From Deltaproteobacteria bacterium (GTDB lineage: Bacteria > Desulfobacterota > Syntrophia > Syntrophales > UBA5619), in the NCBI GenBank assembly GCA_026388375.1, contig JAPLJX010000101.1, positions 1 to 32,059 of the forward strand: a stretch of 32,059 nucleotides of DNA, given 5' to 3'. Both the position numbers and the translations under genes were made by a program. The notes below the pieces were generated by a model. It saw only the letters and a list, made by a program, of their open reading frames with translations. It ran no database searches and had not been told where the DNA came from. Of this stretch, positions 1-32,059 are shown one piece after another (within the stretch, counting starts at the first letter, position 1; each line of letters opens with the position of its first letter).

Positions 1-1142
1 ATGTCGTCCTCGAAGCCCATCAGGGTCTGGTAGGACCAGACGCCCAGGCCGCCGTCCTTGGGGAGGCAGTAGCCGCCGATCCCCGGACCGGGAAAGATCA
101 TGTTGGAATGGGTGGGGCGGACCTTGATCGCTTTGATCACCTTGATCAGATCCACGCCGTTGCGCTCCGCGAAGAGGCTCCATTCGTTCAGGAAGGCGAG
201 GGTCGTGGCGCGGTAGGAGTTCTCCACGATCTTGCTCGTCTCGCTCTCTATGGGGCGGTCGAGGACGGTCAGCGGGAACTTCTCGACGTTCAGGATCTCG
301 GAGAGAAACTTCACGACTCTTTCCTTCGCCGGCTCGTTGATCCCGCTGCAGACCCGCCAGAAATCGCGGATGGAGGCGACGTACTCCCGGCCGGGCATGA
401 CGCGCTCGTAGGAGTGGGCGAGGAGGGGCTCGGTCGTGATCCCGCGCCCTTCGAAGGCCTTTTTCAGGATCGGGTAGGCGACGTATTCGGTCGTGCCCGG
501 GGGGACGGTCGTCTCGATCAGGACGAGGCAGTGGGGCTGGATCTTTTCGCCCAGGACCTTGAGGCTCTCCTCCAGGGCGGCGATCTCGGCATGGCCCTGG
601 CGGCAGTTGCCGAGGGTCTCCTTGAAGTAGTCGCACTGGACGTCCACGACGATCACGTCGGCGAGGCAGAGGGCCTCGTAGGTGTAGGTGGCGGTGAGGG
701 TCTTCTTCTCCAGGACGCAGCGGGCGATCATCGGGGCGACCTCCGGGTCCTCCGCCTCCACGGGGGCGATGCCTTTATTAAGCAGCGGGATTTTCCAGTA
801 GGAACGGGGGGATGGCCGCTGGACGCCGATGACGAACTTGCTGGGGGTGCCGGGCTGTGGAAAAGGGGGAGGGGAAGGGGGACATGATGCGGCATCATGT
901 CCCCCTTCCCCTCCCCCTTTTCCCTCCTTACGAACGGAGTCGGCAACGATCCCGGCCATGACGGCCCCCACGAAGCCGACGCCCAAGACGACAACGATCT
1001 CATGGCCCTGTGCGCGATGATCGGCTACGAGGGCCTGGAGGCGCAGAATTTCAGCGGCTTCATCCTGCGGGGATGGCAAGGGGAACTGCTCGCCGTTGGG
1101 GGCGGTGGAGTACTGAGTGCTGAGTGCTGAGTTAGAGGTCAT
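1..1142 (-). CDS. Nucleotide-sugar (UDP-glucose/GDP-mannose-type) dehydrogenase, C-terminus beyond window
   Basis: This enzyme family oxidises the C6 hydroxyl of an NDP-sugar to a uronate with NAD, feeding LPS, capsule or EPS. From ATG at 1142, 380 residues are visible before the window edge. The Rossmann glycine motif GVGFVG is at residues 54-59, followed by SKFVIGVQRPS. The segment SETSKIVENSYRATTLAFLNE is typical of the family's central domain, and GGYCLPKD carries the catalytic Cys at about residue 359. An AGGAG Shine-Dalgarno lies 7 nt before the ATG. Two oddities: residues 4-14 are encoded by a heptamer repeat array, and residues about 74-95 by a perfect palindrome inserted between the NAD-binding motif and SKFVIG. 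The substrate cannot be assigned. A deleted second copy lies at 3173-3399. Confidence 0.88.
   Translation of the reverse strand, partial: MTSNSALSTQYSTAPNGEQFPLPSPQDEAAEILRLQALVADHRAQGHEIVVVLGVGFVGAVMAGIVADSVRKEGKGGGEGGHDAASCPPSPPPFPQPGTPSKFVIGVQRPSPRSYWKIPLLNKGIAPVEAEDPEVAPMIARCVLEKKTLTATYTYEALCLADVIVVDVQCDYFKETLGNCRQGHAEIAALEESLKVLGEKIQPHCLVLIETTVPPGTTEYVAYPILKKAFEGRGITTEPLLAHSYERVMPGREYVASIRDFWRVCSGINEPAKERVVKFLSEILNVEKFPLTVLDRPIESETSKIVENSYRATTLAFLNEWSLFAERNGVDLIKVIKAIKVRPTHSNMIFPGPGIGGYCLPKDGGLGVWSYQTLMGFEDD
859..923. repeat. Perfect 65-nt palindrome inside the dehydrogenase gene
   Basis: The left arm 859-890 and right arm 892-923 are exact reverse complements (32 bp) around one central base at 891. 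The arms are G-rich purine and C-rich pyrimidine tracts ending in ACATGATGC/GCATCATGT. The element is translated in frame on the minus strand as a Gly/Glu-rich then Pro/Ser-rich stretch (residues about 74-95), so the host gene stays open. Confidence 0.9.
1110..1131. repeat. Heptamer array (GAGTGCT/GAGTACT type)
   Basis: Tandem 7-nt units of the form TGAGTGC/TGAGTAC repeat about three times. They encode the residues just after the dehydrogenase start on the minus strand. Related arrays occur at 1251-1272, 2390-2405 (degenerate) and 3372-3388. Confidence 0.7.
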
Positions 1143-1246
1143 GGGCGGCTCCTGTTTCCGTGGGGGGTGCCGGTGCACCGGCACCAATAATGCTATTGAT
1201 ATTATTAATTAATTAGCGACGGTCAAAAAGTTTTGCCTTCCGGAAA
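1128..1246. repeat. Dehydrogenase leader, copy A of a duplicated segment
   Basis: About 119 bp covering the start codon, Shine-Dalgarno and upstream region of the dehydrogenase. It is nearly identical to 3385-3503, with small differences only. It includes a perfect 20-bp palindrome at 1166-1185 (GGTGCCGGTGCACCGGCACC) and an AT-rich stretch at 1188-1215. The palindrome could be an operator or an mRNA hairpin; the sequence alone does not say which. Confidence 0.8.
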
Positions 1247-1250
1247 AACA

Positions 1251-1272
1251 AGTACCAAGTGCTGAGTGCTGA
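1251..1272. repeat. Heptamer array, second site
   Basis: The sequence AGTACCAAGTGCTGAGTGCT and its continuation carry the same 7-nt unit as 1110-1131. The array lies between the dehydrogenase leader and the 3' end of the zinc-finger antitoxin-like gene. Confidence 0.6.
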
Positions 1273-1283
1273 ATAAAACATAG

Positions 1284-1520
1284 TTAGCCGTGCAATGCAA
1301 TAACTGGGACAGTCATGATTTCATCCGGGGATATTGCATTCTCATCTCTCATGATGCCTCCGATATTTTCAGCCCACTTGCCGGGGATGTATTGTTCACC
1401 ACATTGACGGCACTGATATAGAGGAATGCCCTTGAAAATAATTAAAGAACCATCCTTTTTCGTCATTCTTACACTACCGTGCATCTCAAGCATTTCACCG
1501 CCGCATTCAAAACATTTCAT
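1284..1520 (-). CDS. YgiT/MqsA-type zinc-finger protein (putative antitoxin)
   Basis: This 78-residue protein has two CXXC pairs, CFECGG at residues 3-8 and CRQCGEQY near residues 37-44. This is the pattern of the YgiT-type zinc-binding domain found as the N-terminal half of MqsA antitoxins. There is no C-terminal HTH, which fits the short stand-alone form usually coupled to DUF4258 genes. Its ATG overlaps the stop of the upstream DUF4258 gene by 4 nt (ATGA), with AGGAG 9 nt upstream, so the two are translationally coupled. By family it should neutralise the partner; this is inferred from pairing, not shown. Confidence 0.8.
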   Translation of the reverse strand: MKCFECGGEMLEMHGSVRMTKKDGSLIIFKGIPLYQCRQCGEQYIPGKWAENIGGIMRDENAISPDEIMTVPVIALHG

Positions 1521-1825
1521 TGCTTCCGTCTCCTTTCAACAGCGTCTATCCACTCCTCGGGATCCGGCTCATAAACGGTTATAATCCATAGCGTATCATA
1601 AGCTATTCCGCAAACGACATGAATATGCTTCCCATCCTTATTCGTGCCATAAACCAGGCAACTTTCACCTCGGGCATCTCTTGGATAAGTCTCGATGATC
1701 CTGCCGTTCAGGAGGGCTTCTTTCACATCCAGAGGGTCAATACCGCGTAAAGAAGCTCTTTCTATTGCATGGACCTTAAGCTGATAATTCCCTTTTCGGA
1801 CCTGGTTTTTTATCCAATCTATCAT
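1517..1825 (-). CDS. DUF4258 family protein (putative toxin)
   Basis: This 102-residue protein begins MIDWIKNQVRKGNY, with HAIERASLRGI (the conserved H..ER motif) and later HIHVVCGIAYDTLWIITVYEP. These are features of DUF4258, a BrnT/RelE-like small toxin fold. It is the first gene of a two-gene unit with the zinc-finger gene downstream. The start codon is only about 6 nt from copy 1 of the 38-bp repeat and has no recognisable Shine-Dalgarno. The native leader therefore appears to have been replaced by the repeat, and expression may be weak or come from readthrough. Confidence 0.78.
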   Translation of the reverse strand: MIDWIKNQVRKGNYQLKVHAIERASLRGIDPLDVKEALLNGRIIETYPRDARGESCLVYGTNKDGKHIHVVCGIAYDTLWIITVYEPDPEEWIDAVERRRKQ

Positions 1826-1830
1826 GGGGT

Positions 1831-1867
1831 CTATGGGGTCAGGTCTTGCAATTTAGCGTTTTGTGGA
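1831..1867. repeat. 38-bp repeat, copy 1
   Basis: This is a direct copy of the element whose minus-strand core reads GCAAAACGCTAAA, then TTGCAAGACC, then TGACCCC. Its ends here are slightly degenerate (CACAAAACG). It lies between the RelE-like stop (1880) and the DUF4258 start (1825). Confidence 0.8.
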
Positions 1868-1879
1868 GAGATAGATCAA

Positions 1880-2185
1880 TTAGGGTTCTTTGACTCTGTA
1901 GACATGGGTGGATGTAAAATCCCGTCTTCCATGAATGATCCCGATGACGAATACCTTTTCCGATTTGATCTCGTAGAGAATCCGGTATGAATACGCGAAA
2001 ATTTCCCTTATGTTTTCATCGTCTATCTCCGGCGCCTTCCTGCCGATTCTCGGGTATTCTTCCAGGATGTTCGCTCTATCCACGATATCCTGGACCACTT
2101 TTTTCGCGTAATATTTGGAGTCGGATGCAATGAAGTCGTAAATCGCCCTCAAGTCGGACTTTGCAGGGTCGGCCCAGATTACCAT
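1880..2185 (-). CDS. RelE/ParE family toxin
   Basis: This 101-residue protein has the family pattern: an N-terminal beta strand and helices (MVIWADPAKSDLRAIYDFIA), the central LEEYPRIGRKAPE, then REIFAYSYRILYEI and VIGIIHGRRDF. The YRI.YEI and HGRRDF segments are typical of ParE-like toxins, which act on gyrase or ribosome-bound mRNA depending on subfamily. It overlaps the end of its upstream partner (2179-2358) by 7 nt, so the pair is translationally coupled. The gene ends before repeat copy 1. Target assignment (gyrase or mRNA) is not possible from sequence alone. Confidence 0.88.
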   Translation of the reverse strand: MVIWADPAKSDLRAIYDFIASDSKYYAKKVVQDIVDRANILEEYPRIGRKAPEIDDENIREIFAYSYRILYEIKSEKVFVIGIIHGRRDFTSTHVYRVKEP

Positions 2186-2358
2186 GCTTCAATTTCCCGC
2201 TTCAGATCTTCCGCGGATATCGTCTCGCCCTTTTCAACGGCTTCCCTTCCTTTCATAACCTTATCAATCACATAGAGCCTGTACATCATCGTATCTATGT
2301 CGGCTGTCTCCGGAAGTTGTGCGATCGCCGTCAATGCTTCCTGCTTTAAGGTATTCAT
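2179..2358 (-). CDS. Small antitoxin-like partner of the RelE/ParE toxin
   Basis: This short gene encodes 59 residues, beginning MNTLKQEALTAIAQLPETAD and ending LKREIEAW. GAGGAGG lies about 7 nt before the ATG. Its stop overlaps the toxin start (GCATGGTAA), the usual antitoxin-first coupling. The N-terminal half, followed by DTMMYRLYVIDKV and a K/E-rich C-terminus, fits the small acidic-helical antitoxins (often called prevent-host-death or addiction-module components) preceding ParE toxins. No firm family can be named. Confidence 0.8.
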   Translation of the reverse strand: MNTLKQEALTAIAQLPETADIDTMMYRLYVIDKVMKGREAVEKGETISAEDLKREIEAW

Positions 2359-2389
2359 TTTTTAACCTCCTCAATTTGCGGTAAAACAT

Positions 2390-2405
2390 AGTGCTGAGGA
2401 CTGTG
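2390..2405. repeat. Degenerate heptamer array
   Basis: The sequence AGTGCTGAGGACTGTG resembles the 7-nt unit seen at 1110-1131 and 3372-3388. It lies in the leader of the RelE module, directly beside repeat copy 2. Confidence 0.4.
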
Positions 2406-2412
2406 TGAAGAT

Positions 2413-2449
2413 CGGGGTCAGGTCTTGCAATTTAGCGTTTTGCGGGGGG
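2413..2449. repeat. 38-bp repeat, copy 2
   Basis: This is a complete copy, with minus-strand CCCCCCGCAAAACGCTAAA followed by TTGCAAGACCTGACCCC. It overlaps the 3' end of the TumE-like gene and provides its last residues (PPAKR) and its TAA stop. Confidence 0.85.
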
Positions 2450-2803
2450 CATATCGTTGATCTTTGACAACCGCCTCCGGACGACATTCAATACCTGATC
2501 TAAAGTACGATCAAAAGAAGGTTCAACCGCATCTTCTTTCCCCACGTGTACATGGTGAGGAAAAGTTTCCACATCCCAATCCGGGGCATTGTCCCACCGC
2601 ATGATCAGTTTGCCGCGGCGATCCTGCCAATGATAGGAATATTTGCGGATAGACATGCTTAAAACCGTTTCTCGGACGTAAAGAATCGTATTGTCGGTTA
2701 ATATCAGCTCGGCGCGAAACCTGAGAATTTTCCCGAAATGCTCAAATTTGGAAATTTTATAAGACGAGATAACGTCGCTGTATTTGGTGAGAAGCTTAAG
2801 CAT
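2432..2803 (-). CDS. TumE/DUF6516 family toxin-like protein
   Basis: This 123-residue protein carries the conserved DUF6516/TumE signature: YSYHWQDRRGKLIMRWDNAP around residues 55-74, then FPHHVHVG and VEPSFDRTLDQVL. Family members are stand-alone toxins in type II-like modules. The C-terminus PPAKR and the stop come from repeat copy 2, so the native tail has probably been replaced. The start overlaps the upstream partner by 8 nt, indicating coupled translation. Confidence 0.8.
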   Translation of the reverse strand: MLKLLTKYSDVISSYKISKFEHFGKILRFRAELILTDNTILYVRETVLSMSIRKYSYHWQDRRGKLIMRWDNAPDWDVETFPHHVHVGKEDAVEPSFDRTLDQVLNVVRRRLSKINDMPPAKR

Positions 2804-3092
2804 TCCGGAGCGCCCACAACTTATCTTCCCACCAGATCAATGCCTTGCAGGCAAATTCCCAATCTTCCAGATCATTTTCTTTCTCGAAATCCTCTTTTCC
2901 TTTAACGGCATGAAGATCTTTTTCATAACTTTCGAATGATTCTTTATACTTATTTTCAAAACTTTCCTTTTCAGCCCGGAACTGATCAATCCTGGACAAG
3001 GCAATCATGACCGACCAATCCTTCAGAACATCGTCAGATGACAAATACCCGTCTTCGAAGAGGATTTCATTTATAATCGTTGTGTTTTGCAT
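2796..3092 (-). CDS. Putative antitoxin partner of the TumE-like protein
   Basis: This 98-residue acidic protein begins MQNTTIINEILFEDGYLSSD and ends WWEDKLWALRNA. The ATG at 3092 is preferred over an in-frame ATG at 3140, because GAGGTG lies 5 nt upstream and the longer version would be read from repeat copy 3. A charged helical or coiled-coil centre (about residues 40-75) precedes DLEDWEFACKALIWWE. No HTH is apparent, unlike the TumA antitoxin described for TumE. Its role is inferred only from position and overlap with the toxin-like gene. Confidence 0.68.
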   Translation of the reverse strand: MQNTTIINEILFEDGYLSSDDVLKDWSVMIALSRIDQFRAEKESFENKYKESFESYEKDLHAVKGKEDFEKENDLEDWEFACKALIWWEDKLWALRNA

Positions 3093-3110
3093 ATTCACCT
3101 CTATGGAGCA

Positions 3111-3145
3111 ATGGGGGTCTTGCAGTTTAGCGTTTTGCATGGGGC
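3111..3145. repeat. 38-bp repeat, copy 3
   Basis: This is a shortened, slightly diverged copy: minus-strand ATGCAAAACGCTAAACTGCA, then AGACCCCCAT. It lies just upstream of the TumE partner gene and creates a spurious in-frame ATG. Confidence 0.75.
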
Positions 3146-3172
3146 GGATAAACGGCTATTTCATCGTGTCCG

Positions 3173-3399
3173 TCAGTTCATCGAGCGCCCCGGCGAAGGC
3201 CGGGAGTTCCGGAACGCCACATGGAGGGAGCGGGTGTCGTTGATGTCTATCGCGAGCGGCGTGATCTTGAAGATGTCGTCCTCGAAGCCCATGAGGGTCT
3301 GGTAGGACCAGACGCCCAGGCCCCCGTCCTTGGGGAGGCAGTAGCCGCCGATCCCCGGGCCGGGGAAGAAATAGTGCTGAGTACTGAGTTAGAGGTCAT
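3173..3399 (-). pseudogene. Deleted second copy of the nucleotide-sugar dehydrogenase
   Basis: The first nine codons after an ATG at 3399 match the start of the intact gene at 1142. They are joined out of frame to the segment FPGPGIGGYCLPKDGGLGVW and onward to FKITPLAIDINDTRSLHVA. About 290 codons are therefore missing. The homology to 1-99 is close (region about 3271-3369). It then continues beyond what the window shows of the intact copy, giving a glimpse of the family's C-terminal domain before frame loss around 3213. The leader is also duplicated (3385-3503). Confidence 0.85.
3372..3388. repeat. Heptamer array at the pseudogene junction
   Basis: TAGTGCTGAGTACTGAG is a two-unit array of the same heptamer as 1110-1131. 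It sits exactly where the 3' part of the dehydrogenase pseudogene is joined to the 5' part, so it marks the deletion junction. Confidence 0.65.
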
Positions 3400-3503
3400 G
3401 GGCGGCTCCTGTTTCCGTGGGGGGGTGCCGGTGCACCGGCACCAATAAGGCTATTGATATTGTTATCTAATTAGCGACGATAAAAAGTTTTGCCTTCCGG
3501 AAA
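3385..3503. repeat. Dehydrogenase leader, copy B of a duplicated segment
   Basis: This is a near-identical copy of 1128-1246, including the perfect 20-bp palindrome, here at 3424-3443. Homology stops at CCTTCCGGAAA in both copies, directly before repeat copy 4. Confidence 0.8.
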
Positions 3504-3505
3504 TC

Positions 3506-3544
3506 TATGGGGTCGGGTCTTTAAATTTAGCGTTTTGCGGGGGG
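3506..3544. repeat. 38-bp repeat, copy 4
   Basis: This copy reads on the minus strand CCCCCCGCAAAACGCTAAA, then TTTAAAGACCCGACCCC and ATAGA. It lies between the dehydrogenase copy B leader and the short reading frame downstream of parB. Confidence 0.85.
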
Positions 3545-3547
3545 ACG

Positions 3548-3661
3548 CTAACCGGCATGTCTGACGGTCTTGTTTTCAAGATTGAGGTTTTCGGTCGAGA
3601 TATTAAAGAGATCGGTCAGCGCATATCTTTCAGTCGCATCCAATACTTCCAGACCGATCAA
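3548..3661 (-). pseudogene. Unrecognised 37-residue fragment after parB
   Basis: The minus strand has an open stretch reading IGLEVLDATERYALTDLF, then NISTENLNLENKTVRHAG and TAG. It has natural-looking composition but only a TTG as possible start. It continues open backwards into the end of parB in another frame, with no ATG. It looks like the 3' end of a lost gene rather than a complete one. No family is recognised. It stops directly beside repeat copy 4. Confidence 0.35.
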
Positions 3662-3669
3662 TTTAGCAA

Positions 3670-4455
3670 TTATGCCAGGTTGGACGGCGCCGGCAGATTC
3701 AGGAGGGCCTGGATGGTTTCCTGGAGGCTCAGCAGGGTCTGGTTGAAGGTGTTCTTCTCATCCTCGGTCCAGGCGGAGGCGTCGACGGCGCTCAGATTGC
3801 CGACCGCCTTGCTCAGCCACTTCATGACGTCGGCGGCGGTCTCCGGCGCCTTTTCCCGTTTCGTCCGGCCTTCCGCCGCCTTCTTCACCTTTTCCTTGTA
3901 CTTTTCGTAGGCCGTCTGCATTCCCCGGACCTGCTTCTTCCGCGCGATTTCGATGAGGGACGCCCGGGAGATCTTCCGGTCCCCCCGGCACTCGTCACGG
4001 ATCTCCTGGGGAAGGCGGTTCACCAGCAGGATCTCGTTGATCGTCTGGCGGGCCTTGCCGATGATCCCGGCCAGTTGTTCCTGGTTGTATTTCTGTTCCT
4101 CCATGAGCCGTTGCAAGGCTTCGGCCTCTTCGACGGACGTGAGATCCTGGCGGAGCAGGTTCTCAACCAGCGCGATTTCGGAGGGGTTTCCCTCCACGCA
4201 GATCCCGGGGACGGTCGTAAGGCCGGCAAGCTGGGCGGCCCGGAATCGGCGCTCGCCGGCGACGAGGATCAGGTTGGCGCTTTCGGCGTCCACGCGGAAG
4301 AGGAGCGGCTGGATGATGCCGACGCGCTTGACCGATGCGGTCAGCTCCTCCAGCGCCTGGGGATCCATGGATTTCCGCGGCTGGTTCGGGTCCGGGTTCA
4401 GATCGCCGATCGGTAAATCATACAATTTGCCTTTTTTATACGCTACAGTTGCCAT
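3670..4455 (-). CDS. parB: ParB/RepB/Spo0J-family protein (orphan)
   Basis: This 261-residue protein has the ParB N-terminal domain: IGDLNPDPNQPRK at residues 17-29, then VAGERRFRAAQLAGL (the GERRFRA CTPase box II) at about 66-80, followed by NPSEIALVENLLRQDLTSVEEA. An HTH region reads YNQEQLAGIIGKARQTINEIL. The C-terminus is helical and leucine-rich, suitable for dimerisation. AAAGGAGG lies about 6 nt before the ATG. There is no parA beside it and no parS cluster was seen. A plasmid- or island-type partition or regulatory protein is therefore more likely than the chromosomal ParAB system. It is bounded by repeat copies 4 and 5. Confidence 0.88.
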   Translation of the reverse strand: MATVAYKKGKLYDLPIGDLNPDPNQPRKSMDPQALEELTASVKRVGIIQPLLFRVDAESANLILVAGERRFRAAQLAGLTTVPGICVEGNPSEIALVENLLRQDLTSVEEAEALQRLMEEQKYNQEQLAGIIGKARQTINEILLVNRLPQEIRDECRGDRKISRASLIEIARKKQVRGMQTAYEKYKEKVKKAAEGRTKREKAPETAADVMKWLSKAVGNLSAVDASAWTEDEKNTFNQTLLSLQETIQALLNLPAPSNLA

Positions 4456-4490
4456 TGTGATCCTCCTTTTTTTCGGGGGTCAGGGTAAAT

Positions 4491-4530
4491 CTATGGGGGC
4501 AGGTCTTGCGATTTAGCGTTTTGCGGGGGG
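4491..4530. repeat. 38-bp repeat, copy 5
   Basis: This is a complete copy: minus-strand CCCCCCGCAAAACGCTAAA, then TCGCAAGACC, then TGCCCCCATAGA. It lies upstream of parB. A partial GGGGTCAGGG echo is at 4476-4485. Confidence 0.85.
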
Positions 4531-4547
4531 AGTCGCGACGGGAAATA

Positions 4548-4568
4548 ATAGGGGCTCCGTCCCCCTAT
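4548..4568 (-). terminator. Hairpin downstream of the epimerase gene
   Basis: ATAGGGG (4548-4554) and CCCCTAT (4562-4568) form a 7-bp stem with a 7-nt loop. On the minus strand the stem is followed by TATTTCCC, so it is at best a weak intrinsic terminator for the epimerase transcript. The rest of the stretch 4569-4745 holds the epimerase tail scar (4708-4745) and a 16-nt match to 19563-19578. Confidence 0.4.
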
Positions 4569-4745
4569 GAATTACAGCTCCGCCCTCTCGATTCCCAAGG
4601 GGGCGCCGATTGAGGGCATCCGGATATAGGTTAACGTGTGGATCATCATGAAAAGCCCGTGGTTTGTACCACATGCAAGCCGTGACTACAAGTGTTAACT
4701 CGGGTCCTCCACTTTATTTAGCTTTTTAGCCAATAGTCTATGCTG

Positions 4746-5651
4746 TCACACATCCCAGCCGATGTCTTTCTTTATTTTTTCATTGGAACCGATGATGATT
4801 CTATTATCGCTCGGTCGCACCAACTTTTCGTTAACCTGTATATGAATAGTTAAATCCAATATTTTTGCCATGATACCAATGACATCGTTTAACGACGTTC
4901 CCTTGCCGCTGCAGACATTATAGATTTCTCCGGGTTTACCCTTTTTCAACAGCAGGTCATAGGCCACGACCACATCTCTCACATCCGTGAAATCTCTGAC
5001 AATCGATGTGTCTCCCGTAACCAATTCACCAGAGCTCTTCCCACTCTTTTTAATCTCAACAAGCTGCTTGGCAAATGATGATATGACAAATGTGTCTCTC
5101 TGGAATGGTCCGATATGGTTGAAGGACCGGGTCATGATGATGTCCAGACCGTATCCGTCAACATAAACCTTTGAAATCATCTCTTGTGAAACCCTGGCTA
5201 CCGCATAGGGGCTAACCGGCCTCGGCACGTGCGCCTCCGTCAAGGGCAGAGTTTTTTCATCTACATTGCCGTATTCCTCCGAAGATCCGATCGACAAAAT
5301 CCTTGCGGGCAGATTTAATTTCCTGATGGATTCAAGCAAATTCAAGTAAATATTCATGTTATTTTGAAAGCTTAGGATTGGCTCCTTCCAACTAAAGGCC
5401 ACACTGCTGTATGATGCGAGATGGACAATATAGTCCGGCTGAAAGTTGAAGATGATGCTTTCGATGCGATCCCGATCGAGCAGATCGATTTTTTCAAAAT
5501 CCAACCGGATGTTCTTATAAGAACTGTGTGAGAATTCCGGTTTTTGTACATCTAATCCCTTGATGGATGCATTGGTCTCATTTTTATCAAGATATTCCAG
5601 AAAGTGACGGCTGACAAAACCGGAATATCCGGTAATGAGATATTTTTTCAT
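4746..5651 (-). CDS. NAD-dependent epimerase/dehydratase (GDP-mannose dehydratase/reductase-like)
   Basis: This 301-residue short-chain dehydrogenase-type enzyme acts on an NDP-sugar. It starts MKKYLITGYSGFVSRHFLEYL, containing the dinucleotide-binding GxxGF motif, then VHLASYSSVAFSWKEP, SSEEYG, and the active-site region SPYAVARVSQEM. SFNHIGPFQRDTFV and VRDFTDVRDVV match the GDP-4-keto-6-deoxymannose reductase/GDP-mannose dehydratase group. ATG 5651 is chosen because upstream in-frame sequence runs into repeat copy 6. The active-site Y-x-x-x-K appears as Y-x-x-x-R. The protein stops at IGWDV, about 20 residues short. The next frame carries DSIDYWLKS, a typical C-terminus of this family, which implies a small out-of-frame deletion. 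Confidence 0.82.
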   Translation of the reverse strand: MKKYLITGYSGFVSRHFLEYLDKNETNASIKGLDVQKPEFSHSSYKNIRLDFEKIDLLDRDRIESIIFNFQPDYIVHLASYSSVAFSWKEPILSFQNNMNIYLNLLESIRKLNLPARILSIGSSEEYGNVDEKTLPLTEAHVPRPVSPYAVARVSQEMISKVYVDGYGLDIIMTRSFNHIGPFQRDTFVISSFAKQLVEIKKSGKSSGELVTGDTSIVRDFTDVRDVVVAYDLLLKKGKPGEIYNVCSGKGTSLNDVIGIMAKILDLTIHIQVNEKLVRPSDNRIIIGSNEKIKKDIGWDV

Positions 5652-5669
5652 GTTTTTCTGTATCCGATC

Positions 5670-5689
5670 AATTAGCGTTTTACGGGGGG
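5670..5689. repeat. 38-bp repeat, copy 6 (half)
   Basis: Only the stop-codon half is present: minus-strand CCCCCCGTAAAACGCTAATT. It provides the PPPVKR tail and TAA stop of the AbiEii-type gene and ends 18 nt before the epimerase ATG. Confidence 0.75.
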
Positions 5690-6364
5690 TGGAGAGGTGA
5701 GGGAGTTCGCCTCTCCATGAAAAATATCCCGATGGATCGTCTTCAGGTCGGCGGCAAAGAGGCCCGGATCTACAGGTTGCACCCATTTGACCGCCGCCAG
5801 CAGATCTACAGGAAACTCCTGAATCATTCTTGATATTTCAATCGGTTCGACCCAGAGATCCTTCTGCCGGGCTTCGCCGAAGATCTCCGGCCAGGCAAAC
5901 GAAAATCGACCGGCGATGGAGAGGATGTCGGCCATGTCCTTCGGCTCCCGGCGGGAAAGGGCGCAAAGCTTGTTCGACAGGATGTTCCGCCAGTGGTCGA
6001 TCCGGGGATAAAAAGCCGCTTCCTGAAGATCGCCGTAGTGAAACGCCACGTCGTTGATGAAATCGACCTTGAGGGGCGTCTCGCCCTGGCGGGCCAGGAT
6101 ACGGACGAAATCGTCCGCGGCGGTCCCGACTTCGAATGCGATTCCACCACTACGAAGGGCCTCCAGCGCCTTTCTGACCTGATCCCGGAAATCGGCCGCC
6201 TGATTGACGAACAGATCGAGGTCGTCCGAATAGCGGTGATGGAGATAGTGCCTGCCGAGGGCCGTCCCGCCGGTCAGGTAAAATGATGACTCCGCCGCCC
6301 GGATCAGCGACAATACCCGATCCATGAAAGGGTAGAGTTTATCCGTATAGAATGCTTCGGGCAT
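5672..6364 (-). CDS. AbiEii/AbiGii-type nucleotidyltransferase (putative toxin)
   Basis: This 230-residue protein has the nucleotidyltransferase signature GGTALGRHYLHHR followed by YSDDLDLFV (residues about 31-52), with the paired acidic residues of the polymerase-beta-like fold. Further conserved segments are LKVDFINDVAFHYG and the region ILSNKLCALSRREPKDMADI. AbiEii-type proteins are nucleotidyltransferase toxins of phage-defence and TA systems; some members have other roles. Start 6364 (MPEAFYTDKLYPF) is preferred over the in-frame 6430 because the longer form lies inside the upstream gene, which overlaps by 26 nt. The terminal PPPVKR is read from repeat copy 6. Confidence 0.78.
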   Translation of the reverse strand: MPEAFYTDKLYPFMDRVLSLIRAAESSFYLTGGTALGRHYLHHRYSDDLDLFVNQAADFRDQVRKALEALRSGGIAFEVGTAADDFVRILARQGETPLKVDFINDVAFHYGDLQEAAFYPRIDHWRNILSNKLCALSRREPKDMADILSIAGRFSFAWPEIFGEARQKDLWVEPIEISRMIQEFPVDLLAAVKWVQPVDPGLFAADLKTIHRDIFHGEANSLTSPPPVKR

Positions 6365-6617
6365 ATCGGTAGCGATCCTTGAGGCCTGCGGGATGGAGAT
6401 GATCCAAAACGGCATCGCTGAGGGCCTCATGGAGACGATCCGGCGGGATCATTGCGAGCAGGGTGTACCAGTCATAGGTTGTGAGCAGTCGGCGAAAGAG
6501 GTTGACGCAATCAATATGCCCGACCTTCTCGATCTCACCGCGCAGGAGCTGGAGGAGCCGATCAGGATTGACATCTGTATCCCAGAAAACATCAGTCAGT
6601 TTGGCAGGTATGTCCAT
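6339..6617 (-). CDS. Small partner of the AbiEii-type gene (DUF6922-like pattern)
   Basis: This 92-residue protein reads PAKLTDVFWDTDVNPDRLLQ, then LFRRLLTTYDWYTLLAMIP, and ends KDRYRYARSILYG. The FWD.D motif followed by a helix and a YG-type ending resembles small proteins commonly encoded before AbiEii-type nucleotidyltransferases (DUF6922-like). The assignment is by pattern only. It overlaps the downstream gene by 26 nt, so they are coupled. It follows gspD by only 29 nt without a clear terminator, so it may receive transcription from the secretion operon. A presumed antitoxin role is inferred. Confidence 0.6.
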   Translation of the reverse strand: MDIPAKLTDVFWDTDVNPDRLLQLLRGEIEKVGHIDCVNLFRRLLTTYDWYTLLAMIPPDRLHEALSDAVLDHLHPAGLKDRYRYARSILYG

Positions 6618-6646
6618 TTACGTTTTGGCGGGATTTTTATGCCATT

Positions 6647-9127
6647 TTACCTCAATATATTTATGGCATTTGCTATCTTCTTCTTGAACTCTGCGCTGAC
6701 GGCATCTATGTCTTCCAGACTGGTAATCACGCGGGGGGTGATCATGACGATCAGTTCCGACTTGTCTGCTGTTGTTGTCTCCGTTCCCACCAACCACCGG
6801 ATGAACGGAATGTTGATCAGCCAGGGCACGCCGGACGTTACTGCGGTCTTTGAGTCCTTGATCAGTCCTCCTATGACGATTGCCTGATTGTGTTTTACCG
6901 TCAAGGTGGTCTTGATCAGTCTTTTGTCAAAGGAAGGATACGACTTGAGGTCCACCACCATAGGTACGCCTATACTGCTTACCTCCTGGCTGATATCCAT
7001 GGTTACCAGGCCGTGCTCATTGATATGCGGCGTGACATCAAGGATCACACCGGTATTCCGGTACGCGACTTGGGTTTCCACCAGAGGCGTCGTGCTAGTC
7101 TGTATCACGTAGCTCGTGTTGGGTATGGGCACCTCTGTCGTCACATTAATGTTGGCCGGTTTATTATCGGAGGCAAGAACACTCGGGGAGGAGAGGATAT
7201 TGAGTTTGCCATCATGAGCAAGGGCATTCAGGGCAACCTGCCATTGTGCTGACAGACCTACGACGTATTGGAGACCGGCGCCGCCTATAAGGGCGGTCAG
7301 AGAAGTGGTATCGGTCCAGTCTTCTTTTTTAAAGGTCCATTGCATGCCCAATGCTTTATCCTTAGTCAGGGAAATCTCAGCGATGACAACCTCAATCAGC
7401 ACCTGTCGCGGGAGGACATCCAGACGCCCCAGAATCTTTTCAATGATCTTATAATCTCTGGGGATAGCCTCAATAACCAGGGCGTTTCGTATTGGATCTG
7501 CCGTAATCCTTATATCTCCTCGCAAGTTAGACGAGGGACCCGTTTCCGTTGCTGCCGGTGTGGCCGATGCTGCCGGTGCTGCGGTTGCTGCTGGTGCTGT
7601 CGGTGTTCCTGCTGCTGGTGTTGTTGCTGCCTTCCTCTCCATGTAACCCACGAGGAACGGATTCGTGGGCACGCTGGCCGATCCGGAACTCTTCTTGATT
7701 TCCCCCCCTTTGTTGAAAATTGATTTCAAAATTTCGCCAAGTTCCACGGCCATCCCGTTTTTAACCGAGTAGATATAGATTTGCGACTGGGCGGATTCGC
7801 TGGGGACATCCAGTTGACGGATAAATGCATCCACCCGGCCAAATACGTCGGGGCTTGAACTGATGATAAGCAGGGTATTCAACCGGTTGATGGGGATAAA
7901 CTTCACATCGTCTTTGCTGCCGCCGGCGGATAGCGATACCGCCGTGAGTAATTTCACCGCGTCATCGGTGTTGATGTTTTCAAGTGTGTAAAACCGATAG
8001 TTTAACTTCTCGAACACACTTATATCGAACACCTCCACCAGCTTCAGCACCCTAAAGATATTGATCCCCTTGTCAACCACCAGCAGGGTATTCGAACCCA
8101 CTTCCGAGATAATCGTTCCGTCAGCAGACATGAAAGGGGTTAACACCTTGGTTATCTCCGGGGCGGAGATGAATTTAAGGGGTATGATCTGGATAACAAT
8201 TCTTTCCTCGGGCGGGATATCCTTCGCCTCCCTGCCGAGCCTCATGGCAATCGGCATTCGCAAGGCATCTTTGGGTTTTATTATCCGGTAAAGGTTCCCT
8301 TCCTTGACGGCGGTCAGGCCGTTCACCTCCAGGATCTGGTAAAAGAGGGGGAAAATGTCCTCTGTCTTCAGAAGACCGGCCGTGTGGATCGTCACCTTCC
8401 CACTGACAGTCGGATCAATAATTACGTTGATTTTTAATAAATCGGCCATCGTCCTGATCACGGCATAGATGTCGGCATCGTCAAAAGCGAAGCTGATCTG
8501 GCCGGTTTTTTCAGGGGCTTTTTCCCCCGCCAATTTCTCAGACGGTCCCGGAGCGGGAACGGCCGGTTCGACCTTGAGCGCCGGCGGAGCTGCCGGCGGA
8601 GCGGGAACGGCCGGTTCGACCTTGGGCGCCGGTGGAGTGGCCGGCGGAACGGCAGGAGCTTTTACTTCCGGCGTTAGCGGAACTACGGGCACTTGCTGCC
8701 CAGGCACGGGCGCGCTCAACTCCTTTTCAGCCGGTTTTTTATCCCGCTTCACATAACCGAATGGCGTAGAGCTGATTTCAAACTTCCCTTTCTTATCTAC
8801 ATAGGTCTTCTCTACCGGTTTTTCCACCGTTCCGGCAGCTTTTACGCCACCCTCTGCTGCTCCGTCCTTTTTCTCAAGGGCAGCGACCTTCTCTACCGGC
8901 TTTTCAGCCGTCTCGGCAGCTTTTACGCCGCCCTCTGCTGCTCCGTCCTTTTTCTCAAGGGCAGCGGCCTTCTCTACCGGTTTTTCAGCCGTTTCGGCAG
9001 CTTTTACGCCACCCGCTACCTCTACCGCGACGCCTTTATCCTTGATCTGGGTTGTCGGCCCCGCGCAACCCGTAAAGGAGAAGGCAAAAAGCAGCGCGCA
9101 AAAAACGATAGCCATCGCTTGTTTCAT
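6647..9127 (-). CDS. gspD: Type II secretion system secretin GspD (lipoprotein form)
   Basis: This 826-residue protein forms the outer-membrane channel of the T2SS. It starts at MKQAMAIVFCALLFAFSF, followed by TGCAGPT, a lipoprotein-type signal peptide. Next come about 200 residues of Lys/Glu/Ala repeats and Pro/Ala-rich linker. The N0 domain begins at ISFAFDDADIYAVIRTMADL and is followed by N1-N2 repeats (ERIVIQIIPLKFISAPEITK, YSVKNGMAVELGEILKSIF). The C-terminal secretin domain includes VIGGLIKDSKTAVTSGVPWL and SELIVMITPRVI. It is the last gsp gene, 4 nt after gspC. ATG 9127 is chosen over an upstream in-frame ATG at 9217 that lies inside gspC. A lipobox suggests self-piloting as known for HxcQ. 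The linker may span the periplasm. Confidence 0.93.
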   Translation of the reverse strand: MKQAMAIVFCALLFAFSFTGCAGPTTQIKDKGVAVEVAGGVKAAETAEKPVEKAAALEKKDGAAEGGVKAAETAEKPVEKVAALEKKDGAAEGGVKAAGTVEKPVEKTYVDKKGKFEISSTPFGYVKRDKKPAEKELSAPVPGQQVPVVPLTPEVKAPAVPPATPPAPKVEPAVPAPPAAPPALKVEPAVPAPGPSEKLAGEKAPEKTGQISFAFDDADIYAVIRTMADLLKINVIIDPTVSGKVTIHTAGLLKTEDIFPLFYQILEVNGLTAVKEGNLYRIIKPKDALRMPIAMRLGREAKDIPPEERIVIQIIPLKFISAPEITKVLTPFMSADGTIISEVGSNTLLVVDKGINIFRVLKLVEVFDISVFEKLNYRFYTLENINTDDAVKLLTAVSLSAGGSKDDVKFIPINRLNTLLIISSSPDVFGRVDAFIRQLDVPSESAQSQIYIYSVKNGMAVELGEILKSIFNKGGEIKKSSGSASVPTNPFLVGYMERKAATTPAAGTPTAPAATAAPAASATPAATETGPSSNLRGDIRITADPIRNALVIEAIPRDYKIIEKILGRLDVLPRQVLIEVVIAEISLTKDKALGMQWTFKKEDWTDTTSLTALIGGAGLQYVVGLSAQWQVALNALAHDGKLNILSSPSVLASDNKPANINVTTEVPIPNTSYVIQTSTTPLVETQVAYRNTGVILDVTPHINEHGLVTMDISQEVSSIGVPMVVDLKSYPSFDKRLIKTTLTVKHNQAIVIGGLIKDSKTAVTSGVPWLINIPFIRWLVGTETTTADKSELIVMITPRVITSLEDIDAVSAEFKKKIANAINILR
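8810..9014. repeat. 81-bp tandem repeats in gspD
   Basis: Two full units (8810-8890, 8891-8971) and a half unit (8972-9014) encode a 27-residue Ala/Lys/Glu repeat (core KAAETAEKPVEK). A second, 48-bp repeat at about 8551-8645 encodes VEPAVPAP-type Pro/Ala units. Both lengthen the linker between lipid anchor and N0 without breaking frame. Confidence 0.9.
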
Positions 9128-9131
9128 ACAG

Positions 9132-9878
9132 TTATTGTACCCTTCTCTTCGTCGGTCCGAATGGCGTGTTGACGATGATATATTCTCCCGCTGCTGCTGC
9201 GTTTTTTCCTTCTGCAATAGCGGATTTTGGCTGTTCCGTGCCCGATTTCGCGGCGCCCTCGGCCACCGCTGTTCCTTTCACCGCAGTTCCTGCTGCAAAC
9301 GCCGCAGGCGCCGCTGACTTTTCTGGAACGATTATTTTTCTTGCCGGTTTATTCTTGTCATATAAAAGAATTTCACGCGTATTGGCGCCCTCGGCCAGGA
9401 TGATCCTGTCTTTTTTGATATCAGCCACATTGAATTGACCCATGGTATCGCCTACCTTTACCCATTTGTCTCTGGCCGGCTTCTTCCCGGCCTGGGGTTC
9501 GGTCTCGGGATTACTGATGAGGGCCTGTTTGTTATCACCCATTAAAACAACCCCATACAGAAAGATCATTTTCTCTGAAATTTTCAGCGGCCCTGGTTCT
9601 ACCCCTGGCCCGGGTTTTGGTTTTTCAGGAATAAACTCGGACCTGTTCGAGGAAAAGAGATTCTTCTCCGCCACTATCCCATAGGTGGATTCGGGAGGCG
9701 TTGTCCTTTCCATAACCCCTTTCCCGGGCAGGGGCTTCTCGGAACTTTTGCCGGGCTGTATCTCCTGAATCGGTTTGTTTCCTTGAGACCAGACATCAAA
9801 ACTCATTATTTCAAAGAAGACCACAAAAACCGCCAATGAAATATTAATCAGCCCTATTTTTGAAAATGCTCGAAACAT
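9132..9878 (-). CDS. gspC: Type II secretion system protein GspC-like
   Basis: This 248-residue inner-membrane protein links the cytoplasmic assembly platform to the secretin. It has an N-terminal membrane segment (IGLINISLAVFVVFFEIM), a Pro-rich stretch, and the homology-region start YGIVAEKNLFSSNRSEF. Then come FLYGVVLMGDNKQALISNP and VKVGDTMGQFNVADIKKDRI, the GspC/PilP-like beta domain. An Ala-rich linker leads to the C-terminus YIIVNTPFGPTKRRVQ. AAAGGA lies 6 nt before the chosen ATG (9878); an in-frame ATG at 9902 overlaps gspM and lacks a ribosome site. No PDZ domain is seen. A similar TPFG..KR motif occurs in GspD. Confidence 0.85.
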   Translation of the reverse strand: MFRAFSKIGLINISLAVFVVFFEIMSFDVWSQGNKPIQEIQPGKSSEKPLPGKGVMERTTPPESTYGIVAEKNLFSSNRSEFIPEKPKPGPGVEPGPLKISEKMIFLYGVVLMGDNKQALISNPETEPQAGKKPARDKWVKVGDTMGQFNVADIKKDRIILAEGANTREILLYDKNKPARKIIVPEKSAAPAAFAAGTAVKGTAVAEGAAKSGTEQPKSAIAEGKNAAAAGEYIIVNTPFGPTKRRVQ

Positions 9879-9888
9879 TGGCCATCCT

Positions 9889-10494
9889 TTACTCTTTAAC
9901 ATTTTTCATTATGCCCGAAACGGTGATCTCACACCGCATTTGCCCGGGGCTTCCGGCACCGGAAACGTTAATTCCAATCCTTTCCACTGTCAAGAAGAAT
10001 TTTGGAGACGCCTCGATCTTGTAAAGAATATCCTTCAGTTGTCTGGTTGTCACATTAACCATAAATTGGACGGGGACACTGATGTACTGGTCAGAATCCT
10101 GTTTCTGAGATTTCAGTACCTGCACACTCTTTATCTCCACACCGCTTCCGGTTGCAATTTCGTTTAAGATGTTCTGGATATCCACTGCCGCAAGGGCTAC
10201 GGTCTTTCCGGTCAAAAGCCCTGCTTCCACCCGTTCGAGAGACTTGTTAACGGAAACAAGCCTTGCCTCAAGCTCACCCCGCCCCTTAACCGTCTGCCGG
10301 TACTTTGCAACCCTCTTTTGTTGGGCGGCAATGTCCGTTCCGATACCCTGAATTCCTTCAAAAACGGGGAACAACCGGAAAGCAAGACCAAAGAGAAGTA
10401 ACACTGCCCCGGCTATTAAGATATATCTTTTCTTTTTATCAAGGATGAGTGTTGAACACTCATCCTTAAATGATTCCCAAGAGGGGATTTTCAT
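9889..10494 (-). CDS. gspM: Type II secretion system protein GspM (PilO-like)
   Basis: This 201-residue protein has one membrane segment near the N-terminus (YILIAGAVLLLFGLAFRLF), a periplasmic helical stretch with QQKRVAKYRQTVKGRGELEA, and a ferredoxin-like C-terminal domain (QFMVNVTTRQLKDILYKIEA). It partners GspL in the inner-membrane platform. The second ATG (10494) is preferred because AAGG lies 6 nt upstream of it. It sits between gspL and gspC in the operon. Confidence 0.85.
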   Translation of the reverse strand: MKIPSWESFKDECSTLILDKKKRYILIAGAVLLLFGLAFRLFPVFEGIQGIGTDIAAQQKRVAKYRQTVKGRGELEARLVSVNKSLERVEAGLLTGKTVALAAVDIQNILNEIATGSGVEIKSVQVLKSQKQDSDQYISVPVQFMVNVTTRQLKDILYKIEASPKFFLTVERIGINVSGAGSPGQMRCEITVSGIMKNVKE

Positions 10495-10526
10495 AACCAT
10501 CCTTAATTTTTCAAGCGACCAGGGTG

Positions 10527-11900
10527 TTACCTTACCTTAAACCCTATCCGAAATCTTTCCTTGCCATCCTTGCCTTTTGTGATTGGAGACAGAAAAGCCA
10601 CATCCTTTAACAGGGAAGATGCCGTAAGAAGAGGAATCAATGCCGAGGCGGAATCCGCATAACCCTCTATTTCCCCCCCCTTATCGGTAAACGCAAGTCT
10701 ATCGAGCCATACGCCTTCGGGGATTTCTTTGCTCAGATCCCGTAGAACAGTCAAAACAGGCACATGGCGCTGGCGAAGCGCATTTATAGCATCGATCTTC
10801 TTCTCTAATTCTTTCAATTTTGCCTGAGTCCGGTTAATGTTCGCAACTTCAGCGCTAAGCTTTTTGATCTCGCTGTCAAGGTTGTCGGAAAGACGTTTCT
10901 GCTGCAGGATACTGTTCCCTCCCCACGCAAGCATCGATAAGATGAAGAGACCGGCCAGGACAAACTTCGTATAATACCGAATTTTGCCGCTCTTTTTCCG
11001 AAGGCCGATAGGCAGAAGATTGATATCCATCGGCGCCTTTTGGATCCCCTTTAAGGCAAGGCCGTAGGCCGGCGCCAGGATATCCGACGGGATCCCCGTT
11101 CTGGAATGCTCCTGAGGACGGAGACCGATATCTTCCCTTGCCTTGAGCAGTTCAACGACGCTATCGGCGTCAGACCCGCACAATACAACCTCCAACCGGC
11201 CCTGCTCCGTTCCAAGTGTTTTTCGGAACAGTTCCAACTCTTCCAGGACAAGGCGCTGCAAATTGCCTCCCTTTTTATCAATTTTCACATGTCTTGAGTA
11301 ATGCAGAAGCCTTTTTTTGACGAGACTCAGTTCAAGATGTTCACTCCCCAGACTCACAATGGCATAGGTATCCGCATTCGGTGTTTTAGGTTTGTAGGAT
11401 AAGTAGTTAACCAATGCAGTGGAATGGATCTCTATCCCCGAGATTCCTGCGCCTAACCGGTTATCGCGATCAAGGTACGGATCGATAAATTCCTTTTTAA
11501 CGACTATGAGGAGAACCGTTAATTTGTTGGCTTCTTTGTCTTCGGCAATGATTTGGCAATCAAAGTAGATCTCGCTGACTGGAAGGGGTACATATTTCTC
11601 CATCTCATATAGTAAGGTTCCCCTGAGGTTTTCCTTGACGGCCAAGGGCAGTTCAATATATCTGAGTATCGTCAAATCCCGCTGTATCCCCAGAAAAATA
11701 TCCGCCGATGAAATCCGGTGCTTTCTCAGAAATTCATGGACATGCTTTCTGATTTCCGCTGTTTTTTCTTCAGAATCCTCCTTTTCAAGGGGATATATGG
11801 CGTGGGCTGCAAGGGAAAGCCCCTTGAGCGATGCTTTCAGGTATACCAGAGAAACACGGTTGCTCTCAATGTCTATGCCAACACTTGCCTGAAAGTACAA
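10527..11900 (-). CDS. gspL: Type II secretion system protein GspL (PilM-PilN fusion-like)
   Basis: This 457-residue protein recruits GspE to the membrane. The N-terminal two-thirds is an actin-like cytoplasmic domain (GIDIESNRVSLVYLKASLKG, then YEMEKYVPLP and YAIVSLGSEHLELSLV). It is followed by one membrane segment (FVLAGLFILSMLAWGG, about residue 317), a coiled-coil-prone stretch and a periplasmic PilN-like domain (EIPEGVWLDRLAFTDKGGEI). The start is a TTG: GGAGG is 6 nt before TTG 11900, giving MYFQASVGIDI, which fits the family start. The upstream TTG at 11906 directly abuts the GGAGG and is less likely. Confidence 0.88.
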   Translation of the reverse strand: MYFQASVGIDIESNRVSLVYLKASLKGLSLAAHAIYPLEKEDSEEKTAEIRKHVHEFLRKHRISSADIFLGIQRDLTILRYIELPLAVKENLRGTLLYEMEKYVPLPVSEIYFDCQIIAEDKEANKLTVLLIVVKKEFIDPYLDRDNRLGAGISGIEIHSTALVNYLSYKPKTPNADTYAIVSLGSEHLELSLVKKRLLHYSRHVKIDKKGGNLQRLVLEELELFRKTLGTEQGRLEVVLCGSDADSVVELLKAREDIGLRPQEHSRTGIPSDILAPAYGLALKGIQKAPMDINLLPIGLRKKSGKIRYYTKFVLAGLFILSMLAWGGNSILQQKRLSDNLDSEIKKLSAEVANINRTQAKLKELEKKIDAINALRQRHVPVLTVLRDLSKEIPEGVWLDRLAFTDKGGEIEGYADSASALIPLLTASSLLKDVAFLSPITKGKDGKERFRIGFKVR

Positions 11901-11950
11901 GACCAACCTCCATCCATCAATTTGCCGGGGTTAAATGTTGCCGGACATTA

Positions 11951-12967
11951 CTATTGCGATCGGTATTCAAGACCATCGATCCACTGAATGATCTCATATC
12001 CTTTTGCAAGCCTTCTATCAATTTTAACCACGGCCTGCACACCCTCCCGGGTCTGGCTATCCTTGAGCATTCCCACCGACTTGATCGTATAGTAGGGAGA
12101 CAGGCTCAACGTGATGTAGGGCGAGATTCCCGCGTATATGTCAGATCCAACAAGGAGGGACAGGTCGGTCAGTGACCGGAAATCTTTTTTTTCTCGATAT
12201 TTTATAATTGCCTGAACAACATCCTCCGTCATCCGTGGAAGAGCACGCAGCATTCGCGGCGACGCGGCATTGATGTTTATCCTGTTAAAATCAAAATTCG
12301 CTCTTATCAGGTTAGCGAGTCCCGTTTCTTTATCCTGATAAACGGCGACCATATCCTTAAGCCCGCCATCATAGAATATCCCGGGAGTTACACCCCTGAC
12401 AAAAAGCAGTTCTTCTATCGACGTAAAATCGCCATTCTTACTCTTGTAAGGTTGAGGAAGGGAAAGATAATAATCATCTTCAGCGCCATTTGGTCGACGA
12501 AGGCTGTCTTTGTCGCGCCAATCCATAATGGAATCTACGATGATATTTTTGTTGGCATCATCGATTGCAAAATTGCTCAGCATCATCTTCAGCAGGGACT
12601 CGCCGGCCCTGTTCAGGTTAACCTTTCCGCTTTCGTTTTCTCTTTCCACCTTGAATTGACCATCTCCAAAGGGAATCGCGGGGATATCGGTATTGATTCT
12701 CCACCGGATATCCTCCTGTTCCTCTTGGCCATCAGGAGCTTTCACCTTCCGGGGAACAAGCTCATTGACTACCAGTTCCCCGATAGCCATAGACAGCCCG
12801 GACACCGCAATATAATAGGTCTGCGTTTCCTCCTTGAAGTTACGGGTGATGTTTGCTTCTGTTCTTACGAAATAGCAAAACTCGCCTGCAATGACCGTGA
12901 GGAGCGCCATGACCCACAGCACAAGGAATAACGCAATGCCACGCTCACTTTTAAAAATGCGTTTCAT
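11951..12967 (-). CDS. gspK: Type II secretion system minor pseudopilin GspK
   Basis: This 338-residue protein has a prepilin-like N-terminus (SERGIALFLVLWVMALLTV) and the large GspK domain. Key segments are ESGKVNLNRAGESLLKMML, SIMDWRDKDS, DDYYLSLPQPYKSKNGDF and SIEELLFVRGV, followed by ININAASPRMLRALPRM and a helix-hairpin-helix-like region. GspK caps the pseudopilus with GspI and GspJ. It follows gspJ after 14 nt. Confidence 0.92.
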   Translation of the reverse strand: MKRIFKSERGIALFLVLWVMALLTVIAGEFCYFVRTEANITRNFKEETQTYYIAVSGLSMAIGELVVNELVPRKVKAPDGQEEQEDIRWRINTDIPAIPFGDGQFKVERENESGKVNLNRAGESLLKMMLSNFAIDDANKNIIVDSIMDWRDKDSLRRPNGAEDDYYLSLPQPYKSKNGDFTSIEELLFVRGVTPGIFYDGGLKDMVAVYQDKETGLANLIRANFDFNRININAASPRMLRALPRMTEDVVQAIIKYREKKDFRSLTDLSLLVGSDIYAGISPYITLSLSPYYTIKSVGMLKDSQTREGVQAVVKIDRRLAKGYEIIQWIDGLEYRSQ

Positions 12968-12981
12968 AAGGGCGCTACCCT

Positions 12982-13662
12982 TTACTCCCCTGCGCCTGCA
13001 ATCACATAAATGGGGGCCTTTTCGTCATTCTCCTCGAGCGTAACCCTGACCGCCCGAGGAACCCCCTTATCGACTGCCGGGTCCCAGCTTTTCTGCCACA
13101 TGGTGGATGCTTCTTCACCTGTCCGGACTTTCAAGTATTCAAACTCGATGCTTTTCATCCCGGGAATTAATTCAGAGAAATCGCCTTCGTCCGGGTTACC
13201 CGCGCCTGTCTTTTTGTCGGGCAATGCAACATTCTTCTCGTAAAATGTAAGATGCTCTTTGTCGCCATTCTTTTCCTTCTTAACGGCATATTGAACATTA
13301 ACCAGGCCAAACCGGTTGCCGGGCTCCATGGTGATATGGGATATGAACTCTATGGACTTGCTATCGCCCTTTAAGGAGACCCGTTGCTGATCCCTATCCC
13401 ACACGTCAGTCACACAGGTTGATGCCAGTTGGCGCTTGACAAGGTCCAGCACAATGCGCTGTCTCTGGCGAATGTCCACATCCTTTTCACCCTTCTCCCA
13501 TGCCCTGATGCCGATTCTCAACGCGCCGAATATGATAGCCACAATCATTGCCACTATCGTAAGAGCGATCAGCAATTCCAAAAGGGTAAAACCTCTGTTA
13601 TGACCGTTCAAGATTTTTATCCTGGTTGTTTTTACCTTACGGGCTTGCCCGGATTTAATCAT
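12982..13662 (-). CDS. gspJ: Type II secretion system minor pseudopilin GspJ
   Basis: This 226-residue protein carries the prepilin peptidase site NRGFTLLELLIALTIVAMIV, preceded by a longer basic leader of about 22 residues. The rest matches the GspJ pattern (IRAWEKGEKDVDIRQRQRIV, GMKSIEFEYL, PRAVRVTLE). It forms the pseudopilus tip with GspI and GspK. The start at 13662 is uncertain because no strong Shine-Dalgarno is visible. Confidence 0.9.
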   Translation of the reverse strand: MIKSGQARKVKTTRIKILNGHNRGFTLLELLIALTIVAMIVAIIFGALRIGIRAWEKGEKDVDIRQRQRIVLDLVKRQLASTCVTDVWDRDQQRVSLKGDSKSIEFISHITMEPGNRFGLVNVQYAVKKEKNGDKEHLTFYEKNVALPDKKTGAGNPDEGDFSELIPGMKSIEFEYLKVRTGEEASTMWQKSWDPAVDKGVPRAVRVTLEENDEKAPIYVIAGAGE

Positions 13663-13681
13663 CGCGATATCTTAGCTCTTA

Positions 13682-14077
13682 TCAGAGGTTACCCTTACCC
13701 GGCTTGACCAGCTTTATTGCGCTGATCGCAAAATGTTTTTCGTGTCCATCCGCATTCCAGATGACATCCACGTTTATATTGAAAGCACGAAATGGCAATT
13801 TGACATCTTTTGCTTCTGGAATATCCAGATGCAGGGCTTCCGCTTTCCATCGGAAACCGTCGTCAAATTCACCACCAATGACCCCCTCGGTGAGTTCTCC
13901 GGCAAGGAGGATCTCATCCATCTTCTCTCTTGCATGGAATATGCCACGGGTATATTCATCCGACAATCTGCTGGATTTCAGGCCGCCGGAGAAGAGTTGT
14001 AAGATGACGACCAGAGAGATGGCAAGGATGGAAATGGCAACCAGGGTCTCTATGAGGGTGAAGCCCCTGTTTCTCAC
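13682..14077 (-). CDS. gspI: Type II secretion system minor pseudopilin GspI
   Basis: This 131-residue protein begins MRNRGFTLIETLVAISILAI, a prepilin cleavage site with the conserved Glu. It then reads SRLSDEYTRGIFHAREKMDE and has a beta-rich C-terminus ending in KLVKPGKGNL. The start is a GTG that overlaps the TAG stop of gspH by one base (TAGTG), so the two are coupled. Confidence 0.9.
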   Translation of the reverse strand: MRNRGFTLIETLVAISILAISLVVILQLFSGGLKSSRLSDEYTRGIFHAREKMDEILLAGELTEGVIGGEFDDGFRWKAEALHLDIPEAKDVKLPFRAFNINVDVIWNADGHEKHFAISAIKLVKPGKGNL

Positions 14078-14625
14078 TAACCCGTTACCTCTGAGAGCTG
14101 CACGGTCCCTGTGATAAAGTCGACATTGATTTTGTACTGTCTGCCTCGCTCATTGGCCACGGTGATTTCGCCCCCGCTGCTGCCTCCGCTGGGGAAAAAA
14201 AAGATCCTGAAGAAACCCGAATGAACATCCGTCTCCCGGGATACCCCTTTTGCAAGTTTAACCCCGTCGGGCAGATGATAAGTCTTTAATCCCTCCGGCC
14301 GGTCTTGTTCAGGGTCCGGCGGTTGTATCGGCGTGCTGTTGCCGGGATTGTTTATAGGAATATCCGCCTTTGCCGGGGAGGGATTGGTGATCACCAGTCG
14401 ATTTTTTTCGAAGTCAAACAGCGCCTCATAGGTTGTCTTTTCCGACGCGGCGCGACTCCTTGCATATCTCAGGGATGCCGAAATCTTTTTGGAGGCGGTT
14501 TTCAGATCCAGATTGCTCATGGGCCCCGCCAACTTCGGGACCACGAGGGCAGACATGAGGCTGATGATTACCAATACTACGATAAGTTCAAGAAGCGTAA
14601 AGCCTCTGTGGCGCCGGCGGTGCAT
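14077..14625 (-). CDS. gspH: Type II secretion system minor pseudopilin GspH
   Basis: This protein of about 182 residues starts near MHRRRHRGFTLLELIVVL, with the Gly/Phe cleavage site and conserved Glu. It is followed by ASKKISASLRYARSRAASEK (GspH-type helix) and a C-terminus ending KINVDFITGTVQLSEVTG. The reading frame is open further upstream but would overlap gspG, so ATG 14625 is taken. No clear ribosome site is present, and coupling with gspG is likely. Confidence 0.85.
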   Translation of the reverse strand: MHRRRHRGFTLLELIVVLVIISLMSALVVPKLAGPMSNLDLKTASKKISASLRYARSRAASEKTTYEALFDFEKNRLVITNPSPAKADIPINNPGNSTPIQPPDPEQDRPEGLKTYHLPDGVKLAKGVSRETDVHSGFFRIFFFPSGGSSGGEITVANERGRQYKINVDFITGTVQLSEVTG

Positions 14626-14644
14626 GCAAAACAGCACACTGGGG

Positions 14645-15076
14645 TTATTGTCCGATATTTGCCCAGCTCGCAATATCTGTGTCCTCGCCCTCTCCCCCTG
14701 GCCTTCCGTCAGCTCCCAGTGCAATAATGTCATAGTCTCCATGCTTGCCTGGCGATTCATATACGTATGGTTTTCCCCATGGGTCCAGAGGCACATCCTT
14801 CGGAAGATAGGGGCCATCCCACTTTTCCGCACCATCCGGTTTCACTCTGAGCGCCTGGAGTCCCTGCTCCGTTGTTGGATATTTGCCTACGTCGAGCCTG
14901 TACGTATCCAGGCTCGTTTCAAATAGCGATATCTGGGCCTTTGCAGCTTTTTGCTTGGACGTTCCCACCTTCCCAAACATGCGAGGGCCTACCAGGGAAA
15001 CCAGAAGGCCTAAAATAACCATCACAATCAAAAGTTCAATGAGTGTGAATCCCTCTTCTTTCCTTGAAATTTTCAT
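14645..15076 (-). CDS. gspG: Type II secretion system major pseudopilin GspG
   Basis: This 143-residue major subunit of the pseudopilus contains KEEGFTLIELLIVMVILGLL (prepilin site with Glu5). It then reads LDTYRLDVGKYPTTEQGLQA and LDPWGKPYVYESPGKHGDYD, the GspG C-terminal calcium-site region ending in SWANIGQ. AGAGG lies 7 nt upstream of ATG 15076, which is preferred over earlier in-frame ATGs at 15082 and 15109. Confidence 0.95.
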   Translation of the reverse strand: MKISRKEEGFTLIELLIVMVILGLLVSLVGPRMFGKVGTSKQKAAKAQISLFETSLDTYRLDVGKYPTTEQGLQALRVKPDGAEKWDGPYLPKDVPLDPWGKPYVYESPGKHGDYDIIALGADGRPGGEGEDTDIASWANIGQ

Positions 15077-15092
15077 GAACATACCTCTCCCT

Positions 15093-16322
15093 TCAAAACG
15101 GCATTTCATTCATGCTGAATATAGCCATCATCATGGATATAACGATAAAACCAACCACAACCCCCATGCCAAGAATCATGGCGGGCTCCAGAAAACTGAC
15201 CAGTCTTCTGACCGTGTCCCTTGCCACCTTCTCGTAATTTTCCGCCACCCTCAGGAGCATTTCACCCAGTCTTCCCGTTTCCTCCCCCACCGTAATCATC
15301 TGGATCGCCAGGGAAGGAAACATATCGATCTCGCCAAGAGGCCTGGAGAGCTTTTCCCCTTCCTTGACCCTCTTATAGACATTTCCAAGGGTCCCCGCAA
15401 TCACCTGGTTGCCGATAATGTCCTTAACCAGATTCAGGGCCTGCAAAATGGGAACCCCGCTCTGTGTCAGCGTTCCCAGTGTTCTTGCGAACCGGGCCAC
15501 TTCTATCTTCTTGACCAGTTCGCCGGCGATGGGAAAATGAAGTTTGTATTGGTCCAGCTTTAAACTGCCGGCAGGCGTCCTTATATACCTTCTCGTCAAA
15601 AAATAGATGACCCCCAATCCACCCAGAATGAATGGCCAGTACGTTTTTAGCGCCGCACTGAATCCCAGTAAAAACCGGGTGGATAACGGTATGGTTTGAC
15701 GCATATCGGAAAAAATAACGGAAAATTTGGGCAGCACAAAGGTTAACAGAATGATAATGGAGATACCGCCGACAAAGACGAGGAATATCGGGTAAACCAT
15801 GGCCGACTTGATATAGTCCTTGAAATCCTGGGAGCTTTCCAGAAAAGCGCCGAGCCTCTTTAGAACATCATCCAGGACACCTCCCGCTTCCCCCGCCCTG
15901 ACCATGCTCACAAAAAAAGAAGAAAACACCCGGGGATATTTTGCCAGCGCGTTCGACAGATAACTCCCCCCCTGGATACTTTTCAAAACATCTCTGATGA
16001 CATCCTTGAATCGATCCTTTTCCGCAACATCGATCAATATCGCAAGCGCCCGATCCACCGGAACTCCGGCTTCCAGCAACGTGGAAAGATCCTGTGTAAA
16101 GACCACGACATCCTTCGTGGAAACCCTGTTGAAAAAAGAAGCGACTCTCTTGGTCAGATCCATATCCGGCCCGATGCGATTTCTTGTCGCCAGGCTGATC
16201 CTTATGGGGATATATCTCATGCTCTGAAGACTGGCCACCGCTTCCTTCTCTTCTGCGGCTTCCAGGGTTCCTGTAACAAGCTTACCCGCAGGATCTGTTG
16301 CTTTGTATGAATACGTGGACAT
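15093..16322 (-). CDS. gspF: Type II secretion system inner-membrane protein GspF
   Basis: This 409-residue polytopic platform protein has two GspF domains, with VVVFTQDLSTLLEAGVPVDR and VARFARTLGTLTQSGVPILQ as the paired repeats. Membrane segments lie near residues 170-195, 225-245 and 378-400. It follows gspE with one base between stop and ATG, so it is coupled. It is predicted to contact GspE and GspL and hold the growing pseudopilus. Confidence 0.95.
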   Translation of the reverse strand: MSTYSYKATDPAGKLVTGTLEAAEEKEAVASLQSMRYIPIRISLATRNRIGPDMDLTKRVASFFNRVSTKDVVVFTQDLSTLLEAGVPVDRALAILIDVAEKDRFKDVIRDVLKSIQGGSYLSNALAKYPRVFSSFFVSMVRAGEAGGVLDDVLKRLGAFLESSQDFKDYIKSAMVYPIFLVFVGGISIIILLTFVLPKFSVIFSDMRQTIPLSTRFLLGFSAALKTYWPFILGGLGVIYFLTRRYIRTPAGSLKLDQYKLHFPIAGELVKKIEVARFARTLGTLTQSGVPILQALNLVKDIIGNQVIAGTLGNVYKRVKEGEKLSRPLGEIDMFPSLAIQMITVGEETGRLGEMLLRVAENYEKVARDTVRRLVSFLEPAMILGMGVVVGFIVISMMMAIFSMNEMPF

Positions 16323-16323
16323 G

Positions 16324-17841
16324 CTATTTTTCGAGCGTTACCCGCAACACCTCTGAGATGGTGGTGATTCCCCTTTCGACCTTATTCCAGCCATCCTGAC
16401 GCAACGTCAGTATCCCTTTCTGTAGCGCTACGTCTTTGATCCTTTCGGTGCTGGACCTCGCGGTAATTTCTCTCCTGACGTCATCATCTACTGGAAGATA
16501 CTCGAAAATTCCTATTCTTCCTCTGAACCCTGTATGGTTGCACTCTTCACACCCCTCTCCCACGAAAAACTCGATTCCGGAAATTTTATCAGGGCTTAAA
16601 TTCATCGCCTTCAAGAGCTTTTCCTCGGGCTCAACCCGTTTCTTGCAGTGAGGACAGATAACCCTGACAAGCCTTTGGGCCAGAATTCCCAAGAGCGTGG
16701 AACTAAGGAGAAAATTCTCCACACCGATATCAAGCAGTCGGGTAATGGCGCCTGCTGCGTCGTTCGTGTGCAGGGTACTGAAAAGCAGGTGACCGGTGAG
16801 AGCGGATTGAATAGCGGTCTCTGCGGTCTCTCTATCCCTTATTTCTCCGACCAGGATAATGTCGGGATCCTGGCGCACGATGGAACGAAGGCCATTCGCG
16901 AAGGTCATGCCGATTTTCGTATTAACCTGGATTTGATTAACGCCTCTTAGCTGATATTCCACCGGTTCTTCAAGCGTAATAATTTTAGTCTCCGGAGAGT
17001 TTATCTTTGCCAGGGTGGTATACAGCGTCGTCGTTTTGCCGCTGCCTGTAGGTCCGGTAACCAGTATCATCCCGTAAGGCTTTGTTATCAGCTCTACATA
17101 TTGCGGAAGCAGGTCTTCAGGAAGACCGAGCTTTTCGAGATCAAGAATTAACGCATCTCTGTCGAGTATCCTCATTACCAGGCTCTCTCCGTGGATGGTG
17201 GGCAGGGTTGAAACCCGGAAATCAATCTCTTTATCCGATACCTTGAGTTTGATTCTCCCGTCCCGAGGCAGACGTCTTTCAGCGATATCCATTTTCGCCA
17301 TGATCTTGACCCGGGAAATGACCGCGTCCTGAAGGCGGCTGGGGGGAGATTCCACATTGTGCAGGATACCGTCTATGCGATATCTTACTTTAAATTCATT
17401 TTCAAAAGGCTCAAAATGAATATCGCTGGCTCTCACCTCCACCGCATTTAAAATAAGCCGGTTGACCAGCCTGATAATCGGGGCCTCTGAAGCAAGATCC
17501 CTCAGATGGTCGGCGTCCACCACCCCATCAGAGGAGATATCATCTCTGTCTTTGCCGGCCTCCTCTATGATCGTTTCCAGAGACTGACTTCCCGTGCCAT
17601 ACAATCTCTCGATAGCCCCAATGATGTCCTCCTCCCTGCCCGGACATACCTCTATGTTCAAGTTGCAGGCGAGCTTGAGGGTATCTATGGTGTAAAAGTC
17701 CCCCGGATCCGCCATGGCAATTCTCAGAGTATCGCCATCCAGCTGCAAGGGAACAAACCTGGACTGCTTCATAAACAGAACGGAAAGATTGCCGATGACC
17801 ACCGGTTTCTCGGGGTATTCCTGAAAAGATATGTCCGCCAT
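16324..17841 (-). CDS. gspE: Type II secretion system ATPase GspE
   Basis: This 505-residue cytoplasmic motor powers pseudopilus growth. An N1E/MshEN-like region at residues 1-90 leads to the N2 domain (ASDIHFEPFENEFKVRYRID). Walker A is GPTGSGKT at 263-270, and the Asp/Walker B region is DPDIILVGEIRDRE from 325. The His-box segment is STLHTNDA, and the zinc site is CPHC (396-399) with CEEC (431-434). The start lies 1 nt after the beta-propeller gene's stop. It heads the gsp order E-F-G-H-I-J-K-L-M-C-D. Confidence 0.96.
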   Translation of the reverse strand: MADISFQEYPEKPVVIGNLSVLFMKQSRFVPLQLDGDTLRIAMADPGDFYTIDTLKLACNLNIEVCPGREEDIIGAIERLYGTGSQSLETIIEEAGKDRDDISSDGVVDADHLRDLASEAPIIRLVNRLILNAVEVRASDIHFEPFENEFKVRYRIDGILHNVESPPSRLQDAVISRVKIMAKMDIAERRLPRDGRIKLKVSDKEIDFRVSTLPTIHGESLVMRILDRDALILDLEKLGLPEDLLPQYVELITKPYGMILVTGPTGSGKTTTLYTTLAKINSPETKIITLEEPVEYQLRGVNQIQVNTKIGMTFANGLRSIVRQDPDIILVGEIRDRETAETAIQSALTGHLLFSTLHTNDAAGAITRLLDIGVENFLLSSTLLGILAQRLVRVICPHCKKRVEPEEKLLKAMNLSPDKISGIEFFVGEGCEECNHTGFRGRIGIFEYLPVDDDVRREITARSSTERIKDVALQKGILTLRQDGWNKVERGITTISEVLRVTLEK

Positions 17842-17842
17842 T

Positions 17843-19504
17843 TTATCTTTTTACCTTAAAAAGGAAAGCAACCTTTTTTCTTCCTGCGATGATGATCAAA
17901 CCCAATCCTAAAATCAACGCGAGATGAGACGGATATTGGACAAAATATACCACCGGCGTCAGAAGCCACCTTGTTGGCGCTCTCAGGGAACTATGTTCTC
18001 TGATAAAGTCGGCAATGGGCGGTGAATATTTATAATAGACAGCGACCATTGCCGCGCCCCCCGCATGGGAAAGAAGATACTGATCTCTAAATGTCCTTAA
18101 TACCCGAACATGAATATCATCATACGAGCCGTAAACCGCCGTCGCGATAAAACAGGACCCGTCGCTTTTTTCTGATGTTGTGAAACTCCAGGTGTTGTTG
18201 GAAGCAAGGGCATTCCCCATCGCATTCCTTATGCCTGTCGTAAGGGTGACCGTGTAGGTGGTTTTTTTTGAAAGGTCAATGAGAGGTTTGAATGTGGCAA
18301 TTTTATTAACACTGTTATACGTCACGGTGCCCGTTACCCCCCCGCTCATCAGAAATGTCGAACCACTGATCGTCGCTGCATCCATGATATCAGAAAAGGT
18401 AGCCTGAATTATCGTACCCAGGGAAACGTCTGTGGCAGCGTTCGCCGGTATCGTAGACGTGACGGTCGGAACGGTTTTTCCAAAGGGGGCGACAAAAGAA
18501 CCCAGAGCATACGGCATTGCCCCGACTTTTATCCGCGGCAGTTTTTCGGTATTGATTGAATTGTCGATAACGGAAACAGTGCCGTCAAAACTGCTTATAA
18601 CATAGGTGAACATCCCCTCCATGCTCAGCGACACACCAATGGGATTTATTCCAACGCCAATGTTCGGGCTGCTAAAAGTATTGCTGTTCGCATCAAAAAA
18701 GGAAACGGTTCCGCTGCTGAAATTCGTGATATAGACGGGCGTTCCCGTGGGATTAACCGCCACCCCCGAAGGGGTTGCCAAATGAAAATCCAATTTTGTT
18801 ATTAGCGAATTGTCCGCTGTCTTTATAACAGAAATTGAATTCCCGCCTGTATTTGTGACGTAGACGAAGGTACCCGCGGGATTGACGGCGGCGCCGAAGG
18901 GATTGTTGCCCACCGCGACCGTAATGATATTGGTGTTGTCGGCAGCGCTGATGACGGAAACGGTACCGCTCGAGCTATTAACCGCATAGATTTTGGAGCC
19001 GTCAGGGCTTACGACTATGCCTATCGGATTGGAACCAACGGGAATTGTTGCCGTGACGGAATAATTACCGAGGTCGATTTTCGAGACCGAGCCACCTCCG
19101 GAGTTTGTGACATATGCAAATGTTCCCGCCGGGTCAACCGCTATCCCATAAGGATTCCTGCCTACGCTGATGTCTCGAACCTTCTCGAAAACAACATTGG
19201 TGGTTAAAGCGTCACTGAAGGTTCGGATGACCGACACATTATCGCTTCCAAAATTTGTTATAAAAGTCAATGTTTCTGAAGTCTTCCCCACTGACGCCAC
19301 ACCACGGGGATTCGTTCCTGCAAGAACGGTTGCCGCAACACGGGGAGGATTGGTCGCTGTGTCAATCACTGAAACGTTATTATTGTCGGAATTGGGTATG
19401 TAGGCAAAGGGGGCGGCGTCTAGGATGGAGTACGATCCCAATCCGAATAGCATGAATACACTCAGACAGATAACCAGATTCCCCTTATTCCCCTTTTTTT
19501 TCAT
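17843..19504 (-). CDS. Secreted YVTN beta-propeller protein with Ig-like domain and CFI-box C-terminus
   Basis: This 553-residue exported protein has a signal peptide (MKKKGNKGNLVICLSVFMLF onward, to about residue 30). It then has seven or so YVTN/NHL-type blades with repeated motifs such as FAYVTNSGGGSVSKID and YVTNTGGNSISVI (residues about 30-335). A bacterial Ig-like domain follows (PANAATDVSLGTIIQATFSD). The C-terminal module begins CFIATAVYGSYDD and ends with a hydrophobic segment (LALILGLGLIIIAG) and basic tail. That C-terminus matches the CFI-box type seen on surface proteins of deltaproteobacteria. AAGGGGG lies 6 nt before ATG 19504. The stop is one base from gspE, so it is probably co-transcribed and a candidate cargo. 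Confidence 0.85.
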   Translation of the reverse strand: MKKKGNKGNLVICLSVFMLFGLGSYSILDAAPFAYIPNSDNNNVSVIDTATNPPRVAATVLAGTNPRGVASVGKTSETLTFITNFGSDNVSVIRTFSDALTTNVVFEKVRDISVGRNPYGIAVDPAGTFAYVTNSGGGSVSKIDLGNYSVTATIPVGSNPIGIVVSPDGSKIYAVNSSSGTVSVISAADNTNIITVAVGNNPFGAAVNPAGTFVYVTNTGGNSISVIKTADNSLITKLDFHLATPSGVAVNPTGTPVYITNFSSGTVSFFDANSNTFSSPNIGVGINPIGVSLSMEGMFTYVISSFDGTVSVIDNSINTEKLPRIKVGAMPYALGSFVAPFGKTVPTVTSTIPANAATDVSLGTIIQATFSDIMDAATISGSTFLMSGGVTGTVTYNSVNKIATFKPLIDLSKKTTYTVTLTTGIRNAMGNALASNNTWSFTTSEKSDGSCFIATAVYGSYDDIHVRVLRTFRDQYLLSHAGGAAMVAVYYKYSPPIADFIREHSSLRAPTRWLLTPVVYFVQYPSHLALILGLGLIIIAGRKKVAFLFKVKR

Positions 19505-19641
19505 TTCATTCCCCCTTGTCCGGACAAATAATGAAGGAACAACCATCCCGCAGATACTCAGATACAGCTCCGCCCTCTGGATTCCATCCGGAGACCCCGT
19601 CGTGACGTCCGTGCCATCTGGTCATTCAATTTACGTAACCG

Positions 19642-20049
19642 TTATAACCTGTTGCCGCTTTGGTCCTGTTCATCGGAAGGGAAACCGCTCTCCCGCACCT
19701 CTTCCCGCAACTGCTGTATCTCCGTCGGCAACCGTTCATACTCCCGGATCTTCTTCTTGAGAAAGAGATAGGTCGTTCGGGTTTTTTCCTCGGCGCCCGC
19801 AGGGGTCAGGTAATAGAGGTAGGCGCTTTTGCTGCTGGATTTCCTGAAATTCTCCACCTTCACGAACCCCCTCTCGATCAGGGTTTTAATAAGGAAATTG
19901 ACCTTGCCGAGGCTGATCCCCAGCCGGGAGGAAAGTCCACGCTGGGTCATCTCGGGAGATTTGTCGATCTCCCGGAAGATCCGGAGCATCTCCTCGTTTT
20001 CGAGTTGGTCGGGCGGTTGAACGGACATCCTTGACTCCATATCGTTCAT
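19642..20049 (-). CDS. MarR-type EPS-associated transcriptional regulator
   Basis: This 135-residue winged-helix protein reads LRIFREIDKSPEMTQRGLSS, then RLGISLGKVNFLIKTLIERG (the recognition helix region), and KVENFRKSSSKSAYLYYLTP. A C-terminal coiled coil carries KKKIREYERLPTEIQQL. This pattern fits the MarR-family EPS-associated regulators found in exopolysaccharide loci. It lies between the glycosyltransferases and the secretion operon on the same strand. A TTGACT lies on the minus strand at 20090-20095, but no convincing -10 follows. Start 20049 is used; a second ATG is four codons later. Confidence 0.8.
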   Translation of the reverse strand: MNDMESRMSVQPPDQLENEEMLRIFREIDKSPEMTQRGLSSRLGISLGKVNFLIKTLIERGFVKVENFRKSSSKSAYLYYLTPAGAEEKTRTTYLFLKKKIREYERLPTEIQQLREEVRESGFPSDEQDQSGNRL

Positions 20050-20127
20050 TCGGTGAACATTTGCGGAGGCTAATCAAATCGCCAATGAAAGTCAAGATAA
20101 AAAGACGCCGGGTAATAAAAGGACCCT

Positions 20128-21069
20128 TCAGGAACACCCCCGGATATGCCAGAGGAGCAGATGGCCATAGACTGCCAATCGGTCGCGCATCTCGCGATTC
20201 ATGCCCAGCAACAGGAGGTTTCCGAGGAAGGTGAGCAGCCAGTCCAGAAGAAGACGAAGCGGGATGATAGCGCGGACAGCGATATAGTACGGGCGATTCT
20301 TCCATTTGTGGAAGAACTGATAGCGGGAACGGTAGAACGCGATCCGGGAAGGGAGGTTCCGGCCGATGCTCTGTCCTTGGAAGTGGTAGATGAAGGCCGT
20401 GGGCACATGCCCGATCTTCCAGCACACCTGCCGCATCCGATAGGCCCAGTCCGTCTCCTCGAAAAAGAAGAAGTAGCGTTCGTCGAACATCCCCACCGCG
20501 TCGATAGCGCTCTTCCGGACCAGGAGGCAGGCGCCGATCGCCGATTCGATCTCAACGGGCGCCGCGTAACGGCGCCGTTTACTCGGGAATCGCCTCGGGA
20601 AGAGGTACTCGAGCAGCGGTGTATTGGTCATGAGCGTAAGGAGCGTGGGAAAGGCAGCGATGGAATTCTGCCTGCTCCCGTCGGCGTTGAGAAGCTGCCC
20701 GCAGGCCATTGCGACATCGGGGTGTCGTTCCAGATAGGTGACCAGTTCGGATACGGCGCTTTCGGTGAGGAGTGTGTCGGAATTGAGCAGAAGGGCATAG
20801 CGGCCCTTCATGATCCGCAAAGCCTGGTTGTTGGCCGCCCCGAATCCCCGGTTCTCGTCGTTCTCGATCAGGTCTACGGAAGGGAACCGTTCCCGCAGCA
20901 TGGCCGGACTGCCGTCGGTGGAGGCGTTGTCGACGACGATCACCTCGTAGGACAAGTGCTGAAGTGTCGCCTCGACGGATTCCAGGCACCTCCGGAGGAG
21001 CTCCCGTGTGTTCCAAGTAACGATGATGATTGAAATATCCATTCGGCAATCATTACCCTCGGCAGTCAT
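20128..21069 (-). CDS. Glycosyltransferase family 2 (rhamnosyltransferase-like)
   Basis: This 313-residue GT-A enzyme starts with ISIIIVTWNTRELLRRCLES, then VIVVDNASTDGSPAMLRE and NRGFGAANNQAL. YALLLNSDTLL contains the D-x-D-like metal site (NSD). AIGACLLVRKSAIDAVGMFD and FFFEETDWAYRMRQ contain the ED acceptor-side motif typical of WbbL-type enzymes. The C-terminal 60 residues contain a hydrophobic helix (LLLDWLLTFLGNLLLLG). The first ATG overlaps the upstream GT9 stop by 4 nt. The second in-frame ATG (21042), giving MDISIIIV, is an alternative start. Confidence 0.85.
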   Translation of the reverse strand: MTAEGNDCRMDISIIIVTWNTRELLRRCLESVEATLQHLSYEVIVVDNASTDGSPAMLRERFPSVDLIENDENRGFGAANNQALRIMKGRYALLLNSDTLLTESAVSELVTYLERHPDVAMACGQLLNADGSRQNSIAAFPTLLTLMTNTPLLEYLFPRRFPSKRRRYAAPVEIESAIGACLLVRKSAIDAVGMFDERYFFFFEETDWAYRMRQVCWKIGHVPTAFIYHFQGQSIGRNLPSRIAFYRSRYQFFHKWKNRPYYIAVRAIIPLRLLLDWLLTFLGNLLLLGMNREMRDRLAVYGHLLLWHIRGCS

Positions 21070-22190
21070 TCCCCGGAAAGCGCCTCGCGAATAACTTTCT
21101 GCACCTGCGTCACCTCCAGCGTATCAAGACATCGGCTAACCTCACGGCCCTCGCATCCCTTCTGTCGGCAAGGCACGCAGTCCATATCCGAAGTGACGAT
21201 GCGGTGGTGTTTCCCCGGCGGCGCCCAGTAACGCCAGTCGGACGGGCCGTAGAGAGTCACCGTAGCTGTTGCCACCGCAGAAGCAATATGCGGAGCGGCG
21301 CTATCAACCCCTATATGGAGACGGCCTTGCTGAATGACGCCGGCCAGTTCCGCAAGCGTGGTTCTTCCCGCCAGATTGTACGCCTTTCCCGAACTGGCAC
21401 GAATCAGATCGGCCGCCCGCTCCCGCTCCTGCGGGGAACCGACAATGACGGCAGCCATATCGAAATCCCGCCAAAGCCAGTCCATGATCTTGACCCATTT
21501 TTCAGAACCCCACTCCTTATACGACCAGCGGGAAAAGGGGTTCATCGTCACCCAGCGGCGGCAAGACGACTGTGCGACCGTCCTCCCCCTTTCCTCTCCC
21601 GCACCGAGCGGGATCCCCTCGCCGGAAAGAATGGCGGCAGCCCGACGGGACACCTCGGCGGAGAGATGGAGTTCAGGAACGACATCCCCGGTTTCTATAC
21701 CGAAGGCCCGGAGCATACGCAGGTACTGCTCCGTCGCCCCATCCGCCGGGCCCTCACTCGGCAACGCCACGAGATGCGTGAACATACGGTTCCGCACCCA
21801 GGGAAGGTGGTTGTAGTACTCGGCGGCACGGATCGGCGCGCCCGTTGAAAAGGCCATATATCCTCCCCGCTCATCCCCTCTGAGATCAATGACCAGGTCG
21901 AAGCGCTCCCGGCGGAGCGCTCGTATGAGCTTCAACGGGGCCGTAAAACGTCCCGAGAAACCGACCTGCCCCTTCTTTCCGACCTCGAAGATCTCCGGAG
22001 GGGAGGACTCCGCGGCGAGAAGCTCTCCGTTTCCCCCTCTCAGGAGCACCGCGACGACCGACCCCGGATAGGCCTCCCGGACGGCCCGGAGGGCGGGAAG
22101 AGATAAAACAACGTCGCCGATATCACCGAGTTGGATGATCAGGATTCGATGGGGGGTCGATATTTTACCAAAATGAGGAGCAATCTGCAT
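21066..22190 (-). CDS. Glycosyltransferase family 9 (heptosyltransferase-like)
   Basis: This 374-residue GT-B protein reads RILIIQLGDIGDVVLSLPAL, the N-terminal GT9 signature. It later has FDLVIDLRGDERGG, WVTMNPFSRWSYKEWGSEKW and GVDSAAPHIASAVATATVTL followed by YGPSDWRYWAP. It has DCVPCRQKGCEG near the end. These are hallmarks of LPS heptosyltransferases (RfaQ/WaaQ-like subgroup), which add heptose to the inner core in the cytoplasm. It is coupled to the GT2 downstream. Confidence 0.88.
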   Translation of the reverse strand: MQIAPHFGKISTPHRILIIQLGDIGDVVLSLPALRAVREAYPGSVVAVLLRGGNGELLAAESSPPEIFEVGKKGQVGFSGRFTAPLKLIRALRRERFDLVIDLRGDERGGYMAFSTGAPIRAAEYYNHLPWVRNRMFTHLVALPSEGPADGATEQYLRMLRAFGIETGDVVPELHLSAEVSRRAAAILSGEGIPLGAGEERGRTVAQSSCRRWVTMNPFSRWSYKEWGSEKWVKIMDWLWRDFDMAAVIVGSPQERERAADLIRASSGKAYNLAGRTTLAELAGVIQQGRLHIGVDSAAPHIASAVATATVTLYGPSDWRYWAPPGKHHRIVTSDMDCVPCRQKGCEGREVSRCLDTLEVTQVQKVIREALSGE

Positions 22191-22224
22191 AACCCTTACT
22201 CAGAAGAGAGGATCCCTCGTGAAA

Positions 22225-22986
22225 TCACCTTCCCGGCAAACCCAATTCCCAAGTCTTTGCATGCTTCAAGAAAACATACCATGCCGAATTCGCAGCGATG
22301 ATAAGCCCGGGAATCCCATCTAAAACCCCCATTTTCCACAGATAGCACTCGACAAATTTTCCAAGCGCATGAACCATTCCCGCCGCGACGAACCATCCAC
22401 CCCGCAACGTTTTATCCCGCGCGTATATGTCAGAAAAGTTGTTCATCGTTGAAATCTGATCCGAAATGTCGCGATACACATGGTGAAGAATCGGATTTGT
22501 CAGTTTTTTTACCCTGCCGTCCGTGACGACAAGTTTATCGTGGGGGTCCTTACCCTGCCATAAGCCTCTCTCCCTGCGAATGAGGCGCACCTTACGATCG
22601 GGATACCAACCGCCATGTCTTATCCAGCGCCCGAGGTAACGCGACAATCGGGGCATCGAAAAGGCGCTTACATCCGCCTCGGCATTGTTTATGGCGGAGA
22701 GGATTTCTTTTGCCAGTGCAGCCGGGACCTCTTCATCGGCATCAAGACAGAGTATCCATTCTGATGAGGTTACATCCAACGCAAACTGTTTCTGAACAAC
22801 ATAGCCGGGCCATTCATGGTACAAGACCCGTGCACCGGCTTTTTCACACAGGGCCTGAGTGCCGTCGGTACTGCCGGAGTCCACAACGACGATCTCATCG
22901 GCGAAACTGCAACTGTTCAGCAGGTTATCTATACGATCCGCTTCGTTTTTCGCAATAATGGCGATGCTGATCTTTTGCCGTTCCAT
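22225..22986 (-). CDS. Glycosyltransferase family 2, WaaE/KdtX-like
   Basis: This protein of about 253 residues reads ISIAIIAKNEADRIDNLLNS and FADEIVVVDSGSTDGTQALC, then YVVQKQFALDVTSSEWILCL followed by DADEEVP (the D-x-D metal site). WYPDRKVRLIRRERGLWQG is typical of the WaaE/KdtX group that glucosylates inner-core LPS. A C-terminal hydrophobic stretch follows (DGIPGLIIAANSAWYVF). The start is either 22986 (MERQKIS, with GGGGGA just upstream) or 23001. It is the first gene of the minus-strand LPS unit. Confidence 0.85.
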   Translation of the reverse strand: MERQKISIAIIAKNEADRIDNLLNSCSFADEIVVVDSGSTDGTQALCEKAGARVLYHEWPGYVVQKQFALDVTSSEWILCLDADEEVPAALAKEILSAINNAEADVSAFSMPRLSRYLGRWIRHGGWYPDRKVRLIRRERGLWQGKDPHDKLVVTDGRVKKLTNPILHHVYRDISDQISTMNNFSDIYARDKTLRGGWFVAAGMVHALGKFVECYLWKMGVLDGIPGLIIAANSAWYVFLKHAKTWELGLPGR

Positions 22987-23027
22987 GCTCCCCCTGCACA
23001 CATCTCAAAACCCGATCCGGATGCACA

Positions 23028-23057
23028 GTTGTACCGAAAAAGTAACGGCAATGTCAA
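23028..23057 (-). promoter_or_regulatory. Candidate promoter for the minus-strand glycosyltransferase unit
   Basis: On the minus strand a perfect TTGACA (23057-23052) is followed after 18 nt by TACAAC (23033-23028). This places a transcription start about 20-35 nt before the WaaE-like start codon. The plus-strand gene diverges from the same gap and has a TATGAT at 23126-23131 without a good -35. Confidence 0.45.
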
Positions 23058-23165
23058 TACCGGTTTTCTTTGGCCCCTTCTTGCCGCGGCCGGTAAGACG
23101 CGGATCATTGCGTGCGTTCATCTTTTATGATAGACAACCGCATCAAGAAGTTAAGGAGTAATTTG

Positions 23166-24749
23166 ATGCCATCGGTCGGCGGACAGGGTTTATTGTTTCC
23201 AGAACATCCTTCGGGATCATCGAACAACCATATCATCCTGATTCTCCTGATCTTCACCCTCGGATTGGTGCTTCGCCTGTTCGCCTGGCAGCATACCGGT
23301 GTTATCAATCCGGACGGCGCCATCTATATCAACCAGGCGAGGGCCATCTATTACGGCCTCTGGGATTCAGTCAACACCTGCAGCATACTCCGGTTTCCGA
23401 CCGTTACGACGCTGTGCATAGCCGCCGTTTATCCGATCCTGGGCGACTGGGTCGCCGCCGGCACGTTTGTCTCCCTCTTCTTTGGAACGATTACCCTCGT
23501 ACCGCTCTATCTGCTTGCCAGACGCTTTTTCGACAAGGATATTTCGGCAGTTGTTGCATTGGTTTACGCTCTTAATCCTACGTTAATTGACGGCAGTGTC
23601 GACATCGTTAGAGATTCCACCGCCTGGTTTTTTCTGACGCTCGGCCTTTACCTCTTCACCAAAGACAAAAAGCAACGCGACCCCTATCTGATCATGAGCA
23701 GCATCTCGTTCCTGATCGCCGCCTGGACCCGGACAGAATTTTTCATCTTTGTCGCTTGCTCACCGATCTACATCCTGATGGACCGGGGAGAAAAACGCCT
23801 CCGGAGGGCGTCCGTCTTTCTCCTCCCTGCTGTCGTCATTTTTTTCGCAGCCATCGTCGGTAGTCAGCTGCTGCTTAACCCGGAGCGGGTCAATAAGGCT
23901 TCCGCTTTTCTTTCTAAGTATCACGAGATCAGGGCGCAGCTCGCGGAACTGGCCAGTCACCCGACATCCGACATTCCGACGGAATTCTTCGATAAGACTC
24001 GGGATATCCTCTGGTTTGTCGGACTGGGCATCATTTTTCAAAATACCCTGGAGGCCTACTATTATCCATTTTTTCTCTTCTACCTCATGGGACTGGGAGC
24101 CATGGGGCAGCGGATCAGAGGCGATGTGCGGGTGCTCTATTTTTGCCTGCTCGTACCCGCCGTTTTTCTCTTGCTCTACTGCTATCTGTTTGTCTATTGG
24201 CAGATGGAAAACCGATGGCTCTCCCTCGCCCTTTTCCCTTCCTTCATCTTTCTGGGTGCCGGGTTGGAGCGGCTGATCTCGCTGATGCAATCAAAATTCA
24301 CGATGAAAAGAGGCGTGGCGCTGCTGCTGATCTGCCTGTTGATATTGGCCTTCGGCCTGCCGAAAAACTTGAAACCGCGGGGGGAGGACAAAATCATCTT
24401 CAAGACGGTGGGGGAAACCATTGCGGGCTTGGAGGGAAATGCAAAAAAAATCGAGATCCTGACGGTTGGCGGCTCTCAGCGCTGGGTATGGTTTTACGCC
24501 AACCTGCACTTCCCCGGCGCCCCCTGCACCGATGACTACGCCGAATACGAGAAGATGATCGGAAACGACTACGGCCAGTTTCTCAAATTTGTGAAATCGA
24601 GAGGGGTACAGTACCTTGTCTGGGAGGAAAAGAACTGGCCGGCCGGGCGCTTCGATTTTCTCGCCTCGCCCTATGAGCGGGACTTCATCCCGCTCGGATC
24701 GTGGCATCATCGGGACTCGGGGAAGATCACCCTCTTCAAGGTGCGGTGA
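23166..24749 (+). CDS. GT39-like polytopic glycosyltransferase
   Basis: This 527-residue integral membrane protein has about ten hydrophobic segments from residue 20 to 415 and a soluble C-terminal part of about 120 residues. The first loop carries GVINPDGAIYINQAR, the position of the acidic motif of GT39/ArnT-type enzymes, which use polyprenyl-phosphate sugars in the periplasm. AAGGAG at 23153-23158 lies 7 nt before ATG 23166, so this start (MPSVGGQG) is preferred over in-frame ATGs at 23112 and 23127. It is followed by the GT4 gene. The transferred sugar is unknown. Confidence 0.8.
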   Translation: MPSVGGQGLLFPEHPSGSSNNHIILILLIFTLGLVLRLFAWQHTGVINPDGAIYINQARAIYYGLWDSVNTCSILRFPTVTTLCIAAVYPILGDWVAAGTFVSLFFGTITLVPLYLLARRFFDKDISAVVALVYALNPTLIDGSVDIVRDSTAWFFLTLGLYLFTKDKKQRDPYLIMSSISFLIAAWTRTEFFIFVACSPIYILMDRGEKRLRRASVFLLPAVVIFFAAIVGSQLLLNPERVNKASAFLSKYHEIRAQLAELASHPTSDIPTEFFDKTRDILWFVGLGIIFQNTLEAYYYPFFLFYLMGLGAMGQRIRGDVRVLYFCLLVPAVFLLLYCYLFVYWQMENRWLSLALFPSFIFLGAGLERLISLMQSKFTMKRGVALLLICLLILAFGLPKNLKPRGEDKIIFKTVGETIAGLEGNAKKIEILTVGGSQRWVWFYANLHFPGAPCTDDYAEYEKMIGNDYGQFLKFVKSRGVQYLVWEEKNWPAGRFDFLASPYERDFIPLGSWHHRDSGKITLFKVR

Positions 24750-24795
24750 TAAACATGGCCGGACGCGCCCACAGAATTGCCGTGGTGATCCCGAA

Positions 24796-25974
24796 ATGAA
24801 AAAAATTGCTTTGGCAATTGAAAATTTCAGCCGGTTTGCCGGCGGAGCCGAATCATACGCGGTTTCCCTTGCATGCACGCTTATCGATCATTCCTGGGAA
24901 GTCCATTTTTTCGGTCAGCGATGGGATGGGGAACCGAACAATGCGATCTTTCACAGAATATACATCCCAAAATTCCTTCCCAAGCCCCTTAAACTCATCC
25001 TTTTTGCTCTGAAACATCGCAAGGAGATGAAACGGGAGCAATTCGATATCGTCTTGGGATTTGGCAGCACCATCTCGATGAATGTGTACCAGAGCCATGG
25101 AGGCGTGCATTGGCTGTCTACGGAACGTATGTTGTATGCATGCGAAAGTCCATTGATCAGAGCACTGAAAAGGCTTCTGACGAAGCTTTCTTTGAAGCAC
25201 CGGGCAAGGCATTGGATCGAGTCCGCGCCCTTCCGTCAGCATCCCATGCCGAAAATTATTGCCATATCGCGCATGATCCGGGATGATATGGCATCCTATT
25301 TTCACATCAGCAAAGAGGAAATTGAAGTCGTCTTCAATGGTGTGGATTTGAAACGGTTGAATGAGTCACACCGCGAAAAATTGCAGGGTCCGCTGAGACA
25401 ACGACTCAATATTACAAGAGGCAATGTCATTTTTCTTTTTGTTTCTTACAATCTCAAGAAAAAAGGGATCGTGCCGCTCGTGGAAGCGGCCGCTTTACTG
25501 AAAAAGTCAGGCGAAAAGAATTTCAGCATCATCGTTGTGGGCGATCGACCGTATCGCTCGCTTTTAAGAAGGATCGATAGGCTTGGGATAGGACAAGCGA
25601 TTTTCTTCCCGGGTCCGGTCAAGAACATCGATGAGTATTATGCGAATGCTGATGTATTCGTGTTACCAACCTATTATGACGCATGTTCATTGGTTCTTCT
25701 TGAAGCCATGGCCTCGGGACTCCCTGCAATAACGACCGAATATAACGGGGCCGCCGGCGTCATTGTCAATGGAGAAAATGGATATATCATTTCCCACCCG
25801 CCCCAACCCCAAGAGCTGGCCACGAAGATGGCGTCACTTCTCTCAGCGGAAAATCGACGGAAGATGTCTCTTTCCGCATCCCGTTCAATTAAGGAGTATT
25901 CCATTATCAAAAATCATCAGCATCTCTTGAAGATCTTTGATGAAACCATTCGACGAAACCGTTCCCTTCAATGA
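24796..25974 (+). CDS. Glycosyltransferase family 4 (LPS core WaaG-like)
   Basis: This 392-residue GT-B enzyme has an N-terminal domain with IALAIENFSRFAGGAESYAV and FDIVLGFGSTISMNVYQSHG, resembling the WaaG region before HGG. It then has IIAISRMIRDDMASYFHI, FNGVDLKRL, FVSYNLKKKGIVPLVEA and YANADVFVLPTYYDACSLVL followed by LEAMASGLPAITT, the EX7E donor site. ATG 24796 gives a natural family start. The frame is open upstream but overlaps the previous gene. Its last 35 nt overlap the start of a truncated methyltransferase fragment. Confidence 0.88.
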   Translation: MKKIALAIENFSRFAGGAESYAVSLACTLIDHSWEVHFFGQRWDGEPNNAIFHRIYIPKFLPKPLKLILFALKHRKEMKREQFDIVLGFGSTISMNVYQSHGGVHWLSTERMLYACESPLIRALKRLLTKLSLKHRARHWIESAPFRQHPMPKIIAISRMIRDDMASYFHISKEEIEVVFNGVDLKRLNESHREKLQGPLRQRLNITRGNVIFLFVSYNLKKKGIVPLVEAAALLKKSGEKNFSIIVVGDRPYRSLLRRIDRLGIGQAIFFPGPVKNIDEYYANADVFVLPTYYDACSLVLLEAMASGLPAITTEYNGAAGVIVNGENGYIISHPPQPQELATKMASLLSAENRRKMSLSASRSIKEYSIIKNHQHLLKIFDETIRRNRSLQ

Positions 25975-26050
25975 AATACCTGAAAGGGTGGATTTGGACT
26001 CATCCACATGTATCCTGTGCGGGAGTGACAGCAGGTATCTTTTACCTTAA
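25940..26050 (+). pseudogene. Truncated 5' end of a methyltransferase-like gene
   Basis: An ATG at 25940, overlapping the GT4 3' end in another frame, opens a 36-codon stretch. It begins MKPFDETVPFNEIPERVDLD, contains STCILCGSDSRYLLP and then stops. The CxxCGS.....L motif is the typical start of SAM-dependent methyltransferases in polysaccharide loci. Nothing of the catalytic domain follows. The coding stretch is too natural to be chance, but a functional small protein cannot be excluded. Confidence 0.55.
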
Positions 26051-26087
26051 TCCCGCACTCATAGAGAATTTCGTTTCTCGTGAGCGG

Positions 26088-26150
26088 CTACTTGACCTGG
26101 TATTCCTTGATGATCCGGATCATCTGGGCAATCTCTTCCGGCGGCAGGCA
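26088..26150 (-). pseudogene. 3' remnant of a second YtfJ-like gene
   Basis: The minus strand reads CLPPEEIAQMIRIIKEYQVK and TAG. This is 15 of 19 residues identical (from LPPEE) to the C-terminus of the intact gene at 27095. No corresponding upstream sequence remains, because the acyltransferase gene ends 3-5 nt before it. It is a diverged paralogue end, not a recent duplicate. Confidence 0.75.
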
Positions 26151-26152
26151 AA

Positions 26153-27055
26153 TTACGCTTTTTCAGTACGATGCGGGCTCTGCGTTTTCCATCTTTGATG
26201 GACCCAGAACCACTGGTCGGGATATTTTCTGATCATCTCCTCGATGATCCTCGTAAAATTCTGGGTATTGACCATAACATCCTTTTCCTGTTCACCCGTG
26301 TTGACTAACTCAACCGCCTCTCTAATGACTAACCTGTATTTTCCGCTTTCCTGCCTGACCATAAAGGCCGGGATGACTGGCGCCGCTGTATGAAGTGCCA
26401 GGCGGGCTAATCCATCGCTGGTACAGGCTGGTCGGCCGAAGAAATCTACAAAAACCCCCTCCTGCAAAGACCAATTCTGGTCAATGAGGAGACCAACGAT
26501 CCCGTTGGCCTTGATTGTGCGGAGCATCTGTCTCATGGCCTTTTCCTTTGCCAGTGGCCTGTTGCCGGTTGACGATCTGACTGAGGTCACCAAACGATCA
26601 AGGAACAGGTTGTCCAAAGGACGGTATAAAAATAACAGAGGCTGAAAAAGTAACGAAAACGCAATTGCTTGTAACTCCCAATTCCCAAAATGAGATGCAA
26701 TCATCAAAAGCCCTCGCTTTTTTTTCAGGGCTTCCACGCAATGTTCGAACCCCTCCACCTCGACCCTTTCCCGCACACGGTCCTTTGTCAACCAGGGGAT
26801 GTCAAAAAATTCGGCGGCAACGATGGCCATGTTCCGGTAGGAACCTTTGGCGATCAGGACAATCTCTGCCATGGACTTCTCCGGGAAGGCCCTCTTCAGA
26901 TTGTGTATGGCAATAAGACGCCGCCTTGGGGACAGATGGTAAAAAGCGAGAAACAGGCTGACAAAGATACGGGTTCGCAAGCGAATGGGAACACACCGGA
27001 AACAGGATAAGATCAACCGGATCAAACGCCCTTGGCGATCAGCATTTTCAGACAT
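26153..27055 (-). CDS. Lipid A biosynthesis acyltransferase (LpxL/HtrB family)
   Basis: This protein of about 300 residues adds a secondary acyl chain to the lipid A precursor at the inner membrane. The catalytic H-x4-E is SHFGNWE (about residues 126-132 of the 27055 form), followed by LFLYRPLDNLFLDRLVTSVR. Then come GLLIDQNWSLQEGVFVDFFG and ARLALHTAAPVIPAFMVRQE, ending DQWFWVHQRWK. Start 27055 (AAGG 10 nt upstream) and 27088 are both possible. It follows the YtfJ-like gene closely and may share its promoter. Which acyl position it serves is unknown. Confidence 0.88.
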   Translation of the reverse strand: MSENADRQGRLIRLILSCFRCVPIRLRTRIFVSLFLAFYHLSPRRRLIAIHNLKRAFPEKSMAEIVLIAKGSYRNMAIVAAEFFDIPWLTKDRVRERVEVEGFEHCVEALKKKRGLLMIASHFGNWELQAIAFSLLFQPLLFLYRPLDNLFLDRLVTSVRSSTGNRPLAKEKAMRQMLRTIKANGIVGLLIDQNWSLQEGVFVDFFGRPACTSDGLARLALHTAAPVIPAFMVRQESGKYRLVIREAVELVNTGEQEKDVMVNTQNFTRIIEEMIRKYPDQWFWVHQRWKTQSPHRTEKA

Positions 27056-27094
27056 TTGCAGACAACCTTGGACGATGATTCGTCTCATGCATGG

Positions 27095-27631
27095 TCATTT
27101 GACCTGATACTCCTTGATGATCCCAATCATCTTCGTGAGCTCTTCCGGAGGCAGCTTACCGTTGTAGACATACCGGCAGATCCGTTCCTTGTCGAGGACG
27201 ACCACGTCGGAAGAGTCGTTCTTCACGCCCCACAGGTTCAGGATGGTGTAATCAAGGTCCAGAACAATGATGGCGCCCGTCTTCTCCTGTTTGCTCTTGA
27301 TGGCCGACTTGATCAGGAAATTGGGCATCGCGCTCGCCTTGAGATTCACGATCCCGAAACCTTCGTACCGGGTCTTGTCCAGACCGCCCGAATCCCGCTC
27401 CTTTTTCAGCGCGTCTTCCACATGGTTGTTCGTGTCCTTCTCGTCGGGATCCACATAGGCGATATAGAGGACCTTCCCTTTGAACTGCGGGTGATCCAGC
27501 GAGTACTCCTTGCCGGTCGAATCCTTCAGCTTGAAGTCCGGCGCCTTGTCCCCGACCTTGAGTTCGGCCGCAACGGCCGTGGAAGCGGTCCACAACAACA
27601 CGAGCAGCAACGCAAAAACGGTTTTTTTCAT
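27095..27631 (-). CDS. YtfJ-like exported thioredoxin-fold protein
   Basis: This 178-residue protein has a signal peptide (MKKTVFALLLVLLWTASTAV, cut after AAE). It then reads VGDKAPDFKLKDSTGKEYSL (AhpC/TlpA-like start), YIAYVDPDEKDTNNHVEDAL, RYEGFGIVNLKASAMP and WGVKNDSSDVVVLDKE. The order of RY...IVN, SS.VVVLDK and a terminal helix fits YtfJ-type proteins. No CXXC is present and the only cysteine is near the end (ERICRYV), so it is not a classical thiol-disulfide enzyme. AGGAGG is 7 nt upstream of ATG 27631. Its function is unknown. A strong promoter and hairpin lie upstream. Confidence 0.78.
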   Translation of the reverse strand: MKKTVFALLLVLLWTASTAVAAELKVGDKAPDFKLKDSTGKEYSLDHPQFKGKVLYIAYVDPDEKDTNNHVEDALKKERDSGGLDKTRYEGFGIVNLKASAMPNFLIKSAIKSKQEKTGAIIVLDLDYTILNLWGVKNDSSDVVVLDKERICRYVYNGKLPPEELTKMIGIIKEYQVK

Positions 27632-27717
27632 CCCTGTTCCTCCTTGTTGAGTAAATGATCGGTCTTTGAAAACGGAAATACGTTGAACAATCCGCGAATC
27701 TGATCCGGATTTTCTTG

Positions 27718-27794
27718 GGAGCCCGACATTCCCGGAAGCCCGGGCAGTCCTGTCGGCTCCGTGCCCGCATGAACGGTCTTCCTGAAGCGGGCAC
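27718..27794. other. Two adjoining hairpins in the gap between the YtfJ-like gene and the ligase
   Basis: Hairpin one has arms GGAGCCCGACA (27718-27728) and TGTCGGCTCC (27751-27760), one bulged C, with a nested CCCGG/CCGGG stem (27731-27744). Hairpin two has arms GTGCCCGC (27761-27768) and GCGGGCAC (27787-27794) with no gap between the two. Neither is followed by a T-run on either strand, so they do not look like terminators. If the promoter at 27795-27823 is used, hairpin one lies in the 5' leader of the YtfJ-like transcript, and hairpin two sits at the transcription start. Confidence 0.65.
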
Positions 27795-27823
27795 ATTATA
27801 GAAAAAATGCGCGGTGCAATCAA
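27795..27823 (-). promoter_or_regulatory. Candidate promoter of the YtfJ-like gene
   Basis: On the minus strand TTGATT (27823-27818), 17 nt, then a perfect TATAAT (27800-27795). A start near 27788 would give a leader of about 157 nt before the ATG at 27631. Confidence 0.55.
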
Positions 27824-27934
27824 GAAAAAAATCATGGATGCAAGCATTTAAATGATCCGGGCCGCCTTTATTCTGTTGAATTTTTTTTCTCTCCTGTGTT
27901 AAGGAGATGAAAAAACTAAAGGGGCTGGTGATCC

Positions 27935-29401
27935 ATGATGAGTCTGGGAAAGATGCTGGCGGAAAGCGCCGGGAAATACGCGGAAAGGGTGGCTGTGATC
28001 CACGGCGATCACAGGATCACCTATCGTGAACTGGAGCGGGCCGCCTGTGCGCTGGCGAACCACCTCCGGTCGATCGGCTTGGGGCAAGGAGACAAGGTGG
28101 CCCTGATGCTCCCCAACTGCCCGGAGTTCATCATCGCCTATTTCGGAATCCAGAAGATCGGCGGCGTCGCCGTAACGCTGCACGTCCAGTCCACATCTTA
28201 TGAGCTCCGCCACCTTCTCGGAAACAGCGACGCGAAATGTTTGATCACACAGGGGGCGCTGGCAAAGCGGTTCGAGGAGATCCGGGATGAACTTCCCCTC
28301 TGCCGCCGCCTCATCACGACGAACGGATTGGAAGAGGATTCCCCTTTCCGGGAGATCATCGTGAACGGTCCCTTCTCGACGGAGATCCCGGAACTCGAAG
28401 GCGACGACCCCGCCGTCATGATCTACACGGCGGGACTGACCGGAAAGCCGCTCGGCGCGGTCCTCACCCACCGCAACCTCCTGACCCAGTCGGTCCTTCT
28501 GCGGACCGTCTGCCGCCGGACCGAGGAGGACAAGGACATCGGACTCGCCGTGATCCCCTTCTTCCACTCCTTCGGGGCCGTCGTCAACATGTTGCTGCCC
28601 CTCCGGATCGGCGCCGGGGTCGTCCTGATGTAGCGCTTCACCCTCGACGGGATCTTCGGCGCCATCGAAAAGGAAAGGGTAACCTATATCGCCGCCGTTC
28701 CCCGCCTGTTCATCGGCATGCTGTTCCACGAGGGGACCGAAAAATACCGGGTCGATTCCCTGAAGTTCTGTATCACCGGCGGGGCGGCGATGCCTCCGGA
28801 GTTCATCCCCGTCTTCGAACAGCGGTTCGGCACCAAGATCATGGAGGGCTATGGTCTCACCGAGGCGTCGCCCGTCTCCTCCTTCAGCCGTCTCGACATG
28901 CCTCAGAAGCCCGGCTCCATCGGGATTCCCATTCCCGGCGTCGCCGCGAAAATCGTCGACGAGGCAGGCCGGGAGCTCCCGCGGGAGACCGTCGGCGAAC
29001 TGATCCTCCGGGGCGAAAACGTCATGAAAGGTTATTACAAGGACGAGAAGGCAACCGCCCAGGTGATCCGGAACGGCTGGCTCCATACGAGCGACCTCGG
29101 GCGGATGGACGGGGACGGTTACATCTTCCTCACCGGTCGGAAGAAGCGGATGATCATCACGAGCGGCTTCAACGTCTATCCCCGGGAAATCGAGATCGTC
29201 CTCGGCCTCCACCCCGCCGTGCAGGAGGCCCGCATCATCGGCAAGGAGGATCTGCTGCGGGGGGAGATCGTCAAGGCCGTCGTCGTGAAAAAGCCCGGCA
29301 TGGAGATCGAGGAGCGGGAGCTGCTCAAACACTGCCGGACCTACCTCTCCTCGTACAAGGTCCCGAGGGAGGTTGAGTTTGTGGAAAAGATTGGAGAATG
29401 A
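27935..29401 (+). pseudogene. Acyl-CoA ligase (AMP-forming) interrupted by in-frame TAG
   Basis: One frame encodes a 488-codon acyl-CoA synthetase except for a TAG at 28631-28633 (codon 233). Both halves are clean: before it VVLM, after it RFTLDGIFGAIEKERVTYIA, where homologues usually have an acidic residue, so GAG to TAG is the simplest change. Motifs: AMP-binding loop IYTAGLTGKPLGAVLTH (variant of the usual TSGTTGxPKG), GYGLTEASP, LHTSDLGRMDGDGYIFLTGR and SGFNVYPREIE. The frame ends at VEFVEKIGE, just before the usual A10 lysine motif. A neighbouring frame there reads [14 protein letters not shown]10-tail-like. If intact it would activate a fatty or aromatic acid for the downstream thiolase pathway. 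Confidence 0.82.
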
Positions 29402-30689
29402 GCATGGACAAGACGCCACAGAAACTGGAACAGAAGCTGTCGCGAAGAAAAAGCACGCACCGGACCTCCGGGAGGTCGTCCTCGTCGGGGCCTGCCGGAC
29501 CCCCTACGGCCGCTTCGGCGGTGCGCTGAAGGGATTTGCCGCACCCGAACTCGGCGCCCTGGCGATCCAGGAGGTCCTCCGCCGGACGAACGGCAAGGTG
29601 AGCCCGGGCGACGTGGACTACGTCTTCATGGGGCAGGTCGTCACCGCCGGGTGCGGCCAGGTTCCCAGCCGCCAGGCGACGATCCTGGCGGGGCTTCCCG
29701 AGTCGGTCCCCAGCATCACCGTGAACAAGGTCTGCTCCTCCGGGATCAAGACGGTCGATCTCGCCTGCCAGATGATCCAGCTCGGCCGGGCCGACATCTG
29801 CATCGCCGGCGGCCAGGAGAGCATGACCAACGCCCCTTTCGGCCTGACGGAGATGCGCTGGGGAAGCCGGATGGGCCTCCCCTCGCGCCCCGTTCTGGAC
29901 CTGATGGTGAACGACGGCCTCTGGTGCGCCTTCTACAACCGCCACATGGCGCTCCACGGCTCGGAGGTGGCGGACGAGTTCGGTTTCAGCCGCGCGGACC
30001 AGGACGAATGGGCTCTCCATTCCCAGTTGGCCGCGGTCGACGCGATGAAGGCGGGGCGGCTGGACGACGAGATCTTCCCCGTCGAGATCCGGGAAGGAAA
30101 AAAAATCTCGGTGCTGAGTCAGGATGAAGGCCCAAGGCCGGAGACGACGATCGAGGGGCTGGCCAAGTTGCCGCCGGTCTTCGGCCACACAAGCACGGTC
30201 ACCGGCCTGCCGGGGAGCGTCACCGCCGGGAACGCCCCGGGGGTCAACGACGGGGGGGACGTCTGCCTGCTGATGAGCGCCGAGAAGGCCGCGGAGCTGG
30301 GGATCAAACCCCTCTGCACGATCCTTGACTACGCGGAGGTTTCGCAGCCGCCGAAGGACATCGCCACAGTCCCGGGCCTGGCCATCCGGAAGATCCTGGA
30401 GCAGAACGACATGACCCTCGGCGGGGTCGACTTGGTCGAGATCAACGAGGCGTTCGCCGCGGTCGTCCTGGTCAGCGCCCGGTCGATCCTGGGGATGACG
30501 AAGGAGGAGATGTTCGCGAAGGTCAACGTCAACGGGAGCGCCATCGCCTACGGTCACCCAATCGGAGCTACGGGGGCGCGGATTCTGATGACGCTTGTCT
30601 ATGAGCTCCGACGGCGCGGCGGGGGGCTGGGCGTCTGCGGCATCTGCTCCGGCGCCGCCCAGGGCGACGCAATACTGATCCGGGTGTAA
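29379..30689 (+). CDS. Acetyl-CoA C-acyltransferase (thiolase) 1
   Basis: This protein of about 436 residues reads [20 protein letters not shown], the thiolase start. It has the acyl-accepting Cys in [25 protein letters not shown] and the catalytic His in [13 protein letters not shown]. The terminal Cys lies in [10 protein letters not shown], where most relatives have GGG. It cleaves or condenses beta-ketoacyl-CoA. No ATG lies in frame before REVV. TTG 29379, with GAGGGAGG 6 nt upstream, is the best start, adding about 35 residues of no recognised function. It overlaps the end of the ligase. The start is uncertain. Confidence 0.85.
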
Positions 30690-30706
30690 CTTTGGAAAGG
30701 AGACGA

Positions 30707-32005
30707 ATGCTGATGAGAGACGTTGTGATCGTAAGCGGGGCGAGGACCGCCGTGGGCAGTTTCGGTGGATCGCTCAAAGGTGTCCGGGCCGTCGATATGG
30801 GGGCGCTGGTCATCAAAGAGGCCATCCGGAGGGCCGGTCTCCGGCCGGATGTGAGCGCCGCCGTCCGCGCCTGCCGTCCGGACGTTTTCCGGGATACGGA
30901 CAAGACGGAAATCCATAAGAAATATTACGATTATCCCAAAACCGCCGCCCCTGTCTATTTCGACGAGTGCATCATCGGAAACGTCCTCCAGGCGGGGTTG
31001 GGACAGAACCCGGGCCGCCAGGCCGGCATCTACGCGGGCCTGCCCGAGGAGACCAACGCGATCACCGTCAACAAGGTTTGCGCCTCCGGAATGAAGGCGA
31101 TCACGCTCGCCGCCCAGTCCATCAAGGCAGGCGACGCGGAGGCCGTCGTGGCGGGCGGCATGGAGAATATGAGCGACGCCCCCTTCGCCCTCCCGGACGC
31201 CCGCTGGGGGTACCGGATGAGCATGCCCTTCGGGAAGATCACCGACCTGGTCGTCTTCGACGGCCTCTACGAGATCTTCAACGGCTACCACATGGGGTTC
31301 ACGGCGGAGAACATCGCCGCCCGCTGCGGGATCACCCGCCGGGAGCAGGATGAACTGGCGCTCATAAGCCACCAGCGGGCGCGCGCCGCGATCGCGAGCG
31401 GCGCCATCGACGACGAGATCGTCCCGGTGATGATCCCCCAGAAGAAGGGGGAACCGGTCGCCTTCCGGACGGATGAGCGGCCGATGGAGACCTCGCTCGA
31501 AAAGTTGGCCAAGCTCGCACCCGCCTCCAAAAAGGAAGGGGGAACGGTCACCGCCGGAAACGCCTCCGGAATCAACGACGGTGCCGCCGCGGTCGTCGTC
31601 ATGGCGGCAGACAAGGCCAAAGAACTGGGCCTCAAGCCGCTCGCCCGGATCAGAGGGTATGCGGCGGGCGGCGTCGATCCGGCCTACATGGGACTGGGAC
31701 CGATTCCGGCGACGCGGAAGCTCCTCGGCAACCTGGGTCTCACAATAAAGGACATCGACCTTGTCGAGCTGAACGAGGCCTTCGCCGTCCAGGCGATCGC
31801 CTGCATGCGGGAGCTGGGGATCGGCCTCGACAAATGCAACCTGAACGGCAGCGGCATCTCGATCGGCCACCCGGTAGGCTGCACCGGCGCCCGGATCACC
31901 TACAGCCTCGCCGTGCAGCTTCAAAAACGGGATCTCAACCTCGGGCTCGCGACGCTCTGCATCGGCGGCGGTCAGGGAATGGCGATCCTTCTTGAACGGG
32001 TGTAA
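30707..32005 (+). CDS. Acetyl-CoA C-acyltransferase (thiolase) 2
   Basis: This 432-residue thiolase begins [20 protein letters not shown]. It has [18 protein letters not shown] (active Cys), [23 protein letters not shown] (His) and [13 protein letters not shown] (terminal Cys). AAGGAG is 4 nt before ATG 30707. Between residues about 45 and 85 it has an extra charged segment ([16 protein letters not shown]) before [12 protein letters not shown]. This makes it longer than the usual 390 residues and is a subfamily-type insertion. It sits in tandem with thiolase 1 and before an acyl-CoA dehydrogenase, consistent with a degradative acyl-CoA operon. Confidence 0.9.
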
Positions 32006-32031
32006 TCCAATTCAAATAAAGGAGGCTCCCT

Positions 32032-32059
32032 ATGAATTTCGCACCCACGGAAGAACAGA
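32032..32059 (+). CDS. Acyl-CoA dehydrogenase start (partial)
   Basis: Only nine codons are in the window: MNFAPTEEQ. AAGGAGG lies 6 nt before the ATG. The M-x-F-x-x-TEEQ opening and the position after two thiolases point to an acyl-CoA dehydrogenase; this is based on very little sequence. Confidence 0.6.

Follow-up and report, generated by a model that had tools for sequence, protein, structure and literature searches.

The window (the whole stretch of 32,059 nt that was analysed, from the Syntrophales genome denoted G000 below) begins with a minus-strand gene for a nucleotide-sugar dehydrogenase that contains, in frame, a perfect palindrome built around a dispersed repeat. The relevant features, with G001 denoting the genome of the closest relative, are the following.

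3..1142, minus strand: nucleotide-sugar (UDPG/GDP-Man family) dehydrogenase gene, which carries the palindrome and runs off the start of the window and of the contig
859..923, no strand assigned: perfect palindrome, 32-bp arms plus 1 nt, encoding residues 74-95 (GKGGGEGGHDAASCPPSPPPFP) of the minus-strand gene
878..904, no strand assigned: 27-bp core GGGGACATGATGCGGCATCATGTCCCC, a dispersed repeat, here in a perfect version that lacks the usual C/A mismatch in the stem
859..877, no strand assigned: left outer arm, locus-specific, extending 19 nt past the core, the longest extension among 182 distinct copies
905..923, no strand assigned: right outer arm, locus-specific
916..927, no strand assigned: CCTTTTCCCTCC, the reverse complement of the 12-nt flank GGAGGGAAAAGG on the opposite side in G001, a trace of inverted copying
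2051..2081 (about), no strand assigned: element-free orthologous site in a RelE-like gene that, in the relative JAURXV, contains the palindrome copy L123 (1026-1052)

The original prediction was of a perfect 65-nt palindrome with 32-bp arms around a single base, an open reading frame and a very stable hairpin in the mRNA, and all three points held. A repeat search of the window returned a perfect inverted repeat with two 32-nt arms (859-890 and 892-923) that are 100% complementary around a 1-nt spacer, the minus-strand frame 1142..3 is uninterrupted across it, and folding of the region as RNA gives a hairpin of -69.5 kcal/mol (z = -9.8). By arithmetic, a perfect 32-bp arm is expected by chance about 1e-14 times in 32 kb. 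An Rfam scan of the window yielded no families at the gathering threshold, and a search of plasmid and phage sequences with a 96-nt stretch produced no match.

The frame 1142..3 matches the Pfam families UDPG_MGDP_dh_N and UDPG_MGDP_dh (the NAD-binding and central domains), and the best solved relative of the encoded protein is the NDP-GalNAcA dehydrogenase 3g79. At the insert site, homologues have a loop of 7 residues (DKKTGKP) whereas the window gene has 30; in G001, the same loop is 25 residues long and includes the core and the peptide GGHDAASCPP. The proposal of a clean insertion of about 22 residues was not borne out by the homologue alignment, in which the net gain is 23 residues and host bases are replaced as well as added. 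In an AlphaFold2 model, residues 75-92 have pLDDT values below 50 and lie between the helix 58-67 and the strand 102-107, and the insert is predicted to form a flexible, unstructured loop that joins helix A to strand 2 in the Rossmann NAD domain.

Outside the insert, the window and G001 genes show 50 synonymous and 8 non-synonymous codon differences (dN 0.0125, dS 0.25; the comparison begins at residue 16, the N-terminal frames being different at a short tandem repeat). This substitution pattern indicates purifying selection while both lineages carry a palindrome, and the dehydrogenase appears to stay functional. The tandem repeat, AGTGCTGAG, lies at the start of the dehydrogenase open reading frame (window 1109-1130) and differs in length from that of G001, shifting the N-terminal frame, so that the start codon of the gene is uncertain.

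Several additional observations concern this gene and its surroundings. In two other genera (L057 and L076), the same loop contains unrelated inserts before KFVIG, one of which is a TGTCATTCCCGAA repeat with a stem-loop. A second gene copy in this genome, present as a fragment (C413), carries the core at a different place, also in frame (DLIK-REIGGHDAASCPPIS-RPTHSN). Within the window, positions 3190-3500 hold a remnant of a second dehydrogenase gene, in which the 3' part is fused to the 5' end and upstream region with the interior deleted; its flanks repeat those of the first gene copy. A different repeat of about 45 nt (GGGGTCAGGTCTTGCAATTTAGCGTTTTGCGGGG) occurs five times in the window in one orientation (1827-1871, 2406-2450, 3101-3145, 3501-3545 and 4487-4531), with eight matches in the whole genome, and its copies separate small open reading frames (RelE-like and others) in a cassette-like arrangement.

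The original prediction also called for a search for the arm sequence in this and related genomes. The complete 65-nt sequence was found in the window alone and the outer arms are locus-specific, but the centre of the palindrome recurs widely. The true repeat unit is the 27-bp core (GGGGACAYGATGCNGCATCRTGTCCCC), of which, allowing at most one mismatch, there are 40 copies in G000 and 2 to 43 copies in nine of the ten other genomes of the genus. Outside the genus, a single genome from a different genus in the family contained three copies and another family one copy, and a reversed control pattern gave no matches among the 100 genomes searched. All compared genomes are draft MAGs and incomplete. 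The named carriers of the core comprise Syntrophales/Syntrophaceae MAGs produced by several studies as well as a single MAG labelled Ca. Poribacteria, and the core is also present in ten IMG/VR contigs. The MAG with the Ca. Poribacteria label (JACRIR) has many copies with recurring outer arms (L089, L090, L093 and others), for which transfer and a mislabelled bin are the candidate explanations.

The core ends in GGGGACA/TGTCCCC and is surrounded by variable flanks. A typical copy contains a single stem mismatch, C opposite A, and the window copy is among the few with T-A at this position. Variants of the inner stem preserve pairing (CCTTGC/GCAAGG, CCATGC/GCATGG, GATGC/GCATC, CTTGC/GCAAG), the core also occurs in pairs and short tandem arrays, and an identical 45-bp copy is present in two families (L002, L037). 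We did not find this repeat described in the open literature searched. A sister palindrome family, GGGGACAGATTTGAAATCTGTCCCC, was identified as well (L012, L023, L181) and is also read in frame (TGTDLKSVPV), beside a copy of the first family, in L181.

Among 195 distinct copies, 80 are inside open frames of at least 150 codons. Because an open frame is by itself no evidence, 20 such frames were scanned with Pfam; five of these (L012, L004, L187, L113 and, weakly, others) matched no family and were left out of the count. In the remainder, the copies are mostly located in linkers or loops. In the NAD-dependent DNA ligase LigA (L158, with L159 at the same codon), the core is found between the HHH_2 and BRCT domains; in MutL (L015, also L136), it separates the two C-terminal domains; in the small chain of carbamoyl-phosphate synthase (L042), it lies between the CPSase and GATase domains; and in a fumarate-reductase-like flavoprotein (L011), it follows the FAD-binding domain and precedes the C-terminal one. 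Other copies fall between radical-SAM and DUF2344 domains (L111, L152) and between two UPF0261 domains (L117), or in or after domains of an AMP-binding enzyme, alanine racemase, Obg, HemW and a GH57 enzyme. In the glycogen debranching enzyme (L160, L143, L053, L006), the core is present at several sites; across the gene L160:1466-3826 (minus strand) and its counterparts in L006, L053 and L143, the palindrome is found in frame at as many as five different sites, which vary between genomes.

The core is translated in all three frames (GHDAASCP, GDTMRHHVP, GTRCGIMSP) and lacks stop codons in at least two of the three, which would allow insertions of suitable length to survive in coding linkers. 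Where occupied orthologous coding sites could be compared with empty or differently occupied ones, the length differences (3, 6, 15, 18, 21, 24, 27, 42, 51 and 57 nt) are all multiples of 3, apart from one debranching-enzyme comparison that differs by 2 nt and spans a masked run of N; at non-coding sites, the differences are 25, 28, 49 and 4 nt. Orthologous sites are often empty, the gene being present without the element. No target duplication was seen at the compared occupied and empty sites, and host bases are replaced.

Complementarity extends at least 5 pairs past the core in 84 of 190 copies. When left flanks were paired with the right flanks of other copies, such extensions averaged 4.2, with a maximum of 11 in 1000 permutations; since this yields 4.2 rather than 84 long extensions, we rejected a fixed element sequence as the full explanation of the outer arms. 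Some outer arms do recur between copies (GGGAAATAG in L002 and L037; GAAAATC and TTATTC in JACRIR), and the element may therefore bring part of its arm along when it moves.

Comparison of individual loci reveals where arm sequence can come from. The flanks of the window palindrome and its counterpart in G001 are about 90% identical, whereas the outer arms are blocks of different sequence (GGAAAAGGGGGAGGGGAAG versus GGTGCAATAG), each of them self-complementary. The 12 nt at window 916-927 are the inverted form of a sequence that, in G001, lies outside the palindrome except for its last two bases, and the 10-nt part outside was matched in none of 300 shuffles. A stretch that is inverted in the window and ordinary flank in G001 points to copying of the arm by replication template switching. 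Similarly, when L025 is set against L046, the left arm, GGGGGCGTTTAC, is the inverted form of the ordinary right flank, with half a core before it (p 0.017), the pattern that a two-step template switch would leave. At these two loci, then, the arms include inverted copies of flanking sequence. The arm of L123 matches, in its outermost bases, the sequence flanking the empty site in the window at about 2051-2081. The same test over other long-armed loci was mostly non-significant, with relatives that are few, too diverged or rearranged; we infer template switching as the general cause of arm extension.

The original prediction likened the palindrome to the Rickettsia palindromic elements (RPEs) but noted a different sequence, and this assessment is upheld in that a repeated palindromic element is read in frame in an enzyme gene. 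According to the accounts consulted, RPEs (Ogata et al. 2000, 2002) are dispersed and tolerated in frame in unrelated protein genes (PMC10969869, PMC6649704). The Syntrophales element is likewise palindromic, dispersed in the genome and in frame in unrelated protein genes. However, RPEs are about 100-150 bp long, form their own sequence families and are found in Rickettsia, whereas the core described here is 27 bp (65 bp for the complete palindrome in the window; the two were compared directly by size). Furthermore, RPEs are reported to lose repeat identity over time (PMC6649704), whereas the arms of the present element are locus-specific and appear to grow or gain repeat identity, in an uncultured Syntrophales bacterium.

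The GTAG and CGTC superfamilies of REPs comprise palindromes of 20-40 bp that are mostly extragenic, with some inside genes, DNA-repair genes and a DNA ligase among them, and that occur as single copies, dimers and arrays (PMC3733652). The Syntrophales core resembles them in being an imperfect palindrome in this size range, in its high copy number (40 in G000) and in its partly intragenic location. It differs by the absence of the GTAG/CGTC tag at the palindrome end and of a RAYT (Y1_Tnp) gene beside any copy examined, and by the perfect outward extension of the arms. Thus, the element works like RPEs and intragenic REPs but is a member of neither group as defined, on account of size in the first case and of the tag and RAYT link in the second. 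In mitochondria of Nematomorpha, perfect inverted repeats lie within translated genes, and template switching has been proposed (PMC6649704), as it is here; there, however, both arms encode conserved native residues, whereas the window palindrome is a repeat that was added to a dispensable loop. A single template-switching event is known to make or repair perfect stems by inverted copying of a nearby strand (PMC8794818, PMC7202029). The window arm, an inverted copy of sequence on the other side in G001, resembles such quasipalindrome correction, but the latter is known mostly at unique loci, and its apparent target here is a dispersed repeat present in many genomes.

Taken together, these observations make it probable that the palindrome is a copy of a REP/RPE-like Syntrophales element that resides in frame in a permissive loop and acquired its perfect form by hairpin-promoted template switching. 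Under this scenario, a hairpin element with the 27-bp core would insert in frame into a permissive surface loop of the dehydrogenase, and translation would read through it as a disordered loop of about 22 residues. The hairpin would then promote replication template switching (snap-back copying), whereby one flank is copied into the other arm, lengthening the palindrome outwards and repairing the stem, which would account for the perfect 65-nt form. The earlier view of the palindrome as a recent insertion or actively maintained is sustained in part: its perfection and long arms look like the product of later inverted copying, but G001 too has a palindrome at this position, and the core may have been inserted before the two lineages diverged. 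Conceivably, although we hold this broader version to be rather doubtful, the 27-bp mobile palindrome could be self-extending, using hairpin-primed (snap-back) synthesis in place of a dedicated transposase to enter genes and copying host flank into its own arms, which would yield locus-specific perfect arms and could replace host bases with the frame kept.

The arms of the two lineages could also stem from independent insertions into a hot-spot loop, each with its own arms and no later conversion. The unrelated inserts in L057 and L076 mark this loop as an insertion-tolerant spot, but the junctions are similar in both lineages (after CGTAAGG and before CCTTTTCC) and the window has an inverted copy of the G001-type flank, leaving this history possible without being probable. 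Recognition and movement of the hairpin by a Y1 tyrosine transposase, with the arms as the element's own sequence, would fit the short imperfect palindrome with its typical stem mismatch, the pairs and tandem arrays, the intragenic copies, which known REPs also have (PMC3733652), and the 45-bp identity between L002 and L037. We nevertheless regard mobilization by a RAYT as unlikely: a Y1_Tnp search of 21 incomplete draft genomes found the core within about 1.5 kb of none of the 30 fetched loci, copy number does not track Y1 (G003 has 37 copies and no Y1, G011 no copies and four Y1), the ends are GGGG..CCCC instead of GTAG or CGTC, and the arms are copy-specific.

If the palindromes had arisen independently and been selected within genes for a function as RNA or DNA structures, for instance in mRNA stability or as protein-binding sites, this would explain the paired changes in the inner stem (GATGC/GCATC, CCATGC/GCATGG, CTTGC/GCAAG) and the strength of the hairpin (-69.5 kcal/mol); the scatter of copies over unrelated genes and intergenic sites, the frequency of empty sites in genes that lack the palindrome and the different arms of close relatives make such an origin highly improbable. 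Finally, the exact 65-nt version is present in a single assembly, and short-read assemblers can create false inverted joins. However, G001, an independent MAG, has a palindrome at the same site of the gene, the frame is kept, and MAGs from different projects share the same codons in LigA (L158/L159), an alanine racemase fusion (L142/L122/L054) and MutL (L015/L136). Since independent MAGs agree in the gene positions of core copies, we give an assembly artefact hardly any credence.

In-frame palindromic elements were first described in Rickettsia, and the family centred on the 27-bp core shows that a different and much shorter element does likewise in uncultured anaerobes, where it occupies such core genes as those for LigA, MutL and the glycogen debranching enzyme. 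Because relatives preserve several stages (empty site, core only and long arms), the origin of perfect palindromes becomes testable, and the copies of this Syntrophales element offer a test of how proteins gain loops from non-coding repeats.

What the first reader, a model, noticed from the sequence alone, without database searches (positions are those of the whole stretch)
16324..19504. Surface beta-propeller gene leads the type II secretion operon
The exported YVTN/Ig/CFI-box protein ends one base before the gspE ATG, so its translation is tied to the whole machinery. Cargo genes are rarely the first gene of a gsp operon. The CFI-box end with a hydrophobic helix and basic tail looks like a sorting signal. 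Together this suggests a dedicated secretion or surface-anchoring system, perhaps with the CFI box processed during or after T2SS export.
Basis: partly seen in the sequence, partly recalled or inferred. Interest (0 to 1): 0.65.

Follow-up and report, generated by a model that had tools for sequence, protein, structure and literature searches.

The report
CFI-box cargo heads secretion operons
A surface-type propeller protein ending in an unstudied helical 'CFI-box' sits directly in front of a complete type II secretion operon, and the same tail recurs in front of, or fused to, secretion-filament genes in other bacteria, which makes it a candidate tag for what these machines handle.

Summary
A YVTN-propeller/Ig/CFI-box gene (17843-19504, minus) stops one base before the gspE ATG (17841) of a complete T2SS operon. 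A MarR_EPS gene lies 137 bp upstream on the same strand, so the propeller leads the gsp genes but perhaps not the transcript.

Linkage is conserved but not obligatory. Of three family genomes with this operon, two have the gene and the third keeps a deletion scar beside an intact T2SS. Elsewhere in the phylum GspK lies within 10 kb of 14 of 202 CFI hits (1.36 expected). Thirteen of the 14 share its strand and 12 have CFI 5' of gspK. The cargo differs (propeller, subtilase, metalloprotease) and so does the next gene (gspE, C, F or G).

Decisive new evidence is fusions. In one ORF, CFI plus its membrane helix runs into the major pseudopilin GspG. In others CFI is the C-terminal domain of a GspJ-like prepilin.

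I read CFI as a periplasmic helical domain that, usually with a C-terminal helix, tethers proteins handled by T2SS/type IV filament machines to the inner membrane. Proteolytic processing is not shown: rhombosortase is absent, an exosortase adjoins CFI in five loci only, and some CFI proteins lack the helix or look cytosolic.

The parts
17843..19504 (-). Exported-type protein, 553 aa: signal-peptide-like N-terminus, YVTN propeller repeats, Big_5 Ig-like domain, CFI-box, C-terminal hydrophobic helix and basic tail
17948..18154 (-). CFI-box domain (NF041770, 69 positions)
   Evidence: confident helical model with the tail
17846..17947 (-). C-terminal hydrophobic helix plus basic tail (model helix 83-110 of the 111-residue piece)
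17842..17842 (.). single base between the stop of the CFI gene and the ATG of gspE; an AAGG stretch in the CFI gene's last codons could be the gspE ribosome site (by eye)
16324..17841 (-). gspE, T2SS ATPase
   Evidence: TIGR02533 658.6 bits
15093..16322 (-). gspF
   Evidence: TIGR02120 414.7 bits (cut-off 424)
14645..15109 (-). gspG, major pseudopilin
   Evidence: TIGR01710 172.3 bits
14077..14835 (-). gspH-like minor pseudopilin (the ORF start is probably too far 5')
   Evidence: XpsH/GspH models below cut-off
13682..14077 (-). gspI-like minor pseudopilin
   Evidence: orthologue search
12982..13662 (-). gspJ-like minor pseudopilin
11951..12967 (-). gspK-like minor pseudopilin
   Evidence: NF037980 91.7 bits (cut-off 130)
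10527..11906 (-). gspL (PilM-like)
9889..10500 (-). gspM position
   Evidence: orthologue in G015; not scanned against a family library
9132..9902 (-). gspC position
   Evidence: orthologue in G015; not scanned against a family library
6647..9217 (-). gspD secretin (the ORF start is probably too far 5')
   Evidence: orthologue in G015 over 826 aligned residues
19642..20049 (-). MarR family EPS-associated regulator directly upstream, also upstream of the operon in G015 and G002
   Evidence: TIGR04176 136.6 bits

Best explanation
The propeller protein is a dedicated, co-translated client of the T2SS encoded behind it. Its CFI-box is a periplasmic helical domain that, with the C-terminal helix and basic tail, holds the Sec-exported protein at the inner membrane beside the secretion platform. 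The pseudopilus then engages it, and it ends on the cell surface or in the medium, either after the tail is cut or still tethered. CFI is not specific to this cargo: unrelated proteases and propellers, and pseudopilins themselves (GspG, a GspJ-like prepilin), carry or adjoin it. So it works as a general tether or hand-over module of T2SS/type IV filament machines. Shown: the gene order, its recurrence, the fusions and the predicted fold. Inferred: the topology (a prepilin leader must stay cytoplasmic, so the CFI helix must run out-to-in), delivery by the T2SS, and any cleavage.
For: Same MarR-CFI-gspE...D order in G015, 65% identity in the propeller gene. GspK within 10 kb of 14 of 202 CFI hits in 112 genomes against 1.36 expected; 13 of 14 same strand, 12 of 14 with CFI 5' of gspK, seven GTDB families. 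Different cargo and different next gene: window YVTN -> gspE (1 bp); L105 MXAN_6640-type metalloprotease (below cut-off) -> gspC (2 bp) and L086 -> gspC (176 bp); L098 subtilase -> gspF (131 bp); L124 and L127 delta-60 propeller -> gspG (18 and 54 bp). Single-ORF fusion delta-60 + CFI + helix + GspG in L118 (TIGR01710 177.9 bits, cut-off 88.85). Prepilin-CFI-helix-second pilin-like proteins in L122, L130, L132, L257, L259, L260, and the unfused form in G382 (L262). The prepilin-CFI model matches T2SS pseudopilin pairs XcpV/XcpW and EpsI/EpsJ as its only hits at E <= 0.001. CFI fold modelled at mean pLDDT 89.7. GspK over cut-off in 55 of 86 CFI-listed genomes against 86 of the other 309.
Against: Only 14 of 202 CFI hits lie near GspK. 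With loose gsp/pil models, CFI loci are no richer than random regions of CFI genomes (15 of 80 against 6 of 40). G002 keeps the T2SS without any CFI protein. Eight CFI genomes have no GspK hit among the 86 phylum-sample ones. 27 of 112 CFI proteins have no helix over threshold after the domain, and four look cytosolic (L126, L128, L129, L133). Six of the 14 links come from one family, f35. No localisation data exist.
Confidence: 0.5

Rival explanations
1. CFI plus helix plus basic tail is a true sorting signal: a membrane protease or transpeptidase, exosortase-like in some lineages, cuts it and anchors the protein, and the T2SS moves it out.
For: Signal-peptide-like start and hydrophobic plus basic end. 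An exosortase gene of no named class lies next to the CFI gene in L057, L060, L061, L066 and L246. PrsK and/or PrsR, regulators of PEP-CTERM systems, flank CFI in L057, L242 and L203. MarR_EPS precedes the window gene. Precedent: GlyGly-CTERM and MYXO-CTERM proteins are processed and then use, or are predicted to use, the T2SS (PMC6219818 and PMC11980579, abstracts).
Against: Exosortase is over cut-off in only 29 of 56 CFI genomes; rhombosortase in 0 of 56. No enzyme recurs beside CFI genes in general. The helix misses the threshold in 27 of 112. The domain is about 70 residues with scattered invariant residues, more like a folded domain than a recognition motif.
Confidence: 0.25
2. CFI proteins are inner-membrane accessory parts of T2SS/T4P machines (scaffold, regulator or tip partner), not cargo.
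For: Fusion to GspG and to GspJ-like prepilins; position inside the operon with 1-2 bp gaps.
Against: The rest of the protein is unrelated from case to case (propellers, subtilase, DUF11/isopeptide repeats). G002 keeps the operon after losing the gene. Most CFI genes lie elsewhere.
Confidence: 0.15
3. The linkage reflects shared regulation or hitch-hiking of surface genes; CFI is a general helical domain without a secretion role.
For: The loose-model control shows no enrichment; most CFI genes are unlinked; cytosolic-looking and distant versions exist (L126, L128, L129, L133, L135).
Against: Same-strand and 5' bias, several families, and in-frame fusions are hard to get by hitch-hiking.
Confidence: 0.1

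Closest known systems
CFI-box-CTERM domain, NCBIfam NF041770
   Same: The window protein is a member (99.1 bits, cut-off 40).
   Different: The model is named as a C-terminal domain; here it is also found inside fused prepilins and in front of GspG. No paper naming it was found.
GlyGly-CTERM / rhombosortase / T2SS (VesB of Vibrio cholerae; PMC6219818, abstract)
   Same: Signal peptide, C-terminal hydrophobic and basic end, link to the T2SS.
   Different: No Gly/Ser motif in the window tail (by eye); rhombosortase over cut-off in 0 of 56 CFI genomes; CFI is a 69-position helical domain.
MYXO-CTERM / myxosortase (PMC11980579, abstract)
   Same: Invariant Cys, helix, basic cytoplasmic tail, predicted T2SS use.
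   Different: The CFI Cys lies about 75 residues before the helix rather than in a short motif next to it.
PEP-CTERM / exosortase (PMC1569441, abstract)
   Same: Helix plus basic tail; exosortase and PrsK/PrsR neighbours in some loci.
   Different: No PEP motif seen in the window tail; exosortase missing from 26 of 56 CFI genomes at E <= 0.001.
T2SS gene clusters with their own cargo gene, such as pul/PulA and Hxc/LapA (recalled, not checked)
   Same: Cargo gene beside its machine.
   Different: Here one tail domain joins different cargo and is also fused to pseudopilins.

Membership tests
CFI-box-CTERM (NF041770) | score over the curated cut-off | tested here: met
   99.1 bits against 40, residues 451-519
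Type II secretion system | GspE, GspG and the further gsp genes in one operon | tested here: met
   GspE and GspG over cut-off; GspF and GspK below theirs; C, D, L, M by orthology to G015
T2SS substrate | secretion or surface display that depends on gsp genes | not testable with these tools
   needs mutants
GlyGly-CTERM / rhombosortase | rhombosortase in the genome | tested here: not met
   0 matches in G000; over cut-off in 0 of 56 CFI genomes
PEP-CTERM / exosortase | exosortase in the genome | tested here: met
   one exosortase in G000 (C56, 132.5 bits); 29 of 56 CFI genomes over cut-off
PEP-CTERM / exosortase | Pro-Glu-Pro motif before the helix | tested here: not met
   no PEP in residues 451-553 of the translation (read by eye)
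MYXO-CTERM / myxosortase | short Cys motif next to the helix | tested here: not met
   Cys is residue 9 and the last helix starts at 83 of the modelled piece
MYXO-CTERM / myxosortase | myxosortase in the genome | not tested
   no search made
Prepilin (class III signal) for the CFI fusions | GFxxxE motif / N_methyl domain | tested here: met
   TIGR02532 over 16.3 bits in L110, L113, L118, L122, L130, L132; Pfam N_methyl in L113, L118, L122, L130, L132, L262
GspJ-type minor pseudopilin for the prepilin-CFI protein | pseudopilin fold | tested here: met
   Foldseek E 5e-5 to 4e-4 to XcpV/XcpW and EpsI/EpsJ chains, on a model of mean pLDDT 69; that the matched chains are the J subunits is recalled

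The most novel reading that the evidence does not exclude
CFI-box is a transferable recognition and tethering module of type II secretion: cargo bearing it is handed to the pseudopilus tip, and some lineages have built the module into tip and major pseudopilins, so cargo and filament share one docking domain. That would be a visible signal for T2SS substrate choice.
Probability: 0.25. Interest if true: 0.88.

Novelty: new variant of a known kind. Interest (0 to 1): 0.68.

Why it matters
How T2SS machines choose folded substrates without a common signal is a long-standing question (general knowledge). A named but, as far as my searches went, unpublished domain that recurs on different cargo at the head of T2SS operons, and is fused in frame to pseudopilins, gives a concrete handle: it predicts which proteins are clients, and its fusion points suggest where the hand-over happens.

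Tried and rejected
Loose test rejected: 'any gsp/pil-like gene within about 10 kb' is not enriched at CFI loci (15 of 80 against 6 of 40 random regions, Fisher p 0.80). I replaced it with GspK positions.

Processing enzyme by neighbourhood: all-against-all clustering of neighbours of CFI genes in 158 loci gave no general partner. The most recurrent were a 448-aa family that is as common in controls (9 loci near CFI, 8 controls), a PilQ-like secretin cluster (9 loci near CFI, 1 control) and an unnamed 198-aa family (8 loci, 0 controls; no Pfam match). Other neighbours scanned were a tRNA pseudouridine synthase, a GAF histidine kinase, an ECF sigma factor, a DUF4124 protein and a DsbC_N protein.

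Rhombosortase rejected as a general partner. Exosortase is not general.

Fold search with the CFI model: 4 matches at E <= 10, none at E <= 0.001; VIA-align best Z 3.8. PDB sequence search: nothing convincing. Whether the fold is new stays open.

Second pilin-like half of the large fusions: PilX/GspK-like by eye only; NCBIfam gave no GspK match.

L134 was set aside as a CFI example because its frame crosses a masked run. L261 (G025) was not read; only its match span is used. An automatic next-gene count missed cases because my gene caller drops overlapping frames, so I use single loci instead.
Full report
WHAT IS THERE. On the minus strand of the window, a 553-residue protein (17843-19504) with YVTN repeats, a Big_5 Ig-like domain and a CFI-box (NF041770, 99.1 bits) ends one base before the ATG of gspE (16324-17841). 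Behind it follow gspF, G, H, I, J, K, L, M, C and D. Upstream, 137 bp away on the same strand, is a MarR_EPS regulator. No promoter- or terminator-like site above chance lies in 16200-20300. Co-translation with gspE is likely from the spacing; the start of the transcript is not known.

CLOSE RELATIVES. A search with the window's GspI over 21 genomes of the family found the same operon in three: G000, G002 and G015 (88 and 67% identity in the last two; other matches at most 38%). In G015 (a Syntrophobacterales bin, LaPlata_bin-3846, by contig match of L180 to L036) the order MarR, CFI-propeller, gspE to gspD is kept, with 65% identity in the propeller protein and 86.5% in GspE; four bases separate the two genes. 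In G002 gspE is 93% identical and the other gsp genes are present, but between MarR and gspE only about 300 bases remain. These align to the start of the propeller gene, to a short stretch further in, and to the gspE start. This is a deletion scar: the gene was there, was lost, and the T2SS stayed. G002 has no CFI hit anywhere. The CFI protein is therefore not a required part of the machine.

IS THE LINK GENERAL? In 395 genomes of the phylum, 109 have a CFI match and 96 one over the cut-off. I took 80 neighbourhoods from the listed hits, mostly one per genome and avoiding hits at contig ends where I could. With loose models built from the window's and relatives' gsp proteins, 15 of 80 had some gsp/pil-like gene within about 10 kb, but so had 6 of 40 random regions from 14 of the same genomes. 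That test does not support a link. GspK is the more T2SS-specific marker. Over 202 listed CFI hits in 112 genomes and 119 GspK matches of 60 bits or more, 14 CFI hits lie within 10 kb of GspK on the same contig against 1.36 expected. Thirteen are on the same strand and 12 have CFI 5' of gspK. Two of the 14 are the window and G015; without them 12 remain. Six come from family f35, so independence is limited. Counted by family, 7 families carry a link (Poisson P 5e-4 against 1.36), and 5 have the same-strand 5' layout (P 3e-5 against 0.34; 4e-4 without the window's family). These P values take genes as placed at random and are rough. GspK over cut-off is commoner in the 86 CFI-listed genomes (55) than in the other 309 (86); shared descent confounds this, and the 309 include some weaker or unlisted CFI genomes.

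HEADS OF OTHER T2SS OPERONS. L105: metalloprotease-like protein (MXAN_6640 model, 41 bits, cut-off 140) + CFI, 2 bp, then a GspC (Pfam T2SSC over cut-off), then D, E, F, G. L086: same layout, 176 bp to GspC. L098: subtilase (Pfam 202.5 bits) + CFI, 131 bp, then gspF, G and on to L and D. L124 and L127: delta-60 propeller + CFI, 18 and 54 bp, then gspG to D (in L127 the propeller repeats were not scanned, its protein resembles that of L124 by eye). L084: a 2511-residue DUF11/isopeptide-repeat protein + CFI lies 1.1 kb before gspF, with an opposite-strand ORF called between. So both the cargo and the first gsp gene differ, while the CFI tail is common.

FUSIONS. L118 (G175, f35) is one 936-residue ORF: delta-60 repeats, CFI, helix, then a complete GspG (TIGR01710 177.9 bits, cut-off 88.85; Pfam T2SSG 141 bits). 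Its relatives L124 and L127 have the same parts as two genes. A second kind is prepilin - CFI - helix - second pilin-like part, read in L122, L130, L132, L257, L259 and L260. A query with the CFI-to-second-pilin part of L122 spans both halves in 7 of 395 genomes: G076, G364, G188, G400, G033, G025, G095. In G382 the halves are separate neighbouring matches, and its first half is a prepilin ending in CFI, helix and KRRSP (L262). L110 and L113 are short prepilins (228 and 210 residues) with CFI at the end. Counted over 115 CFI proteins, 7 carry a prepilin motif. In six it lies within the first 60 residues, against 6 of 688 genes in control regions (Fisher p 0.003). The model of the G382 prepilin-CFI protein (mean pLDDT 69, 7 sequences) has a long first helix, a beta-sheet domain, the CFI bundle and a last helix. 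Its only Foldseek matches at E <= 0.001 are five chains of the T2SS pseudopilin pairs XcpV/XcpW and EpsI/EpsJ.

WHAT THE FUSIONS IMPLY. A prepilin leader is cut on the cytoplasmic side (established, recalled). In L118 and in the large fusions the leader follows the CFI helix, so that helix should run from periplasm to cytoplasm, with CFI outside. In L110 and L113 CFI follows a pilin domain, which again puts it outside. This agrees with the basic end of the window tail being cytoplasmic. It is an inference from architecture.

THE DOMAIN. AlphaFold2 on 111 sequences gives mean pLDDT 89.7 and five helices: the CFI motif starts the first, and the last (83-110) is the hydrophobic tail. PDB sequence and fold searches gave nothing significant. 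In 86 domain rows found by model, Cys1 and Phe2 are kept in 85 of 85 rows with a residue, and Arg23, Gly33 and Tyr40 in 86 of 86. That looks like a folded domain more than a cut motif. A helix over threshold follows the domain in 85 of 112 proteins. Four short proteins have CFI but no signal peptide or prepilin motif (L126, L128, L129, L133), so the domain may also work inside cells.

PROCESSING. Rhombosortase is over cut-off in 0 of 56 CFI genomes. Exosortase is over cut-off in 29 of 56, including G000. In L057, L060, L061, L066 and L246 an exosortase-type gene lies next to the CFI gene; the two scanned against NCBIfam (L057, L246) belong to no named class. It is tail to tail with about 25-37 bp between stops in the four that I laid out (L057, L060, L066, L246). 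PrsK and PrsR genes flank CFI in L057 and L242 (PrsK of L057 below its cut-off), PrsK in L203. So an exosortase is a candidate in some lineages, not a general answer.

TYPE IV PILI. In the 80 named loci, eight (L176, L185, L198, L208, L210, L218, L219, L233; mostly Geobacterales) have CFI soon after a PilQ-like secretin, in several with PilM/N-like genes before it. These 80 were chosen by likeness to the window's tail, so they are not a random sample, and L208 repeats L117. They suggest that CFI is tied to type IV filament machines broadly.

LITERATURE. Searches of the PMC library for CFI-box, NF041770, CFI-box-CTERM and CFIATA-type words found no paper. For GlyGly-CTERM, MYXO-CTERM and PEP-CTERM I read abstracts and outlines only. 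Searches on T2SS with dedicated cargo, on pseudopilin fusions and on exosortase with T2SS gave listings only; none was read further.

VERDICT.

Noticed in passing
L039 (G002:C239) about 12860-13190: Deletion scar of the CFI-propeller gene between MarR and an intact gspE: a natural loss of cargo with the machine kept.
   Followed up: yes
L057, L060, L061, L066, L246: Exosortase-type gene next to a CFI gene (no named class in the two scanned), with PrsK/PrsR on the other side in L057.
   Followed up: partly
L107, L115: CFI and helix continue in the same ORF into a domain that looks like an outer-membrane beta-barrel with its own signal-like stretch (by eye).
   Followed up: no
L097 4089-12127; also L179, L215, L232, L186: Tandem CFI genes, four in a row in L097, those four ending straight after the domain without a helix.
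   Followed up: no
L130, L132, upstream of the prepilin-CFI gene: A sigma-factor-like gene (the ECF cluster; Pfam run on L112's member) and further prepilin genes precede the fusion gene.
   Followed up: partly
L051 (G055:C48) and L052: CFI proteins lie 3' of a gspD-gspE cluster with cohesin and carboxypeptidase-regulatory-like repeat proteins (gspD/E seen in L051 only).
   Followed up: partly
G000:C478 (L047): The genome's only other CFI protein (741 aa, weak metalloprotease match) follows a 1008-aa lactonase-propeller/phosphoesterase-type protein.
   Followed up: no
L135 9693-12206: Distant CFI-like domain (CFITTATIETLGKG...) after a beta-helix-like region; suggests a wider superfamily of the domain.
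   Followed up: no
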